64,000 nt of DNA from Capnocytophaga canimorsus (GTDB taxonomy: Bacteria; Bacteroidota; Bacteroidia; Flavobacteriales; Flavobacteriaceae). The notes beneath the pieces are model-generated. The model saw nothing but the letters and a program-made list of their open reading frames with translations. It did not search any database and was not told the origin of the DNA. The position numbers and the translations under genes were made by a program. The stretch is taken from contig NZ_CP022382.1 of assembly GCF_002302565.1 (NCBI RefSeq), positions 2,325,001 through 2,389,000 on the forward strand, written 5' to 3'. Positions 1 to 64,000 of this stretch are shown here, one piece after another (positions within the stretch are counted from its first letter, which is position 1; each line of letters starts with the position of its first letter).

Positions 1-812
1 TCATCGTACGGATTTGTATATACGGAAATTATGTGCTTCTTATCGGGAGAGATATAAGGAAAATCCGAAAAAGAGATTTCCTTTCCTGTCTTTTTATCAA
101 TCCATTTATAATCGTAAGCCTCCCAATAGCTACCCGAAACTACAAACTGATTCATAAACTTGATTTGCCCTTTGTATTCATACACCTGCTGATTGTCCAA
201 GTCCGAATTAGGGTTAATATCCTTAAAAGTCACTATGGAATCCAAGCACGGAAGCGTAATTACATTGTTCTTCTTCACGATTGATAGCGTATCTCGCAAA
301 AGAAAATCAACCGCCGATTTCTTTGCTTTTTCATACGAAGATTTATCAATCAATTCAAAGCTAATGAGCGTATCTAAAGCAATGGCTTCTTCATAGAAAA
401 CAGGTTCGTGTTGTTCTCCTTTCTGGATAAGTGAAATTTTATCCAAATCGGAAGCAATGAGCGAAATTTGGTTCAAATCTCCTACTTTGCTCTTCAGTAC
501 GTAGGCATAATTCCCCGTTTCGTAGTTCATTGCTTTGTAATAGTCGCCTTGTTCGCCTTCGACTTCAATCCTATAGCCATATTGCATCGCATTTTGGTTT
601 TCGGAACTTTCCTCGGGCTTTTCTTTGAACCAAGTCCCCTGCCGTTCGATGACGTATTTTACTATTTTGGGAGAATTGCTCTCTCCATTCTGAGGGATTG
701 TATCTGCGACAACTTCTGGCTTGTCGCTTTTCTGCGAGGCGTTTTTCTTTTCAAAAAATTGACAACCCACCAAAGGGAGAAGTAGTAATAGTGAAATAAA
801 CTTTCTCATCAT
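1..812 (-). CDS. Lipoprotein of unknown function, C-terminus beyond the window
   Basis: The reverse strand is open from an ATG at 812 to the left edge, so the gene is partial. It starts MMRKFISLLLLLPLVGC, a short signal peptide with a lipobox ending at Cys17, so it should be an exported lipoprotein. The mature part is charged and soluble, with no further membrane segment and no motif I recognise. A second ATG at 809 is equally possible. It lies 24 bases downstream of cysH on the same strand and may be co-transcribed with it. Function unknown. Confidence 0.75.
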   Translation of the reverse strand, partial: MMRKFISLLLLLPLVGCQFFEKKNASQKSDKPEVVADTIPQNGESNSPKIVKYVIERQGTWFKEKPEESSENQNAMQYGYRIEVEGEQGDYYKAMNYETGNYAYVLKSKVGDLNQISLIASDLDKISLIQKGEQHEPVFYEEAIALDTLISFELIDKSSYEKAKKSAVDFLLRDTLSIVKKNNVITLPCLDSIVTFKDINPNSDLDNQQVYEYKGQIKFMNQFVVSGSYWEAYDYKWIDKKTGKEISFSDFPYISPDKKHIISVYTNPYD

Positions 813-836
813 TTTTCTGCACTGATGTTTGCTGAT

Positions 837-1541
837 TTACTTTGTGGAATGCAATCCGCACTCTTTTTTACTTTTATCCTCCCACCACCAGCGACCCGCA
901 CGAAAGTCTTCTCCTTCTTTAACGGCTCGTGTACAAGGCTGACAGCCAATACTTATGAAACCTTTATCGTGTAGCGGATTGTACGGCACTCCGTTGGTGC
1001 GTAAAAAATCCAGAACTTCAATGGTTTTCCAATGTAAAATCGGGTGGAATTTAATAATCTGGTTACCTTCGTCCCATTCCACCTGTGACATTTGTTCCCG
1101 ATTAGGAGATTGCTCTGCCCGAAGCCCTGTAATCCATACTTTATTTCCTGCCAGAGCCCTTTTTAAAGGTTCAACCTTCCGAATATGGCAGCATTCTTTC
1201 CGAAGTTCGGGAGAATTGTAAAACGCATTGATGCCGTGTGCTTTCACGTAACTTTCAATAGATGCCGCATCAGGATAATACGGAATTGTGGTGGTTTGAT
1301 AGCTCATATCGGTTTTGTCCCACGTGGCATACGTTTCAGGAAACATTCGCCCTGTATCGAGTGTAAAGATTTTTATTGGAATATGGTTATTTCGTATCAG
1401 ATGGGTGATTACTTGGTCTTCCATTCCGAAGCTGGTAGAAAAAACGACTTCATCAGGGAAATAGGAAGCCAAAAATTGTAAAGATTCTATCTCATTTTTC
1501 CCTAAAAGTTGCTGTTGAAGTAATTCTGTTTGCTTACTCAT
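837..1541 (-). CDS. cysH: Adenylyl-sulfate (APS)/PAPS reductase CysH
   Basis: About 234 residues of the PAPS-reductase family, which reduces activated sulfate to sulfite in assimilatory sulfate reduction. The sequence shows the STSFGMEDQ phosphate-binding loop near the N-terminus, TLDTGR, a CC pair in ECCHIRKVEPL, a CxxC in GCQPCTRAV, and the C-terminal catalytic cysteine in KKECGLH. The CC plus CxxC set ligates a 4Fe-4S cluster and is typical of the APS-using branch, so APS is the likelier substrate. A longer reading starts at 1562, but a TATTTTTG promoter box at 1560-1567 implies transcription begins downstream of that codon, so MSKQTELL at 1541 is preferred. cysD lies 9 kb away on the other strand. 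Confidence 0.92.
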   Translation of the reverse strand: MSKQTELLQQQLLGKNEIESLQFLASYFPDEVVFSTSFGMEDQVITHLIRNNHIPIKIFTLDTGRMFPETYATWDKTDMSYQTTTIPYYPDAASIESYVKAHGINAFYNSPELRKECCHIRKVEPLKRALAGNKVWITGLRAEQSPNREQMSQVEWDEGNQIIKFHPILHWKTIEVLDFLRTNGVPYNPLHDKGFISIGCQPCTRAVKEGEDFRAGRWWWEDKSKKECGLHSTK

Positions 1542-1559
1542 TTTAAATTTTTTAGAGAG

Positions 1560-1567
1560 CAAAAATA
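1560..1567 (-). promoter_or_regulatory. Predicted -7 box for cysH
   Basis: The minus strand reads TATTTTTG, matching the Bacteroidetes TAnnTTTG -7 element. It lies about 20 bases upstream of the chosen cysH start and overlaps the alternative upstream start codon, which is why the shorter protein was chosen. Confidence 0.5.
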
Positions 1568-1722
1568 ATCATATTTTTAGCAATAAAAAAGAGAAAGAAC
1601 ATATCTGCTTACTTATATTATCGGATTTTTAATTATTTTTTTATTACTTTCCAACCTTTCTAAAAAAATATCGTTTATATAAGCAAAGACAGAAAATTAA
1701 AAACCGAATGTAATCATTTACC

Positions 1723-2292
1723 GTGAAAAAAGTAATCAAAATACATTTTGAAAATCAGAAAATTATAGAGAAAGCCAAACAAAACGACCGTTTGGCTCAA
1801 AAACAACTCTACGAGTCGTATGCTCCTGCGATGTTAAGTGTTTGTAGATTGTATATCAATGACTTACATTTTGCAGAAGATGTGTTACTCAAATCGTTTT
1901 TCAAGATTTTTACTCATTTGAAGAATTATCAAGAGCAGCATCATTTTTATGCGTGGATACGAAGAATCGTGGTAAATGAATGTATTGATTTTCTGAAAAG
2001 TAAGATGCAAAAAATGTCTTTTTCAGAACTAAAAAACGATTATGATGAAGCAGACCTGTGGTACGAAGATGAACTTTTAAAAGAAGATGAATTACAAAGT
2101 CTCATCGACGAACTTCCCGAAGGTTGCCGAGCCGTATTTAATCTCTATGTATTTGAAGATTATAGTCATAACCAAATCTGTGAGGAGTTAAATATCTCTT
2201 TGGGTACTTCAAAATCACAACTTTCGTACGCAAAAAAAATACTAAAACAAAAAATAGAAAAACAACAAACGCTTAAAAATAAAACGCTATGA
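1723..2292 (+). CDS. ECF-type RNA polymerase sigma factor
   Basis: The 189 residues fit a sigma-70 family ECF factor. Region 2 spans about residues 20-95 (RLAQKQLYESYAPAM, AEDVLLKSFFKIF, FYAWIRRIVVNECIDFL). Region 4 spans about 125-175, with the helix-turn-helix YSHNQICEELNISLGTSKSQL. The start is a GTG at 1723; no earlier ATG is in frame and the next ATG would remove part of region 2. It overlaps the next gene by 4 bases (ATGA), and that gene encodes a membrane protein in the usual anti-sigma position. This suggests a regulator-partner pair, which is inference. The target promoters are unknown. Confidence 0.88.
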   Translation: MKKVIKIHFENQKIIEKAKQNDRLAQKQLYESYAPAMLSVCRLYINDLHFAEDVLLKSFFKIFTHLKNYQEQHHFYAWIRRIVVNECIDFLKSKMQKMSFSELKNDYDEADLWYEDELLKEDELQSLIDELPEGCRAVFNLYVFEDYSHNQICEELNISLGTSKSQLSYAKKILKQKIEKQQTLKNKTL

Positions 2293-2990
2293 ACTGGAAA
2301 ACCAACATCAAAAATAAATTTCGTAACAGAGAAATACAGCCCTCAACTAACTTGTGGGACAATTTAGAGCAACAACTCCAACAGAACGAAAATAAATCAT
2401 TGAAATCAAAATGGTTATACTATCTCATCGGGATAAGTGTAGCAGCTGCGGTAGTTTTTGGCGTGTTTTATTCGTTTCCTTCTTCTGATGAAATAATTAC
2501 AAATGAACGGGTTACGGTACATATTCCCTCTGAGAAAAATAACAAAAAAACAACCATCGTTAAGGATACATTTTTATCTGAAAATCCTACAAAAACAAAA
2601 AAAATAGAAAATAAAAACAGAATTGCTAACAAAAAACAAATCCAACCAACAAGTGAACCAGAAATTGATTACGACAAATATGTAGATGAACTGTTTAAAG
2701 ACGACTTAGCTGAAATTTGGAAAAAATTGCAAGTTACTATAAAATCAGAATATCAGATAGATAGCCTCTATGTTGCTATGGGCTTGGATAATTTATCGCC
2801 GCAAGAACTTCTTCAAATGGCAACTACCGAAGCTCGATTGGAAGCCTATTTAGAACATAAGTACGATACCGAAAAAATTTTTGCAGAAGTTGAAAAAGAA
2901 ACTTTTAAAGAACGTATGCAAAACATTTTAAACAAAATTGTTAATGAATATGACCGACTGCGCCTTGCGCTAAACGAAAAAAAAGAATAA
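2289..2990 (+). CDS. Single-pass membrane protein, possible anti-sigma partner
   Basis: The 233 residues have a cytoplasmic N-terminus of about 40 residues, one membrane helix at about 44-64 (WLYYLIGISVAAAVVFGVFY), and a lysine- and glutamate-rich periplasmic part. The N-terminal pattern (PSTNLWDNLEQQLQQ) resembles small Bacteroidetes proteins placed after ECF sigma genes, but no classic zinc anti-sigma motif is visible. It is translationally coupled to the sigma gene by an ATGA overlap. Regulation of that sigma factor is a position-based inference. Confidence 0.7.
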   Translation: MNWKTNIKNKFRNREIQPSTNLWDNLEQQLQQNENKSLKSKWLYYLIGISVAAAVVFGVFYSFPSSDEIITNERVTVHIPSEKNNKKTTIVKDTFLSENPTKTKKIENKNRIANKKQIQPTSEPEIDYDKYVDELFKDDLAEIWKKLQVTIKSEYQIDSLYVAMGLDNLSPQELLQMATTEARLEAYLEHKYDTEKIFAEVEKETFKERMQNILNKIVNEYDRLRLALNEKKE

Positions 2991-3000
2991 TAAACCAAAA

Positions 3001-4179
3001 ATGATAATAAATATGAAAAGTAGATTTTTATGGGTCTTTTTCCTTTTATTTTCAGGAAATATTATAGCCCAAACCGATTACGAACAAGTGATTAAAGCCT
3101 CTAAAAGAGCGATTGACTCCATTATGGAAGCCGAAAAGTCAATTTTAAAAGATAAATTCAAAGCGATTGATCAGATGCTGGACAGCAAAGAAATCAGCAA
3201 AGAAACTGCCCAGCGAATGAAAAAAGAGGCTACCAATGCGACACGAAGCACTATTCAGAATAAAATCCGTCCTGAAACTCAAAAAATTACAGAAGCAATA
3301 CGCCAAAAAGCGGATAATGACAGACAGTTTACTAGCAATCAACCACAAAAAGCAAAAACAGCCAATCATTCGCAAGAGGAACTTTCTCTAGAATATGAAC
3401 AAGCAATGAAAAAACTCGATTCGCTATTTAACGAAAAGCCACAGCAGAAGCCCATATATGAAAGCACACAGAAAGTGCTAAAATCAATAAATATTAACAT
3501 CGGTTGTGATGAAAAGAATCTGAAAAAATGCGATAAAAGAGACTTAAAAAGAATTCGTGGTGGACTGAATTTCGCTTTGGCGTTTCACAATATGCGTAGT
3601 AATGAGCATTTTAGTAATGATAAATTTCGCATTTGGGGTTCAAAATCGGTGGAAATCGGTTATTATAACAACGTAAGATTATTGAAAGATAATAATTTAT
3701 TACATCTGAATTACGGGCTTTCCTGGATGATGAATAAATTAAAAATGAAGGATAGTGATTATTTTGTAAACAATAACGGAATTACTGAAATTCAACCTTA
3801 TAAAGTGCCTGTTATTAAGTCAAAATTCAAAACACATTATCTGATTTTGCCTATGAATTTGGAGCTTGATTTTACACCTATTTGCACCTATGAAGATAAA
3901 AAATATTATCCAATTCATAAAAGTTTCAGAGTAGGCGTAGGTGCGTACGCTGGGTTATTATTAAACAGTAAGCAAAAAGTAAAATACAGAGCATCGGGTA
4001 GCACGCATAAAGAATTAAATTTCAATAGAATGAATGTAAATGAATGGATTTATGGAGTATCAGCACATATTGGGATAGGAAGTGGTGTTTTTTATGCTCG
4101 ATACAGCTTAGTGCCCTTGTTTAGAAATAACCCTACCAATGAATATCCTTTCTCAATAGGAATGCGTTGGGGGGGATAA
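3001..4179 (+). CDS. Outer-membrane beta-barrel-like protein with coiled-coil N-terminal region
   Basis: The 392 residues begin with a signal peptide (MKSRFLWVFFLLFSGNIIAQ from the second Met at 3013, which may be the true start). Residues about 25-160 are rich in K, E and Q and probably helical or coiled coil. The C-terminal half alternates aromatic and polar residues (NLELDFTPICTY, FRVGVGAYAGLLLNS, FYARYSLVPLF) and ends in FSIGMRWGG, like small PorT-type barrels. It follows the sigma and membrane-partner genes by 10 bases and is probably the third gene of that operon. No specific function is recognisable. Confidence 0.72.
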   Translation: MIINMKSRFLWVFFLLFSGNIIAQTDYEQVIKASKRAIDSIMEAEKSILKDKFKAIDQMLDSKEISKETAQRMKKEATNATRSTIQNKIRPETQKITEAIRQKADNDRQFTSNQPQKAKTANHSQEELSLEYEQAMKKLDSLFNEKPQQKPIYESTQKVLKSININIGCDEKNLKKCDKRDLKRIRGGLNFALAFHNMRSNEHFSNDKFRIWGSKSVEIGYYNNVRLLKDNNLLHLNYGLSWMMNKLKMKDSDYFVNNNGITEIQPYKVPVIKSKFKTHYLILPMNLELDFTPICTYEDKKYYPIHKSFRVGVGAYAGLLLNSKQKVKYRASGSTHKELNFNRMNVNEWIYGVSAHIGIGSGVFYARYSLVPLFRNNPTNEYPFSIGMRWGG

Positions 4180-4251
4180 TCATAAATATTCTTCTCAATT
4201 TTTGAAAATATAAAAATTTGTTTATCAAATAATTTTGAATCAGTCCTAGAG

Positions 4252-4282
4252 AAAAACAGCCTTCAATTAGATGGCTGTTTTT
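4252..4282 (+). terminator. Rho-independent terminator after the sigma-factor operon
   Basis: A CAGCC / GGCTG stem with flanking A and T runs and a loop of about 11 bases lies 70 bases after the stop at 4179. The A run before and T run after make it usable in both directions. Confidence 0.75.
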
Positions 4283-4373
4283 CATTTGCTTTAAGTTTAC
4301 TACCTCAATAGAATGGTTTTACTAATTATTTATCTGAAATAAAATTCACTTCTTATTTTAACTGAAAAAATAG

Positions 4374-4381
4374 TACTTTTG
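4374..4381 (+). promoter_or_regulatory. Predicted -7 box TACTTTTG
   Basis: It matches TAnnTTTG and lies 27 bases before the ATG at 4408. It would drive the two-lipoprotein unit 4408-6485. Confidence 0.5.
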
Positions 4382-4407
4382 TACCCAACTCAAAAAAATG
4401 TATAATA

Positions 4408-5505
4408 ATGCTACGAAAATTAAAATTATTAGCTGTGGTTGTTTTCGTGTTTTCTTGTACGAAAACAGAAATTAAATACAAGGATGTTGAAAAGTTAATA
4501 GAATATCCTATCACCGAAGTTCAAAAAATAAACATTTCAGACATTCAAAAATTGGGTAATGAAATGTTTACTAAAAAGGACGAAGAAATAATTGATGACC
4601 AAAAAATACTTTACAACAAAGATTTGAGAGGTTTCAAAATAAATGAAATGTTGGAAATTAAATTGCTGGGCAATAATAAATATCGTATCCGTAATTTTTT
4701 ACCCCATACATTTAAAAATCTGGAACTTATCATTAGTAATGACAGTTTTTCATCGCCTATTCCAATTGCTTCATTTGATGAATTTCCAGCATTGTACGAA
4801 TATGAAGGAGTGCTTCCTTTTTCTGAAAAAGAAACTTTTTTTATAGATAAAAAAGGGGAAAAAGTTTCTGTTGAAAATTTTCAAAATATACCAATATCCG
4901 ATTTAAACTTGTATTTTGAAACCAATGACCCAATGTTTGCCAAAATTAAGAGCATTCGCTTGGAAACGTTTTATACCTTTGCTGATTATAAACAACCCGG
5001 AAAATGGGATAAAGTTACGGTAGATGATGCCAAAAATTACCTACCCTTAGTACTGAATATGGCGTATGTTTTTAGTTCTGATGCTTTTGAAAAGGCTATA
5101 TTGGAAGCTCCTTATGATTTTACAGATAACAAAAAAGTATTAGACCGAAAGCAAGTTATAAAAAGTTTAAGAACCCCACCGAGGCAAATACTTGGTATTA
5201 TTATTGAGCCAGGAACAGGTGGCTTGGGCGGAGGAAGTACTTTTGGTGTGCGAAGAGAGTATATCAATAATCCGAAAAATGCCTTTTATAAAGAAATCAA
5301 TTTAAACGACCGATGGGGAAGTGGCTTAGTAACTAACGTTTGGATACACGAATTTGGTCACGTTGCTGGGTATGGTCACGATGGTAATATGACCTATTTT
5401 GCAGGAAAAGGAGCTGATGCCCAAGGATTAGTCCCTATTACGATGGCTTTGTATCAAAAAATGCTATTAGCAAAAGAACTTCCGTTTAACGAATATCCAT
5501 ATTAG
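4408..5505 (+). CDS. Lipoprotein with metzincin-type zinc metalloprotease motif
   Basis: The 365 residues start with a lipoprotein signal (LLAVVVFVFSC). Near the C-terminus, at about residues 314-324, is HEFGHVAGYGH, a complete HExxHxxGxxH motif: three zinc-binding histidines and the catalytic glutamate, as in metzincin-like metalloproteases. The rest (about 30-300) does not match a family I can name, and only about 40 residues follow the motif. It is probably an exported, membrane-anchored zinc peptidase of unknown substrate. The residues after Cys (TKTEIKYKD) are charged. The next lipoprotein gene starts 5 bases after its stop, so the two are probably co-transcribed. Confidence 0.78.
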   Translation: MLRKLKLLAVVVFVFSCTKTEIKYKDVEKLIEYPITEVQKINISDIQKLGNEMFTKKDEEIIDDQKILYNKDLRGFKINEMLEIKLLGNNKYRIRNFLPHTFKNLELIISNDSFSSPIPIASFDEFPALYEYEGVLPFSEKETFFIDKKGEKVSVENFQNIPISDLNLYFETNDPMFAKIKSIRLETFYTFADYKQPGKWDKVTVDDAKNYLPLVLNMAYVFSSDAFEKAILEAPYDFTDNKKVLDRKQVIKSLRTPPRQILGIIIEPGTGGLGGGSTFGVRREYINNPKNAFYKEINLNDRWGSGLVTNVWIHEFGHVAGYGHDGNMTYFAGKGADAQGLVPITMALYQKMLLAKELPFNEYPY

Positions 5506-5510
5506 TCTCG

Positions 5511-6485
5511 ATGAAAAAAATAATTATATCATTCCTAACGTTAGCCGTAATGGGCTGTACCAAAGTAAACGAAGAAATCGTTGAAAATATTATAGAAAAA
5601 TACCCAAAAGCTGTTGAGGAGAATTCTGTTTCTTATTATTTGGAAGAAGATAAACCGATATTAGCGCTTAAAAAATCAGATGAACGTTTTATTGCTATTA
5701 GTCAATATGATAATTCTATTTTTTTAGGGGTAGAAACAACCACAGAGGATAAAAAAAGTTATTCAATACAAAAATTGGATACTCAAAACGGGAATTTGAC
5801 CCAAATTATTACCGATTTATCTCACATAAAGGATATAGCTATTTCGGATAAATTCATTTTTGTAACCCAAAATAAAACCGTAAGAGCTTATAATAAAAAT
5901 ACTTACGAGTTAGAAGTAATTATTGGGAATGGTAACCAAAACGACCAAAATTTCGGGATGTTTAATACACAGGCTTTATTTCTTACCAATTCGCATTTAT
6001 TGGTTAGAGACGAAAAACGTATTCGTTTTTTTAACTTGGCAGATATTACTGCATCGAATACAAAAAAAGTGCCTACCTTTTTAAAAACGGAAGTGTATAG
6101 TGGTAATGTGTCCTCCATAACAATCCACAACAATAAACTTTTTATGCTACGTGATTTGAACGGAAACAAAACTATTGACTTTTTTGATTTGAATGAAAAA
6201 GGATTTATTTCTGAAAATCAGCTTCGTACTAATTTCTTTTCAGTAGCTTCATATCAAGAGCAGTTATTTTCATTCCGAAATCATCTTTATTCCAGTTTGA
6301 AAGAAAAAGGATTGGGTAAACTTGATGAAAAGGCGAATATTGAATATCAGTATAAATCTCACAATAACAATCCTTTACAAGTACAACGATTTGTTTTTAC
6401 CCAAGATAAGCTATACATCACTAACCAAAATGGTGGAGAAATAAGTGTTTTCAAAGTAAAAGATATTGTTTACAGAAAATATTAA
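5511..6485 (+). CDS. Lipoprotein, possibly beta-propeller-like
   Basis: The 324 residues start MKKIIISFLTLAVMGC, a lipoprotein signal. The mature part contains repeated strand-turn segments such as QYDNSIFLGVETT, ISDKFIFVTQNKTVRAYNKNT, TNSHLLVRDEKRIRFFNL, HNNKLFMLRDLNGNKTIDF and TQDKLYITNQNGGEISVF, suggesting a WD/YVTN-like propeller. It begins 5 bases after the metalloprotease-like lipoprotein and likely works with it, although no function can be stated. Confidence 0.7.
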   Translation: MKKIIISFLTLAVMGCTKVNEEIVENIIEKYPKAVEENSVSYYLEEDKPILALKKSDERFIAISQYDNSIFLGVETTTEDKKSYSIQKLDTQNGNLTQIITDLSHIKDIAISDKFIFVTQNKTVRAYNKNTYELEVIIGNGNQNDQNFGMFNTQALFLTNSHLLVRDEKRIRFFNLADITASNTKKVPTFLKTEVYSGNVSSITIHNNKLFMLRDLNGNKTIDFFDLNEKGFISENQLRTNFFSVASYQEQLFSFRNHLYSSLKEKGLGKLDEKANIEYQYKSHNNNPLQVQRFVFTQDKLYITNQNGGEISVFKVKDIVYRKY

Positions 6486-6610
6486 GTAGCTGATTTTTTA
6501 TAAAAAATTATCCGTTGTTTTGTCTTGAATTTAGAATTTTCAAGGGTGGGGGGTGAATGTGCCCAAAGTATTTTTTATCCTTTATTTTTTTAAATTACAC
6601 CATAATATAT

Positions 6611-6618
6611 TACCTTTG
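6611..6618 (+). promoter_or_regulatory. Predicted -7 box for tig
   Basis: TACCTTTG matches TAnnTTTG and lies 36 bases before the tig start codon. Confidence 0.55.
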
Positions 6619-6654
6619 CGGACTTAATTTTTCATACACAAAAAAGATAAGAAA

Positions 6655-7986
6655 ATGAATATCACGAAAGAGCAAATAGATGCCTTAAATGCTGTAATTA
6701 CAGTAACGATTGATCGTGCAGATTATAGCGAAAAAGTAGAAAAAGTACTTACCAACTACAAAAAAACAGCTAATGTTCCAGGGTTTCGTAAAGGACACGT
6801 GCCTTTGGGAATGATAAAAAAACAATACGGAAAAGCCGTATTGGTAGATGAAGTAAATAAATTATTGCAAGAGGCTTTAAACAAATATCTTACCGACGAA
6901 AAATTAGATATTTTAGGAAATCCGCTACCCAAAAATCAAGACGATTTTAATTGGGATGCCGATACCTTTACATTTGAATTTGAAGTCGGATTGGCACCAG
7001 CTTTTGAAATTGATTTGAAACCTAAACAAGGTATTACACATTACGAAATTTCTGCCGATGACAAAACCATAGACAATCAAGTGGAGCGTATCGCAAAACA
7101 ATTTGGAAAATTAGTAAGTAAAGGAGAAGTAACTCAAGAAAAAGATATTGAAATTACAGGAACATTCTTCAATGAAGCTAAAAATATCGACAATAAAGCT
7201 ACCTTTGCTTTAGAAAAACTTTCGGAGAAAAACGCAGAGACCTTTATAGGTAAAAAAATAGGAGACCAATTTCAATTACAATCTAAACAACTTTTCAAGG
7301 ATTCACACGATTTAATGCACTTCTTGAAAGTTTCGCACGATGAAGCTCATCATTTAGATGTGGAATTAACTTTCACCCTAGAAGAGGTAAATATTCGTGA
7401 AAAAGCTACCCTAAATGAAGAACTTTTCGATAAATTGTTTCCCGAAGGAACAGTAACCTCTGAGAAAGAATTACGTGAAAAGATAAAAGAAAATGCTGAG
7501 TTTCAGTACGCAGAACAAGCCGACCAACAATTGTTTAATGAGGTTACCGATTATTTGGTTGAAAATACCAAGTTTGACTTGCCAAGCGAATTTCTTAAAA
7601 AATGGTTGCGCACCGCTGGTGAAAAAGAGCTTTCTGCCGAAGAAGCAGAAGTTGAATATGAACAATCAGAAAAAGGATTGCGCTATCAACTTATAGAAAC
7701 CAAGTTGTTGACTGATAATAATTTGACTCCAACTTTTGAGGAACTCAAAAAATATACAGAAGATTACATTCGAAATCAAATGACGCAATACGGGATGTAT
7801 AACAGTGATGAACATTATGTTAACGACATCGTAAAACGCGTACTTTCTAACAAAGATGAAGTTATGCGATTGAACCAACAATTGGTACACAATAAATTAT
7901 TGAACTTCTACAAAGAAAACGTTACTTTAAACACTAAAAAAGTAAATTTTGACGAATTTGTAAAGGAAGTTTACGGTAAAGAGTAA
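6655..7986 (+). CDS. tig: Trigger factor
   Basis: The 443-residue ribosome-associated chaperone binds nascent chains at the ribosome exit. The N-terminal ribosome-binding domain holds the signature GFRKGHVPLGMIKKQYG (about residues 41-57). The central region that is the FKBP-like prolyl isomerase domain in E. coli is poorly conserved here, as is usual in Bacteroidetes. The C-terminal part is helical, charged and long (about 240-430). The length fits the family. clpP and clpX follow, the common tig-clpP-clpX order, but a terminator and a promoter separate tig from clpP here. Confidence 0.93.
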   Translation: MNITKEQIDALNAVITVTIDRADYSEKVEKVLTNYKKTANVPGFRKGHVPLGMIKKQYGKAVLVDEVNKLLQEALNKYLTDEKLDILGNPLPKNQDDFNWDADTFTFEFEVGLAPAFEIDLKPKQGITHYEISADDKTIDNQVERIAKQFGKLVSKGEVTQEKDIEITGTFFNEAKNIDNKATFALEKLSEKNAETFIGKKIGDQFQLQSKQLFKDSHDLMHFLKVSHDEAHHLDVELTFTLEEVNIREKATLNEELFDKLFPEGTVTSEKELREKIKENAEFQYAEQADQQLFNEVTDYLVENTKFDLPSEFLKKWLRTAGEKELSAEEAEVEYEQSEKGLRYQLIETKLLTDNNLTPTFEELKKYTEDYIRNQMTQYGMYNSDEHYVNDIVKRVLSNKDEVMRLNQQLVHNKLLNFYKENVTLNTKKVNFDEFVKEVYGKE

Positions 7987-8041
7987 TTTGAAACGATAAA
8001 GAAACGTTCGACAAATTACATATTTGTTAACTAAAAAATAC

Positions 8042-8049
8042 TATCTTTG
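8042..8049 (+). promoter_or_regulatory. Predicted -7 box for clpP
   Basis: TATCTTTG matches TAnnTTTG and sits directly against the terminator stem that begins at 8050. Transcription would start inside that stem, about 40 bases before the clpP ATG. Confidence 0.5.
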
Positions 8050-8080
8050 AGGCGTTAAATACAATTTAGCGCCTTTTTTT
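8050..8080 (+). terminator. tig terminator overlapping the clpP transcription start
   Basis: An 11-bp stem (AGGCGTTAAAT / ATTTAGCGCCT, one G-T wobble) with a 3-base loop is followed by seven Ts. It is a strong intrinsic terminator 63 bases after tig, and the clpP -7 box abuts its left side. Confidence 0.82.
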
Positions 8081-8096
8081 AACTAATTTAATAGCT

Positions 8097-8756
8097 ATGA
8101 ATTACGGAAAAGAATTTAAAAAATACGCTACCAAACATAGGGGGATCAATAGCTTATATTTTGATAAAGTGGTAAGCAGTATGACACCCTATATTGTGGA
8201 AGAACGCCAACTTAATGTTGCTCAAATGGACGTTTTTTCAAGATTGATGATGGACAGAATCATTTTTCTAGGAACAGATGTGAACGACCATATGGCGAAC
8301 ATTATTCAAGCTCAATTGTTGTTTTTGGAGAGTGTTGATAATGCTAAAGATATTCAAATCTACATCAATTCCCCTGGAGGAAGTGTTTATGCTGGACTTG
8401 GAATTTATGACACAATGCAATTCATAAAGCCTGATGTAGCTACCATTTGTACAGGTATGGCGGCCTCAATGGGAGCGGTTTTGCTTTGTGCTGGTGCAGC
8501 AGGAAAACGTTCTGCTCTACCGCACTCACGAGTGATGATTCATCAGCCTTCAGGAGGGGCACAAGGAGTGGCTACTGATATGGAAATCAACTTAAAAGAG
8601 ATGTTAAAACTTAAAGATGAACTTTATCAGATTATAGCTAATCATTCAGGGCAACCTTTTGATAAAGTATATAAAGACTCTGAACGTGATTATTGGATGA
8701 AAGCCGAGGAAGCAAAAGCCTATGGTATGATTGATGAAGTTTTAGTTAGAAAATAA
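8097..8756 (+). CDS. clpP: ATP-dependent Clp protease proteolytic subunit
   Basis: The 219-residue serine peptidase forms the tetradecameric ClpP chamber that degrades proteins fed by ClpX. The nucleophile serine is in TGMAASMGAVLL, the histidine in SRVMIHQPSGGAQG, and the aspartate in the C-terminal third. IQIYINSPGGSVYAGL is the typical substrate-groove strand. An N-terminal extension of about 25 residues precedes the conserved core, consistent with Bacteroidetes ClpP. clpX follows 57 bases later on the same strand. Confidence 0.95.
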   Translation: MNYGKEFKKYATKHRGINSLYFDKVVSSMTPYIVEERQLNVAQMDVFSRLMMDRIIFLGTDVNDHMANIIQAQLLFLESVDNAKDIQIYINSPGGSVYAGLGIYDTMQFIKPDVATICTGMAASMGAVLLCAGAAGKRSALPHSRVMIHQPSGGAQGVATDMEINLKEMLKLKDELYQIIANHSGQPFDKVYKDSERDYWMKAEEAKAYGMIDEVLVRK

Positions 8757-8813
8757 TTGAAAATTAAGAACAAAAATCTATCTCACTAAAAGTTTCTTGA
8801 AACTTTACAAAAT

Positions 8814-10040
8814 ATGGCAAAAAAAAGAACTGAAGAATACTGCTTTTTTTGTGGTCGTCCAGAGTCAGAAACTGAAATGATTATCAATGGATTGGAAGCA
8901 AAAATATGCAATTATTGTGTAGAACAAGCTCACGAATTGCTAATGGTTGAAGCAGGTTATCAAAGCAAAGATAAAGCCTTTTCGGATAATGAAATTACAT
9001 TGAAAAAGCCTAAAGAAATTAAGGCTTTTTTAGACCAATATGTCATTGGGCAAGATTTCACCAAAAAAGTGCTTTCTGTGGCGGTTTATAATCACTACAA
9101 GCGTTTACAACAACAAAACGGTGAAGATGATGTTGAAATTCAGAAAAGTAATATTGTAATTGTAGGGCAAACAGGAACAGGTAAAACGCTTATAGCTAAA
9201 ACGATAGCTAAGATGTTAAACGTTCCGTTAGCCATTGTAGATGCTACAGTACTTACCGAAGCGGGTTACGTGGGCGAAGATGTTGAGAGCATATTAACTC
9301 GACTGCTACAAGCCGCTGATTATGATGTAGCAAAGGCAGAAAAGGGGATTGTTTTTATTGATGAAATTGATAAAATTGCTAGAAAAAGTGACAATCCATC
9401 TATTACCAGAGATGTATCGGGTGAAGGGGTACAACAAGCTCTTTTGAAATTATTGGAGGGTTCAGTAGTAAACGTTCCACCCAAAGGAGGACGAAAGCAC
9501 CCCGATCAAAAATATATTGAAGTGAATACCGAGCATATTCTTTTTATCGCTGGGGGAGCTTTTGATGGTATCGAACGTATCATATCTAAGCGGTTAAATA
9601 TGCAAGCTGTTGGATATAATAGTTCAAAGTCGGCACAGATTGATACTAAAAACTTGATGCAGTACTTGATTCCTAAAGATTTAAAAGACTTTGGTTTAAT
9701 CCCTGAAATTATCGGGCGTTTGCCGGTCTTGACCTATATGAATCCACTGGACAAGGAAACACTACGTATGATACTTACCCAGCCCAAAAATGCTATTATC
9801 AAGCAATATACAAAGTTGTTTGAGATGGACGGGATTGCCTTTGAAATTACCGATGAAGCTTTGGATTTTATCGTTGAAAAAGCAATGGAATATAAGTTAG
9901 GGGCTCGTGGGCTTCGTTCACTTTGTGAGAATATCTTAACCGATGCTATGTTTGAAATGCCAAGTTCTCAGGAAAATCATTTGACTATTACTAAAACATA
10001 CGCAGAAGAAAAGCTTAAAAAACTCAATCATTTATCATAA
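8814..10040 (+). CDS. clpX: ATP-dependent Clp protease ATPase subunit
   Basis: The 408-residue AAA+ unfoldase partners ClpP. The N-terminal zinc-binding domain shows CFFCGR and CNYCVEQ (four cysteines, residues about 10-40). Walker A is GQTGTGKT, the GYVGED pore loop follows, and Walker B is [30 protein letters not shown] and the C-terminal [13 protein letters not shown] carry sensor elements. Length and order are normal for ClpX. It directly follows clpP and ends 35 bases before a terminator. Confidence 0.96.
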
Positions 10041-10075
10041 ATTGGATTGATTTTTTTGGACACTCAATAAAATAC

Positions 10076-10102
10076 AAACACGGCTGAATTGCCGTGTTTT
10101 TT
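10076..10102 (+). terminator. Terminator after clpX
   Basis: AAACACGGC / GCCGTGTTT stem with a 6-base loop and a following T run, 35 bases after the clpX stop. Confidence 0.8.
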
Positions 10103-10223
10103 ATTGTAATTCTCATAGTTTGCTTCTTTTTGGCTATCAAATGATTAGAAGATTATTTGTCTTTTCTATAGCTGTTATAACTAAGTAATTCTGTTTTTTG
10201 TTCTTTTACTGACAGAGAATTAG

Positions 10224-10231
10224 TAACTTTG
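10224..10231 (+). promoter_or_regulatory. Predicted -7 box upstream of the small ORF and cysD
   Basis: TAACTTTG matches TAnnTTTG. It lies 35 bases before the 42-residue ORF and about 200 before cysD, so both would be on one transcript. Confidence 0.5.
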
Positions 10232-10266
10232 CAAGTGGTTTGTTAGGGCTGAAATACAAAGACTAT

Positions 10267-10395
10267 ATGTATGCGTTAGATATAGTCAGTAAAACCGCTA
10301 AAAAAGTGAATACTCAAAAGGGAGGTTCGTCGTATCCCATTGATATTTTTTCTGAATTAGAGGATTTTTTGCAAGAAAATAATATTGAATTATAA
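10267..10395 (+). CDS. Small 42-residue protein upstream of cysD
   Basis: An ATG at 10267 opens a 42-residue frame beginning MYALDIVSKT and ending LQENNIEL, with stop TAA at 10393. A consensus -7 box lies 35 bases upstream and cysD starts 37 bases after its stop, so it sits where a leader peptide or small regulator would be. The composition is protein-like (mixed charge, no low complexity) but I do not recognise the family. It could also be the decayed tail of a larger gene, because the frame stays open for about 19 codons upstream of the ATG. Confidence 0.45.
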   Translation: MYALDIVSKTAKKVNTQKGGSSYPIDIFSELEDFLQENNIEL

Positions 10396-10432
10396 ATTTA
10401 AACATTAAACCATAAATATTGAACATTCAGAT

Positions 10433-11326
10433 ATGGATTATTTAGAACAATTGGAGGCAGAAGCCATACATATATTCCGCGAGGTTGGTGGTCAGTTCGA
10501 GAAACCAGCGTTGCTTTTCAGTGGTGGGAAAGACTCCATCGTGTTGGTACACTTGGCTCTGAAGGCGTTTCGTCCGTGTAAGTTTCCGTTTCCGCTTGTG
10601 CATATCGATACGGGGCATAATTTCCAAGAAGCGTTGGATTTTCGTGATAATTTAGTGAAGAAACTCGGTGAGCGACTCATCGTCCGCAAGGTAGAAGACA
10701 CCATTAAAGCAAAGGGCTTGACCGAACCCAAAGGAAAGTTTGCAAGTCGTAATGCCTTACAATCTTACACTTTGTTGGATACCATCGAAGAATTTGAGTT
10801 TGATGCTTGTATCGGTGGAGCAAGACGCGATGAGGAGAAAGCTCGTGCCAAGGAACGAATTTTTTCCGTGCGTGACGACTTTGGCGGTTGGGACCCGAAA
10901 TTACAACGCCCCGAGCTTTGGCACACCTATAACGGAAAGATACACAAAGGCGAAAACGTGCGTGTGTTTCCTATTAGCAATTGGACGGAGTTGGACGTTT
11001 GGAACTACATTCGTCGTGAAAAAATAGAACTACCGAGTGTGTATTTCTCGCACGAACGCGAAGTAATTGACCACAACGGACAGCTGATTGCTGTTTCGCC
11101 ATATATTCAGATTGACGAAAATGACGTGATAGTAAAACGTAAAGTACGTTACCGAACCGTTGGGGATATGACCTGTACGGCAGCGGTAGAGTCCGAAGCC
11201 TATCAGATTGATGATATTATCAACGAAATTACCGCCACCCGAACCAGTGAGCGAGGAGAAACCCGAATTGACGACCGAATCTCCGAAGCTGCAATGGAAG
11301 ACAGAAAAAAAAGCGGATATTTTTAG
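10433..11326 (+). CDS. cysD: Sulfate adenylyltransferase subunit 2
   Basis: The 297 residues form the PP-loop ATP pyrophosphatase subunit that, with the GTPase CysN, makes APS from sulfate and ATP. The PP-loop is SGGKDSIVLVHLA (about residues 30-42). GGARRDEEKARAKERIFS, the VFPISNWTELDVWNYI segment and the C-terminal TSERGETRIDDR are family hallmarks. The length is normal. CysN normally lies immediately downstream, but the next gene here is an unrelated 65-residue ORF with its own promoter box, so cysN must be elsewhere if present. The product would feed CysH. Confidence 0.94.
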   Translation: MDYLEQLEAEAIHIFREVGGQFEKPALLFSGGKDSIVLVHLALKAFRPCKFPFPLVHIDTGHNFQEALDFRDNLVKKLGERLIVRKVEDTIKAKGLTEPKGKFASRNALQSYTLLDTIEEFEFDACIGGARRDEEKARAKERIFSVRDDFGGWDPKLQRPELWHTYNGKIHKGENVRVFPISNWTELDVWNYIRREKIELPSVYFSHEREVIDHNGQLIAVSPYIQIDENDVIVKRKVRYRTVGDMTCTAAVESEAYQIDDIINEITATRTSERGETRIDDRISEAAMEDRKKSGYF

Positions 11327-11394
11327 TTTTCAAATACATAACTAAATTAACAAAGAACATCGTTTTGTTAGTTTTTTTTTAAGAAAAGAAGCAG

Positions 11395-11402
11395 TATCTT
11401 TG
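11395..11402 (+). promoter_or_regulatory. Predicted -7 box TATCTTTG
   Basis: It matches TAnnTTTG, 29 bases before the ATG at 11432, and supports the 65-residue ORF as a real separate transcript. Confidence 0.5.
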
Positions 11403-11431
11403 GTTTAGGAAACGTATAAAACAAAACTACT

Positions 11432-11629
11432 ATGGGACGTCCTATATTTGAGTACACAAAAATGATTTTGGTAAAGGTGAGTTTCGATCCAGAATTGTTT
11501 TGTAAAGAACTTAAAAAGGCGATAGACAAACTTTTACCTTATGAGGTTGATGAGCTGAAGGTATGGCTCAGTACTTACACAGAAAATAAACCAGAATTGA
11601 TGGAATGTCTGGTTTGCATAGAAAATTAG
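11432..11629 (+). CDS. Small conserved protein of 65 residues
   Basis: The frame has its own consensus -7 box upstream and an intrinsic terminator downstream, so it looks like a monocistronic gene. The sequence (FEYTKMILVKVSFDPELF, LKKAIDKLLPYEVDELKVWL) resembles a short hypothetical protein I believe is widespread in flavobacteria. It has one probable helical bundle, no signal peptide and no membrane segment. Function unknown. Confidence 0.72.
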   Translation: MGRPIFEYTKMILVKVSFDPELFCKELKKAIDKLLPYEVDELKVWLSTYTENKPELMECLVCIEN

Positions 11630-11656
11630 AAATGTTTTTTTGATCTTTTACCCTTT

Positions 11657-11687
11657 CCCGAGAATGTTCATTTCTCGGGATTTTTTT
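11657..11687 (+). terminator. Terminator after the 65-residue gene
   Basis: CCCGAGAA / TTCTCGGG stem with a 7-base loop followed by a T run, 28 bases after the stop. Confidence 0.82.
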
Positions 11688-11730
11688 ATTGATGAAATAC
11701 TCGGTAAAGGGCAATATGATAAAGTTTTCT

Positions 11731-11738
11731 TACTTTTG
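11731..11738 (+). promoter_or_regulatory. Predicted -7 box for the RNA methyltransferase gene
   Basis: TACTTTTG matches TAnnTTTG and lies about 125 bases before the chosen start codon. Confidence 0.4.
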
Positions 11739-11864
11739 CCGTTATTCTATGGAAATGGGTTGAAGTTGGAATACAATGGGAAATTTATTTAAAAGTAGAG
11801 TTTTCAGATTGTAAGGATGCTTTAACATCGTATGTATTCAAAATTGATAAATGGTTTTATTGTG

Positions 11865-12674
11865 ATGAAGCAAATTTTAAGTACACAAAATCCTCTGGTT
11901 AAACAAAGTATATCTTTAGTGGAAAAGTCGAGAAATCGGAAAAAAACAGGACTTTTTCTAATTGAAGGAGTGCGTGAAATTTCTTTAGCATTGCAAGGAG
12001 GATATCAGCTTACGACTATTTTTTATCAAAAAGAGATTTTCCTAAAAGAGAATCTGTCAACTTTATTACAACAAATTGGAGATAGGGTAGAGGTCATTGA
12101 AATTTCTAAAGAGGTTTACGCTAAACTTAGTTACAGAAGTTCTACTGAGGGAGTTTTAGCAATAGCCCAAGCTAAAAAACACCAGTTGGAGAATGTAGTT
12201 TTTCAGAGTAATAATCCACTTATTTTAGTAGCCGAAGCTCCTGAAAAACCTGGGAATATTGGCGCTATTTTAAGAACGGCAGATGCCGCTGGGGTTGATG
12301 CCGTACTAATTGCCAATCCGAAAACAGATTTATATAACCCTAATATTATTCGTTCCAGCGTTGGGTGTGTGTTTACCAATCAAATAGCTTGTGGTACAAC
12401 CCAGCAAATTATCCATTTTTTGAAACAAAATAAATTAAATATTTTTTGCGCAGCACTTTCAGCTTCAAAGTCTTATACTGAGGTTGATTTTAGTCAAGGG
12501 TGTGCTATTGTGGTAGGTACAGAAGATGAGGGGTTAACTCAGCAATGGCTTGAAAACAGTTCTCAAAACATCATCATTCCGATGGAAGGGGTTATTGATT
12601 CTATGAATGTGTCGGTTGCGGCAGCGATTCTGATTTTTGAAGCCAAACGTCAACGAAAAGGTATTAAATTATAA
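11865..12674 (+). CDS. SpoU/TrmH family RNA 2'-O-ribose methyltransferase
   Basis: The 269 residues have an N-terminal substrate-binding domain (SRNRKKTGLFLIEGVREIS, about residues 20-40) and a C-terminal SPOUT knot domain. The three family motifs are visible: EAPEKPGNIGAILRTADAAG (motif 1), IVVGTEDEGLTQQW (motif 2) and IPMEGVIDSMNVSVAAAILIFE (motif 3). It methylates a ribose in rRNA or tRNA using SAM; the exact target cannot be told. An in-frame ATG at 11832 would add 11 residues, but MKQILSTQNPLVK is a typical family start. A terminator hairpin follows directly. Confidence 0.9.
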   Translation: MKQILSTQNPLVKQSISLVEKSRNRKKTGLFLIEGVREISLALQGGYQLTTIFYQKEIFLKENLSTLLQQIGDRVEVIEISKEVYAKLSYRSSTEGVLAIAQAKKHQLENVVFQSNNPLILVAEAPEKPGNIGAILRTADAAGVDAVLIANPKTDLYNPNIIRSSVGCVFTNQIACGTTQQIIHFLKQNKLNIFCAALSASKSYTEVDFSQGCAIVVGTEDEGLTQQWLENSSQNIIIPMEGVIDSMNVSVAAAILIFEAKRQRKGIKL

Positions 12675-12680
12675 AAAAAA

Positions 12681-12697
12681 CCGCCCATTTTAGGCGG
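12681..12697. terminator. Bidirectional terminator between the methyltransferase and tRNA-Pro
   Basis: CCGCC / GGCGG stem with a 7-base loop flanked by A and T-complementary runs on both sides. It can end the plus-strand gene and the minus-strand tRNA transcript. Confidence 0.7.
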
Positions 12698-12707
12698 AAA
12701 AAAAATG

Positions 12708-12780
12708 TCGGGATGACTGGACTCGAACCAGCGACCACACGCACCCCATACGTGTACGCTACCAACTGCGCCACATCCCG
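12708..12780 (-). tRNA. tRNA-Pro (GGG anticodon)
   Basis: The reverse strand folds as a full cloverleaf. The acceptor arm is CGGGATG/CATCCCG, the D arm GCGC...GCGT, the anticodon stem CACGT/GCGTG with a seven-base loop ATGGGGT that puts GGG at positions 34-36, and the T arm GCTGG-TTCGAGT-CCAGT. The CCA end is not encoded. Confidence 0.95.
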
Positions 12781-12901
12781 ATTTTGAGTTGGCAAATATA
12801 AGTAAAATACAATATGTAGCCTAATGATTTTTGAAAAAAATGATTTTAGCATATTCAACTCCCAAGAGTAATTTTTTATTTCACGAATTTATAAAATAAA
12901 T

Positions 12902-12913
12902 GAGACCTTTGCA
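12902..12913 (+). repeat. IS5-like terminal repeat remnant
   Basis: GAGACCTTTGCA is a typical terminal-repeat start of IS5/IS1182-type elements in Bacteroidetes. No matching transposase follows, so it is a solo end. A related end lies on the minus strand at 58341-58355. Confidence 0.45.
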
Positions 12914-12965
12914 CAGTAAAAAATGCTTAGGTTCCATTAGTAAGTGCAATTTTTTAGGATAGTTT

Positions 12966-13009
12966 TTCTCTCTTTTTTCTTTGGGCTAACCCAAAGAAAA
13001 AAGAGAGAA
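12966..13009. repeat. Perfect 20-bp inverted repeat with 4-base loop
   Basis: The left arm at 12966-12985 (TTCTCTCTTTTTTCTTTGGG) is exactly complementary to 12990-13009, with the loop CTAA. A degenerate copy lies at 31883-31921, directly after a copy of another repeat. It lies in a gene-free stretch. Confidence 0.85.
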
Positions 13010-13071
13010 AGTAAAAAAACTTTCTCCCTTCAAAAAAATGTTATTTCTTCGTCAAGTAGCCATATAAGACA

Positions 13072-13230
13072 ATGAGGTATAAATATTTAACGTTGGAACA
13101 AGGATACGAAATAAAAACATATCTTAAATGCAATATCACAAAAATTTATTGATGAGCAATTGAGCGTCTCAGAAAGGACATCAGATCAAGCGAACGCCAC
13201 AGGACAAACGCTTCTCAACCTTTGAACCCG
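13072..13230 (+). pseudogene. IS30-family transposase N-terminal remnant
   Basis: An ATG at 13072 starts MRYKYLTLEQGYEIKTYL, the typical N-terminus of IS30-family transposases, but stops at 13150. The next frame continues the expected helix-turn-helix as KFIDEQLSVSERT up to about 13185 and then loses similarity. So the reading frame is shifted and only the DNA-binding start survives; no catalytic core is seen. Confidence 0.65.
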
Positions 13231-13333
13231 ATACCAACGTGAAAGACGTCTACAAGTTCGACTTACTGATGTTGGAGCAGTTTGCGGGGGAAAGCACGTA
13301 ATATGTCGGCGATATTGATGTCGCCAACATCAA

Positions 13334-13361
13334 AAAACCACGGTTAAAACGCCGTGGTTTT
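13334..13361 (+). terminator. Orphan terminator hairpin
   Basis: AAACCACGG / CCGTGGTTT stem with an 8-base loop ending in Ts. It follows a short open remnant that ends at about 13302 and probably belonged to a lost gene. Confidence 0.6.
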
Positions 13362-13374
13362 GTGTTTTTGTAAT

Positions 13375-13455
13375 ACCTTTGTGCTCGATGATGAAATCCT
13401 CAAAAAATGTACATTTCATTTTGAATTTTGGTACATTTGGTTTTGCGGATTATAG
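13375..13455 (+). repeat. Dispersed repeat, copy A
   Basis: About 80 bases, nearly identical to 31411-31491 and more distantly to 31804-31882. It includes AAATGTAC and GTACATTT as an imperfect inverted pair and ends TTTTGCGGATTATAG. A TACCTTTG box precedes it and an open frame MMKSSKNVHF... runs through it for 40 codons to a stop at 13508. Confidence 0.85.
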
Positions 13456-13686
13456 AAAACAGGAAGTTATCCCAAAAGTAGCAGCTCTTGTAGAAGACAA
13501 AATTCGATAGAAATATTGGTCACCCCCAGCACATTGTGGCTAGTAGCTTATGTTTCAAAAGCTTTGACTGATTTTTTCAGTATTATGCCCAAATTAAAGT
13601 TTGATATTTTTTGCGCGTTTAACCTGCTTCATTAGTGCTTTCTGAATTATATTCCTATTTCTTTAAAGTAGGTATAAAACAAAAAA

Positions 13687-13710
13687 GATTATCTAATTCT
13701 AGATAATCTT
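13687..13710 (-). terminator. Terminator after tRNA-Gly
   Basis: An AGATTATCTA / TAGATAATCT stem lies just downstream of tRNA-Gly on the minus strand and is followed by a T run in that direction. Confidence 0.8.
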
Positions 13711-13715
13711 TTCAG

Positions 13716-13788
13716 AGCGGGAGACGAGGTTCGAACTCGCGACATTCAGCTTGGAAGGCTGACGCTCTACCAACTGAGCTACTCCCGC
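13716..13788 (-). tRNA. tRNA-Gly (TCC anticodon)
   Basis: The reverse strand folds as a full cloverleaf: acceptor GCGGGAG/CTCCCGC, D arm GCTC...GAGC, anticodon stem TCAGC/GCTGA with loop CTTCCAA, and T arm GCGAG-TTCGAAC-CTCGT. The anticodon is TCC. CCA is not encoded. Confidence 0.96.
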
Positions 13789-13981
13789 CTTTTCAATTTT
13801 ACGAGTGCAAATATATAGGGTTTTTCCCAAACTTCCAAATAAAAAATGATATTTTTTTATTCATTTTTATAATTAACTAAAAATCAGAATGAATAAAATT
13901 AACCTCAGCATACTTTATCTCTAAAAACATTCCATTTTTTTTCGGATAGCCCTCTTTTTATTGGATTTACAAAACATCATA

Positions 13982-14022
13982 AAACCAAAGCAGGTGGTAA
14001 TTTATACCGCTTGTTTGGGTTT
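13982..14022 (-). terminator. Possible terminator of the DUF4369 gene
   Basis: An imperfect inverted repeat around GGTA...TACC with A/T-rich flanks lies 15 bases after the stop codon of the minus-strand gene at 14037. Confidence 0.4.
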
Positions 14023-14036
14023 GCTCTAATATTGGG

Positions 14037-14765
14037 CTATGGGTTGTCATTTTTGGCTTGGGCTTTTTTAACCTCTTCAATGTGTACTTGGAGCTCCTTT
14101 CCGTATTTGGATTTGGCAACTTCAGGTGAGAGCTTATTATACACCGAATCCAAATATTTTACATTGGCATCAAAAATATCCGTTAGGGCAATGTAAGGCG
14201 CTACGTACGAATCGGAATGATTTATCGCGTAATTTACTGAGAATAAATATTTGCGAAGCGTATTCTTTTCAGATAATTCTTTGAGAGAATCCACCTTTTG
14301 AGATTGTCCTTCTTTAACAGCATTAATTTGTTGTTCGAGTAATTCCATATTTCGAGTACCAAATTTGCGCATCATCTTATTGTATTGCTCCAATATTTTT
14401 TGCGATTCCGAGCCACTTACTTTTGCATTGATATCGAACATTTTGTGCGTACTTTCGATGGTAATTTTGGTAGGTTCGCCAAAGAAAAGTAAACGATCAC
14501 CAAAATCTGTCCCTTCTTGTTTGTTTAAATCTAAATAGATATAGAAAATTTCTGGACTTTCAAGAGGAGTTACAAAACGAAATTTCCCTTCGCCTTTGGC
14601 TACCATTGAATCTAAATTGACTAATTTTCCTTCATCGTAGCGTTGTAAAAAAACAGTTCCTTTTTTTAGTCCTTCAATATTTCCTTCTACAATCATTTGT
14701 TGGCTATCATCGGCACAGGCAAAAAAAGCGAATGGCACTAAAAATGTCAAAATTATCTTCTTCAT
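14037..14765 (-). CDS. DUF4369-type lipoprotein
   Basis: The 242 residues start MKKIILTFLVPFAFFAC, a lipoprotein signal. Residues about 25-115 (VEGNIEGLKKGTVFLQRYDEGKL, GDRLLFFGEPTKITI) match the DUF4369 fold found at the N-terminus of Bacteroidetes TlpA/AhpC-type thiol proteins. The thioredoxin domain that often follows is absent; the C-terminus is helical and charged. It is probably a periplasm-facing lipoprotein of unknown role. A TATTTTTG box on the minus strand at 14792-14799 is a likely promoter. Confidence 0.8.
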   Translation of the reverse strand: MKKIILTFLVPFAFFACADDSQQMIVEGNIEGLKKGTVFLQRYDEGKLVNLDSMVAKGEGKFRFVTPLESPEIFYIYLDLNKQEGTDFGDRLLFFGEPTKITIESTHKMFDINAKVSGSESQKILEQYNKMMRKFGTRNMELLEQQINAVKEGQSQKVDSLKELSEKNTLRKYLFSVNYAINHSDSYVAPYIALTDIFDANVKYLDSVYNKLSPEVAKSKYGKELQVHIEEVKKAQAKNDNP

Positions 14766-14791
14766 AAAAAATCGGTTACTAAAATTATCGT

Positions 14792-14799
14792 CAAAAATA
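14792..14799 (-). promoter_or_regulatory. Predicted -7 box for the DUF4369 gene
   Basis: The minus strand reads TATTTTTG, matching TAnnTTTG, 27 bases before the start codon. Confidence 0.5.
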
Positions 14800-14835
14800 G
14801 TTTTTTTATTACATATTTACTCGTAAAAAGTGTGT

Positions 14836-16098
14836 TTATTGCATTTGAGAAGCTATTTCCATCAAATATGCCGATAGCATTGCTCCGTAAGTACCTACTA
14901 CATAGCCTAAAACAGCTAAAAGTACGCCCACGGTTGCTAGTGAAGGATGGAAAGCAGAAGCTACTACTGGTGCTGAAGCAGCCCCTCCTACGTTGGCTTT
15001 ACTACCTACTGCCAAAAAGAAATAGGGCGCACGGATAATTTTGGCTACCAAAAACATCACCAACACGTGAATAGCCATCCAAATCAGCCCCACTAAAAGC
15101 AAACCTGGATTATCAAAAACTTGCGTAAGGTTCATTTTCATACCGATAGTTGCCACCAATACGTAGATAAACACACTACCGAGTTTGCTGGCTCCGGCAC
15201 CCTCATAATTACGAGCTTTGGTAAAAGAAAGCAAAATGCCGATGAGCGTAGCAAAGGTAACTAACCAAAAGAATGTATCACCAAAAAAGGAAGTAGCACT
15301 TTGTGCATTACGTATCGATTCGAAATTGGATTTGAGAAAGTCAGTGATGATGTCTGCACCGAAATGTGATAGTCCTACTCCTCCAAAGGCTAATGCTAAC
15401 ATTACCTTGTAATCGACCAAAGTAGGTTGTTTTTTCGTCTTTTCAGAAAAGGAAATTACCCGATTTTTTAAATCTTCAATAGATGAGTTATCGGCTTTTA
15501 GCCATCGGTCAATTTTATCCGATTTACCAATGCCAAAGAGTAAAAAAGCCATCCAAATGTTAGCCACCACAATGTCTACAATTACCATTGCTCCGTATTT
15601 TTCGGGGTTATATTTGTAAATTTCTAACATTGCGGCTTGGTTAGCCCCTCCACCTATCCAGCTTCCGGCTACGGTGGAAAGCCCCCGCCAAACGGCATCA
15701 GGTCCTATACCACCAACGGCTTCGGGCATAAAAGTTGAAACAATGAGTATGGCAAGTGGACCGCCAATGATAATTCCGAAAGTTCCTGCAAAAAACATAA
15801 TCAATGCTTTAGCCCCTAAGTTAAAAACAGCTCGTAGGTCAATGCTTAAAGTTATCAAAATCAGCGCAGCAGGTAACAAATATCTACTGGATACAAAATA
15901 TAAATTTGAAGTTTTGTTAGAAATAATACCCATTGAATTTAAAATTGCTGGTAACATATAGCAAATCAGCAATGCTGGAAAAATAGTGTAAAATACTTTC
16001 CAGAATTTTGTTTTTTGAGAGGAAGTATAAAATACAAATCCTAAACAAACCATTAGTAATCCCAATACAACGGCATCATTAGCAATTGGTAACTGCAT
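14836..16098 (-). CDS. DUF819 family integral membrane protein
   Basis: The 420 residues have about 10-12 hydrophobic segments. Conserved stretches such as GSWIGGGANQAAM, VNIWMAFLLF and SKANVGGAASAPVVASAF with a duplicated-looking layout fit DUF819 (YjcL-like) proteins, which resemble secondary transporters. The Gly-rich segments probably form the transport core. The substrate is unknown. It lies upstream of the DUF4369 gene on the same strand with a gap of 70 bases, which contains a promoter box, so the two may be separate units. Confidence 0.85.
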   Translation of the reverse strand: MQLPIANDAVVLGLLMVCLGFVFYTSSQKTKFWKVFYTIFPALLICYMLPAILNSMGIISNKTSNLYFVSSRYLLPAALILITLSIDLRAVFNLGAKALIMFFAGTFGIIIGGPLAILIVSTFMPEAVGGIGPDAVWRGLSTVAGSWIGGGANQAAMLEIYKYNPEKYGAMVIVDIVVANIWMAFLLFGIGKSDKIDRWLKADNSSIEDLKNRVISFSEKTKKQPTLVDYKVMLALAFGGVGLSHFGADIITDFLKSNFESIRNAQSATSFFGDTFFWLVTFATLIGILLSFTKARNYEGAGASKLGSVFIYVLVATIGMKMNLTQVFDNPGLLLVGLIWMAIHVLVMFLVAKIIRAPYFFLAVGSKANVGGAASAPVVASAFHPSLATVGVLLAVLGYVVGTYGAMLSAYLMEIASQMQ

Positions 16099-16339
16099 TA
16101 TAATATCATTTTTTATATTATTCTATGGGCGAAAATACTATTTTTTTTAATATTTGCTAACCTAAGAGTTTTTATTTCGAAAAAATGTGAATTATTTTGA
16201 TTACCATAGCAGATTTCATTAAAGAGATACTTTTCAAAACTTAAAAGCAATAACCTAAAAAGTAAAATTCATTTTTTTGTTATGTGATTTTTAATAGTAT
16301 TTTAACTTTTATTTAGATGTTTTATGTAGAGTAAAAAAT

Positions 16340-16347
16340 TAAATTTG
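16340..16347 (+). promoter_or_regulatory. Predicted -7 box for the two-domain lipoprotein
   Basis: TAAATTTG matches TAnnTTTG, 25 bases before the ATG at 16373. Confidence 0.45.
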
Positions 16348-16372
16348 CTGAGAATCAAAAAACGAATTCATT

Positions 16373-16945
16373 ATGAAAAAACTTTTAAATTTAGTTTTGG
16401 GATTGGCAATAGTTGCTTCCCTCACACATTGTAAAAAGGAGGAGTCCGAAAAGCATGATGACCTCAAGGTGGATACCGAGCAAGTTGAGGTAGTGTTAGG
16501 TAGTGCCAAAATGGTAAGCATTCAAGCAGGAAGTGGCAATTATAAGGTATTTTCACCTGATGCTTCAAGAGTTAAGGTAAATATTAAAGCCAATCAAGTG
16601 ATGCTTGAAGGAGTTGCCGTAGGAGGACCAGTTGCCATTGAAATTACTGACGTGAAAACAAATCAAAAAAAATCAGTAGATGTAACTGTAGTTTATGCAG
16701 ATATCGAACTTGCTGAAACTAAAATTAGTTTAGGTATAGGCAAATCGGAAAAGGTTAAAATTAAAGCAGGAAGCGGTTTTTATGAGCTTATCTACGCCAA
16801 ACAATACACCGATTTTGTACACGCTCATATTGATAAAGAAAACTATTTGGTCGTTACTGGAAAAGCCTCCGGAGAAACCACAATTCAAGTGAGAGACCAA
16901 AAAACACAAAAAACAGCAGACCTAAAAGTAGTTGTAGGTAAATAA
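16373..16945 (+). CDS. Lipoprotein with two tandem Ig-like (BIG2-like) domains
   Basis: The 190 residues start with a lipoprotein signal ending ASLTHC, followed by KKEESEKHDD, a strongly charged stretch that fits the Capnocytophaga surface lipoprotein export signal. The mature part consists of two similar domains of about 75 residues. Compare VEVVLGSAKMVSIQAGSGNY with KISLGIGKSEKVKIKAGSGFY, and VAIEITDVKTNQKKSVDVTV with TTIQVRDQKTQKTADLKVVV. This pattern is like bacterial Ig-like domains. It is probably surface exposed with an adhesive or structural role; that is inference. A terminator follows. Confidence 0.75.
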   Translation: MKKLLNLVLGLAIVASLTHCKKEESEKHDDLKVDTEQVEVVLGSAKMVSIQAGSGNYKVFSPDASRVKVNIKANQVMLEGVAVGGPVAIEITDVKTNQKKSVDVTVVYADIELAETKISLGIGKSEKVKIKAGSGFYELIYAKQYTDFVHAHIDKENYLVVTGKASGETTIQVRDQKTQKTADLKVVVGK

Positions 16946-16965
16946 CTCTCTCTTAAAACATTAAA

Positions 16966-16996
16966 AATAAGCTCAATAGTTTATATTGAGCTTATT
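16966..16996 (+). terminator. Terminator after the Ig-like lipoprotein
   Basis: AATAAGCTCAATA / TATTGAGCTTATT stem with a 5-base loop and a T-rich tail, 20 bases after the stop. Confidence 0.8.
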
Positions 16997-17115
16997 TTAT
17001 TTATCTAAAAATCAACGCTTTGACAGAAATTAAACGTGTAAAAAGCAATATTTCTGTCATTTTTTGTTTTATTTGCGTATATTTAGCCGATTTTTAGTTG
17101 ATATAAAGCGAAACT

Positions 17116-18279
17116 ATGCCTAAAATTTTAATCATTGAAGACGAAGCTGCCATCCGCCGAGTGTTGGCAAAAATTCTCACCGAAGAGAATAAAAATTATG
17201 AAATTGATGAAGCTATCGACGGTTTAGAGGGCATCGAAAAGATAAAAAAAGAAGATTATGACCTGATATTGTGTGATATCAAAATGCCAAAATCAGACGG
17301 TATGGAGGTACTCGAATCTGCCAAAAAAATCAAACCTGAAATTCCTATCGTGATGATTTCAGGACACGGTGATTTGGAAACAGCCGTTAATACAATGCGT
17401 TTAGGGGCTTACGATTATATATCGAAACCCCCTGATTTGAATCGATTGCTAAATACTGTTCGAAATGCCTTAGACCGCAAAGAGTTAGTTGTTGAAAATA
17501 AACGCCTTAAAAAGAAAATCGGAAAAAATTATCAAATGATAGGGCAAAGCCCTGCCTTAGAGCAAATACGCCAAATCATACAAAAAGTAGCACCAACAGA
17601 GGCAAGAGTGCTCATTACAGGTTCAAACGGTACAGGTAAAGAACTGGTGGCTCACGCCTTGCATAACCAAAGTGAACGTGCCGATGCCCCTATGATTGAA
17701 GTCAACTGCGCTGCTATTCCTTCCGAACTAATAGAAAGTGAGCTTTTTGGACATATCAAAGGCGCTTTTACTTCGGCAGTTAAAGATCGTGCTGGAAAAT
17801 TTGAAGCAGCCAATAAAGGGACTATATTTTTAGATGAAATTGGTGATATGAGCCTGTCGGCACAAGCCAAAGTATTACGCGCCTTACAAGAAAATAAAAT
17901 TGCTCGAGTAGGAAGCGATAAAGATATTGAGGTAGATGTACGGGTGGTTGCAGCTACCAATAAAGATTTGAAAAAAGAAATTGCAGAGGGGCGTTTCCGT
18001 GAAGATTTATATCATCGTTTGGCGGTAATTCTCATTAAAGTACCTGCTTTGAACGAACGTAGAGAAGATATTCCGCTTCTTATTGAACATTTCTCAAAAA
18101 AAATTGCAGAGGAACAAGGTATCAGTCCGAAAAAATTCAGCGATAAAGCAATAAAATTATTACAACAATATGATTGGACGGGGAATATCCGCGAATTGAG
18201 AAATGTTACCGAACGCCTCATCATTTTAGGAGGAAAAGAAATTTCAGAAGATGATGTTAAAGCATTTGCAGGTAAGTAA
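17116..18279 (+). CDS. Sigma-54-type AAA+ response regulator lacking a C-terminal HTH
   Basis: The 387 residues contain a receiver domain (1-120) with acidic pocket EDE at 8-10, phosphorylation site Asp54 and Lys104. The NtrC-type AAA+ domain (about 140-370) has Walker A GSNGTGKE (169-176) and Walker B GTIFLDEIGD (235-244). The sigma-54 contact loop reads GAFTSA (216-221) instead of GAFTGA. The protein ends about 10 residues after the AAA+ lid (DWTGNIRELRNVTERLIIL), so no Fis-type DNA-binding domain is present. No histidine kinase is adjacent. The next gene starts 2 bases after the stop. Confidence 0.88.
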   Translation: MPKILIIEDEAAIRRVLAKILTEENKNYEIDEAIDGLEGIEKIKKEDYDLILCDIKMPKSDGMEVLESAKKIKPEIPIVMISGHGDLETAVNTMRLGAYDYISKPPDLNRLLNTVRNALDRKELVVENKRLKKKIGKNYQMIGQSPALEQIRQIIQKVAPTEARVLITGSNGTGKELVAHALHNQSERADAPMIEVNCAAIPSELIESELFGHIKGAFTSAVKDRAGKFEAANKGTIFLDEIGDMSLSAQAKVLRALQENKIARVGSDKDIEVDVRVVAATNKDLKKEIAEGRFREDLYHRLAVILIKVPALNERREDIPLLIEHFSKKIAEEQGISPKKFSDKAIKLLQQYDWTGNIRELRNVTERLIILGGKEISEDDVKAFAGK

Positions 18280-18281
18280 TT

Positions 18282-18926
18282 ATGAGAAAAAGAGGACTCA
18301 AATTTCTACGCTGGGGCATCGGATTTTTCATTGTAGTGTTGCTCTTGGTTGTGGGTAGCTACCAATATATCGAATGGCATACTCAAGGCACTACATACGA
18401 CCATATTTCTGAAGTACCGCACAATAAAGTAGGGGTGGTTCTTGGCACTTCTCCTTATCTGAAAAGTGGGGCTGCCAATCCTTATTTTCAATATCGGATT
18501 GATGCTGCCGTGGCTTTATTCAACGCTCAAAAGATTGATTTTATCTTAGTTAGTGGTGATAATGCTACGGTACAATACAATGAACCTAAGGCTTTTAAGA
18601 AAGCTTTAATCAACAAAGGGATTCCTAAAGAGAAAATTTTCTTGGATTATGCTGGATTTAGGACTTTGGATTCAATGATTCGAGCTTATGAAGTATTCGG
18701 ACAAGAAAAATTTACCGTAATTTCCCAAAAATTTCACAACCAAAGGGCTGTTTTTATCGCACGTCAAAAAAATATACAAGCCGTTGGATTTAACGCCACA
18801 GACTTGCCTTCGCATTTAGGAATTAAAACGCAAATTCGGGAGTATTTAGCGCGAACTAAAGTATTTTTTGATTTGATTTTTTCAGTTCAGCCCAAATTTT
18901 TAGGAGAAAAGATTGAAATTAAATAA
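18282..18926 (+). CDS. SanA/YdcF-like DUF218 membrane protein
   Basis: The 214 residues have one N-terminal membrane helix (about 10-28) and a soluble DUF218 domain. The motifs GVVLGTSPYLKSG, NPYFQYRIDAAVALF, LVSGDN, YNEPKAF, LDYAGFRTLDSMIRA and FHNQRAVFIAR are typical of SanA (vancomycin-sensitivity) proteins, which affect envelope permeability. It begins 2 bases after the sigma-54-type regulator and 18 bases before gldF, so it belongs to one transcript with them. The biochemical role is not established for the family. Confidence 0.88.
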   Translation: MRKRGLKFLRWGIGFFIVVLLLVVGSYQYIEWHTQGTTYDHISEVPHNKVGVVLGTSPYLKSGAANPYFQYRIDAAVALFNAQKIDFILVSGDNATVQYNEPKAFKKALINKGIPKEKIFLDYAGFRTLDSMIRAYEVFGQEKFTVISQKFHNQRAVFIARQKNIQAVGFNATDLPSHLGIKTQIREYLARTKVFFDLIFSVQPKFLGEKIEIK

Positions 18927-18944
18927 CTTATTTACCTAAAAACT

Positions 18945-19664
18945 ATGTTCGCTTTATGTAAAAAAGAAATCCGTTATTTTTTTACTTCGCCCATTGGGTG
19001 GACAGTTGTAGCCATATCGGTAATCCTCAATGGATTGTTTTTATGGATTTTACAAACAGATTACAATATTTTCAATAATGGTTTTGCTGATTTGTTACCT
19101 TTTTTCAAACTTTCATCTTGGATGTTTGTTTTTTTAATTCCTGCACTGACTATGCGTAGCATTTCAGAAGAAAAGAAAAACGGAATGTTAGGATTATTGC
19201 TGACCAAGCCGATAAGTACCATAGCCTTGGTTTTTGGAAAATATTTAGGAATTTTATTTCTGATACTAATTCTTTTAATCCCTTCATTGTTATATGTATA
19301 TATGCTTTGGCAGTTGGGCAACCCTGTTGGCAATTTAGATGTTGCTACTACCATAGGTTCATACATAGCCCTTTTTCTACTAGCCTCCACCTTTGCGGCG
19401 GTAGGTTTGTGGGCTTCGGCGGTAAGTAACAACCAAATTGTATCATTTGTAATCGCTACATTTTTATGTTTTTTCTTGTTTTTTGGGTTAGACGCTATTG
19501 TTCAAATGATTTTTCCAAATGTAATGTATGGTTTGGGCTTTCAATCTCATTTTGATGCTATTAGTCGAGGAGTGATTGATAGTCGTAATCTGCTGTATTT
19601 TATATCAGTATCTGTATTTTTTATTATCATCACTTCACTTTTTATAAAATCGTATAAAAGATGA
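18945..19664 (+). CDS. gldF: Gliding motility ABC transporter permease GldF
   Basis: The 239 residues have about six hydrophobic segments and an ABC-2 permease layout. The N-terminus (CKKEIRYFFTSPIGW) and SSWMFVFLIPALTMRSISEEKKNGMLGLLLTKPI are characteristic of GldF, needed with GldA and GldG for gliding in Flavobacterium. The 4-base overlap with gldG is the usual arrangement. The ATPase gldA is not in this window. Confidence 0.92.
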   Translation: MFALCKKEIRYFFTSPIGWTVVAISVILNGLFLWILQTDYNIFNNGFADLLPFFKLSSWMFVFLIPALTMRSISEEKKNGMLGLLLTKPISTIALVFGKYLGILFLILILLIPSLLYVYMLWQLGNPVGNLDVATTIGSYIALFLLASTFAAVGLWASAVSNNQIVSFVIATFLCFFLFFGLDAIVQMIFPNVMYGLGFQSHFDAISRGVIDSRNLLYFISVSVFFIIITSLFIKSYKR

Positions 19665-21334
19665 AAAATACTAAGGATTTAGCCGTACAAGCCATTTTTG
19701 CCTTTTTAGGACTTTTAGCTATCAATCTGTTAGCCAATTTCTTCTTTTTCAGATGGGATATTACAGAAGATAAACGCTATACGCTTTCTGAAACTTCTCG
19801 CCGGACCCTAAAAAAGATAGAAACTCCTATTCTCATTGAAGTACTTTTGAAAGGTGACATTCCGCCTACATTCAAAAAACTTCAAACCGAAACAATGCAA
19901 CTGTTGGAAGAATACGTTTCAGAAAATAATCACATCCGTGTACAATTTATCAATCCGTTAGAAGGAGAATCTAATCCTGAACAAACCCTCAATGAGCTAA
20001 CTCAAATGGGGCTTACCCCATTGCAAATCACACAATCAGAGGCAGGTAAATCTTCCATTGCTCATATTTTCCCGTGGGCGATTATCAACGATGGAATTCA
20101 CACAGAAAAAGTCGCACTTTTTACCAACAGTATTGGGGCAACCGACCAAGAACAAGTACAACGTTCGGTACAGCGTTTGGAATATAATTTTACCGATGCA
20201 CTGCACAAACTCACCCTTGAAAAACAAAAGAAAATAGCGGTTTTAAAAAGTAATGGCACTCTGGAAGATCTCTATATTGCTGATTTTTTGAAAACGGCTG
20301 GAAATTATTATCGTATTGCTCCTTTTTCTTTGGATTCGGTGGCGGTAAACCCCGAAAAAACACTACAACAGCTCAATGAATTTGATTTGTTATTGATTGC
20401 AAAGCCTACCCAGCCTTTTACCGATGTCCAAAAGCAAGTTGTTGATCAATTTATTATGCAAGGCGGAAAAACGCTTTGGATGGTGGAACAAGTAAATATT
20501 GGTATAGAAGACTTATACAATGCTCAAGGAACAGCTATGGCAATGCCTGTAGATTTGAATTTAGGTGATATGTTTTTTCAATACGGATTTCGGTTAAACT
20601 ACAACCTAATCAACGATTTGTATTTTACAGAAATTGTTATTGCTAGTGGTCAAGGCAACCAATCACGCTATTTACCTTTACCTTGGTTATATCACCCAAT
20701 GGTGATTTCCAAAAACAATCATCTCATCAATAAAAACCTCGATGCCACACGTTTACAATTTGCCAATAGTATTGACACTTTACAAAACGGTATTCAAAAA
20801 ACCATTTTACTTAGTAGCTCAGCTCTATCGAAAGTTGAGGGCACTCCTCGAGAAATCAGTTTGAAAATTGATCCTAAGAAGATGGATAAAGCAGGTTATA
20901 ACCAAGGAAACTTTCCTGTATCAGTACTTTTGGAAGGGCAATTTAATTCGGTTTACAAAAATCGAATTCCTCCCATTGAAATGAAAGACCAAAAAGAAGT
21001 TAGTTCTTACACCAAAATGATGGTGATTTCAGATGGTGATTTTATTAAAAATGAAATTGCCTCCAATACCCCTTTAGAATTGGGTTACGACAAATGGACG
21101 CATAAATTCTATGATAATAAATCATTCTTAATGAATGCTTTAAACTATCTTCTAGATGAAAATGATTTGCTTACCTTACGTAACAAAAAGGTACAACTTG
21201 CTTTTTTAGATAAATCCAAAATAGAAGACAACCAAAAGGCTTGGCAACTAAAAAGTATCTTATTGCCTTTGCTTATTGTGTTAATATTATCGTTTTTAGT
21301 TAAAATCTATCACAAAAAAACATATTCAAGGTAA
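19661..21334 (+). CDS. gldG: Gliding motility ABC transporter auxiliary protein GldG
   Basis: The 557 residues have an N-terminal membrane helix (about 10-30), the conserved FFRWDITEDKRYTLSETSRRTL, a large extracytoplasmic domain of the ABC-type uncharacterised family (about 40-500), and a C-terminal membrane helix (about 530-550). This is the GldG architecture. It overlaps gldF by ATGA and is surely co-translated. It is followed by dnaN with its own promoter. Confidence 0.92.
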   Translation: MKNTKDLAVQAIFAFLGLLAINLLANFFFFRWDITEDKRYTLSETSRRTLKKIETPILIEVLLKGDIPPTFKKLQTETMQLLEEYVSENNHIRVQFINPLEGESNPEQTLNELTQMGLTPLQITQSEAGKSSIAHIFPWAIINDGIHTEKVALFTNSIGATDQEQVQRSVQRLEYNFTDALHKLTLEKQKKIAVLKSNGTLEDLYIADFLKTAGNYYRIAPFSLDSVAVNPEKTLQQLNEFDLLLIAKPTQPFTDVQKQVVDQFIMQGGKTLWMVEQVNIGIEDLYNAQGTAMAMPVDLNLGDMFFQYGFRLNYNLINDLYFTEIVIASGQGNQSRYLPLPWLYHPMVISKNNHLINKNLDATRLQFANSIDTLQNGIQKTILLSSSALSKVEGTPREISLKIDPKKMDKAGYNQGNFPVSVLLEGQFNSVYKNRIPPIEMKDQKEVSSYTKMMVISDGDFIKNEIASNTPLELGYDKWTHKFYDNKSFLMNALNYLLDENDLLTLRNKKVQLAFLDKSKIEDNQKAWQLKSILLPLLIVLILSFLVKIYHKKTYSR

Positions 21335-21374
21335 TTATTTTTCAAAAATATTTTTCTCTAACGTAAAATTAAAA

Positions 21375-21382
21375 TATCTTTG
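21375..21382 (+). promoter_or_regulatory. Predicted -7 box for dnaN
   Basis: TATCTTTG matches TAnnTTTG and lies about 45 bases before the dnaN start. Confidence 0.5.
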
Positions 21383-21427
21383 TCAAGTTGAAAGAGAAGT
21401 ATTAAAAAAGAAACACGCATAAATAAG

Positions 21428-22552
21428 ATGAAGTTTATTGTATCAAGTTCGTTATTACTAAAAAAATTACAAGTCATCGGTGGGGTTATCAATAATAGTA
21501 ACACAATGCCGATTCTTGACAATTTTTTGTTTGAATTGACTACCAACGCTTTAACCATTTCAGCTTCAGATTTAGAAACCACTGTAAGAGGAGTTTTGGA
21601 AGTAGAATCTGACAGTGAAGGAAGCATAGCTGTTCCTGCCAAATTATTGGTGGATATCCTTAAAACTTTTGCGGAACAACCTTTGACTTTTATCGTTAAA
21701 GACAACAACACTATTGAAATTAGTTCTACACACGGTAAATATTCCTTAGCGTATTTGAATGGTGAAGAATTTCCGAGCCCTGTAAATTTGCCTGAGGCTA
21801 ACAAGGTAAGCATTTTGGGTGATGTTTTGGCGACAGCCATACAAAAAACCATTTTCGCTGTAGGAAACGATGATTTACGCCCAGTAATGAGCGGAATTTT
21901 CTTCGAATTTAGCACTGAAGGATTAACTTTCGTAGGTACAGATGCGCATAAATTAGTCAAATATCACCGTTCAGACATTAAAGCTAACGAAACTTCGGAA
22001 TTTATTATGCCTAAAAAACCTTTGAACCTCTTGAAAGGAATTTTAGCAGGAAGTGAAAGCGAAGTAACTATTGAATATAACGAAAGTAATGCAAAGTTTT
22101 CGTTCGATAATATGGAGTTTATCTGTCGTTTGATAGATGGAAAATACCCAAATTATGATGCTGTTATTCCGAAAGAAAATCCGAATAAACTTACTATTAA
22201 TCGTACACAATTTTTAAGTTCGGCACGTCGGGTAGCGATATTCTCAAATAAAACGACACACCAAATCCGACTTAAAATTGCTGGGGCTGACCTACAAATT
22301 TCGGCAGAAGATGTAGATTATAGCAATAAGGCAGAAGAACGATTAACGTGTGATTATCAGGGTGATGATATGGAAATCGGCTTTAATTCTAGATTTTTGG
22401 TAGAAATGCTTAATAATTTAGATGCCGATGAGGTAATGCTTGAAATGTCAATGCCAAATCGGGCTGGGATTTTAACCCCCATTGATGGATTAGACCCTGG
22501 TGAAAAAGTGCTTATGTTGGCAATGCCTATTATGCTTAACAACAATATATAA
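21428..22552 (+). CDS. dnaN: DNA polymerase III beta subunit (sliding clamp)
   Basis: The 374 residues form the ring clamp that holds the replicative polymerase on DNA. The three-domain repeat structure is present. Typical segments are MPILDNFLFEL, IEISSTHGKYSLAYLNGEEFPS, DLRPVMSGIFFEF, FICRLIDGKYPNYDAVIP, and the C-terminal clamp pocket IDGLDPGEKVLMLAMPIML. The length is normal. dnaA is not adjacent, so this locus does not look like an origin. A terminator follows. Confidence 0.96.
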   Translation: MKFIVSSSLLLKKLQVIGGVINNSNTMPILDNFLFELTTNALTISASDLETTVRGVLEVESDSEGSIAVPAKLLVDILKTFAEQPLTFIVKDNNTIEISSTHGKYSLAYLNGEEFPSPVNLPEANKVSILGDVLATAIQKTIFAVGNDDLRPVMSGIFFEFSTEGLTFVGTDAHKLVKYHRSDIKANETSEFIMPKKPLNLLKGILAGSESEVTIEYNESNAKFSFDNMEFICRLIDGKYPNYDAVIPKENPNKLTINRTQFLSSARRVAIFSNKTTHQIRLKIAGADLQISAEDVDYSNKAEERLTCDYQGDDMEIGFNSRFLVEMLNNLDADEVMLEMSMPNRAGILTPIDGLDPGEKVLMLAMPIMLNNNI

Positions 22553-22579
22553 AATTAAAATTTTAAGCTAATTCATTAT

Positions 22580-22611
22580 AAAATCTCTGATTTTTGTCAG
22601 GGATTTTTTTA
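22580..22611 (+). terminator. Terminator after dnaN
   Basis: AAATCTCTGA / TCAGGGATTT stem with a loop of about 6 bases and a T run, about 28 bases after the stop. Confidence 0.8.
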
Positions 22612-22892
22612 TTTTTTAAAAAAGGTAATGTACTGAAAAAAATAGTTGGTAATTATTACATTACTCTTATTAGACCGAAGTATAGGATGTACTTTAAAAT
22701 TTACATACCTATCCCCCCCCAGCTTTGGCTCCATTGCCCCATCCTTTGTTTGAGTGGAACAATAAAGTGGGGCGAGAGTTTTCAACTTAAAAGGTGTTCT
22801 ATTAGCTTAATAATCTTAATGTTAAAGCTAAGTGGAATATAAATATGTCTCGTCCTGAAAAAATGATACAGGATTAAACAACTAAAAAATTA

Positions 22893-23732
22893 TTAATCAA
22901 GTGGTACAGTCTTACCAACTGTATCACTTTTTCTTTTATACAATTTAGGAACTAATTCCTGTTGGGTATGCATCTGTTTTGGGGTTAAAAAATGATTCGA
23001 AAAATGAGGTCTCTTTTCGTTGTATATTTTAATCACATCAGCTACCAACTTCTTTCTACATTGCAAATTTACATTAAATTTGTCAATATCATACTCTTGT
23101 TTCAAAATTCCATTGATTCTTTCCGCAATCGCATTCTCGTAAGGATCAGACTCTTGAGTCATACTACATCGGATATTATACTGATTTAAAACCTTTTGAT
23201 AATCATCTGAACAATATTGCAACCCTCTATCTGAATGATGAATTAATTCCTCTATTTTTTCCTTTTTCAAAGCGGATTTTAAGGCTTTTAAACTGGAAGT
23301 ACTAGCCAAAGAGTCCGACACATCATAGCCTACAATTTTCTTCGAATAAGCATCTGTAATCAAACTCAAATAAGCAGGATTTTCTCTGTTACCCAAGTAA
23401 GTAATGTCTGCTACCCAAAGTCGGTTAGGAGCTTTTACTTGATAATCTTTTATCAAATTAGTGTGTTTCCTAAAACGATGTAACGAGTTGGTCGTTTTAT
23501 GATAACTTCTTTTAGGAATAATAAGTAAATGATTAGCTCTTAGTATATTAAAAAATTTATCTCTACCTATTTTTAACATTTTCAATTCCTCTTTTAAAAG
23601 AGAATAAAGTTTTCTTCCGCCCATTTTGGGACTGTGTTTTCTTATTTCTGCTACCATTGCCACTACTTGTTTTGCGTTGTTTTTACGCGTATCTCTACGC
23701 TTTAAATTGCGATAATAAACCTGTCTATCCAC
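22893..23732 (-). CDS. IS3-family transposase OrfB (DDE integrase domain)
   Basis: The 279 visible residues carry the rve catalytic core. The DDE triad is Asp109 (WVADITYLG), Asp168 (IHHSDRGLQY) and Glu204 (NAIAERING), giving the D-x35-E spacing of IS3. The HTH_21 region (KMGGRKLYSLLKEEL) precedes it. The apparent GTG start at 23732 is probably not used: the same frame continues upstream as REKEQETVSFACQLFGV and joins orfA by a -1 shift at the AAAAAG run (minus strand of 23771-23776), the standard way this family makes OrfAB. All catalytic residues are intact. Confidence 0.93.
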   Translation of the reverse strand: MDRQVYYRNLKRRDTRKNNAKQVVAMVAEIRKHSPKMGGRKLYSLLKEELKMLKIGRDKFFNILRANHLLIIPKRSYHKTTNSLHRFRKHTNLIKDYQVKAPNRLWVADITYLGNRENPAYLSLITDAYSKKIVGYDVSDSLASTSSLKALKSALKKEKIEELIHHSDRGLQYCSDDYQKVLNQYNIRCSMTQESDPYENAIAERINGILKQEYDIDKFNVNLQCRKKLVADVIKIYNEKRPHFSNHFLTPKQMHTQQELVPKLYKRKSDTVGKTVPLD

Positions 23733-23755
23733 CCCGAACAGCTGACAGGCAAAAC

Positions 23756-24226
23756 TTACTGTTTCTTGTTCTTTTTCTCGGAAAGTTTCGATAGTTCGGG
23801 GGGTGAGTTTTTTAGTTCGTGTATTTTATTTTTTTCAATAGGACTCACTGAATGTTTCACATTTCGTATATCAATTTGATATTCTTGTTGGGCAAGGTCA
23901 ATCATCATATCGAAAATAATTGATTTCTTATCCGATACATAGGCTTGTCTTTCGAGCAGTGCTTTTTGTTTTTTTAGGAGTTTTACTTCTGCTTCAAGCT
24001 CCATTATCCTTTGTTCTGGTGATTTAGGCATATTTGATGGGGTTTGATTTTCCCAGTCAAAGTTACCAAATTTTCTCAACCAATTCATAACTGTACTTCG
24101 TGACTGAATGCCATATTTTTTACAGGCACCACAGGTCGATAAGCTGCCTGATTCAATCTCTTTTACAATATTGAGTTTAAAACTCATACTGTAATCTCGT
24201 TGAGTGCGTTTTACATATTTATCCAT
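23756..24226 (-). CDS. IS3-family transposase OrfA
   Basis: The 156 residues have an N-terminal helix-turn-helix (YSMSFKLNIVKEIESGSLST, TVMNWLRKFG) followed by a leucine-rich helix (QRIMELEAEVKLLKKQKALLERQ), which is the OrfA layout for binding the terminal repeats. It ends with a lysine-rich tail over an AAAAAG run, where a -1 shift would lead into orfB. Confidence 0.92.
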   Translation of the reverse strand: MDKYVKRTQRDYSMSFKLNIVKEIESGSLSTCGACKKYGIQSRSTVMNWLRKFGNFDWENQTPSNMPKSPEQRIMELEAEVKLLKKQKALLERQAYVSDKKSIIFDMMIDLAQQEYQIDIRNVKHSVSPIEKNKIHELKNSPPELSKLSEKKNKKQ

Positions 24227-24344
24227 AATAACGATTTTTTTTGTATCGATATTTCAGGATAAGACAATAAGAATATAAAAAACGGCTTGTTTTTTTTAAA
24301 ACAAGCCGTTTTTTTCAGACTAAAATATATTTTTGATAAGATGA

Positions 24345-26489
24345 CTATTCTACCAAAGTCATTTCATCAACAATATGTTTGGCTCCAGAAAATTTATCAA
24401 TTACCCAAAGCACATAACGAATATCTACGTTGATGGTACGTTGTAGTTTCGCATCAAAAATAACGTCTCCAGCCATCGCTTCAATGTTACCATCAAAAGC
24501 CAAACCGATAAGTTCTCCTTTTCCATTCATTACCGGCGAACCTGAATTTCCGCCCGTAATATCGTTATTGGTAAGGAAATTAACGTGCATTGTTCCGTCT
24601 TTATCCAAATATCTTCCAAAATCATTTTTTTCGTACATCTCGACCATACGTTTAGGCATATCGAATTCGGGGTCATTAGGTTTATATTTGGCAACCATTG
24701 ACTTGAAAGTAGTATAGTTGTTAATGCTTGCATCTGCATTACGTTCGTCATTGGGCAGGGCTTTAACTGTACCGTAAGTCAATCGTAATGTAGAGTTGGC
24801 GTCGGGGTATTGAATACGACTTACCCCAGATTTACGCATTCCTTGAACAAATTTACGATATGCTTTTTGATAGCCATCTTCAAGTGAAGTAATGCTTTCT
24901 GATTTCTGGTTGTATGCAGTCATTAACGCCTTAGAAAGTTGTGTAAGCGGGTCGTTTTCCAATATTTTTGCATCAGGATTTTCCAAAAATTGGATATACT
25001 TTTCTTTGGAAGCAAAAATACTTTTTCCAAAGGCTTCTTCTACAAATTTTTTGAAATCACCTTGATAATCAGTGTAAATTTGTTTTACATACTGCGATAC
25101 ATTTGCTGCTTTTGATGCATACAATGTAAGTCCATCTGTTAAAATGGCTTTTTCCGTAGGGATATGCATTTCGTCATAAATAGCACTGAGGTTTTTGAAG
25201 CGTTCAAGTAGGGCTGTTTGTTGCTCTTTGGGGAGTTGCTCTAAGCGTTGCAATTGTAAAGCAATGGTATTGGGTACAGTAGCAAAATTAGTAGCACGTA
25301 ATAGAGACATCAGATAATTTCGGTCTGCCGAATATTGATTCGTTTTCTCAAAATAATTCTGCATAGTGGGTAAAACCTGTGCATATTGGTCACGATTTTT
25401 CTTTCTATTGGCCCACTTAGCAAACTTTTTCTCGTATTTGCGTTTGGTTTCGGCGGTTTTATGTGCTGTGAGTGCCTCTATCATACCTTGTCTGTTTTTC
25501 CAATAATTGGCAATTTGAGCATATTTAGAAGCATACATTAAGCGGATGGCAGGGTCGGCATCCATAAACGGTTTCATAGCATCCATTGCTGTTTTTGAGG
25601 CTTCAACCCAAGCCGGATAAGCATATTTTACATTTTGATCCACCCAAAACGAAGGAACCCAACGGTTAGTACGCCCAGGATAGCCCAAAATCATTGCAAA
25701 ATCATTTTCTTTAACTCCTCCGATGTTGATTTTTAAATAATTTTCAGTCCTTAAAGGAATGTTTTCAGGTGAATATTCTGCTGCATTTCCGTTTTTGTCG
25801 GTATATACACGGAATAGAGAAAAATCACCAGTTTGGCGAGGCCATTCCCAATTGTCAGTATCTCCACCGAATTTCCCGATGCTTTCGGTTGGGGTACCTA
25901 CCAATCGAACATCTTTAAAATCTTGATAAACAAAGTAATAATATTCACTGCCTTGGAAGAAAGGACGCACGGAAACTACGTATTTTCCACCTCCGTCATT
26001 CTCTTTTTGAATTTTCGCCATTTCTCTGTTTAGCGCAGCTTCGCGTTCTTTTTCTGTCATTTGGTCGTTTACCACACCAAGCATACGCTCCGTTACATTA
26101 TCCATACGCACAAAGAAACGCACAAAAAGCGACTGAGGTTTGATTTCGTCTTTATGCGTTGCAGCCCAAAATCCGTCACGTAGGTAGTTATTTTCGGGAG
26201 AAGATACCTCCGCAATTTGCCCATAACCGCAGTGGTGATTGGTAAGTACCAAACCATCTCTGGAGATGATACTTGCTGTACAACCGCCATTAAATTGCAC
26301 GATGGCATCTTTTAAACTGTTTTTATTGATACTGTAAATTTCTTGGGCAGTGAGTTGAAGTCCCATTTTTTGCATATCTCGCTGATTGAGACGCTCAACA
26401 AACATCAAAAACCACATTCCTTCGTCGGCACGCATTATTGGTAATCCAACAAAGAACGTCATAATGAGTGTAAAAATCTTTTTCATCAT
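24345..26489 (-). CDS. S46 family dipeptidyl peptidase, DPP7-type
   Basis: The 714-residue secreted serine exopeptidase has a signal peptide of about 21 residues (IFTLIMTFFVGLPIMRA). The catalytic His is in TNHHCGYGQI (about residue 90), the Asp in FGGDTDNWEWPR (about 225), and Ser649 in TGGNSGSPVMN. The specificity position in LIGLAFDGN (about 667) is Gly, as in DPP7, rather than the Arg of DPP11, so it should release dipeptides with hydrophobic penultimate residues instead of acidic ones. This is the kind of peptidase asaccharolytic Bacteroidetes use to feed on protein, and it acts in the periplasm. It has its own start just beyond the IS3 element. Confidence 0.93.
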   Translation of the reverse strand: MMKKIFTLIMTFFVGLPIMRADEGMWFLMFVERLNQRDMQKMGLQLTAQEIYSINKNSLKDAIVQFNGGCTASIISRDGLVLTNHHCGYGQIAEVSSPENNYLRDGFWAATHKDEIKPQSLFVRFFVRMDNVTERMLGVVNDQMTEKEREAALNREMAKIQKENDGGGKYVVSVRPFFQGSEYYYFVYQDFKDVRLVGTPTESIGKFGGDTDNWEWPRQTGDFSLFRVYTDKNGNAAEYSPENIPLRTENYLKINIGGVKENDFAMILGYPGRTNRWVPSFWVDQNVKYAYPAWVEASKTAMDAMKPFMDADPAIRLMYASKYAQIANYWKNRQGMIEALTAHKTAETKRKYEKKFAKWANRKKNRDQYAQVLPTMQNYFEKTNQYSADRNYLMSLLRATNFATVPNTIALQLQRLEQLPKEQQTALLERFKNLSAIYDEMHIPTEKAILTDGLTLYASKAANVSQYVKQIYTDYQGDFKKFVEEAFGKSIFASKEKYIQFLENPDAKILENDPLTQLSKALMTAYNQKSESITSLEDGYQKAYRKFVQGMRKSGVSRIQYPDANSTLRLTYGTVKALPNDERNADASINNYTTFKSMVAKYKPNDPEFDMPKRMVEMYEKNDFGRYLDKDGTMHVNFLTNNDITGGNSGSPVMNGKGELIGLAFDGNIEAMAGDVIFDAKLQRTINVDIRYVLWVIDKFSGAKHIVDEMTLVE

Positions 26490-26811
26490 TAAAAATTAAA
26501 TTGTTATTTTATTATTGCGGCTAAAAATACGCGTATTTAAGTTTTCATTCAAAAGAACAAAGTTGTTTTATGTTTTTTTTAACATTTAAACTTTAAAATC
26601 AAACGCAAAACAAAAGTTAAAGCAATATTTTTCGCTATTTTTTTTCTGTTAAGAAACGATTTTGAGGTTCTTTTTGACTACATTTTCACAAAAACACTTT
26701 TTTATTTCAAAATATAATGTTAATTTTGAAAGCGAATTAAAGAATGTTATTCTTGTAAAATTTGTAATCAAGTTTGTTTAAGATGTAACTAAAAAGTAAA
26801 AGATAGCATTG

Positions 26812-27750
26812 ATGCAACGAATAAAGGTATTTTTTCTAAATAAAAAAACACTGCGTTTTACCATTTGTTTTATGGTAGCCTTGTCGTTGTGGGTTTTGGC
26901 AAAGCTTTCAAAAACAACTCGGAAAGAGCTAACCGTTGCTATAAATGTTACCAACGTTCCAGATGATTTGTTTTTAATTGATAATCAATCCAATCATATA
27001 AAATTATTAGCGGAGGGAACAGGTTTTTCACTACTAAATTTTCAGAATAAAAAAGTTACCGAAATTCTTAATTTTCAAGATTTGAAAAAAATTGGCAAAA
27101 ACGCCTATCAACTCACAGAAAATATTGGAGGAAAGTTAAAATCAAAATATCTTTCGGAGTTTAAAATCCAGAGCACGTATTCCGATAGCATTTTCCTTAC
27201 TCTTGAACCACGTTTTACTAAAAAGATTCCAGTACAAGTTCATTCTCAATTGAATTTTGAAAAGGAATTTCAACTGCGCGAATTTCAACTTCAGCCTGAT
27301 TCGGTGCTAGTTACAGGTGTCAAATCAGTGTTAGATACTATTACTCAAATCAATTTACAGATTCATAAGAAAAAGAGTATAAACGAAACATTTGAGCAAA
27401 GTTTTACGCTAAAAAATTCGGATTCTGTACATTACTTAACACCAAAAGTTAAAGTTAAAACCATTGTAGAGAAAGTAAGTGAACGCATTTTACAAGTGCC
27501 TATTTATGTGATAAATGCCCCAGAAAACACACAGGTTAAAGTTTTTCCAACCCAAGTGAGTGTACTTTGCGTAGGAAATTTTGAAACCTTAAAGGAATTG
27601 AACCCAGCTAACGTGCGTGTTGAGGCGGATTATGAAAACAAAAATGAGCAAGGTTCTTCACTATATTTAAAAGTGAAAACCGAAATAAAAGGTATAAAAT
27701 TTAGCTTTTTAAAGGAAAATAAAGTCGATTTTTTAATTCGTAAACTATGA
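26812..27750 (+). CDS. YbbR-like domain protein
   Basis: The 312 residues have one N-terminal membrane helix (about 13-31, FTICFMVALSLWVLAKLSK) followed by extracytoplasmic YbbR-like repeats (LTVAINVTNVPDDLFLI, KKIPVQVHSQLNF, SVLVTGVKSVLDTI, VPIYVINAPENTQV). The first ATG is at 26812; a TTG at 26809 is less likely. It ends overlapping coaE by 4 bases. YbbR/CdaR proteins elsewhere modulate envelope-associated cyclases, but no cyclase is here, so its role is unknown. Confidence 0.82.
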   Translation: MQRIKVFFLNKKTLRFTICFMVALSLWVLAKLSKTTRKELTVAINVTNVPDDLFLIDNQSNHIKLLAEGTGFSLLNFQNKKVTEILNFQDLKKIGKNAYQLTENIGGKLKSKYLSEFKIQSTYSDSIFLTLEPRFTKKIPVQVHSQLNFEKEFQLREFQLQPDSVLVTGVKSVLDTITQINLQIHKKKSINETFEQSFTLKNSDSVHYLTPKVKVKTIVEKVSERILQVPIYVINAPENTQVKVFPTQVSVLCVGNFETLKELNPANVRVEADYENKNEQGSSLYLKVKTEIKGIKFSFLKENKVDFLIRKL

Positions 27751-28331
27751 TTGTGGGTTTAACAGGAGGAATCGGTAGCGGAAAAACAACAATTGCCAAA
27801 GTTTTTGAAGGCTTCGGTATTCCTGTTTTTTTATCTGATAATCAAGCTCATAAAATCGTTGAGAGCGACAAAGAAGTTATTGGTCAAATTAAAGCATTAT
27901 TTGGAGAAGTCGCCTACACGCAAGGAAAATATAATCGCAAATACATCGCTGAAATTGTGTTTAAAGACAAGGGTTTGTTATCGAAACTCAATGCAATAGT
28001 ACATCCTGCGGTAGCCCGACATTTCCAAGATTGGAAAGCTAATCAAAAGGCACCTTACGTTTTGATAGAGTCTGCCATTCTTTTTGAAAGCGGTCTTTAT
28101 CGACATTGTGATTCTATTATCGCTATTGAAGCTCCTGAACAAGAGCGTATTGAACGCGTAATACAACGAGAGGGATGTACAAGGGAGTGGGTTGAGTCAC
28201 GGATAAAAAATCAATGGAGCGATAGCCAACGCCGAGCGTTATCCGATTTTATTATTTTGAATAAAAACATAAGTGAAGCAACGTTAAAAGCAAAAGAAAT
28301 ACATCATAATTTAATGAAAAAAGTTCAGTAA
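27747..28331 (+). CDS. coaE: Dephospho-CoA kinase
   Basis: The 194 residues carry out the last step of coenzyme A synthesis. The P-loop is GLTGGIGSGKTTIA (residues 4-17), then FLSDNQAHKIV, the HPAV motif in IVHPAVARHF, VLIESAILFESGLY, and the C-terminal NQWSDSQRRALSDFIILN. The length is normal. It overlaps the YbbR-like gene by ATGA, so it is translationally coupled to it. Confidence 0.95.
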   Translation: MIVGLTGGIGSGKTTIAKVFEGFGIPVFLSDNQAHKIVESDKEVIGQIKALFGEVAYTQGKYNRKYIAEIVFKDKGLLSKLNAIVHPAVARHFQDWKANQKAPYVLIESAILFESGLYRHCDSIIAIEAPEQERIERVIQREGCTREWVESRIKNQWSDSQRRALSDFIILNKNISEATLKAKEIHHNLMKKVQ

Positions 28332-28409
28332 ACGTAATTTATTTAATCAAATAGTTAATTTAAAGTTAAAAAATTAACAGCTAATTCTTTTTTGCATTAG
28401 TTTTGTATA

Positions 28410-29993
28410 GTGAATAGGAAATTATTTATCATATTAATCATCTTAATGAGTTTCGCCTTAGTGGGGATTGTTCTGATTCAAGGGTATTGGATTAAGACTG
28501 CCATTGAGGATAAAGAGGAGGCTTTTTCGCATAGTGTGCGTCAGGCACTGAGCAATGTTACCACAGTTTTGGAGCAGCACGAAATCAATCGTTTTGCCTT
28601 AGGTATTGCTGAACTCAAAGAAAAAGACAGTTTATTCACGCTCAAAGGCTCTCAATGGCACGAATTTATGTTCGTGCAGGAAAACAAAAACACTAAAGAA
28701 ACGTTCATTTACAAACACGGCATTTTAGAGGAAGATTATTCCGTTCCATCAAAGAGTTTTACGGGCTTCGACGGAGCTGATTCCACTACCATTAAAAACT
28801 ACACCAGCAAGCAATCAATGCAGAATACTTGGGAAGGAGGCGTAGCTATGGACAATCAAATGCACCCTTCGGTAGGAATGTTTGAAAAAATAGGGAGGCT
28901 CTCAGCATTGGACAAAATTGCCATTGAGGAAATGTTCCGTAGCACTATTGACCTTAAACCCATTAACGACCGCATCACGCCTTTGCAGTTGGATTTGTTA
29001 ATACGTCAAGAATTATTGCTTCGGAAATTGGATATTGATTTTGAGTATGCCATCTACCGCAAAGGAATTCTTTCAAATGTTCGTTCAAAATATTTTAATT
29101 TCAATGAGAAGAAAGAGTATAAAATGCCTTTGTTTTTTGACAATATGGGCGAGCCTGTATATGAATTGTCAGTGATTTTTCCTGAAAGAGAACAGTTTTT
29201 ATTGTCATCAGTTATCGGAATTGCTTCGCTGTCTATCGTTTTTACCGTAATTATCATTGTAACATTTTCTATTACAGTAAATCAACTAATTACACAACGT
29301 AAAATTTCTCAAATTAAAACGGATTTTATCAATAATATGACTCACGAGTTCAAAACCCCAATAGCTGTAATCAATTTGGTTTTGGACACACTTAAAAATC
29401 CGATGAATTTGAATGACCCAGAAAAAGTACTCCGATATGTCTATATGTTGCGTGACGAAAACAAACGGATGCACTCACACGTGGAGAATATCCTCCAAAT
29501 TTCGAAACTTGAAAAAGGCGAACTCAACATAGAAAAAGAGCCTTTAGACGCTCACGATTTGATTGAAAACGCAATTGCACACGTACATTTGATGATTGAA
29601 GATCGTCAAGGCAATATACGTACGCATTTAGAGGCTGAAAATTCGGATATTTCGGCAAATGAGTCTCATTTTACCAATGTGTTGGTTAATATTATGGAAA
29701 ATGCCATAAAGTATTCGCCTAACGCCCCAGAAATTGATATTTACACTCAAAACGTGAATAATCAAATCATTATACGTATTCAAGATAAGGGGCAAGGAAT
29801 GAGCAAAGCCGTTCTTAAAAAAGTTTTCGATAAATTCTATCGAGAGCATACAGGCGATTTACATAATGTAAAAGGACACGGTTTGGGCTTGGCTTACGTT
29901 AAAAGCATTGTAAAAAACCACAACGGAATGGTTTATGCTGAAAGTGAAAAAGGCAAAGGAAGCTCATTTATCATAAAAATGCCTGTAATTTAG
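28410..29993 (+). CDS. Sensor histidine kinase, RprX-like
   Basis: The 527 residues have membrane helices at about 5-25 and 270-293 enclosing a periplasmic sensor domain, then HisKA with the phospho-acceptor His in NNMTHEFKTPIAVI (about residue 311). The HATPase_c domain shows NIMENAIKYSPNAP (N box), IQDKGQGMSK (G1) and GHGLGLAYVKSIVKNHNG (G2). The start is GTG at 28410, giving MNRKLFIILIILM; starting at the ATG at 28446 would cut into the first helix. The response regulator gene follows 50 bases downstream. It resembles Bacteroides RprX; the signal sensed is unknown. Confidence 0.9.
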   Translation: MNRKLFIILIILMSFALVGIVLIQGYWIKTAIEDKEEAFSHSVRQALSNVTTVLEQHEINRFALGIAELKEKDSLFTLKGSQWHEFMFVQENKNTKETFIYKHGILEEDYSVPSKSFTGFDGADSTTIKNYTSKQSMQNTWEGGVAMDNQMHPSVGMFEKIGRLSALDKIAIEEMFRSTIDLKPINDRITPLQLDLLIRQELLLRKLDIDFEYAIYRKGILSNVRSKYFNFNEKKEYKMPLFFDNMGEPVYELSVIFPEREQFLLSSVIGIASLSIVFTVIIIVTFSITVNQLITQRKISQIKTDFINNMTHEFKTPIAVINLVLDTLKNPMNLNDPEKVLRYVYMLRDENKRMHSHVENILQISKLEKGELNIEKEPLDAHDLIENAIAHVHLMIEDRQGNIRTHLEAENSDISANESHFTNVLVNIMENAIKYSPNAPEIDIYTQNVNNQIIIRIQDKGQGMSKAVLKKVFDKFYREHTGDLHNVKGHGLGLAYVKSIVKNHNGMVYAESEKGKGSSFIIKMPVI

Positions 29994-30043
29994 TGAAGTA
30001 AAACAAAATGAAAAATACGAATAACAATTAAAATTAGGTTTAT

Positions 30044-30766
30044 ATGGATACAACGGTCAGTAAAAAAATTTTATTAGTAGAGGATGACCCAAACTTTGGA
30101 ACAGTCCTTAAAGACTACTTGGTAATGAGCGGTTTTGATGTTGCCCTTGCTAAAAATGGTATGGAGGGCTTTGAGCGCTTTCGTAAAGAACCTTTCGATT
30201 TGTGCATCTTAGATGTTATGATGCCTTACAAGGACGGCTTTACTCTGGCTAAAGAAATTCGTGAGAAGAATGAAAAAATTCCAATCATTTTCCTAACGGC
30301 AAGAACAATGCGTGAGGATGTACTTAAAGGATACAAAGTAGGTGCTGATGATTATTTGAATAAACCTTTTGACTCCGAAATTCTACTGATGAAAATACGT
30401 TCTATGCTACAACGAAAAAATGTTGAAACCATAGCCGATAGTAAAAAATTTGAATTTGAAATAGGGGATTTCTTCTTGAATTCCAAACTTCGTTTTTTGA
30501 AATATAAAGATGAAGAGCCTATCAAACTTTCACCCAAAGAAAATGAGCTTTTGCGTCTTTTAGCTTTACACGAAAACGACTTGATGCCTCGTGATTTGGC
30601 TCTTAATAAAATTTGGAAAGATGATAATTATTTCACTTCCAGAAGTATGGACGTTTATATTGCGAAATTAAGGAAATACCTTAAAGATGATGAACGAGTG
30701 GAAATCGTAAACATTCACGGAGAAGGTTTCCGACTGATTACTAATCGAGAAGATGAATACATTTAG
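30044..30766 (+). CDS. OmpR-family response regulator, RprY-like
   Basis: The 240 residues have a receiver domain (about 9-120) with the acidic pocket EDD, phosphorylated Asp in LCILDVMMPYKDGF, Thr in FLTART and Lys in LNKPFD, and a winged-helix DNA-binding domain (about 140-235, including SRSMDVYIAKLRKYL and IHGEGFRL). It forms a two-component pair with the upstream kinase. RprY-type proteins are DNA-binding regulators; the targets here are not visible. Confidence 0.93.
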   Translation: MDTTVSKKILLVEDDPNFGTVLKDYLVMSGFDVALAKNGMEGFERFRKEPFDLCILDVMMPYKDGFTLAKEIREKNEKIPIIFLTARTMREDVLKGYKVGADDYLNKPFDSEILLMKIRSMLQRKNVETIADSKKFEFEIGDFFLNSKLRFLKYKDEEPIKLSPKENELLRLLALHENDLMPRDLALNKIWKDDNYFTSRSMDVYIAKLRKYLKDDERVEIVNIHGEGFRLITNREDEYI

Positions 30767-30795
30767 AAAATCATTATTTTGACAAATCGCTTTAA

Positions 30796-30838
30796 AATAA
30801 AAGAGTTACGAGGTTCAATGCTTTGTAACTCTTTTTAA
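30796..30838 (+). terminator. Terminator after the two-component pair
   Basis: AAAAGAGTTAC / GTAACTCTTTTT stem with a loop of about 15 bases and a T tail, 30 bases after the response regulator stop. Confidence 0.72.
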
Positions 30839-30949
30839 TTTTCATCAGAAAATATGGTTATAATCCAAAATCTGATTAAGTTTTAGAGTTTAACTAACCC
30901 AATGAGAAATATCAAAAATTGATATAAAATTTGTAATATCATATTGATT

Positions 30950-31259
30950 ATGAGAAAGTTTGTTTTTTTTAGGAACATTGATTATGCTCAGTATGATTTT
31001 TATTATTGGTAGTGAATTTTATATAAGTATAAAAAAAAGCATACAGAATAATGAAACATATCGAATTTACAGAGAAAATACGGAGTTTTATATATCTGGA
31101 CAAGTTTTTAAAGTAGATGTCCCTGAGGACTTTGGATACTACTGTATCCTTTATGTCAAAACAGATTCTGTAAATATATCGAAAACATTTAAAGAAAGCG
31201 ATAGAGTTTTATGGGGGTTAAAATGTAATGTACAAAAAACACTAACAAAAAAAGCCTGA
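30950..31259 (+). pseudogene. Small membrane protein gene interrupted at a run of eight Ts
   Basis: An ATG at 30950 reads MRKFVFF and then leaves frame at the T8 tract (30963-30970). The +1 frame continues LGTLIMLSMIFIIGSEFYI and runs to a stop at 31259. Removing one T joins the charged start to the hydrophobic helix, giving a normal signal-anchor protein of about 100 residues. The soluble part (FYISGQVFKVDVPEDFGYY) is not recognisable. It could be a true frameshift, a slippage-prone switch or a sequencing error. The region downstream is repeat-rich. Confidence 0.5.
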
Positions 31260-31410
31260 AAAAGCTCTAAAAATAAGGGAGTTACAGCAAAAAAAGCCCG
31301 AAAATGCAACCAAAACCAAATGTGCAATAATTACTATTAACTACCATTTAATTACCATTTAAAAAGCCCGAAATTACCATATAATTTGCCGTAACTACTA
31401 TTATGAGGTA

Positions 31411-31491
31411 CCCTTTGTGCTTGATGATGAAATCCTCAAAAAATGTACATTTCATTTTGAATTTTGGTACATTTGGTTTTGCGGATTATAG
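31411..31491 (+). repeat. Dispersed repeat, copy B
   Basis: It differs from copy A at 13375-13455 by only a few bases (for example CTTTGTGCTTGATGATG against CTTTGTGCTCGATGATG) and shares its full length to TTTTGCGGATTATAG. It lies directly upstream of, and runs into, a small broken reading frame. Confidence 0.88.
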
Positions 31492-31763
31492 TTTTAGGAA
31501 TATATGATGAAAAAAATAAAATAGCGGTATTACTTTCAAGAGCAAGCTCTCCAAATTGGGTAGTGGATAAAGATATACCATCAAATCAACTACCTTATAT
31601 TGTTTATAAAAGCGATCCAAAAGAAAAATCATCGTTTGTATTCACATTCTCTAATGAGAATTTACGGCTTTCAGAAACGATGACTCCGAAAAAAATAAAA
31701 GAAAAATTAGGACGAGCTTTAATCGAAAGAATGGACACAATGCAAAATCCTATTAAGTTTTAA
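31491..31763 (+). pseudogene. Gene fragment downstream of repeat copy B
   Basis: An open frame of about 90 codons reads GIYDEKNKIAVLLSRASSPNW... and ends at 31763 with NPIKF. It looks protein-like but has no credible start: upstream it runs into the dispersed repeat, where the reading frame only opens from a TTG within the repeat. It is probably the 3' part of a small gene whose start was replaced by the repeat. No family recognised. Confidence 0.45.
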
Positions 31764-31803
31764 AAATTGATATTAAAATTGCTTTATGTCTCTAATTATC
31801 AAT

Positions 31804-31882
31804 GTTTTTGATCTTGATAATAAAATCCTCAAAAAATGTATATTTGATTTTGAATTTTGGTACATTTGGTCTTTCGGATTAT
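31804..31882 (+). repeat. Dispersed repeat, copy C (diverged)
   Basis: It shares most of its length with copies A and B (AAAATCCTCAAAAAATGTA, TTTTGAATTTTGGTACATTTGG) but has lost the internal ATG codons and several bases. It is directly followed by the degenerate palindrome at 31883. Confidence 0.82.
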
Positions 31883-31921
31883 ATCTCTTTTTTCTTTGGG
31901 CTAACTCCAAAAAAGAGAGAA
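31883..31921. repeat. Degenerate copy of the CTTTGGG palindrome
   Basis: TCTCTTTTTTCTTTGGGCTAA repeats the left arm and loop of the perfect palindrome at 12966-13009, but the right arm (CTCCAAAAAAGAGAGA) has lost several bases. Confidence 0.8.
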
Positions 31922-32052
31922 AAATGATACCCAAAATTACATTTAATAATGGAATTTAAGTTTTTCAATTCTATGGTATTGATTTTAAAGATAAACTAAC
32001 GAAAAACCTAAAAAAAAAATAGAGGTTCGTATTTGATAAAAAAGGAGAGGAT

Positions 32053-32613
32053 ATGAAAGTTTTGGTTATTGATAATTACGATAGCTTTGTTTTTAATTTA
32101 GTTCATTATTTGGAAGCATTGGGAGTTGAGGTAATCGTTAAAAGGAACGATGCTTTTACTTTCGATGAGGTAAATCAGTTTCATAAGATATTGTTGTCGC
32201 CAGGTCCTGGGATTCCTGATCAGGCTGGAAAAATGAAAAAACTCATTGAAATGTATGCTCCTATCAAAAGTATTTTTGGGGTTTGTTTGGGGCAACAGGC
32301 TATAGGAGAAGTTTTTGGCGGAACTCTTGAAAATTTAAAGCAGGTGTATCACGGCAAGGCAACTCCCATAACTATTGTGGCGAATGATTTTATCTATAAT
32401 GGTGTACCTAATGTTTTTGAGGTAGGACGTTACCACTCTTGGGTGGTGAAAAATCCGCTACCTCCTTCTTTAGAGGCAACTGCCGTAGATGAAAATGGAT
32501 ATATTATGTCGCTTAGGCATAAAATATATGACGTTCGTGGGGTACAATATCATCCTGAGTCGGTAATGACTTCTTTTGGTAAAACCATTCTTAAAAATTG
32601 GCTTGAAAATTAG
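32053..32613 (+). CDS. Glutamine amidotransferase, anthranilate/aminodeoxychorismate synthase component II
   Basis: The 186 residues are a class I glutaminase of the TrpG/PabA type, which supplies ammonia to a chorismate-using partner. The catalytic triad is complete: Cys78 in GVCLGQQAIGE, and His167 and Glu169 in GVQYHPESV. The oxyanion loop LSPGPG is also present. TrpG and PabA cannot be told apart by sequence, and no TrpE or PabB gene is adjacent. The next gene, a TrpC-like protein, starts 2 bases after its stop, so the two form a transcription unit. Confidence 0.9.
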   Translation: MKVLVIDNYDSFVFNLVHYLEALGVEVIVKRNDAFTFDEVNQFHKILLSPGPGIPDQAGKMKKLIEMYAPIKSIFGVCLGQQAIGEVFGGTLENLKQVYHGKATPITIVANDFIYNGVPNVFEVGRYHSWVVKNPLPPSLEATAVDENGYIMSLRHKIYDVRGVQYHPESVMTSFGKTILKNWLEN

Positions 32614-32615
32614 AT

Positions 32616-33404
32616 ATGACACTTTTAGACCGATTATTAGTCCATAAATTTGAAGAAGTAGCCTTGAAAAAAAGCCTAATACCGATGTCTGCTTTTGAGC
32701 AAAATCCTATATTCCAAACTTCAAATCGTTATTTTACAACATTTTTGAATAATAATTCTCACGGAATTGTTGGCGGATTTTATCGTAGGTCGCCTTGGCA
32801 AACGGAAATAAATCTGCATTTGAATGTTTTTGAGGTAGCTCAAGCCTATGAAAAAGGAGGATTTGCGGGAATTTCAATATGTACCGATACGAAGTATTTT
32901 GGAGGCTCACTTGATGATATGTTGTTGGTAAAAGCCTCTTGTCAACTTCCTTTACTTTGTAATGATTTTATAGTAGATGTATATCAAATTTATGAAAGTA
33001 AGGCTCACGCAGCTGATGCTGTAATGCTTATGGCTTCAATTTTAAAGTTGGATCAAATTCAGTATTTGACTCAAGAAGCTCATCGCATAGGCTTGGAAGT
33101 ATTTTTACAGATAAATGATATGCAAGATATTGAAAAATGCTTGTTATGTCCGTTTGATGTTTTGGTGGTAAGTAGTCGTTGTTTTTCTACTTCAGAAGTT
33201 GATTTTAAAAAATATAATTATTTTTACGACAAACTCTCTGAGGTTCCTTTAAAAATTGCAGAAGGTGGAATTTTTAACACAAAACAAATACTTGATTTAA
33301 AGCAGATTGGATATTCGGGTTGTGTAGTGGATTTTCCTTTTTTACAATCGGATGCCGTTTTTTATAGTGTGAATACTTTTATTAGCAACCTTTCATCAAA
33401 TTAA
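32616..33404 (+). CDS. TrpC-like (indole-3-glycerol-phosphate synthase fold) protein lacking catalytic residues
   Basis: The 262 residues align end to end with bacterial IGPS: MTLLDRLLVHKFEEVALKK, FGGSLDDM, LCNDFIVDVYQIYESKAHAADAVMLMA, EVFLQINDMQDIE and KIAEGGIF. The known IGPS catalytic residues are mostly changed. The EFKRRSP motif reads GFYRRSP, so Glu becomes Gly54 and Lys becomes Tyr56. The general-acid Lys of RKDF is Asn116. Glu of LLEL is Gln165, Asn of GINNRD is Ser186, and Ser of AESGI is Gly217; only Glu216 is kept. The frame is intact, so this is a folded but probably non-IGPS protein rather than simple decay. It is coupled to the glutaminase gene. Confidence 0.85.
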   Translation: MTLLDRLLVHKFEEVALKKSLIPMSAFEQNPIFQTSNRYFTTFLNNNSHGIVGGFYRRSPWQTEINLHLNVFEVAQAYEKGGFAGISICTDTKYFGGSLDDMLLVKASCQLPLLCNDFIVDVYQIYESKAHAADAVMLMASILKLDQIQYLTQEAHRIGLEVFLQINDMQDIEKCLLCPFDVLVVSSRCFSTSEVDFKKYNYFYDKLSEVPLKIAEGGIFNTKQILDLKQIGYSGCVVDFPFLQSDAVFYSVNTFISNLSSN

Positions 33405-33486
33405 AAATGATGAGATTTGATTTTTGATAATCAATACGTACCTTAGCCTTTCGTTACATTTCAAATCCTCACAAGTAAATTTAGTT

Positions 33487-35481
33487 ATGCAATTCTCTAT
33501 ACAATCTGATTTTCAACCTACTGGCGACCAACCTCAAGCCATTAAGCAACTCACACAAAGCATCGAAAAAGGGGAAAAATATCAGGTTTTACTCGGTGTG
33601 ACAGGCTCAGGGAAAACCTTTACTGTAGCTAATGTGGTGCAGAATGTACAACGCCCCACTCTTGTTTTGGCTCATAACAAAACCCTTGCTGCTCAATTAT
33701 ATAGCGAATTTAAAGCGTTTTTTCCGAACAATGCGGTGGAATATTTCGTATCGTATTACGATTATTACCAACCCGAAGCCTACATTCCCACTACGGGAAC
33801 GTACATCGAAAAAGACCTATCCATCAATGAAGAAATCGAAAAATTACGGCTTAGTGCTACTTCTTCTTTGCTTTCAGGACGACGTGATGTGTTGGTTGTG
33901 GCTTCCGTTTCGTGTCTGTATGGAATCGGAAATCCTATTGAATTTCAGAAGAATGTAATCACCATAAAGCGAGGCGAAGTACTTCCACGAACTAAATTTA
34001 TGCATCGTTTGGTGCAAAGTTTGTATGCCCGAACCACTGCCGATTTCATTCACGGAAATTTCCGAGTGAAAGGCGATGTAGTGGACGTTTACCCTGGCTA
34101 TTCCGATACGCCTTTCCGCATTCATTTCTTTGGAGATGAAATCGAAGAAATTGAGGTTTTCGACCCGCAAACTAACAAAGTATTAGAACGTTACGATAGT
34201 TTGAATATCTATCCTGCCAATATGTTCGTAACCTCGCCCGACGTGTTACAAAAAGCCATTTGGAACATTCAGCAAGATTTGACCAAACAAGTGGAATATT
34301 TTAAAGAAATCGGCAAGCATTTGGAAGCCAAACGATTGGAAGAACGCACCAATTTCGATTTGGAGATGATTCGCGAGCTAGGATATTGTTCGGGCATTGA
34401 AAATTATTCTCGTTATTTGGACGGAAGAGAGCCCGGTTCACGTCCGTTTTGCTTATTGGATTATTTTCCTGATGATTTTCTGATGGTTATCGACGAAAGT
34501 CACGTAACCATTCCGCAAGTACACGCAATGTATGGGGGCGACCGTAGTCGAAAGGAAAATTTGGTAGAATACGGCTTTCGTTTACCCGCTGCTTTAGATA
34601 ATCGTCCGCTGAAATTTGAGGAATTCGAAGCCCTTCAAAATCAGGTGATTTACGTAAGTGCAACACCTGCCGATTATGAACTTCAAAAAACGCAAGGGGT
34701 TTATGTTGAGCAAATTATTCGTCCGACAGGATTGCTCGACCCCGAAATCGAAATCCGTCCGAGTGAAAACCAAATTGACGATTTGGCAGAAGAAATTCAG
34801 CTCCGCGTAGAAAAGGACGAACGTGTTTTGGTAACCACTCTCACCAAACGAATGGCGGAAGAGCTTACTAAATATTTGACTAAAATTGGGGTGCGTTGCC
34901 GATACATTCACAGCGATGTGGATACCCTTGAACGAGTGGAAATTATGCAAGATTTACGCCGTGGATTGTTCGATGTTTTGGTGGGCGTAAACCTGCTTCG
35001 TGAAGGTTTGGATTTACCTGAAGTTTCGCTTGTTGCCATTTTAGATGCTGATAAAGAAGGCTTTTTGCGTTCTACACGTTCGCTGACCCAAACGGTGGGA
35101 CGAGCTGCCCGAAACGTAAACGGAAAAGCCATTATGTATGCCGATAAAATTACTCAAAGTATGCAAGTAACCATTGATGACACCAACTATCGGCGTGAAA
35201 AACAAATGAATTACAATTTCCGTAATGGAATCACTCCCAAGCCATTAAATAAAAAAATCGAAAATACGCTTAGCAAAAGTCCAATTACTGAATTTCATTA
35301 CGACCCCTCATTCAAAAAGGAAAAAGAGGTTCAAACAGAACTTCTTTCACAAAAGGAAGTTGAGAAAAAAATCCGAGAAACTCGCAAACTAATGGAAACT
35401 GCCGCCAAAGAACTAGACTTTGTCAAAGCTGCCCAATATCGTGACGAGATTAAAGTGTGGGAGAGTAAACTGGAAAAATGA
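33487..35481 (+). CDS. uvrB: Excinuclease ABC subunit B
   Basis: The 664 residues start at ATG 33487 (MQFSIQSDFQPTGDQPQAI); an upstream in-frame start at 33424 adds residues not seen in the family. Helicase motif I is GVTGSGKTFTVANV. The beta-hairpin region YYDYYQPEAYIP, DEXX box VIDESHVTIPQ, motif VI SLTQTVGRAARN and the C-terminal UVR motif (AAKELDFVKAAQYRDEI) are all present. It is the damage-recognition helicase of nucleotide excision repair and is complete in length. Confidence 0.96.
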   Translation: MQFSIQSDFQPTGDQPQAIKQLTQSIEKGEKYQVLLGVTGSGKTFTVANVVQNVQRPTLVLAHNKTLAAQLYSEFKAFFPNNAVEYFVSYYDYYQPEAYIPTTGTYIEKDLSINEEIEKLRLSATSSLLSGRRDVLVVASVSCLYGIGNPIEFQKNVITIKRGEVLPRTKFMHRLVQSLYARTTADFIHGNFRVKGDVVDVYPGYSDTPFRIHFFGDEIEEIEVFDPQTNKVLERYDSLNIYPANMFVTSPDVLQKAIWNIQQDLTKQVEYFKEIGKHLEAKRLEERTNFDLEMIRELGYCSGIENYSRYLDGREPGSRPFCLLDYFPDDFLMVIDESHVTIPQVHAMYGGDRSRKENLVEYGFRLPAALDNRPLKFEEFEALQNQVIYVSATPADYELQKTQGVYVEQIIRPTGLLDPEIEIRPSENQIDDLAEEIQLRVEKDERVLVTTLTKRMAEELTKYLTKIGVRCRYIHSDVDTLERVEIMQDLRRGLFDVLVGVNLLREGLDLPEVSLVAILDADKEGFLRSTRSLTQTVGRAARNVNGKAIMYADKITQSMQVTIDDTNYRREKQMNYNFRNGITPKPLNKKIENTLSKSPITEFHYDPSFKKEKEVQTELLSQKEVEKKIRETRKLMETAAKELDFVKAAQYRDEIKVWESKLEK

Positions 35482-35484
35482 AAT

Positions 35485-35907
35485 TTATAGATTGCTGATA
35501 TGTAGTATTTTTATGGTCCGAGTTAGAGCATCTGTCTTCTCAATAATTAGTTTTGTATATGTCTGAGGAAGATAGGAAGGGATGCGCTCTGCCCATTCGA
35601 TAAAGCACCAATTTCCAGAGTACAAATACTCCTCTATTCCCATATCGAAAGCTTCTTCTTCACTGGTAATTCTGTAAAAATCAAAATGATAAACCGTATG
35701 TTGTGTGTTGGCGTATTCGTTTACTAAACCATAAGTAGGGCTTCCAACAGTATCCGTAATACCCAAGGTAGCTACCAAAGCTTTAATTAACGTGGTTTTA
35801 CCCATTCCCATACTTCCCTCAAAAACAACTACTTTTTCGGAAAGTAATGGGAGTAATCTTTTAGCGGTTTCCTCAATATTTTCTAAAGTATATGTGATAG
35901 TTTGCAT
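35485..35907 (-). CDS. tsaE: tRNA threonylcarbamoyladenosine biosynthesis ATPase TsaE
   Basis: The 140 residues contain the P-loop GSMGMGKTTLIKAL, switch region GSPTYGLVNEY, and HFDFYRI and FIEWAERI, as in TsaE/YjeE, which is needed for t6A modification of ANN-decoding tRNAs. It is the last gene of the minus-strand operon, 12 bases after aroE. Another t6A gene (Sua5/YrdC type) starts at the right edge. Confidence 0.94.
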   Translation of the reverse strand: MQTITYTLENIEETAKRLLPLLSEKVVVFEGSMGMGKTTLIKALVATLGITDTVGSPTYGLVNEYANTQHTVYHFDFYRITSEEEAFDMGIEEYLYSGNWCFIEWAERIPSYLPQTYTKLIIEKTDALTRTIKILHISNL

Positions 35908-35919
35908 CTGTATTTATTT

Positions 35920-36666
35920 TTAACAATTCCAAATTTCCCACGCTTTTTCGGCTTGTAAGCGTAACATTGCCTCGCCGTTGCAAATGGTTGCTTTTTTTTG
36001 TTTCCCTTTTTGCAAAAAAAGGGTTTTTTCAGGATTGTAAATCAAATCGTAAAGCAAATGTTGTGAAGTAATGTACTGATACGGAATGGGGGGGCAATCG
36101 GTAACGTTTGGAAATGTACCCAAAGGGGTACAGTTTATAATAATCGTATATTTGGATAAAAGTTCTGCTGATAAATCCGTGTAAGCATACTGCCCAATTT
36201 TTGGGGTACGAGATACAAATCGGTAGCTGATATACAATGTTTTTAGAGCATAAGCTACCGCTTTTGAAGCTCCTCCTGTACCCAGAATTAAGGCTTTGGT
36301 ATGGTGTGGTTTTAAAAAAGGCTTTATAGATTCGGAAAAACCATAGTAGTCGGTGTTGAATCCAATCCACCCCAAAGGAGTAACTTTTATGGTATTAACC
36401 GCTCCGATGATTTTTGCCGTTTCATTTAAAGCCGCCAATTTCGAGATGATGGCTTCTTTGTAAGGAATGGTAACATTCATTCCCTTTAAGTTGGGGTGCA
36501 TAGCAACCCGAGAAGGCAATTCTTCCAGAGTCATTAAATCAAAATTTACATACTCGGCGTTGACGCCTTCTTCTTGAAACTTCTTTGAGAAATAAGCTCT
36601 TGAAAATGAATAATCAATATTTTTACCTATCAGAGCGAATAAGTTTTTCTTGTCGTTTTTTTCCAT
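35920..36666 (-). CDS. aroE: Shikimate dehydrogenase
   Basis: The 248 residues carry out the NADP-dependent step from 3-dehydroshikimate to shikimate. The substrate-binding IGKNIDYSFSRAYF, the catalytic Lys in NVTIPYKEAI, Asp in NTDYYGF, the nucleotide fold GTGGASKAVAYAL, and INCTPLGTFPN are visible. The start overlaps the preceding DUF368 gene by 44 bases; no better in-frame start was seen. aroB of the same pathway lies about 3 kb away, divergent. Confidence 0.92.
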   Translation of the reverse strand: MEKNDKKNLFALIGKNIDYSFSRAYFSKKFQEEGVNAEYVNFDLMTLEELPSRVAMHPNLKGMNVTIPYKEAIISKLAALNETAKIIGAVNTIKVTPLGWIGFNTDYYGFSESIKPFLKPHHTKALILGTGGASKAVAYALKTLYISYRFVSRTPKIGQYAYTDLSAELLSKYTIIINCTPLGTFPNVTDCPPIPYQYITSQHLLYDLIYNPEKTLFLQKGKQKKATICNGEAMLRLQAEKAWEIWNC

Positions 36667-37657
36667 ACCATTCCAAACCTAAAACGATTAAAATTCCGAA
36701 AATGACGTAAATTAAGGCAATCCAAGTGGAACTATGAGAAATGTCGGGTAAAAATCGGCTGTAATTGGCTACGATTTGATTTCCTGCGGAATCAGTTAGA
36801 ACATTTCCCAAACTATCGGTGGCGTAAATGGTTTCTTTCCAAGGCCAAACCACTCCTAATGAGCCTGTAATAAAGCCTATTATAGTAGCAGTAGTGATGT
36901 CTTTGTAATGTTTTAAAATATAAGAAAGTAGATGCGAGAGTGTGACTAATCCGAACAAAGAACCGAAAGTAAAAACAGCAAGAATTTTTAGTAATCTGAT
37001 GCGTTCAGGGTTGTTAATGAAACTGGTATCCCCAGAAAATAGTTCACCTATGGTATAAGCCAAAGCATTTACTGAATCCACCAAAAGCAACACGTAATTT
37101 CCTAATAAAATCAGAATGAATGAGCCAGAAAGTCCAGGTAAGGTCATTCCTGAAATGCTGATAATACCACAGAAGAACACGAAAATTAGATTGCCGTTTT
37201 CCTTTGCGGGACTTAAAAAACTGATGGATACGCCTACTACTGCACCGATAATCATCGCGATGACCGTTTTGCGGTTCCAATTACTGAAATCCTTGGAAAT
37301 GTAATAAATAGAGCCAATAATCATTCCGAAAAAGGTAGCCCAAACGTACAATTCCCAGTGTTTCATAAAATAATCTAATAGGCGAGAAACACTGAAATAG
37401 CTAATAACCATACCCAAAATGAGTAATCCTAAAAAACGAAAATTGGTGTAGCGTAAAAAACTTTTGAATCTGCCATTGAAAAGCAACTTAAAGGCTTTTC
37501 CGTTGATTTTCTGTAAGGAATAGATAAACTCTTCATAAAATCCAGCAACGAAAGCAACAATTCCGCCTGAAACTCCAGGAACTTTATTGGCAGCTCCCAT
37601 AGCCAATCCTTTAATAATAAGGAGTATTTTATCAGTTAAAGTTCTTGTAGTTTCCAT
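36623..37657 (-). CDS. DUF368 (PopT-type) membrane protein, copy 1
   Basis: The 344 residues have about 8-10 membrane segments and the family signature GAANKVPGVSGGIVAFVAGFYEEFI near the start, repeated in the second half as GMTLPGLSGSFILILLGNY. DUF368 proteins have been linked to recycling of undecaprenyl phosphate across the inner membrane (PopT). It lies 6 bases after a second DUF368 gene on the same strand and overlaps aroE. Confidence 0.87.
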   Translation of the reverse strand: METTRTLTDKILLIIKGLAMGAANKVPGVSGGIVAFVAGFYEEFIYSLQKINGKAFKLLFNGRFKSFLRYTNFRFLGLLILGMVISYFSVSRLLDYFMKHWELYVWATFFGMIIGSIYYISKDFSNWNRKTVIAMIIGAVVGVSISFLSPAKENGNLIFVFFCGIISISGMTLPGLSGSFILILLGNYVLLLVDSVNALAYTIGELFSGDTSFINNPERIRLLKILAVFTFGSLFGLVTLSHLLSYILKHYKDITTATIIGFITGSLGVVWPWKETIYATDSLGNVLTDSAGNQIVANYSRFLPDISHSSTWIALIYVIFGILIVLGLEWYGKKRQEKLIRSDR

Positions 37658-37663
37658 AATTTT

Positions 37664-38599
37664 TTATTTTGTATTTGCTTTTTTTAAAGAAACGGCAAAG
37701 CGTTCTAACAAAAAGATGATGAAAAAACCAATAAGCGTCATCAGAATGACTTGTAAGGTTTTAGGATTTCCTTCGTAGGTGAAAGGCAATACATTTTTTT
37801 CTAAAAAAGGTTTAAGATTTCCGTGAGCATCTACATAAGTGGAAACAGTTTGTTTCCAAGGCCAAATTTTATTGAGCGACCCGATGATAAAGCCCATCAT
37901 TAAGGCAACAGTAGTATTTTTGTAGTGAGTAAACATCCATTTTAGTAAACGGGCAAAACTTAACAGCCCAACTATTGCTCCGCATCCTACGGTTGCTAAT
38001 ATTTTGAAATTCAATTCGCTGATTGCTGAAAGTATGGTGTGATAAGCCCCTAAAAGCACTAAAATAAAAGCTCCAGAGATTCCTGGTAAAATCATAGCAC
38101 AAATGGCTAAAGCTCCTGATAAGAATAAAAATAAATAGCCGTGTTCGCCTTGCCAAGGAGGTAATGAGGTAATCCAAAAGGCCAGCAGACAGCCAATGAG
38201 CAAGGCTGAAACCACTCCTAAATTCCATTTTTTAATGTCCTTACCTAAAAAATAGATACTTGCCAAAATCAATCCGAAGAAAAATGCCCACAATAATAAC
38301 GGATGATGTTCTAACAACCAACGAATTACTTTGGCTAATGAAAAAATACTAACACCAATGCCTAAAAACAGAGCGATTAAAAAATTACCATTGATTGTTT
38401 TCCAAAAGGAAGAGAAACCTTCGGTGCCGAGTGTTTTTAAAGCCTTTAGATTTATTTTATTTATAGAGGTTAATAATTCTTCGTAAATTCCTGAAATAAA
38501 GGCAATGGTACCCCCAGAAACTCCTGGAACTACGTCGGCTGCCCCAATGGCTAATCCTTTTAGTGTGATTAAAATATAGTCAAAAAACGACCTTTGCAT
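37664..38599 (-). CDS. DUF368 (PopT-type) membrane protein, copy 2
   Basis: The 311 residues are homologous throughout to the downstream copy: GAADVVPGVSGGTIAFISGIYEELL and AMILPGISGAFILVLLGAYHTIL match the two signature halves, as do the segments WPWKQTVSTYVDAHGNL and WPWKETIYATDSLGNV. The pair is a tandem duplication of a lipid-carrier transporter family. It starts 16 bases after the proline dehydrogenase stop and is part of the five-gene minus-strand operon. Confidence 0.87.
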   Translation of the reverse strand: MQRSFFDYILITLKGLAIGAADVVPGVSGGTIAFISGIYEELLTSINKINLKALKTLGTEGFSSFWKTINGNFLIALFLGIGVSIFSLAKVIRWLLEHHPLLLWAFFFGLILASIYFLGKDIKKWNLGVVSALLIGCLLAFWITSLPPWQGEHGYLFLFLSGALAICAMILPGISGAFILVLLGAYHTILSAISELNFKILATVGCGAIVGLLSFARLLKWMFTHYKNTTVALMMGFIIGSLNKIWPWKQTVSTYVDAHGNLKPFLEKNVLPFTYEGNPKTLQVILMTLIGFFIIFLLERFAVSLKKANTK

Positions 38600-38615
38600 A
38601 CGTTGTTGTTTACGT

Positions 38616-39788
38616 TTATTTTTCTGTTTTTCTGCGGTTATATTCTTTTTTGAGTAGTGTTAGCTCACGTCCCATTTGTCCCGCTACGGAGGTATTTTCT
38701 TGAGCTCTACGAATTAGATAAGGCATTACTTCGCGTACTGGACCAAAGGGAAGATATTTTGCGGTGTTGTACCCCAACTTGGCAACATTAAAGCTAATAT
38801 GGTCGCTCATTCCGTAGAGTTGCCCCAGCCAAATGCGAGAGTCGTGAGTATTTAAACCTTTTTCTTTCATTAGGTTAAGGATTAAAGCTGAGCTATCTTC
38901 GTTATGAGTTCCTGCAAAAAGGGCAATGCGGTCAATATGTTCTAAAATGTAGCGTATGGCAGCATTGTAGTTTTCGTCAGTTGCTGGTTTTGAGGCACAA
39001 ATAGGGCTGAGGTAGTTGTTTTCCTTAGCTCTTTCGTTTTCTTTTTCCATATATGCGCCACGTACTATTTTTAGTCCGATATAGAAATTATCAGCAATGG
39101 CACGGTCGTGCAACTGTTTTAGGTAAGCTAACCTATCGTGACGATACATTTGCAAAGTGTTGTAAACTATGGCTTTTTCTTTGTTATACTTGCGCATCAT
39201 TTGCTCTGCTAAATCGTCGGCGGCGGTTTGCATCCAGCTTTCTTCGGCATCTATCATAATTGGGATACCTAATTCGGCAGCTTTTGAGCAAGCTTTATCG
39301 AATCGGGCGACGATGCGTTCCCAAGCTTGTTGTTCTTCTAAAGTAAGTGGTTTTTTTTCAGTGATTTTCTGAAAGATAGCAAATTTTCCAAATCCAGTAG
39401 GTTTAAAAACGGCGAAAGGAACCCCCGAATGATTTTTAGAAAACTCAATAGTTTCTAAGGTTTTGCTCAAGGTGTCATCAAAAGAACTTTCTTCGGCTTT
39501 TCCTTCTACCGAATAATCTAAAACAGAACTTACCCCTTTTTCGTACATATTTTCAATGACTTTCTCACAATCTTGTTGAGAGATTCCTCCACAGAATTGG
39601 TTGAAAACAGTTTTTTTGATAAGCCATTCTACAGGTAAGTACATTTTGAGCGAAAAATTAGTCAAAGCAGTTCCTATACTAATCAAGGTATTGTTTCCCA
39701 TAAAACGGAAAAGCCAGTATGCCCTGCCCAATTCAAAATTATTTTTTAAAGAAAAAGCCGTTTTAGTGTCATTAAAAATCGATTTCAT
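38616..39788 (-). CDS. Proline dehydrogenase
   Basis: The 390 residues form a FAD-dependent proline oxidase of the monofunctional PutA-like type. The barrel segments FAVFKPTGFGKF, PIMIDAEESWMQ, YNTLQMYRHDRL, LKIVRGAYMEKE, GTHNEDS and GQLYGMSDHISFNVAKLGYNTAKYLPFGPVREVMPYLIRRAQENT fit the family. The last one carries the Arg pair that binds proline. A longer frame starts at 39842, but MKSIFNDTKTAFSLKN at 39788 is the usual start. It is the first gene of the minus-strand operon and is divergent from aroB. Confidence 0.93.
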   Translation of the reverse strand: MKSIFNDTKTAFSLKNNFELGRAYWLFRFMGNNTLISIGTALTNFSLKMYLPVEWLIKKTVFNQFCGGISQQDCEKVIENMYEKGVSSVLDYSVEGKAEESSFDDTLSKTLETIEFSKNHSGVPFAVFKPTGFGKFAIFQKITEKKPLTLEEQQAWERIVARFDKACSKAAELGIPIMIDAEESWMQTAADDLAEQMMRKYNKEKAIVYNTLQMYRHDRLAYLKQLHDRAIADNFYIGLKIVRGAYMEKENERAKENNYLSPICASKPATDENYNAAIRYILEHIDRIALFAGTHNEDSSALILNLMKEKGLNTHDSRIWLGQLYGMSDHISFNVAKLGYNTAKYLPFGPVREVMPYLIRRAQENTSVAGQMGRELTLLKKEYNRRKTEK

Positions 39789-39930
39789 AAAAAAGTCTTT
39801 TTGGGTGATAATTATCAGTAATGTGTTTTTTAAAGCAGACAAATATACATTAGTTTTGGTACGATTTCAATTTTTTATGATTATTTTTACCCAATCAAAT
39901 AAATTGCTTCACATTAATATTATTATAGAT

Positions 39931-41004
39931 ATGGTATTACAGAGTATTCCTGCAGATAGTTATCAAATACATTTTAACGAAAAAGGGTTTGATTTTTTAA
40001 ATGAATTGCTGAAAGAAAAAAAATATTCTAAAGTTTTTATTCTGACCGATAGCAACACCAATGCCTATTGTTTACCAGTGTTGCTTGCTGATATAGTTGG
40101 TGATTATCCTTTTGAAATCATTGAAATAGAGGCGGGAGAGGAGTATAAAAATTTGGAAACTTGTCAGCAAGTTTGGATGACACTTTCCGATTTGGGGGGT
40201 GACAGAAAAAGTGTTTTGCTTAATTTAGGAGGAGGAGTGGTTACTGATTTGGGCGGATTTGTAGCTGCAACCTATATGAGAGGTATTGATTTTGTGAATA
40301 TACCTACTTCGTTATTAGCTATGGTTGATGCTTCGGTAGGTGGAAAAACAGGAGTAGATTTAGGAAATTTAAAAAATCAAATAGGGGTGATTAGTAATCC
40401 TTTAGGGGTGATTATTGATAGCCGTTTTTTAGCGACGCTTCCCGCTCAAGAATTACGCAGTGGTATGGCAGAAATGTTTAAACACGGGCTTATTCACTCT
40501 GTTTCATATTGGGAAAAGATGAGAAACTTGAAAGATTTGGATATTTCAGATTTGGATAGCCTAATTTACGATTCTGTCATCATCAAAAACAATATTGTAA
40601 AACAAGACCCTACCGAAAAGGGACTGCGTAAAACCTTGAACTTTGGGCATACTTTAGGTCACGCCATAGAATCTTATTTTTTATCTGCTCCTCATAGAGA
40701 ACGACTATTACACGGCGAGGCAATAGCCATTGGTATGGTACTGGCGGCTTACTTGTCCTATAGAGTTTGTGGTTTGTCAAGAGCCACTCTCGAAGAAGTT
40801 AAACTAGTATTAGAAGAATATTTTCCTAAAATAAATATTCATAATCAAGAGATTACAGAGATATTGAATTTATTAAGATTTGACAAGAAAAACTCACACG
40901 GAAAAGTTAATTTCGTGCTTTTACAAACAGTAGCAACCCCTAAGATAGATTGTAATGTAGAAGAAAACGTAGTGTTAGATGCTTTTGAGTACTACAATAG
41001 GTAG
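39931..41004 (+). CDS. aroB: 3-dehydroquinate synthase
   Basis: The 357 residues carry out the second step of the shikimate pathway. The NAD-binding LNLGGGVVTDLGGFVAATYMRGI, the conserved IPTSLLAMVDASVGGKTGVDL, metal-binding Glu in GMAEMFKHGLI, and His residues in NFGHTLGHAIE and LLHGEAIAIGM are present. An open frame extends upstream to 39601 but that part is antisense to the proline dehydrogenase gene, so ATG 39931 is the start. Confidence 0.95.
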   Translation: MVLQSIPADSYQIHFNEKGFDFLNELLKEKKYSKVFILTDSNTNAYCLPVLLADIVGDYPFEIIEIEAGEEYKNLETCQQVWMTLSDLGGDRKSVLLNLGGGVVTDLGGFVAATYMRGIDFVNIPTSLLAMVDASVGGKTGVDLGNLKNQIGVISNPLGVIIDSRFLATLPAQELRSGMAEMFKHGLIHSVSYWEKMRNLKDLDISDLDSLIYDSVIIKNNIVKQDPTEKGLRKTLNFGHTLGHAIESYFLSAPHRERLLHGEAIAIGMVLAAYLSYRVCGLSRATLEEVKLVLEEYFPKINIHNQEITEILNLLRFDKKNSHGKVNFVLLQTVATPKIDCNVEENVVLDAFEYYNR

Positions 41005-41210
41005 TTATTTAGAATAACTATAAAATAGAGTTCAAGCAGGCTTTTTTAACAGTTCAGTAATTTTAAGTGTGGGATTGGTTTAATTTCTTAAAAAAATATA
41101 TTGTGACTAATTTATTGATGTGTATTTGTTAAATATGTTGCTTTTTTCTCAATTGATAGTAGTAATTTCACATCTTTCTCTTTTCTCGTAATACTTTAAA
41201 AAAAGATTTT

Positions 41211-41245
41211 TTGGTTTTTTATTAACTGAATATGTTATACATTTG
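41211..41245 (+). promoter_or_regulatory. Predicted promoter of SusC locus 1
   Basis: TTG at 41211-41213 and TACATTTG at 41238-41245 fit the Bacteroidetes -33/-7 pattern with a 24-base spacer. The next ~90 bases are a leader shared almost base for base with the promoter region of locus 2. The rest of 41005-41210 shows nothing I can name. Confidence 0.6.
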
Positions 41246-41342
41246 TAAATGTAAATTTAACGAAGGACAAACTATGTGTTTGTATTATTGCCGCGTTAGT
41301 TTGTTTTGAAATAATTATTAACTAATTCATTTTATTATTCTT

Positions 41343-44300
41343 ATGATAGATTTGCTAAGTAGATCTAACAGCAAGGGCAAATTGGGTAAATTTTTACTTA
41401 TAGCTCTTGCGTGCGGACTTTGGGCAGATGCTGTTTATGCCAAGGCAGAGATAACATCGGTCAGAGAAGTTGTAGAGCAACAAACCAAAAAAGTAAGCGG
41501 TACGGTAACCGATGAGTCTGGACAGCCCTTGCCAGGTGTGAGTGTTTTTATTAAAGGAACTCAGCGAGGGATTACTACTGACTTTGATGGCAACTACCAG
41601 ATTCAAGCTTCACAAGGAGAAATGCTTGTTTTCAGTTATGTAGGGTTTGTTACTCAAGAAAAAATTGTTTCTAGCACTGGAAACGAACTCGTAATTAATA
41701 TTTCATTAAAAGAAGAAACACAGCAATTAGAACAAGTAGTAGTAACTGCTTTAGGTATTAAACGCCAAGAAAAAGCACTGAGTTATAATGTTCAACAAGT
41801 AAAGTCAGAAGAACTTACTCGTGTAAAAGATGCTAACTTTGTTAATAGCCTTAACGGAAAAGTGGCTGGGGTAAATATTCAAAAAAGTTCTTCGGGAGTA
41901 GGGGGGCAAACTAAGGTGGTGATGCGAGGAGCAAAATCCATTTTAGGAGGAAATAATGTTCTTTATGTCATTGATGGTGTTCCAATGGGGGAAAATACCA
42001 ACAGGGAGCGTGGTGATCAAAAGTTTGGAACTCCAGCTTCTTCTGAAGGAATTGCGGATTTCAACTCTGAAGATATTGAAAGTATTTCTGTACTTACGGG
42101 ACCTTCGGCAGCTGCTTTGTATGGTGCTGCAGCCGCTAACGGTGTTATTCTGATTAACACTAAAAAAGGAAAAGAAGGAAAAATGAAAGTAAATCTTTCT
42201 TCTTCAGTAGAGTTTTCTAATCCATTGATTTTGCCTGAATTTCAGAATACATACGGAACAAGCGATTTGTTTTTCTCTTGGGGTGATAAATTAGATACTC
42301 CTTCTTCTCTTGATCCTAAGAAATTTTTTAATGTAGGAACAACTTACAATAACGCTCTGAATTTCTCTGTAGGAAATAAGCAAAATCAAACTTTTGTTTC
42401 TGCTGCTTCTATTACTTCAGAAGGAATCGTTTCCAACAATCAGTACAGAAGACACAATGTGCTTATTCGTAATACCTCTTCTTTTTTAGATGATAAATTA
42501 GAGTTAGATGTATCAGCGAGCTATGTTCGTCAATTTGAGAAAAATATGATTTCATTTGGAGAATATTTTAACCCAATAGTGGGTGTGTATTTATTCCCTA
42601 GAGGAGAAAATTTTGACTGGATGAAATCATTCGAATTGTACGATATGGAAAAAGGGTACAACGCTATTCAGAATCGTATCCCTGGAGATCTGGGAAAAGA
42701 TATTCAAAATCCTTATTGGATAATGTATAGGAATGTTCGTCCTAAAGTTAGAGATCGTTATATGTTCTCAGGACAATTGAAGTATAATATATTTAAGAAC
42801 CTAAATATAGCTGGGCGTGTACGTTTGGACAATACGTATTCAAAATCAGAAGACAAACGATACGCAGGTACTTTGGGAGCTTTTGCCAAAGAGAAAGGGC
42901 GTTATGCATATTCACAAGGAACATTTAAGCAAAAATATGCAGACTTGATAATGAATTACAACACAAGTTTTGCAGATGATTTTAACTTGGTTGTAAATGC
43001 GGGTACTTCATTTGAGGATTACGATAATAAGGGTAAATCATATAGAGGTGAAATAAAACATATTGCTAATAAATTCTTCATTTCTAATACTGATGCAAGT
43101 ACCGCAGTAGTTTCCGATGAAGGAGGAAATGATAGACGTAGAAACATTGCTGTTTTTGCATCTGCAGAATTAGGTTGGAAATCAGCTCTTTATTTAACGC
43201 TTACAGGGCGTAATGATTGGGCTTCTCAATTGGTAAATAGTGATGAAGAAAGCATTTTCTATCCATCAGTAGGTGTTTCTGCTGTCATTACAGAGTTACT
43301 GTCTCCTGAAACTAAAAATAAATTGTATCCATACTTAGGTTTTGCTAAAATTAGAGCTTCATTTACAGAGGTTGGTTCTCCTATAAGCGTAACAGGGATT
43401 ACTCCAGGAACAATAACTAAAAAAATTGAAGGAGGAAGTATAAAGGCAAATGATTTTTATCCTTTAACAGCACCTTTGAAAGCTGAAAGGACTCGCTCTT
43501 TTGAAGTAGGGATTAGTACTAAATGGTTAAAAAATAGACTTTCTTTAGATGTAACAGCTTATAAATCCAACACTTATAATCAGTTATTATTAGCTGGATT
43601 ACCAAAAAGTTCTGGATATCAGACAATGTACGTCCAAGCAGGAAATGTAGAAAACAAAGGTTTAGAGGTTGCTTTAGGGTATAACCAAGAAGTAGCAGAT
43701 TTCAATTTTGGTACAAGTTTGACAGCTACAGCAAACCAAAATAAAATCATTCGATTGGCTTCAGGAATACCTAATCCATTTGATGCATCATCTCCTATTG
43801 ATATAAAAGAAATGACAGTAGGTAATTTCTACTTGAGAGAAGGAGGTAGTATTGGGGATATTTATGCAAATAATTGGATTAAAAGAGATAAATATGGATT
43901 GGTTGATATTTCCAGTGGAACAATTGCTACTGAAGCAACTGAGCCTTATATGCTAGGTTCTGTAAATCCTGATTGGCTATTGGGTTGGCAAGGAAACTTA
44001 GGATATAAAAATTTATCTTTAAACTTTTTATTTAAAGCTAGATTGGGTGGAGTTGTTGTGTCAAAAACCCAGCAAATTTTAGATTATTATGGAGTTTCAA
44101 AGGCGAGTGCTGATGCACGTGATTTGGGATATGCTCAATTAGGAAGTTTTAAAGTGAACCCAAGAGCTTATTACAATGCAATCAATGCTTTAGATGCTTA
44201 TTATACCTATTCAGCAACAAATGTTCGCTTACAAGAAGTGAGCCTTACATATAGTTTCCCTAAACAAGCATTAGGAAAGACGTTTTCTGATTTGAGCATT

Positions 44301-44453
44301 TCATTGATAGGGAATAATTTATGGATGATTTATAACAAAGCCCCTTTCGATCCTGAACTGACTTCGACAACAGGTACATTCGGTCAAGGATATGACTATT
44401 TTATGCTTCCAAGTTTAAGAAGCTATGGATTAAGTGTAAAAATCGGATTTTAA
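41343..44453 (+). CDS. SusC-family TonB-dependent outer membrane transporter, locus 1
   Basis: The 1036 residues have an N-terminal signal region (FLLIALACGLWADAVYA) and a carboxypeptidase-regulatory-like domain (KVSGTVTDESGQPLPGVSVFIKG, about 48-135). The TonB-linked segment QLEQVVVTALGIKRQEKAL, the plug (about 145-275, GGNNVLYVIDGVPMGE, LTGPSAAALYGAAAANGVILINTKKG) and the large barrel ending in LRSYGLSVKIGF follow. It imports glycan captured by the SusD partner. The first ~130 codons are nearly identical in DNA to the SusC of locus 2, while the barrel differs. SusD follows 18 bases later. The product of the adjacent GH18 enzyme, a glycan cut from glycoprotein, is the inferred cargo. Confidence 0.92.
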   Translation: MIDLLSRSNSKGKLGKFLLIALACGLWADAVYAKAEITSVREVVEQQTKKVSGTVTDESGQPLPGVSVFIKGTQRGITTDFDGNYQIQASQGEMLVFSYVGFVTQEKIVSSTGNELVINISLKEETQQLEQVVVTALGIKRQEKALSYNVQQVKSEELTRVKDANFVNSLNGKVAGVNIQKSSSGVGGQTKVVMRGAKSILGGNNVLYVIDGVPMGENTNRERGDQKFGTPASSEGIADFNSEDIESISVLTGPSAAALYGAAAANGVILINTKKGKEGKMKVNLSSSVEFSNPLILPEFQNTYGTSDLFFSWGDKLDTPSSLDPKKFFNVGTTYNNALNFSVGNKQNQTFVSAASITSEGIVSNNQYRRHNVLIRNTSSFLDDKLELDVSASYVRQFEKNMISFGEYFNPIVGVYLFPRGENFDWMKSFELYDMEKGYNAIQNRIPGDLGKDIQNPYWIMYRNVRPKVRDRYMFSGQLKYNIFKNLNIAGRVRLDNTYSKSEDKRYAGTLGAFAKEKGRYAYSQGTFKQKYADLIMNYNTSFADDFNLVVNAGTSFEDYDNKGKSYRGEIKHIANKFFISNTDASTAVVSDEGGNDRRRNIAVFASAELGWKSALYLTLTGRNDWASQLVNSDEESIFYPSVGVSAVITELLSPETKNKLYPYLGFAKIRASFTEVGSPISVTGITPGTITKKIEGGSIKANDFYPLTAPLKAERTRSFEVGISTKWLKNRLSLDVTAYKSNTYNQLLLAGLPKSSGYQTMYVQAGNVENKGLEVALGYNQEVADFNFGTSLTATANQNKIIRLASGIPNPFDASSPIDIKEMTVGNFYLREGGSIGDIYANNWIKRDKYGLVDISSGTIATEATEPYMLGSVNPDWLLGWQGNLGYKNLSLNFLFKARLGGVVVSKTQQILDYYGVSKASADARDLGYAQLGSFKVNPRAYYNAINALDAYYTYSATNVRLQEVSLTYSFPKQALGKTFSDLSISLIGNNLWMIYNKAPFDPELTSTTGTFGQGYDYFMLPSLRSYGLSVKIGF

Positions 44454-44471
44454 TTTAATAAAAGTATAAAA

Positions 44472-46100
44472 ATGAAAAGAATAATATTCACATCTTTACT
44501 GCTTTCAGTTGCAGTTGGTTGTACATCTGATTTTGAAGAAATAAACACAAATGCTTATGGAGTCACAAAATCTGATGAAGCAAAAGATGGTATTTCATAT
44601 GGAGCTCCTTTTGTAAGAATGCAACAATTAATAATTCCTATAGGACCTCCTGAAGCGACTACTGGACCAGGTAATGCCTTGCAAAATACAGATTTGATTT
44701 CATCGGGTAACTACATTGGTTATTTTGGAAATAATAATAACTGGGGGTTCCGCTTAGAACCTTCTTGGAACCTTGAAAAAGGTAGGATGAATTATGCGTA
44801 TGAGAATTTTTATTCCAATTTCTTTCAACAATGGGTTGAGGTAAAAAAAGCTCTTGGTGATTCAGAAGTTTTACGTGATAAACAGATCGTTGCATTAGCA
44901 GAAATACTAAAGGTAACAGCTTGGCTTAGAGCGACTGATGTGTTTGGTCCTATTCCTTACACTTCAGCAGGAAATGGTGACATTAAACCAAAATTGGACA
45001 ACCAAAAAGAAGTTTACTATGCAATGCTTTCCGATTTGGAAAAATCATTGGCAGTTATTAGCTCAGGGGGAAATATTCTCTCCTCTTATGATAATGTTTA
45101 CAATGGAGATTTGTCAAAATGGGCAAAATTTGCTAACTCTTTGATGTTACGAATTGCTGTAAGAATGCATTTTAATGATCCTCAGAAAGCATCTGAATAT
45201 GTAGCAAAAGCAATTGCAGGAGGTGTAATGACAGATGTCTCTGATGAAGCAAAAATGGGAAGTACCAGCAAAATGAAGCTATTGAATCCAATGATAGCAT
45301 CAGTAAATGAATATAGTGAAACTCGTATGGGGCTTACTATGTGGTATTATCTTGATGTGTATAAAGACCCAAGAGCCGATAAATATTTCACTAAAGGAAC
45401 TTATGATGGAGAATCAGGTTTCTTTGCTGTTGTTCCTACATCAAGAAGAGGTAAAAATACAGGTATAGATACTCCAGAATTTGCTTCCAAACCCAATGTG
45501 AATGAAAGCTCACCCATTTATTGGTTACGTACTTCAGAAGTATTGTTACTCAAAGCAGAAGCAGCTTTGTATGGATTAGGAGGACTTACTTCGTCAGAAG
45601 CTAAGGATTTTTATGAACAAGGGGTAAAAATGTCTTTTATTGAAAATGGACTTTCAATAGCTGATGCAGAAACGTATTTAAAAAGAGAGGCTGAGCATAA
45701 GTCAGTTACAGAGAATGAATATGACTATTTTTATTCCTATGATATATCAGAAAACAATGTTTCTCCTAAATGGAACCATATCTCAGGGAATCGTTCATTA
45801 CAAGAGCAACAGCTTCAAAAAATTATTACTCAAAAATATTTGGCAATGTACCCCAATGCTGTAGAGGCTTGGACAGAGTATAGAAGAACAGGATATCCTC
45901 TTATAATGAAGTATGCAGACGAACAGGCACCTAAAAGAATCAACTGCCCTGATTGTTTTGTTCCTGAGCGTTTTAAATATTCTGAAGATGAGTATCTTAA
46001 AAATCCTAATTTAACGCAATTACCATCACTTTTGAATGGTGAAGATCAAGGGGGAACGAAACTGTGGTGGGTACGCCCAAATAGGCCACAACAAAAATAA
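44472..46100 (+). CDS. SusD/RagB-family surface lipoprotein, locus 1
   Basis: The 542 residues have a lipoprotein signal ending LSVAVGC and then TSDFEEINTN, a SusD-like start. Typical features are AWLRATDVFGPIPY (about 152-165), SPIYWLRTSEVLLLKAEAAL (TPR-like helix), and KIITQKYLAMYPNAVEAWTEYRRTGYP. SusD proteins form a lid on SusC and bind the glycan at the cell surface. It lies 18 bases after susC and 20 before the GH18 gene. Confidence 0.92.
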   Translation: MKRIIFTSLLLSVAVGCTSDFEEINTNAYGVTKSDEAKDGISYGAPFVRMQQLIIPIGPPEATTGPGNALQNTDLISSGNYIGYFGNNNNWGFRLEPSWNLEKGRMNYAYENFYSNFFQQWVEVKKALGDSEVLRDKQIVALAEILKVTAWLRATDVFGPIPYTSAGNGDIKPKLDNQKEVYYAMLSDLEKSLAVISSGGNILSSYDNVYNGDLSKWAKFANSLMLRIAVRMHFNDPQKASEYVAKAIAGGVMTDVSDEAKMGSTSKMKLLNPMIASVNEYSETRMGLTMWYYLDVYKDPRADKYFTKGTYDGESGFFAVVPTSRRGKNTGIDTPEFASKPNVNESSPIYWLRTSEVLLLKAEAALYGLGGLTSSEAKDFYEQGVKMSFIENGLSIADAETYLKREAEHKSVTENEYDYFYSYDISENNVSPKWNHISGNRSLQEQQLQKIITQKYLAMYPNAVEAWTEYRRTGYPLIMKYADEQAPKRINCPDCFVPERFKYSEDEYLKNPNLTQLPSLLNGEDQGGTKLWWVRPNRPQQK

Positions 46101-46120
46101 AAAACTAATAAGAAAGTTAT

Positions 46121-47224
46121 ATGAAAATACATAAAATATTTTTAGGAACAGCCATTATTGCAGGCTCTATTATGAGCTGTGAAAAGTGGACCGAAACTGA
46201 GCGTATTACTTTTGATAATCAGAACGTTGATAAAGTAGTACATTTGATGGAAGCCGAAACAGAAGAAGATTTAAACCCTCACGTAAGAGAATACTATAAA
46301 AAGTTACGTGAAGAGTATCGTAATAAACCTCGTGTGAAAGGATTCGGATGGTTCGGAAATTGGTCAGGTAAAGGAGATAATCCTCAAAACTATTTAAGAG
46401 CTTTACCTGATAGTGTTGACTTTGTTTCTCTTTGGGGAACGAGAGGTTCTCTTTCTATAGAACAGAAAAAAGATCTTAAATTTTTTCAAGACGTAAAAGG
46501 AGGTAAAGCACTTTTATGTTGGATCGTAGAAGATTTGGGGGGACCTTTAACTCCTGTAGGGAAAAATAGAATACAATACTGGGTGAATGAAAAAGGAGGA
46601 GGAGTTTTCAATGAAGGGGTAAAAGCCTATGCTAACGCCATTGCAGACACTATAGAGAAATACAACCTTGATGGTTTTGATATTGACTACGAACCTGGTT
46701 ATGGGCATGATGGTGATTTAGCAAATCAAGAAGATATACAAGGTGATCACCCTATGCAAGTATTTATAGAAACGCTTTCTAATCGTCTTCGTCCTAAGGG
46801 TAGAATGCTAGTAATGGACGGAGAACCCTACTTACTTTCAGCAGAAACATCCAAACTAGTTGATCATTATATTTATCAAGCCTATTGGGAAAGCAGCACA
46901 AGTTCAGTTATTTATAAGATTGAAAATGAACATTTGCAAGATTGGGAAAGAAAAACAATCATTACTGTTGAGTTCGAGCAGGGTTGGAAACAAGGTGGTG
47001 TAAGTGGATATTATAGCGTTAGACCAGAAATTCGAGCGCTTCCAAGTAATGGAGGAGGAAGACAAATATTGGATTATGCTACTTTAGATTTACCAAGCGG
47101 AAAGCGTATAGGCGGAATCGGAACATACCATATGGAGTACGATTATGCTAACAAACCACAATATAAGTGGCTACGTAAAGCTTTGTATTATGGTAATCAA
47201 AAAATTCCTGGTAATTTTCAATAA
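46121..47224 (+). CDS. GH18 endo-beta-N-acetylglucosaminidase-type lipoprotein, locus 1
   Basis: The 367 residues have a lipobox ending at Cys20 followed by EKWTETE, charged as in exported surface lipoproteins. The GH18 catalytic motif is NLDGFDIDYEPG, with DGFDIDYE at 184-191 and Glu191 as the proton donor. Other strands, GFGWFGNWSGKG and DHYIYQAYWES, fit the GH18 barrel. Such enzymes cut the chitobiose core of N-glycans, and in C. canimorsus a homologous enzyme in a SusC/D locus deglycosylates host glycoproteins. Activity here is predicted, not shown. The length is compact for a single-domain enzyme. Confidence 0.85.
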   Translation: MKIHKIFLGTAIIAGSIMSCEKWTETERITFDNQNVDKVVHLMEAETEEDLNPHVREYYKKLREEYRNKPRVKGFGWFGNWSGKGDNPQNYLRALPDSVDFVSLWGTRGSLSIEQKKDLKFFQDVKGGKALLCWIVEDLGGPLTPVGKNRIQYWVNEKGGGVFNEGVKAYANAIADTIEKYNLDGFDIDYEPGYGHDGDLANQEDIQGDHPMQVFIETLSNRLRPKGRMLVMDGEPYLLSAETSKLVDHYIYQAYWESSTSSVIYKIENEHLQDWERKTIITVEFEQGWKQGGVSGYYSVRPEIRALPSNGGGRQILDYATLDLPSGKRIGGIGTYHMEYDYANKPQYKWLRKALYYGNQKIPGNFQ

Positions 47225-47245
47225 CATCAATAAATGAGTTTACAT

Positions 47246-48430
47246 ATGAAAAAGATAATATGGTGCCTTGGCTTAGTAATGATTTCATCATGCCAAGAAG
47301 AATTATACGAGAACGAAACAAAGGATCATTTAACGAAACAAGCTGTGTTCTTAAATACTAATGAGCCTACTATTAAATTCTCGTTAAAAGAAAATGAATC
47401 CAAAGAGGTTACAGTTGATATTCGTTCCGTTATACCTGTTAGTTCTGAAAGTCATATTACTGTTATGACTGCCGATAAAACTCAATTGGAACAATACAAT
47501 AGTAAGTATAACACTGAATATACAGTTTTGCCTGCTTCTATGTACAATGTTTCTAAACAAGTTACAATGAAAAAAGGTGAGCTTGTTGGTAAAATAACTC
47601 TTAATGTTAATCAAATTAATTTCTCAGATAAGGAAGCTTATGCTCTTCCTATAAAGATTAGTTCTACAAGTCCCACTTCAGTATCAGGACGCGATAGTGC
47701 TATATTAATTATTGAAAAAGAATTAGAGCCTATTGTAACTAAAGTATATCGCTTTGGAGGATATGAAGCAGGTATAAGTAATGCTTTTGGAGCAGATGAT
47801 ATCCCTGTAGCTCAATGGACATTAGAAGCTACAGTTAATCGGTCAGCTTATAATCGAAACAATCGTTCAATAGCAGGAACAAAAACTGCCGATGGGAATC
47901 CGAAAAACGAAATTTTTACTCGTTTTGGTGATGTTACCATTGATCCTAATCAGTTACAAATCAAAACAGGGGCTGCTCAAATAGATGTTCCTAAAGAAAA
48001 ATTAGCCGCTAAACCTAATGAATGGTATTCTTTGGCATTCACATACGACGGTAAAACTACACGAGTTTTTGTTAATGGAGAAGAAGTTGTCTCCCGAGAA
48101 ATTAGGGATGGGATATATACGTTAAATGGGCTTTGGATAGGTGGGGCCAATGAATTAGTTCGAGAAGTTCGATTCTGGAAAAGAGCCGTTCCTGCTAAGG
48201 AGCTAAAAGAAAACTATTGGAAAGTGCTTGATCCTAAAAAAGCAGAAGGATTGCTTTTCTATTATCCAATGAATGGTAAGAAATATGATCACGAAACGGG
48301 TGAAATCACAGAAGATGAAAGTAAAATATGGGATTGGTCTTCTAGTAAGGCTCATTTAACAAAACCTAGTAATTCAAATTTTGATGATAATAAGGGTAAG
48401 AATTACATTTTCTATCCTCCTAAAAAATAA
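47246..48430 (+). CDS. DUF1735 + LamG-like (concanavalin fold) surface lipoprotein, locus 1
   Basis: The 394 residues start from MKKIIWCLGLVMISSC (lipobox), followed by QEELYENE. An in-frame ATG at 47234 would add four residues. Residues about 30-170 (PTIKFSLKENESKEVTVDI, YNVSKQVTMKKGELVGKITL, YALPIKISS) match the DUF1735/BT_3987-like N-terminal domain. The C-terminal part (WTLEATVNRSAYNR, WYSLAFTYDGKTTRVFVNGEEV, VREVRFWKRAVPAKEL) is a LamG-type carbohydrate-binding fold. It is probably a surface glycan-binding partner of the GH18 enzyme. A terminator follows. Confidence 0.85.
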   Translation: MKKIIWCLGLVMISSCQEELYENETKDHLTKQAVFLNTNEPTIKFSLKENESKEVTVDIRSVIPVSSESHITVMTADKTQLEQYNSKYNTEYTVLPASMYNVSKQVTMKKGELVGKITLNVNQINFSDKEAYALPIKISSTSPTSVSGRDSAILIIEKELEPIVTKVYRFGGYEAGISNAFGADDIPVAQWTLEATVNRSAYNRNNRSIAGTKTADGNPKNEIFTRFGDVTIDPNQLQIKTGAAQIDVPKEKLAAKPNEWYSLAFTYDGKTTRVFVNGEEVVSREIRDGIYTLNGLWIGGANELVREVRFWKRAVPAKELKENYWKVLDPKKAEGLLFYYPMNGKKYDHETGEITEDESKIWDWSSSKAHLTKPSNSNFDDNKGKNYIFYPPKK

Positions 48431-48456
48431 ATGGTTACTCTTTTAAGGAATATATT

Positions 48457-48491
48457 AAACAGTACAGCTTTCAAAGTTGTACTGTTTTTTT
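48457..48491 (+). terminator. Terminator between the two SusC/SusD loci
   Basis: AACAGTACAGCTT / AAGTTGTACTGTT stem with a short loop and a T run, about 27 bases after the stop. It ends locus 1, so locus 2 is a separate transcript. Confidence 0.82.
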
Positions 48492-48597
48492 ATTTTCGAA
48501 TGATTTTTTCTTGATTATGTATTTTGCATAGTTTTTTACAGTAATGATTTTTTCATTTTTAAGGTTGAATATGTTCAAAAACAAAAAAAAGACTTTT

Positions 48598-48631
48598 TTG
48601 TTTTTTATTAAGTAAATATATCATATATTTG
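48598..48631 (+). promoter_or_regulatory. Predicted promoter of SusC locus 2
   Basis: TTG at 48598-48600 and TATATTTG at 48624-48631 with a 23-base spacer match the promoter of locus 1, and the following leader is conserved. Confidence 0.6.
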
Positions 48632-48725
48632 TGAGTATAAATTTAACGAAATACAGACTATAGTTTATTATTATAACATTAGTTTGTTTTGGAATAATTA
48701 TTAACTAATTCATTTTATTATTGTT

Positions 48726-51700
48726 ATGATAGATTTGCTAAGTAGATCTAACAGTAAGGGCAAATTAAGTAAATTTTTGCTTATGGCTCTTGTATGTGGG
48801 CTTTGGGCAGATGCTATTTATGCCAAGGCAGAGATAACATCAGTCAGAGAAGTTGTAGAGCAACAAACCAAAAAGGTAAGCGGTACGGTAACCGATGAAT
48901 TTGGACAACCCTTGCCAGGTGTGAGTGTCTTCATTAAAGGGACTCAGCGAGGGATTACTACTGATTTTGATGGTAATTACCAAATTCAAGCCTCACAAGG
49001 AGAAGTGCTTGTTTTTAGTTATGTAGGGTTTGTTACTCAAGAAAAAGTCATTTCTAGTGGTGGAAATGAGCAAGTAATCAATGTTTCTTTAAAAGAAGAA
49101 ACACAACAATTAGAGCAAGTAGTGGTAACTGCTTTGGGTATCAAACGCCAAGAAAAGGCATTGAGTTACAATGTTCAGCAAGTAAAATCGGAAGAACTTA
49201 CAAAAGTGAAGGAAACAAACATTGTAAATAGTCTTAATGGTAAAGTTGCTGGAGTGAATATTCAAAGAAGTGCTTCAGGGGTGGGAGGTGCTACCAAAGT
49301 AGTAATGCGTGGTTTGAAATCAATTGATGGAAACAATGGTGTATTGTATGTAATTGATGGTGTACCTATGTTTAATAGGCAAAGAGATGGCGCTGGATAT
49401 TTCGGTTCACCTTCCGGAGGAGAAAGTATTTCAGATATCAATCCAGAAGATGTAGAAAGTATAAATGTTCTTACAGGTCCTTCTGCTGCGGCTCTTTATG
49501 GGAGTCAAGCGGCTAATGGGGTCATCTTAATTAATACAAAAAAAGGGAAAGAAGGTAAGATGGAGGTTAATATATCTAGTAGCTTAGAAATGATAACTCC
49601 TACTTTATTACCTCAATTTCAAGATACTTATGGAAGTGTAGGTCAAAAAAGTTGGGGACCAAAGCTTAGTAAACCTTCTGGTTATGATCCTTCTAAATTT
49701 TTTCGTACAGGTACCAATATAACCAATGCTATAACTCTTTCAACAGGGACAAAACAAAATCAAACCTTTGTTTCTGCCGCACAAACCGACGCTAAAGGGG
49801 TTATTCCTAATAGCGATTATTATCGTACAAATATAAGTGTAAGGAATACATCTTCTTTTTTGAATGATAAATTACATTTAGATATTAGCGGTAGTTTTAT
49901 TCGTCAAGGTAACAGGAATATGATTTCAGGTGGAGGGTATTTTAATCCGCTAGTGGCTCTTTATCTAATGCCACGCAGCCTTGATTATCGTGATATTGAG
50001 GTGTATGAGAGATTTAATCCACAAAGAGGCATTTATGAGAAATATCAACCTTATCCAGAGCAATTAGAAAGTTATTTCTCCGAAAACCCCTATTGGGTCG
50101 TAAATCGTCAGTTATTTTTACTTAATAAGAAGCGTTACATAATGGCAGCCTCTCTAAAATATGATATTTTTGATTGGCTGAATGTTACAGGGCGTATTCG
50201 TCTAGATAACGACAATAGCGTTAATGAGAAAAAGCTTTACGCTAGTACAAATAATTTTCTTGTAGGAGGTTGGAAACCAGAATTAGGACCTTACAATAAA
50301 GGACATTATTCTATAAGTAATGGGAAAGACGAGCAAACCTACGCAGATATTATGTTTAATGCAAATAAAAATTTTGGTGAGAATTTTAGTTTAACAGCTA
50401 ACTTAGGGGCTAGTTATAATGACCAATATAATACTAGTTTGAGCGGTGGAGGAATGTTACTAAATATACCGAATTTGTTTTCTTCTGCAAATTTTGTTGC
50501 AGAAACAGGAGTAGGGCAAGGTTATTTAAGAACCAAAAATGTGGCGGTATTTGGAAGTGCTGAAATAGGTTATAAACGTATGCTATACCTTTCTCTTACG
50601 GGAAGAAATGATTGGTCTTCTCAATTGGTAAATTCTTCTGAGCCCTCATTTTTCTATCCTTCTGTTGGGCTTTCTGCAGTGCTTTCTGAGATGTTAAAAA
50701 TGCCTGATTATGTTGATTTTGTAAAAGTAAGAGGGTCTTATACCGAGGTCGGTTCACCAATCAGCAAAACAGGTGTTACCCCTGGTACTATTACACACAG
50801 CTTATCTACTAGTGGTATAAGAGCTAATAGAGTGTATCCTTATCCAGATTTCAAGGCCGAGCGAACACGTTCTTTTGAATTTGGTTTGAATACAAAATTA
50901 TTTAAGAATGCTCTTTCATTGGATTTGACTCTTTATAAATCAAACACATTCAATCAGTTGTTTGAACAAAAATTATCAGCCACTTCTCTCTATTCAAGTT
51001 TTTTATTACAAGCAGGTAATGTAGAAAATAGAGGAGTTGAGTTAGCTGTTAGTTTCCAAAAAGACTTATTTAAAGATTTCAATTGGAATTCTACGGTTAC
51101 ATATTCTCATAATAAAAATGAGATAAAAGAATTGGTAAGAGGTTATTTGAATCCTTTTACTGGAGAGAGATTTGATATCACAGAAAGAGGAAATCTTCGA
51201 GAAGGGGGTAGTATGAGTGATATTATTGTTAAAAAGGTACTTGCAAGAGATGTAAATGGAGATCTTATAGAAGAAGCAGCAACATTTAAAGTTGATGAAA
51301 CACAAGAAATAAAAATAGGAAGTTCAACTCCTGATTTTCAAATGGGATGGAAAAATACATTCTCTTATAAAGGATTTGATTTAAGTGTTTTATTTAACGG
51401 AAGTTTTGGAGGGGTAGTACTTTCAGGAACTCAACCTTATTTAGATGCTTATGGAGTGTCTAAAGCTTCGGCAGACGCTCGAGATGCTGGTGGAGTACTA
51501 GTTAATGGTAAATTATATGACCCTGAAAAATATTATAGTACAATCAAAGATTTACCAGGCTATTATTCTTATGATGCAACAAATGTTCGTTTGCAAGAAG
51601 CTTCCTTAAGTTATACTTTTGATGGAAAGTTAATTTCTAATGGAATTAAGCGAATTACTTTTGGATTTATAGGAACAAACTTATGGATGATTTACAATAA

Positions 51701-51812
51701 GGCCCCATTCGACCCTCAACTCTCTTTTGGAGTGGGAACTTATGCTCAAACAGAGCTTTTTATGACTCCCGCAATGAGAACTTACGGATTAAGTTTGAAA
51801 CTTCAATTTTAA
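48726..51812 (+). CDS. SusC-family TonB-dependent outer membrane transporter, locus 2
   Basis: The 1028 residues have the same signal region and carboxypeptidase-regulatory-like domain as locus 1 (MIDLLSRSNSKGKLSKFLL, KVSGTVTDEFGQPLPG). A plug with NNGVLYVIDGVPMFNR and LTGPSAAALYGSQAANGVILINTKKG and a divergent barrel ending MRTYGLSLKLQF follow. It pairs with the SusD 17 bases downstream. The downstream gene order matches the GpdC-D-G-E-F locus known from C. canimorsus, so it is the likely counterpart of GpdC. This is inference from order and domain content. Confidence 0.92.
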   Translation: MIDLLSRSNSKGKLSKFLLMALVCGLWADAIYAKAEITSVREVVEQQTKKVSGTVTDEFGQPLPGVSVFIKGTQRGITTDFDGNYQIQASQGEVLVFSYVGFVTQEKVISSGGNEQVINVSLKEETQQLEQVVVTALGIKRQEKALSYNVQQVKSEELTKVKETNIVNSLNGKVAGVNIQRSASGVGGATKVVMRGLKSIDGNNGVLYVIDGVPMFNRQRDGAGYFGSPSGGESISDINPEDVESINVLTGPSAAALYGSQAANGVILINTKKGKEGKMEVNISSSLEMITPTLLPQFQDTYGSVGQKSWGPKLSKPSGYDPSKFFRTGTNITNAITLSTGTKQNQTFVSAAQTDAKGVIPNSDYYRTNISVRNTSSFLNDKLHLDISGSFIRQGNRNMISGGGYFNPLVALYLMPRSLDYRDIEVYERFNPQRGIYEKYQPYPEQLESYFSENPYWVVNRQLFLLNKKRYIMAASLKYDIFDWLNVTGRIRLDNDNSVNEKKLYASTNNFLVGGWKPELGPYNKGHYSISNGKDEQTYADIMFNANKNFGENFSLTANLGASYNDQYNTSLSGGGMLLNIPNLFSSANFVAETGVGQGYLRTKNVAVFGSAEIGYKRMLYLSLTGRNDWSSQLVNSSEPSFFYPSVGLSAVLSEMLKMPDYVDFVKVRGSYTEVGSPISKTGVTPGTITHSLSTSGIRANRVYPYPDFKAERTRSFEFGLNTKLFKNALSLDLTLYKSNTFNQLFEQKLSATSLYSSFLLQAGNVENRGVELAVSFQKDLFKDFNWNSTVTYSHNKNEIKELVRGYLNPFTGERFDITERGNLREGGSMSDIIVKKVLARDVNGDLIEEAATFKVDETQEIKIGSSTPDFQMGWKNTFSYKGFDLSVLFNGSFGGVVLSGTQPYLDAYGVSKASADARDAGGVLVNGKLYDPEKYYSTIKDLPGYYSYDATNVRLQEASLSYTFDGKLISNGIKRITFGFIGTNLWMIYNKAPFDPQLSFGVGTYAQTELFMTPAMRTYGLSLKLQF

Positions 51813-51829
51813 TTTAAAAACCTACAAAG

Positions 51830-53500
51830 ATGAAAATGATAAATAAAAATATTCTTTTAACCTTTGGAGTACTTTTAGGTTTATCTTCTTGTATTAAAGA
51901 CTTTGAAGAAATAAATACAAATAAATTACTCCCTAATGACGAACAATCCCAATTGGATGGTTTAGCCTCTGCTGGTTTGTTTGCAAATTTGATACAAGCT
52001 CCTATACCTACAGGAACTGGGGTAGATCCTGCTAATAACTATCAAGTAGTTCAGAATATGTCTGCCGATAACTGGGCAGGATATTTTTCTCCTGGTAGAA
52101 ATCACTGGGATGGAGGATTAAATCAAACAAGCTTTTATGTAAGTGACAAAAGAGCTAATGGTACATTTGATGCTTTGATGGTAGATATTATGAACCAATA
52201 CTTTAAAATTAAGGGTACTCTTCACAATGTTAGTGCAGTTGATGGAAAAATAATCTATACTGAAAAGGATGAAATTTCTAAAACAATGTATGCCGTTGCA
52301 AGAGTTGTCAAAGTATTGGGTATGCATAGAGCAACTGATTTGTTCGGTCCTATTCCTTATAATGACTTAGAACCAGGGAAGCAACAGGCTAAATATGATA
52401 CTCAGGAGGTTGTTTATAAAACGTTCTTAAAAGAATTGGACCAATCCGTTAATCAAATGGTTTCTTTTGGTTTAGGGAATAAGGTGTTAGAAGGATTCGA
52501 TCCTCTTTACCAAGGGAATCTATCGAAATGGGCTAAATTAGGAAATTCTTTGATGCTTCGTTTGGCTATGAGAGTACGATATGCTGATGAAAATTTGGCA
52601 AGAATGTATGTTGAAAAAGCAGTTAATAGTTCTGCTGGACTTATAGAGAGTGTAGATGATGTTGCTCAACTTGTTTCAAATGGAAAATATACTTTACATA
52701 ATTCTTTAGTGATTATGGACGGATATGGAGAGTTAAAAATGGGAGCTACCATTTATTCATACCTAAAAGGATACAACGATCCTCGTATTGAAAAGTATTT
52801 CAAAAAAGGAAAATCAAAAGGTAATGAAGATTTTACTGATAATTACTATGCAGTTCGTTCAGGTATTGATAATAAAACAGGGGCTGACGTTTATGAAAAT
52901 TATTCTACTCCAAATGTTTCAACAGACACACCTACTTATTTGTTTAAAGCGTCAGAAGTATACTTTTTATTAGCAGAAGCTGCTTTGGCTGGTTTTAATT
53001 CAAAAGGGAGTGTGGAAAGTCTTTATAAAAAGGGAGTTGAACTTTCTTTCTTAGAAAATGGACTTACACAAACTCAAGCACAGCAATATTTACAGGGAAG
53101 TGAAAAACCTGCTGATTATGTAGATTATAAAAATGCAGATTATAATCAAATTGCTGTTAGTAAAGTTGCAAAAACTTGGGATGATTCTGCTAATGACGAA
53201 GAAAAATTAGAAAAAATCATCACTCAAAAATACTTAGCTATCTTCCCTAATGGATTTGAGGCTTGGACAGAGTGGAGAAGAACAGGATATCCAAGGATGT
53301 TCAAAGTTCCTTTTAATTTGAGTAATGTAAATGCAAAAAATGTTACTGAAGACGGAAAAGATTTAGGAATGCGTCGCTTTCCGTTTCCTCGTAAAGAGTT
53401 TGAATTGAATAATGATAATGTAACACAAGCTAAAACATTTTTAGAAGGCCCTGATGATTCAGCTACTAATGTTTGGTGGGATAAAAAAAATAAAAAATAA
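51830..53500 (+). CDS. SusD/RagB-family surface lipoprotein, locus 2
   Basis: The 556 residues have a lipoprotein signal ending LGLSSC and IKDFEEINTN, a K/D/E-rich start typical of surface export. Conserved parts are MHRATDLFGPIPYNDL, PTYLFKASEVYFLLAEAAL and KIITQKYLAIFPNGFEAWTEWRRTGYP. It is the glycan-binding partner of the upstream SusC and is the positional counterpart of GpdD. Confidence 0.92.
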   Translation: MKMINKNILLTFGVLLGLSSCIKDFEEINTNKLLPNDEQSQLDGLASAGLFANLIQAPIPTGTGVDPANNYQVVQNMSADNWAGYFSPGRNHWDGGLNQTSFYVSDKRANGTFDALMVDIMNQYFKIKGTLHNVSAVDGKIIYTEKDEISKTMYAVARVVKVLGMHRATDLFGPIPYNDLEPGKQQAKYDTQEVVYKTFLKELDQSVNQMVSFGLGNKVLEGFDPLYQGNLSKWAKLGNSLMLRLAMRVRYADENLARMYVEKAVNSSAGLIESVDDVAQLVSNGKYTLHNSLVIMDGYGELKMGATIYSYLKGYNDPRIEKYFKKGKSKGNEDFTDNYYAVRSGIDNKTGADVYENYSTPNVSTDTPTYLFKASEVYFLLAEAALAGFNSKGSVESLYKKGVELSFLENGLTQTQAQQYLQGSEKPADYVDYKNADYNQIAVSKVAKTWDDSANDEEKLEKIITQKYLAIFPNGFEAWTEWRRTGYPRMFKVPFNLSNVNAKNVTEDGKDLGMRRFPFPRKEFELNNDNVTQAKTFLEGPDDSATNVWWDKKNKK

Positions 53501-53505
53501 TAATT

Positions 53506-54867
53506 ATGAAAAAGTATATATTAATTACCATTACATTGCTGTCTTTGATGGCTTGTAGTAAATGGACAGAAACAGAGTCTAATGCTGAAAAATTTGAAGA
53601 GGTTGCTTTAAGTAATTTACGAGAAGTAAGGGATAATTTCAAATGGCAAAAAGAAGCTGAAATTACAAATGAAGCTAAGTTAGCTTTGGAGGAGTATTGG
53701 GCTCAGTTAAGAGAGTATAAGCGTCGTGCTTGGCTTAATGGAGGAGACGCTGTAGGGCAAAAACCTATGTTTTATTTTTGGTATGATTCTAGACGCTGGC
53801 AGGCAACTCCAGGGATTGCCTCATCTTGGCTTCAAGCTATCCCAGATACTGTTGCTTGTATTTCGCTTTGGGGGGGAGGATTTAGTAAAGGTCCCCAAGA
53901 AATTAGTGAAAATATGAAGAAAGATCTTGAAATGTTTCATAAAAAAGGAAGCGTTGTTCTCCTATGTTGGCAAACATCAGGTCCTGGTTTAGGAATTCCA
54001 GGTGATAAAGAGGGAAAAATTAATGGCTGGGATTATTTCCGTAAAAAATATCCTTTCGATACTTCATATGAGAAATGGTCAGAAATTTATGCTCGTGATT
54101 TGTCTCGTTTTATTATTGCTTGCGGGCTTGATGGTTACGATGTGGATTGGGAGACTTGTGGCGATCACAAAACCGTTACAAAACAAGGACATAGCTTGAT
54201 GGTGTCAGACAATAATTATGAAAATATCAATAAGTTTGTTCGTGAGATGGCGAAGTACTTTGGTCCTGTAGGAGATAAATTCTTTGTAAAAACTCAACAA
54301 GATAGAGAAAATAACATTCGTGCTTTGTTTGAAACTTCAACTCAAGGTTTTCATGAAAATGAAAAAGATTTCATTGACAGATTCAAGCCTTATCTACCTA
54401 ATGATTACTTAACAAAGCGTTATTATTTTTGTGCTGATGTTCCCTGTGGTACATCACCAGTTGTTTTTGGAGATGATAATGAATTCAGAAAATATTTTGA
54501 CAAACACTTTATGCAAGATTATGAAGTTGCTGGTGTTGGGGAACATATAAAACAACTTGGAGGAGTGTATTACAACTCTGCAGGATTAGACATCCAAACC
54601 AAACGTTCCTCGGATGGGTTTCAAAGATTTTGGGAGAAAGGAAAAGCTATTAAAGAAAAGAAAATATGGGGATTTGGATTCTACCACGGAGAGTTAGATT
54701 ATGATAGTGGAAATAAAACACCTGAGTTAAAAAACTATTTAAAGATGATTAACCAAACTCGCAACTATCATAATCACGCTATTACACGTGAGATTATTCG
54801 AATTGCTGATCCTCGTGAATCATATTCAAACTTCAAAGAATCTGAACCATTAATTGTAATTCCTTAA
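53506..54867 (+). CDS. GH18 endo-beta-N-acetylglucosaminidase-type lipoprotein, locus 2
   Basis: The 453 residues have a lipobox ending at Cys17 followed by SKWTETES. The catalytic motif is GLDGYDVDWETCGD, with DGYDVDWE at 209-216 and Glu216 the donor. It is about 85 residues longer than the locus 1 enzyme, and the two share little outside the motif and the KWTETE start. It is the counterpart of GpdG, the enzyme that removes N-glycans from host glycoproteins in C. canimorsus. The difference in size and loops suggests a different glycan preference from the locus 1 enzyme; that is inference. Confidence 0.87.
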   Translation: MKKYILITITLLSLMACSKWTETESNAEKFEEVALSNLREVRDNFKWQKEAEITNEAKLALEEYWAQLREYKRRAWLNGGDAVGQKPMFYFWYDSRRWQATPGIASSWLQAIPDTVACISLWGGGFSKGPQEISENMKKDLEMFHKKGSVVLLCWQTSGPGLGIPGDKEGKINGWDYFRKKYPFDTSYEKWSEIYARDLSRFIIACGLDGYDVDWETCGDHKTVTKQGHSLMVSDNNYENINKFVREMAKYFGPVGDKFFVKTQQDRENNIRALFETSTQGFHENEKDFIDRFKPYLPNDYLTKRYYFCADVPCGTSPVVFGDDNEFRKYFDKHFMQDYEVAGVGEHIKQLGGVYYNSAGLDIQTKRSSDGFQRFWEKGKAIKEKKIWGFGFYHGELDYDSGNKTPELKNYLKMINQTRNYHNHAITREIIRIADPRESYSNFKESEPLIVIP

Positions 54868-54879
54868 AATCACTGAAAT

Positions 54880-55557
54880 ATGAAGAAGATTATTTTAAAT
54901 ACATTACTTACAACCCTTTTATTAGGAAGTGTAGGATGTCAAGAAACTCTTGATGAAACATCTACGGATATAAAGTTTCATAACTCTGCCTATATGTCAT
55001 TAGAAAAAGCAACAATGAATGTAGACAGAAAATTAGGAGGAACTGTTGAAATAGAACCTCGTTTAGCTTTGGTAGCAAAAAAAGACGAGAAAATAACTGT
55101 AAGCATTGATGATTTTTTAAAGCAATATAATCAAGAAAATACAACTAACTTTAAGATGCTTCCTGCCTCAGAAGTGGAGTTATATGAGGTAGAGAATCCT
55201 AAAAATTTTTCAAAAAACGGATCTCTTACCATAACTATCAAGGAAGGAAAAATCTCTTCTAAAGTTGGAGTTAAAATAGGTGTTTTAAATCCTAAAACAT
55301 ATTCATTAGGAGTGAAATATGCGATTCCACTAAATATTGTTTCAACTTCGGTAAAGCAAGTTCTGTCTAACAATAAAACTTTGGTTGCGTTGCAACGTCC
55401 TGTAATTACTTCAGTAGCTCATATAAAGGAAGGACATGCACCTAAAATAAAATTTGATCCTAAAATACCTGAATCTGAAGAGTTTACACTCCAAGCCTTT
55501 TTATGTTTGACTTTTTTAGAGCCTATCAAGGTAGTATTTATAACATGTCTATGTTGA
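54880..55557 (+). CDS. DUF1735 + LamG lipoprotein, locus 2, N-terminal part (frameshifted)
   Basis: The 225 residues have a lipobox (LLGSVGC) and a DUF1735-like domain similar in layout to the locus 1 protein. At the end the frame breaks: after EFTLQAF the reading continues as an unrelated short tail (LCLTFLEPIKVVFITCLC). One base added in the T5 run at 55498-55502 would join it to the next frame as QAFFMFDFFRAYQGS, the expected LamG start. The homologous locus 1 gene is intact, so this is one gene split by a one-base frameshift, an assembly error, or a real inactivation. Counterpart of GpdE by order. Confidence 0.8.
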   Translation: MKKIILNTLLTTLLLGSVGCQETLDETSTDIKFHNSAYMSLEKATMNVDRKLGGTVEIEPRLALVAKKDEKITVSIDDFLKQYNQENTTNFKMLPASEVELYEVENPKNFSKNGSLTITIKEGKISSKVGVKIGVLNPKTYSLGVKYAIPLNIVSTSVKQVLSNNKTLVALQRPVITSVAHIKEGHAPKIKFDPKIPESEEFTLQAFLCLTFLEPIKVVFITCLC

Positions 55558-56123
55558 GTTACAATTGGTATAGCCGTATCAATCCAACAGATGTTAACTT
55601 GGCAGACAAAGTTAGAGAATTTGCAACTGACGGATTAGAGATTAAAACTAAAAGATGGTATCAGGTTACTTATGTGAAAACCAAAGATCATAGAGTTAAA
55701 ATATATCTTGATGGTAAGCACGTGCGTACATTTATAATGCCAAATGTTAAACTAAAAGGAGACACCACTATGAGCGTTTTCAATCCTCAGATGTCTTATT
55801 CTGTCTCTCATATTTTAAGAGAGGTACGTGTTTGGAGTAAAGCTTTAACAGAAGCCCAAATTAATGCTGATTTGTATAATCCTATAGATCCCGATTCCGA
55901 TGGTTTGGTTGCTTATTTGCCTATTGATTTTGAAAATAAATATAATGATGTTACTAAATATGAAAATGTTGTAGAGCTACATAAAGCTACGAGGAATTCT
56001 CCTTTTGGAGTTCAAGATGGAGAATCTTATCATAAAATTGTAAAACCAGAAGAATACGGTATTGATGAATGGCATCATAATGTAATTTTTCCTTCTGAAA
56101 CCTTGCAAAAAGTTGAACCATAA
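55503..56123 (+). CDS. DUF1735 + LamG lipoprotein, locus 2, C-terminal part (frameshifted)
   Basis: About 206 residues carry the LamG-like carbohydrate-binding fold (RWYQVTYVKTKDHRVKIYLDG, ILREVRVWSKALTEAQINA, GLVAYLPIDF). It has no signal peptide of its own and overlaps the preceding frame, so it is not a stand-alone gene but the second half of the frameshifted lipoprotein. Confidence 0.8.
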   Translation: MFDFFRAYQGSIYNMSMLSYNWYSRINPTDVNLADKVREFATDGLEIKTKRWYQVTYVKTKDHRVKIYLDGKHVRTFIMPNVKLKGDTTMSVFNPQMSYSVSHILREVRVWSKALTEAQINADLYNPIDPDSDGLVAYLPIDFENKYNDVTKYENVVELHKATRNSPFGVQDGESYHKIVKPEEYGIDEWHHNVIFPSETLQKVEP

Positions 56124-56135
56124 TAATTTATACAA

Positions 56136-57506
56136 ATGAAAAATAATATTAAATTAATTATATTAGCTTCCCTTGGTATGCTGTTTTCTTGTCAAAAGGA
56201 CAATATTGAAGTTGTTAAAAATTTGGATAAATCTTGGGAGGTAGATTCTAAAATTAAGGATGCAGATATTCGTAATCGCTTAGGTTATGATCCTCGTTTT
56301 AATTATGCTTTAATTGAAACTACTGAATTAAATTTCCCAATGTTGTCTTTGGGGGGGTTACCTATTTCTGGTGAAAATAAGCAGGAAATTGAAGTTAAGA
56401 TTCTTAAACCTTTGGAAAAGGATTTAAATGTAACTCTCCAATATGATTCTGAATTATTCGAATCAATCAAAAAAGATTATTTAGGTTATGATTTAGGTAC
56501 AGAGGATCTTATTCCATTTACTGAAAAAACAAAAGTAATTTCAAAAGGAGAAACATCTGTAAAGTTTGTTGTTTCCGTAGCAAATAATCCAACTTTTAAG
56601 GGCAAATTAGTTGTCCCTTTTTCTTTAAAGACAAGTGATGATTCTGTAAAATTATTAGATACTAAAGAAAGATTGATCTTTAAAGTGTACAATGAGGAAA
56701 TATCTTTCACATATCCTACAAGGGTTGCGAAAAACCTAATATTAGGGAATGATATGTATTCAACCGATATACAAATACCTTTATCAATATCAAGAGTTTT
56801 AGCAGATCAATTGACGTTGTCTTTACAAAGGTCAGACCTAAATGTGCCCAATATGGCACCTGAAAGTGTAGAGGGAACATTACCAAAGGATGTTGATTTT
56901 AGTCTAAAAGATGAAATAAAATTTAATTGGAAACTAAATACAATAAATTTGACAGAGGGGCAAAATTATCAGATTCCTCTTCAGGTAGTGGCTAAAATAG
57001 GAGATAAAAGCTATACACTACCAGACAATATATTGGTTGTACTGAATACAGACTTTTCAGAAGATAATAATTTATATTTAGGACAAAAGCCTATAGGTTC
57101 TCCTATAATTAAATCAGGTATGAGATTAACTACATTAAAACCTATTTGGAGTCCATTAAGTTTTATTGATAATAATTATAGAAGCAATAATTATGGAGTT
57201 ATATCTTCCGAAAATCAAATTAAAATAGATTTTGGAGGTACTAAAAATATTCAGTCTATAAATATAGCAAGAAGATTTAAAAAACTAGACTACAGACGAT
57301 ATTTTACTTCTATTGATGTCTATGTAATAAACGAATTTGATCAAGAAGTTAAATTAGCAACAATGAAGACTTCCGACAATGGAGATGTTGCTATAAATCT
57401 TAATGTAGCTATTAAAGCAAAAGCTTTAATATTTAAAAATATTAAAGATGATTCTTCAATATCATATTATTATTATGGAATAACAGAGATTGATATTTAT
57501 GAATAA
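56136..57506 (+). CDS. DUF1735-type lipoprotein with C-terminal discoidin-like domain, locus 2
   Basis: The 456 residues have a lipobox in LGMLFSC and then QKDNIEVV, which matches the QKDD-like export signal of Capnocytophaga surface lipoproteins. The N-terminal and middle parts show DUF1735-like repeats (IEVKILKPLEKDLNVTLQY, ISKGETSVKFVVSVANN). The last ~130 residues (IKIDFGGTKNIQSINIARRFK, ITEIDIYE) fit a discoidin (F5/8 type C) fold. It is probably a surface glycan-binding protein and is the counterpart of GpdF. Locus 1 has no such gene. Confidence 0.8.
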   Translation: MKNNIKLIILASLGMLFSCQKDNIEVVKNLDKSWEVDSKIKDADIRNRLGYDPRFNYALIETTELNFPMLSLGGLPISGENKQEIEVKILKPLEKDLNVTLQYDSELFESIKKDYLGYDLGTEDLIPFTEKTKVISKGETSVKFVVSVANNPTFKGKLVVPFSLKTSDDSVKLLDTKERLIFKVYNEEISFTYPTRVAKNLILGNDMYSTDIQIPLSISRVLADQLTLSLQRSDLNVPNMAPESVEGTLPKDVDFSLKDEIKFNWKLNTINLTEGQNYQIPLQVVAKIGDKSYTLPDNILVVLNTDFSEDNNLYLGQKPIGSPIIKSGMRLTTLKPIWSPLSFIDNNYRSNNYGVISSENQIKIDFGGTKNIQSINIARRFKKLDYRRYFTSIDVYVINEFDQEVKLATMKTSDNGDVAINLNVAIKAKALIFKNIKDDSSISYYYYGITEIDIYE

Positions 57507-57603
57507 AATGCTAATGTTTTTTACAAGTATAAAATTTATTAGTAGTTAATTATATATTTTATCGATAAAGTTTTATCCATCATATAAAATATTATAAAAA
57601 TTT

Positions 57604-57700
57604 GTGTCGTCCTGAAAAAGTGACACAGGATTTAACAGATAAAATTACAAATCAAGTGGTACAGTTTTACCAACTGTATCACTTTTTCTTTTATGGCATT
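57604..57700 (-). mobile_element. Solo end of an IS3-family element
   Basis: The sequence GTCGTCCTGAAAAAGTGACAC and the following ~90 bases are near-identical to the left end of the IS3 element at 22846-22940, including the codons for the last ~15 residues of OrfB (KRKSDTVGKTVPLD). The similarity stops at about 57694. It is a deletion remnant of a related copy. Confidence 0.85.
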
Positions 57701-57837
57701 GGACAATCCTAAAATCCCAAACGCCACCACTGTCAATAGGAAATGATTTTAAAAGCATATTAAGTTAAATTTTTGAAATGTTTTGTTTTTGAAAACAAGT
57801 GTTTTTAACCCTGTAGGAGTATTTAGATATAGAAAGT

Positions 57838-58030
57838 ATGAACACAAAAAACAGACAACGAACTAAGTTAGCTTTAGCTGAACTTGAAAAAGAAATGGAA
57901 GTTCTTACTACAGGAGAAGCGAGTACTTGTAAATGGGGGATAGGACAATACGATAAAGATTGTTTTTGGAGGTGTGTAGCTTACTTTAAGTTAGAAGGGA
58001 CTATAACAGAGGCTATGGCAGAGCCTTTTT
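57838..58030 (+). pseudogene. Truncated small gene with leader-like N-terminus and DCFWRC motif
   Basis: The frame starts MNTKNRQRTKLALAELEKEM, resembling a peptide-export leader, and then carries DCFWRCVAYFKLEG, a motif I associate with small Bacteroidetes exported or peptidase-like peptides. The frame stays open to 58257, but from about 58030 it is antisense to an IS5-like transposase start, so that part is not native sequence. The gene was probably cut by the element, removing its C-terminus. The function of the intact form is not certain. Confidence 0.55.
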
Positions 58031-58355
58031 TATGTGGTGTAAAGGTTGGTCAGGTTCCACATCCCGATGAGCAACATTTTAAACAGCAGGAGTCCATCGT
58101 AAGGTTTTTGACCCGAGGCGGAAGCCCTTTTTTGATAGTATTTGTCGATGATAACGGAAATGGGTTTCCAATCGATAATGGTATCGACCTGTGCGTAAGA
58201 AGAGCCTTTTCGGGTGCGTCTTTCTACATCGTAAGCAGCAAAGGACATACCGAATAGGGTTTTGGTGGGTTTCATAAAGTAGATATACGAAATAATTAAT
58301 TAATAATCAAGTAATTAACAAGTTGTTTTAGAAAAATTTGCCTTACAAAGGTCTC
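58028..58355 (-). mobile_element. IS5/IS1182-like element remnant
   Basis: The minus strand carries an ATG at 58275 starting MKPTKTLFGMSFAAYDV, then VDTIIDWKPISVIIDKYY and KPYDGLLLFKMLLIGMW, the N-terminus of an IS5-type transposase, broken at about 58030. The outer end GAGACCTTTGTAAGG (minus strand of 58341-58355) matches the solo end at 12902. Only the first ~75 residues survive; no catalytic core remains. Confidence 0.75.
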
Positions 58356-58362
58356 AAAATGT

Positions 58363-58396
58363 AGGTTCTTGATTTTGTTTAAAACAAAACGAACCT
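58363..58396. terminator. Inverted repeat near the end of the minus-strand membrane gene
   Basis: AGGTTC...GTTTTAAAAC...GAACCT forms an imperfect long stem about 70 bases past the stop at 58466. It could act as a terminator for the minus-strand transcript or be part of the IS boundary. Confidence 0.35.
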
Positions 58397-58465
58397 TTTG
58401 GATTATATTTACCAAAGCATAAGAATTGTAAATACATCAATATTGTGTTTTTTACGTCAAGACTT

Positions 58466-59215
58466 TTATCGTTTTAAAAACTCAAAAAGCACATAATTTA
58501 CTGCATATAAAAAAGGTAAGGTAGCGGCAATGCCTATTGCGCAAAGCAGTGTACCTGAAAGAGTAAAAACTATACCAACGATTAAAGATACAAAAACCAA
58601 AAATAAATAAGGAGATACACTTTTGATGCTACTTTTAATTGCAGAAAATAAAGGTTTATCTTGCAATATAATATACGGAATAGTTAATGTAAAAAATACT
58701 GAAAGCAACACTTGAAACCAAAAGCTAAACATTTGAAGATTTATAACCATCAGTAGTAAAGAAATACTTAGTTTTATTGCCCAAAGTAGTACAACATATC
58801 CTATAATTCTTGCTGTATATTCCGAATTATAATGGTTAAAAACTTCTCTTGCATTTAAAAGTGTGTTTTCTTTGAATTTTTCAAAAACATTGTAAAAACC
58901 CGCAGACATAGGAGCTATTAAACAGCTTATGAGCAACACAAATAAGTTAGAGGCAATCAAAAAACGTTTTGAGTTCACAAGCAATGTTAAATTTTCAATG
59001 TCGTTTTGGCTCACCATAGCAATAAACTTTTCCAGAGGCATTCCTAAAATGGAAGGCAAAAGCCAAGAGTACAGCCCAAAGCATACTACAAAAAGTAACA
59101 AAGCAACAGGCGTAGTTACTAAGAGTGTTTGCCTATAAATATGAAATGCCATACGTACTACATTGGGCATAGAAAGGGTGGGGCGAGGTTTGTTTTCTGA
59201 AGAAATGTCGTTCAT
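58466..59215 (-). CDS. Multi-pass membrane protein of unknown function
   Basis: The 249 residues have about six hydrophobic segments (LLVTTPVALLLFVVCFGLY, LFVLLISCLIAPMSAGFY, LLWAIKLSISLLLMVI, FLVFVSLIVGIVFTLSGTLL). No transporter signature is recognisable. It starts 5 bases after the NhaC-type antiporter gene and is most likely co-transcribed with it. Confidence 0.75.
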   Translation of the reverse strand: MNDISSENKPRPTLSMPNVVRMAFHIYRQTLLVTTPVALLLFVVCFGLYSWLLPSILGMPLEKFIAMVSQNDIENLTLLVNSKRFLIASNLFVLLISCLIAPMSAGFYNVFEKFKENTLLNAREVFNHYNSEYTARIIGYVVLLWAIKLSISLLLMVINLQMFSFWFQVLLSVFFTLTIPYIILQDKPLFSAIKSSIKSVSPYLFLVFVSLIVGIVFTLSGTLLCAIGIAATLPFLYAVNYVLFEFLKR

Positions 59216-59220
59216 AAAAA

Positions 59221-60666
59221 TTATTTTGCTGGGGCTAATTTACGGATTTTAATTTTGAAAGCAGCAAAAAGTAAAGTCATAAACGGACTAATCAAATTAA
59301 AAAAAGCATAAGGCAGATAAGTAAGTGTAGGGACTCCTAACACGCCACTGTTGTACGCTGCACAAGTGTTCCAAGGAACTAGTACAGAGGTTACCGTTCC
59401 AGAATCTTCAAGGGTACGACTCAAGTTTTCAGGAGCTAATCCTTTCTTTTCATAAGTTTTGGCGAACATTTTCCCAGGTACTACTACCGATAAATATTGG
59501 TCAGATGTGGTAATATTTATCATCAGGCAACTGGCAACGGTACTGGCAAAGAGTGCAAATACCGAATCAAATAATTCCAAAAGCCAACGTGTGATGCGTT
59601 TTAACGCGCCAATGGCTTCCATAACTCCGCCAAAAACCATAGCACAGATAATGAGCCAAACGGTGTTGAGCATTCCACTCATTCCTTTGGAAGTAAACAA
59701 ATCGGAAAGTTGTTCATTATTAGTTTCGATAGCTATGGGTGAGGTAATGGCATCCATAACTCCACGATAAGCCACTTTAAAATCAAGTACAGCACTTCCA
59801 GTGATACTTTTTACGATTTCGGGCTGAAAGATAACAGCAAAAATTCCCCCTAGCAAAGTTCCTGTCATTAAAGCTGCCAAAGGGTCTATTTTACGTAATA
59901 CCAAAATCAAGATAAAAGCAGGAACTACAAATAACCAAAGAGAGATATTGAATTTACTGGATATAGCAAGTGCTATGGCTGAAGTATCGGGCAAATCAGA
60001 TGATGAAAAACTAAAGCCAAGGAGTAAGAAAATGACCAAAGTAATGATAAAAGTAGGTACAGTGGTTAGGGTCATATATCGGATGTGTGAAAAAAGATCA
60101 GTACCTGCCATTGCTGCCGCCAAATTGGTTGTATCGCTCATTGGAGACATTTTATCGCCAAAATATCCGCCCGAGATGATTGCCCCAGCGGTCATTCCCA
60201 TTGGTATGCCCAATGCCTGACCAATACCCATTAAGGCGATACCGATGGTGGCAGAGGTAGTCCAGCTACTGCCCGTAGCCACTGAAATTACAGCACAGAT
60301 AACCACACAAGCAAACAGAAAAATCGTTGGGTTTAGAATCATCAATCCGTAATAAATCATTGCCGGAATAATGCCACTAACCAGCCACGTACCTGATAAG
60401 GCACCTACCATAAGTAAAATTAAAATCGCCCCTCCGGTAGATTTAATATTTAGAAAAACCTGTTCCATCATTTCTTTAAATGAAACCTTAACCCACAACC
60501 CCACCAAAGCTGCTATGGTAGCCCCCAGAAGCAAAACAAACTGATTGGAACCTCCTAAAACGTTGTCTTCTGCCCCATTGTACGCAACTAAAACATTATA
60601 TGCTAACATTACAATCAAAGCCGTAATCGGGATTAAAGCCTGAAACAAGTTAATTTCTTTTTTCAT
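59221..60666 (-). CDS. NhaC-family Na+/H+ antiporter
   Basis: The 481 residues have about 11-12 membrane segments. The family features are ATGSSWTTSATIGIALMGIGQALGIPMGMTAGAIISGGYFGDKMSPMSDTTNLAAAMAG, spread over about residues 150-195, and SLVPWNTCAAYNSGVLGVPTLTY near the C-terminus; these are quoted in parts of the NhaC core. It exchanges sodium for protons. A TACATTTG box on the minus strand at 60700-60707 is a likely promoter. Confidence 0.88.
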   Translation of the reverse strand: MKKEINLFQALIPITALIVMLAYNVLVAYNGAEDNVLGGSNQFVLLLGATIAALVGLWVKVSFKEMMEQVFLNIKSTGGAILILLMVGALSGTWLVSGIIPAMIYYGLMILNPTIFLFACVVICAVISVATGSSWTTSATIGIALMGIGQALGIPMGMTAGAIISGGYFGDKMSPMSDTTNLAAAMAGTDLFSHIRYMTLTTVPTFIITLVIFLLLGFSFSSSDLPDTSAIALAISSKFNISLWLFVVPAFILILVLRKIDPLAALMTGTLLGGIFAVIFQPEIVKSITGSAVLDFKVAYRGVMDAITSPIAIETNNEQLSDLFTSKGMSGMLNTVWLIICAMVFGGVMEAIGALKRITRWLLELFDSVFALFASTVASCLMINITTSDQYLSVVVPGKMFAKTYEKKGLAPENLSRTLEDSGTVTSVLVPWNTCAAYNSGVLGVPTLTYLPYAFFNLISPFMTLLFAAFKIKIRKLAPAK

Positions 60667-60699
60667 CGTATTTTTTAAATATATTATTTGTCAAAGGCG

Positions 60700-60707
60700 C
60701 AAATGTA
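60700..60707 (-). promoter_or_regulatory. Predicted -7 box for the antiporter gene
   Basis: The minus strand reads TACATTTG, matching TAnnTTTG, about 34 bases before the start codon. The rest of 60667-61023 shows nothing else I can name. Confidence 0.5.
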
Positions 60708-61023
60708 AATAAAAAATGACTTTTATCCGTGCTCATATTGTCCAATTGCTATTTTTGTCACAAAATTTCATTTGAATAAACCATAATGTAAATAAATCAT
60801 AGAAAATGTTGTGATATTGAGGTGCTAAATTATGGTTAAAAAAAAGAATAAAAATTTGGATATATCTGTTTTTTTATTAAATTGCGTCTGAAAAATGACT
60901 TAATAAAGTCTTTTTATCGTAAAAATCATTTATTTTATGGATTTTGTTTTTTAATAAAATTTTGAAAGTAATGTTTCTTTAAGAAAAGATAGCTTTCAGT
61001 CACACATCATTAAAAGTATTTTT

Positions 61024-61353
61024 ATGGAAACAAAAACGAACACTCGGAAAAATTGGGAACGCCTTTTGTTGGCACCTCGTGGTTGGTACTGGATACAGCT
61101 TTATAAGTTTAAGACTAATCCCAAATTCGCAGGGCTTAATTGGTTTTTAGGATGGTTCTTTATGCCCTTCATTCTCGTTCGGAAAGATTTGTTTTCAGAG
61201 GAAACGTGGATATACAAACTTTCCTTGTTTTCAATGGCTTTTCTGATTTGGTTTATCATACGCGTAACGGTTTATGACCGATTGGAAAAACGCTCAAGAG
61301 CCTATTACGAAGCCTATCTTGAAGAAAACAAAATACAGACAAATCTACCTTAA
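61024..61353 (+). CDS. Small membrane protein
   Basis: The 109 residues have two hydrophobic segments (FAGLNWFLGWFFMPFILV and LSLFSMAFLIWFIIRVTV) and a charged C-terminus (RLEKRSRAYYEAYLEENK). Not recognised. A terminator hairpin follows, so it is monocistronic. Confidence 0.65.
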   Translation: METKTNTRKNWERLLLAPRGWYWIQLYKFKTNPKFAGLNWFLGWFFMPFILVRKDLFSEETWIYKLSLFSMAFLIWFIIRVTVYDRLEKRSRAYYEAYLEENKIQTNLP

Positions 61354-61371
61354 ATTTCACAAATTCAAATT

Positions 61372-61401
61372 ATCCGAAGTTATTAACACTTCGGATTTTT
61401 G
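61372..61401 (+). terminator. Terminator after the small membrane protein gene
   Basis: ATCCGAAGT / ACTTCGGAT stem with a 7-base loop and a T run, about 18 bases after the stop. Confidence 0.8.
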
Positions 61402-61470
61402 TTTCTATATTATATATCCGATTTGCTATTAGCCAACCCTTATTTGCTAATTGCTATAAGTTATTTTTAT

Positions 61471-61478
61471 TACCTTTG
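61471..61478 (+). promoter_or_regulatory. Predicted -7 box directly before the 21-bp repeat array
   Basis: TACCTTTG matches TAnnTTTG and ends one base before the first repeat unit. Transcription would start within the first unit. A TTG at 61451-61453 could be the upstream element (17-base spacer). Confidence 0.45.
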
Positions 61479-61479
61479 C

Positions 61480-61689
61480 TACACGTGTAGGCGTGTTTCC
61501 CCAAGATGTAGGAACGTTTCCTACACGTGTAGGAGTATTTCCTCAAGATGTAGGAGCGTTTCCTACACGTGTAGGAGTATTTCCCCAAGATGTAGGAGTG
61601 TTTCCTCAAGATGTAGGAACGTTTCCTACACGTGTAGGAGTATTTCCCCAAGATGTAGGAACATTCCCTACAAGTATGGGAGTGTTTTA
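61480..61689 (+). repeat. Ten-unit 21-bp tandem repeat
   Basis: Ten units of exactly 21 bases run from 61480 to 61689, alternating mostly between TACACGTGTAGGAGTATTTCC and CCAAGATGTAGGAACGTTTCC types. The TACACGTGTA core is palindromic. Because 21 is a multiple of 3, several frames stay open on both strands; one reads FPQDVGTFPTRVGV repeatedly. No convincing start codon, signal or homolog supports a protein, so I treat it as a DNA/RNA repeat. Confidence 0.9.
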
Positions 61690-61737
61690 TTGATATATCT
61701 AAAAGGAAACTAAAAAAGCAATTCTCTTTTCTGTGCT

Positions 61738-63591
61738 TTATTCAGCTAAATCGTCAACTTCTACTTTTAGGTTATTGATGATAAACTCTTGTCTGTCAGG
61801 CGTATTTTTTCCCATATAGAATTCTAAAAGTTGCTCAACACTCATATTTTTATCCATCATCACAGGGTCGAGCCGAATGTCTTCCCCAATAAAATGTTTA
61901 AACTCTTCGGGAGAAATTTCACCAAGTCCTTTAAATCGGGTAATTTCGGGCTTTCCTTTTAGTTTTTCAATGGCTTGTTGTTTTTCTTCTTCGGAATAAC
62001 AATAGATGGTTTCTTTTTTATTACGCACCCTAAAGAGAGGGGTTTGAAGGATATACAAATGTCCCTCTTTGATGAGCTCTGGGAAGAATTGCAAAAAGAA
62101 AGTAATGAGCAGTAGGCGAATGTGCATACCATCAACATCGGCATCGGTGGCAATAACGATGTTGTTGTAACGCAAATCCTCCATTGATTCTTCAATGTTT
62201 AGTGCCGCTTGTAAAAGGTTGAATTCTTCATTTTCATAGACAATTTTTTTGGTCATTCCGTAGGTGTTCAATGGCTTTCCTTTTAAGCTAAAAACGGCTT
62301 GGGTGTTCACATTTCGTGATTTGGTAATTGAGCCCGAAGCCGAATCTCCCTCGGTAATAAATAGAGTACTTTCCAAACTGCGTTCGTCTTTCGAATTGGT
62401 CAAATGGATACGACAATCGCGCAGTTTACGGTTGTGTAAACTTGCTTTTTTTGCCCGATCACGAGCCAGTTTACGAATGCCAGAAAGCTCTTTGCGCTCT
62501 CGCTCCGCTTGATTTATTTTTTGTTGGATAGCCTCGGCAATTTCAGGATTTTTATGTAAGAAATTATCCAGATGTTTGCTCACAAAATCAACGATATAGG
62601 TGCGTACCGAGGGCATTCCTTCTCCCATTTCGGTTGAGCCCAATTTGGTTTTGGTTTGACTTTCGAAAACGGGCTCCATTACTTTAATGGAAATCGCTGC
62701 AACTACCGATTTGCGAATATCAGAAGCATCGTATTGTTTGTTATAAAACTCACGGAAAGTTTTGACCATAGCCTCGCGAAAAGCCGCTAAATGCGTACCA
62801 CCTTGTGTGGTATTTTGCCCATTTACAAAGGAGTAATACTCCTCACTATATTGGGTGCGACTGTGAGTGATGGCAACTTCAATATCTTCGCCCCTCAGGT
62901 GAATAATGGGATAGAGAAAATCCTCTTCATTGTTATTGTCGTTAAGTAGGTCTTTTAGTCCGTTTTCCGAATAGAATTTTTCTCCGTTATAGGCTATGGT
63001 AAGTCCTGGATTTAGGTACACGTAGTTTTTGAGCATACGCTCCACATATTCATTTCGGAATTTATAGTTTTTGAAAATGGTGGCATCGGGTACGAAAATA
63101 ACACTGGTTCCTTTGCGTTTGGTTGTTGCCTCTACGGGTAGTTCGTTGGTGAGTACTCCTTTTTCAAAGGTAGCTGATTTTGATTGATTATCACGAACCG
63201 ATTCTACTTTAAAATAAGTAGAAAGGGCATTTACGGCTTTGGTACCCACCCCGTTGAGTCCTACCGATTTTTTAAAGGCTCGGGAGTCATACTTTCCGCC
63301 AGTGTTCATTTTGGAGACCACATCTACTACTTTCCCAAGCGGAATTCCACGCCCATAATCGCGTACCTCAACCTGATTTTCATTGATTTTTACTTCGATG
63401 GTTTTTCCTGCTCCCATAACAAACTCATCGATACTGTTATCCAATACTTCTTTTAGGAGGATGTAAATACCATCATCGGCAGAAGAGCCATCGCCTAACT
63501 TCCCGATGTACATTCCAGGGCGCATACGAATATGTTCTCGCCAGTCTAACGATTTGATATTGTCTTCCGTATATTGGGTATTGTCAAACAT
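61738..63591 (-). CDS. parE: DNA topoisomerase IV subunit B
   Basis: The 617 residues form the ATPase subunit of a type IIA topoisomerase that decatenates chromosomes. The GHKL ATPase has [28 protein letters not shown] and [17 protein letters not shown]. The TOPRIM region has [17 protein letters not shown] and [13 protein letters not shown]. The length of about 617 and the C-terminal sequence without a GyrB-type insertion favour ParE over GyrB. parC is not within the window. Confidence 0.92.
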
Positions 63592-63737
63592 AAAAAATTA
63601 TTTTTATAGGATTATGCAGTATGGTAATTTGGGAGCTAAGATAACATTTTTTTAGAAATAATTCAGTACATTATAAGGCATTCAAAATAAGATTTACCTA
63701 TGAGTTGAATAAGATTTGTTTTTAATTTTTAAAAATA

Positions 63738-63745
63738 TATTTTTG
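63738..63745 (+). promoter_or_regulatory. Predicted promoter upstream of the Sua5/YrdC gene
   Basis: TATTTTTG at 63738-63745 is preceded by TTTG at 63715-63718 with a spacing of 19 bases, an exact fit to the Bacteroidetes -33/-7 pattern. A 31-codon frame (63779-63874, MSISELILII...) lies between it and the next gene; it is too short to call. Confidence 0.55.
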
Positions 63746-63896
63746 CTTAAAACATTCAAGAAGATAAATAGAAAAGCAATGTCTATTTCTGAATTGATTT
63801 TAATCATTATTTTAGGTATGCAGGATATTGTAGTGAATAAGTTTGTTACTTATAATGAAGATTACTTATTTTAAAAGAATTTTATAACAAGAAATT

Positions 63897-64000
63897 ATGC
63901 GAAAATCTGTGGAAAAATCTGTAGAAATTCTAAAAAAAGGGGGAGTTATTCTTTATCCTACCGATACCGTTTGGGGCATCGGTTGTGATGCTACCAATTA
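63897..64000 (+). CDS. Threonylcarbamoyl-AMP synthase (Sua5/YrdC/TsaC), N-terminal fragment
   Basis: The frame from ATG 63897 reads MRKSVEKSVEILKKGG, then VILYPTDTVWGIGCDATN, the conserved start of the YrdC domain (KxR/SxPTDTxYGL-like), and runs off the right edge. The enzyme makes the threonylcarbamoyl adenylate used for t6A in tRNA. Only about 34 residues are visible. Confidence 0.85.
   Translation, partial: MRKSVEKSVEILKKGGVILYPTDTVWGIGCDATN

Follow-up and report, generated by a model that had tools for sequence, protein, structure and literature searches.

Indole-3-glycerol-phosphate synthase (IGPS; TrpC, PF00218) belongs to the tryptophan pathway. Yeast TRP3 is a fusion of TrpG and TrpC. 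In Cryptococcus, the trifunctional TRP3 protein likewise carries TrpG and TrpC in one chain (PMC4498599). The catalytic residues of IGPS have been described for two prokaryotic enzymes: in Sulfolobus numbering, Lys53, Lys110, Glu159 and Asn180 are reported as essential, with Lys53 and Glu51 as the proposed acid and base (PMC7681013); in Mycobacterium tuberculosis IGPS, alanine at each of five such positions leaves activity undetectable and Glu168Gln costs more than 9000-fold (PMC10591298). Tryptophan enzymes that have lost catalysis are represented by the plant TSB-like protein, a TrpB paralog which activates TrpA (PMC12727527). As to the genus considered here, a complete tryptophan pathway from chorismate (five genes) was found in 2015 to be exclusive to Capnocytophaga cynodegmi in a comparison with seven C. 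canimorsus genomes (PMC4447898).

Loss of the pathway in C. canimorsus is thus known already; what is new here is a putative pseudoenzyme. The loss of a pathway usually results in gene deletion or broken genes. We describe a TrpC homolog, designated TrpC', that is almost certainly dead as an IGPS and still encoded in an open frame. It goes unmentioned in the 2015 genome note (PMC4447898), and among the papers listed in literature searches there was none on a dead bacterial TrpC.

The trpG-trpC' pair

Capnocytophaga canimorsus is a bacterium of the dog mouth. The genome studied is a single contig of 2.41 Mb, of which we analysed a stretch of 64,000 nucleotides (the window). An earlier note on this DNA had described two intact reading frames with no other trp gene nearby, and both points hold. 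The first gene, a trpG-type glutaminase gene read here as pabA (186 aa; 32053..32613, plus strand; TIGR00566), ends with TAG at 32611-32613; after a gap of two bases (32614..32615) follows the ATG of trpC', which encodes an IGPS homolog of 262 aa whose active site is lost (32616..33404, plus strand). Judging from the two-base gap, the genes are likely to be translationally coupled. On the 5′ side of trpG are two short ORFs that match no Pfam family, together with genes for a paired sensor kinase and response regulator. The next gene 3′ of trpC' is uvrB (33490..35481, plus strand), which we place outside the system. It may have its own promoter: a weak promoter-like match to a consensus of the Bacteroidetes type is found ahead of it (33416..33446, plus strand). 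This is one of 17 such matches in the window, where 11.3 are expected by chance and 17 were reached in 6 of 100 shuffles. Scans for sigma-70 promoters and terminators gave matches that were not above chance. Beyond uvrB, two tandem genes for PF04018 membrane proteins (344 and 311 aa) occupy positions 36623-38599 on the minus strand; the first of them shares bases with the end of a gene resembling that of shikimate dehydrogenase (35920-36666).

The glutaminase is intact, as the earlier note had it. It scores 158.2 bits with Pfam GATase and 179.1 bits with TIGR00566 (cut-off 121.05), and Cys78, His167 and Glu169, which we take to be its catalytic residues, are invariant in all 23 aligned homologs. 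The genome contains four class-I GATases, and only that of the window is TrpG/PabA-like by length and context; the remaining three, open frames of 372, 556 and 512 codons, are read from their size as CarA, PyrG and GuaA. Two chorismate-binding proteins are present. The one that was typed fits PabB best, with 317.2 bits for TIGR00553, just under the cut-off of 328.4, and 275.6 bits for the TrpE model. FolP is present as well. As no second TrpG-type glutaminase is encoded here, while a PabB-like protein and FolP are, this protein is best read as PabA; it combines a class-I GATase domain and its Cys-His-Glu residues with a putative synthase partner in the genome, and for the same reason it needs no new role. 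A survey for trp and pab genes, which the earlier note had proposed, found this PabB-like protein, no match to TrpD, TrpF or TrpA in the whole genome, and nothing identifiable as TrpE, the typing having covered one of the two chorismate-binding proteins. On these grounds a glutaminase serving tryptophan synthesis is ruled out.

TrpC' is homologous to IGPS over its whole length. It matches Pfam IGPS at residues 4-244 with 146.8 bits (cut-off 27) and also matches 14 NCBIfam models, in every case below the curated cut-off; AlphaFold predicts a whole (beta-alpha)8 barrel with a mean pLDDT of 93. The active site is another matter. Residues 54, 56, 116, 165, 186, 216 and 217 read G, Y, N, Q, S, E and G, and the phosphate-loop pair at 239-240 is D-F, whereas 138 of 143 aligned sequences have E, K, K, E, N, E and S at the seven positions and G-E at 239-240. 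On the plus strand the codons concerned are those of Gly54-Phe55-Tyr56 (32775..32783; Glu at 54 and Lys at 56 in IGPS), Asn116 (32961..32963; catalytic Lys), Gln165 (33108..33110; catalytic Glu), Ser186 (33171..33173; Asn), the retained Glu216 with Gly217 (33261..33266; Ser at 217) and Asp239-Phe240 (33330..33335; Gly-Glu). Functions for Ser217 and the phosphate loop, like the mapping of residue numbers, are presumed or read from the alignment. The change at position 165 is the one that is so costly in M. tuberculosis IGPS, and among the five positions replaced there by alanine, Glu219 is the one retained in TrpC', as Glu216 (PMC10591298).

The 143 proteins comprise that of the window, P0001-P0020, P0141-P0258 and four loci from the genus, two of which apparently duplicate P0141 and P0142; they are search matches rather than a survey of the family (all 20 from one search, and the best 120 of 7,999 scored in another). 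The five exceptions are the window protein, P0001, P0002, P0156 and P0200. P0001, which is 98% identical to TrpC', is labelled Capnocytophaga canimorsus and stands for a cluster of 27 member sequences, reads exactly as the window does (G-Y-N-Q-S-E-G and D-F). The sister protein P0002 retains Glu54, and the losses common to all three members of this clade affect five of the seven catalytic positions; Tyr56, Asn116, Gln165, Ser186, Gly217, Asp239 and Phe240 are common to all three. P0200 has V at position 240. P0156, encoded on an 11,668-base contig of a public assembly, is a Capnocytophaga-like TrpC and is 80.5% identical to the TrpC of genome G014; it has G at both 216 and 217 instead of Glu-Ser, which may point to an earlier and second instance of active-site loss, seen in this one protein only.

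TrpC' aligns without a gap over 262 residues to three Capnocytophaga TrpC proteins having intact residues, which leaves no room for catalytic residues displaced along the chain. The earlier note had named catalytic residues at shifted positions as one finding that would overturn it; these are ruled out, and its residue numbering and its claim that six of the seven catalytic residues have been lost both stand. TrpC' has the whole-domain homology and predicted barrel of an IGPS without the full set of catalytic residues or the accompanying pathway genes. An ordinary IGPS is ruled out by the replacements in the alignments, and we infer that TrpC' has no other catalysis. Its public annotation as indole-3-glycerol-phosphate synthase, like its whole-length homology, would suit a working IGPS with relocated residues, but we give this next to no credence in view of the gapless alignment, the six replacements, the lost phosphate loop and the failure to find TrpD or TrpF, which would provide substrate, or TrpA.

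Tryptophan genes in the genus and the origin of the pair

TrpC' is the only IGPS homolog in the whole genome. Nine of 20 genomes of the genus, this one not among them, carry all of TrpA, TrpD and TrpF, and the other eleven none of the three; a TrpC homolog occurs in ten, namely those nine and this genome. In four of the 20 (G002, G005, G016 and G019) a TrpG-type glutaminase was found and a TrpC homolog was not; TrpC is therefore no general requirement of the glutaminase.

TrpB is more widespread (17 of the 20). In this genome its gene stands alone, away from the pair (L150:7492-8700; G000:C1:520491-521699), and the product is about 80-84% identical to the copies in G002, G004, G016 and G019 and 49-50% identical to three operon TrpB proteins. 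Since TrpA was not found, the standalone TrpB could serve in the use of imported indole. With a TrpB present and no TrpA found, one may ask if TrpC' has become a substitute for TrpA, a barrel partner that aids TrpB in using indole; in plants, a dead TrpB paralog drives TrpA (PMC12727527). We consider this very improbable, as trpC' and trpB are far apart and the same type of TrpB (about 80-82% identical) is present in G002, G016 and G019, where no TrpC homolog was found; the standalone TrpB accordingly does not need TrpC'.

In two relatives the orthologous trpC sits in an operon: G017 has trpG-trpD-trpC-trpF-trpB on one contig, and G014 has trpD-trpC-trpF-trpB on one contig, its trpG being found at a different contig's end; the TrpC of both has a full active site. 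In a tree of TrpC the TrpC' clade (support 1.0) groups with these two proteins (0.86 for the group of ten). The stem of the clade measures 1.62 in this tree and 1.43 in a smaller one, while in the smaller tree the tips of the three Capnocytophaga TrpC proteins with intact active sites measure 0.15, 0.22 and 0.46; by these branch lengths TrpC' has evolved several-fold faster than intact TrpC. The TrpG of the window has a branch of 0.15 plus a stem of 0.15 shared with P0022, about as long as the branches of G016 (0.25) and G002 (0.22).

In G005, G016 and G019 the lone trpG lies behind a gene for a family-2 glycosyltransferase, as it does in G014, and in G002 behind an HD-domain gene. Neither trpG nor trpC is found within about 1.5 kb on either side of uvrB in any of the 19 other genomes of the genus. 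From this, and from the absence of trpD between the two genes, it follows that the pair was brought together at another site in this lineage; deletion combined with relocation could account for this, and so could transfer from a relative. To judge from sequence and gene order, the pair is a rearranged remnant of a trp operon. A scan of contigs with TrpC' gave 39 stretches that matched a pattern, none of them a relative; of the 80 loci kept in a scan with TrpG, only L069, from a Capnocytophaga MAG, is close (73%), the next being at most 59% identical.

Two other genomes deserve mention. In G004 (L046:6755-13132; G004:C36) UvrB is 98% identical to that of this genome and the trp operon is very different, with TrpG 55% and TrpC 31% identical to the window proteins; this operon was possibly gained by transfer or is an old alternative form. 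In G001 a trpC that encodes an intact active site stands alone (L047:8372-9202; G001:C13), apart from the other trp genes of that genome and preceding a gene that, named by eye, resembles serS.

Selection on TrpC'

The long stem of the TrpC' clade (1.43-1.62 against 0.15-0.46 for the intact tips) is what one would see in a decaying remnant, in which trpC has drifted since the pathway was lost and the frame is open by chance or to spare the expression of neighbours, for example uvrB. The low GC3 of trpC' (0.24) also fits, as do pocket residues that are still changing, since near relatives disagree at positions 54, 187 and 188. Conservation in at least 97% of sequences applies to 98 positions, and 46 of these are altered in one or more of the three clade members. 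The alterations affect 12 of the 18 positions in the pocket and 34 of the 80 outside it, an excess in the pocket that falls short of significance (P 0.07). The distant P0019 and P0020 were excluded from these conservation counts and from those of the core given below.

Decay agrees poorly with the pattern of replacements. TrpC' is 40% and 37% identical to the products of the G014 and G017 trpC genes, and neither a stop nor a gap interrupts its 262 codons; when either gene was allowed to drift neutrally to 70, 60 or 50% identity, a stop-free frame remained in 0-1.5% of runs (200 runs per setting, no indels simulated). Between TrpC' and P0002 there are 35 differences in 259 residues and no gap. 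Neutral simulation to 35 differences, in three settings of 1000 runs each, left 4.6-8.2% of runs free of stops and gave replacements as conservative as those observed in 0.3-0.9% (P 0.003-0.009), the mean BLOSUM62 score being 0.31 observed and -0.43 to -0.35 under neutrality; the missing stops in this comparison are thus only mildly improbable under drift. The hydrophobic core is preserved as well: when a core column is defined as one hydrophobic in at least 95% of the other TrpC proteins (138 sequences), there are 79, of which 75 are hydrophobic in all three clade members. Core positions replaced relative to G014 are still hydrophobic in 42 of 46 cases, where single neutral steps would give 58% (P 5e-7), and those replaced relative to G017 in 39 of 43 (P 3e-6). 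The long-drift and core results may derive partly from the time before catalysis was lost; the comparison with P0002 is free of such time if the loss preceded the split from P0002.

The dN/dS check suggested in the earlier note was run between species. Codon models gave an omega of 0.088 on the window branch and 0.008 elsewhere, a difference that is not significant (2dlnL 1.8) with synonymous sites saturated; omega = 1 on the window branch is rejected (2dlnL 7.2), a result of little weight given the same saturation.

Taken from these comparisons, selection preserving the fold of TrpC' is likely, in line with the intact frame and scaffold motifs of the earlier note and with its suggestion of selection. 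A plain pseudogene is unlikely, because there is no stop or gap at about 40% identity, the hydrophobic core is kept and the differences from P0002 are conservative. A need for an open frame would not keep a core hydrophobic, and uvrB, as noted, may have a promoter of its own. We therefore hold a decaying remnant to be rather unlikely. TIM barrels are often re-used. A barrel rebuilt for another reaction, with Tyr56, Asn116, Gln165 and Asp239 as new pocket residues, would agree with the whole predicted barrel and with the seven replacements common to the three clade members; it is nevertheless improbable, for near relatives are not alike at positions 54, 187 and 188, which adjoin the pocket, the replacements are mostly poor acids or bases, and the phosphate loop is lost.

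Role of TrpC' and comparison with known systems

The reading we prefer, with a probability of roughly 0.6, is that TrpC' is a pseudoenzyme kept for its fold, left with PabA from the trp operon and having a role other than that of an IGPS. Tryptophan synthesis would have been lost, leaving the pair behind; the glutaminase would have survived by also serving as PabA, supplying ammonia to PabB for folate synthesis. TrpC' would have lost IGPS catalysis and then changed fast, yet stayed encoded. It is still predicted to be a full (beta-alpha)8 barrel, apparently under purifying selection on frame and core, which argues for a pseudoenzyme with a non-IGPS role; an enzyme homolog that lacks catalytic residues and bears the signs of purifying selection in comparisons between species is what the term describes.

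The role of TrpC' is probably binding. A partner made together with PabA is the simplest guess by position, and PabA or the PabA-PabB complex would be the most likely one, as TrpC' is translated right behind PabA; the fungal fusions show that a single chain can hold both TrpG and TrpC (PMC4498599). This guess, drawn from gene order, is a doubtful one: a trp operon remnant would leave trpG and trpC' adjacent anyway. More specific, and less probable still, is the idea that aminodeoxychorismate synthase has gained TrpC' as a non-catalytic third subunit, which would be co-translated with PabA and would hold or regulate PabA-PabB; if true, a dead tryptophan enzyme would have been re-used in folate synthesis. 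Any action of TrpC' at PabA would be a local addition rather than a general need, since four genomes of the genus have TrpG with no TrpC homolog found. The earlier note had proposed a new role outside tryptophan synthesis, for example in binding or regulating the glutaminase. The first part is favoured by the loss of IGPS function and of the pathway and by the signs of purifying selection, whereas a link to the glutaminase is no more than suggested by adjacency.

Within one genus there is thus a trp operon, a trpG standing alone in genomes where a TrpC homolog was not found, and a trpG with a dead enzyme that is apparently kept, and these states make Capnocytophaga a small natural experiment on how pseudoenzymes start. 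Annotation of TrpC' as an indole-3-glycerol-phosphate synthase would assign to C. canimorsus, in error, a step of tryptophan synthesis.

Compared with IGPS proper, TrpC' is homologous throughout, aligns without gaps to Capnocytophaga TrpC and has the predicted barrel, but six of the seven catalytic residues and the Gly-Glu pair are replaced and TrpD, TrpF and TrpA were not found. The window glutaminase is an amphibolic TrpG/PabA protein, with its catalytic residues present and no second one in the genome; it differs from others in having a dead TrpC directly 3′ of its gene instead of trpD. Fungal TrpG-TrpC fusions resemble the pair in that TrpG and TrpC are made together, but they are fused and catalytically working, whereas the window encodes separate proteins with a dead TrpC. 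The plant TSB-like protein shares with TrpC' the loss of catalysis in a tryptophan-pathway enzyme that is kept all the same; it differs in that TSB-like activates TrpA, while the role of TrpC' is a predicted one and no working copy lies beside it. By analogy, TSB-like would be a closer parallel than the fungal fusions for how a dead tryptophan enzyme is kept.
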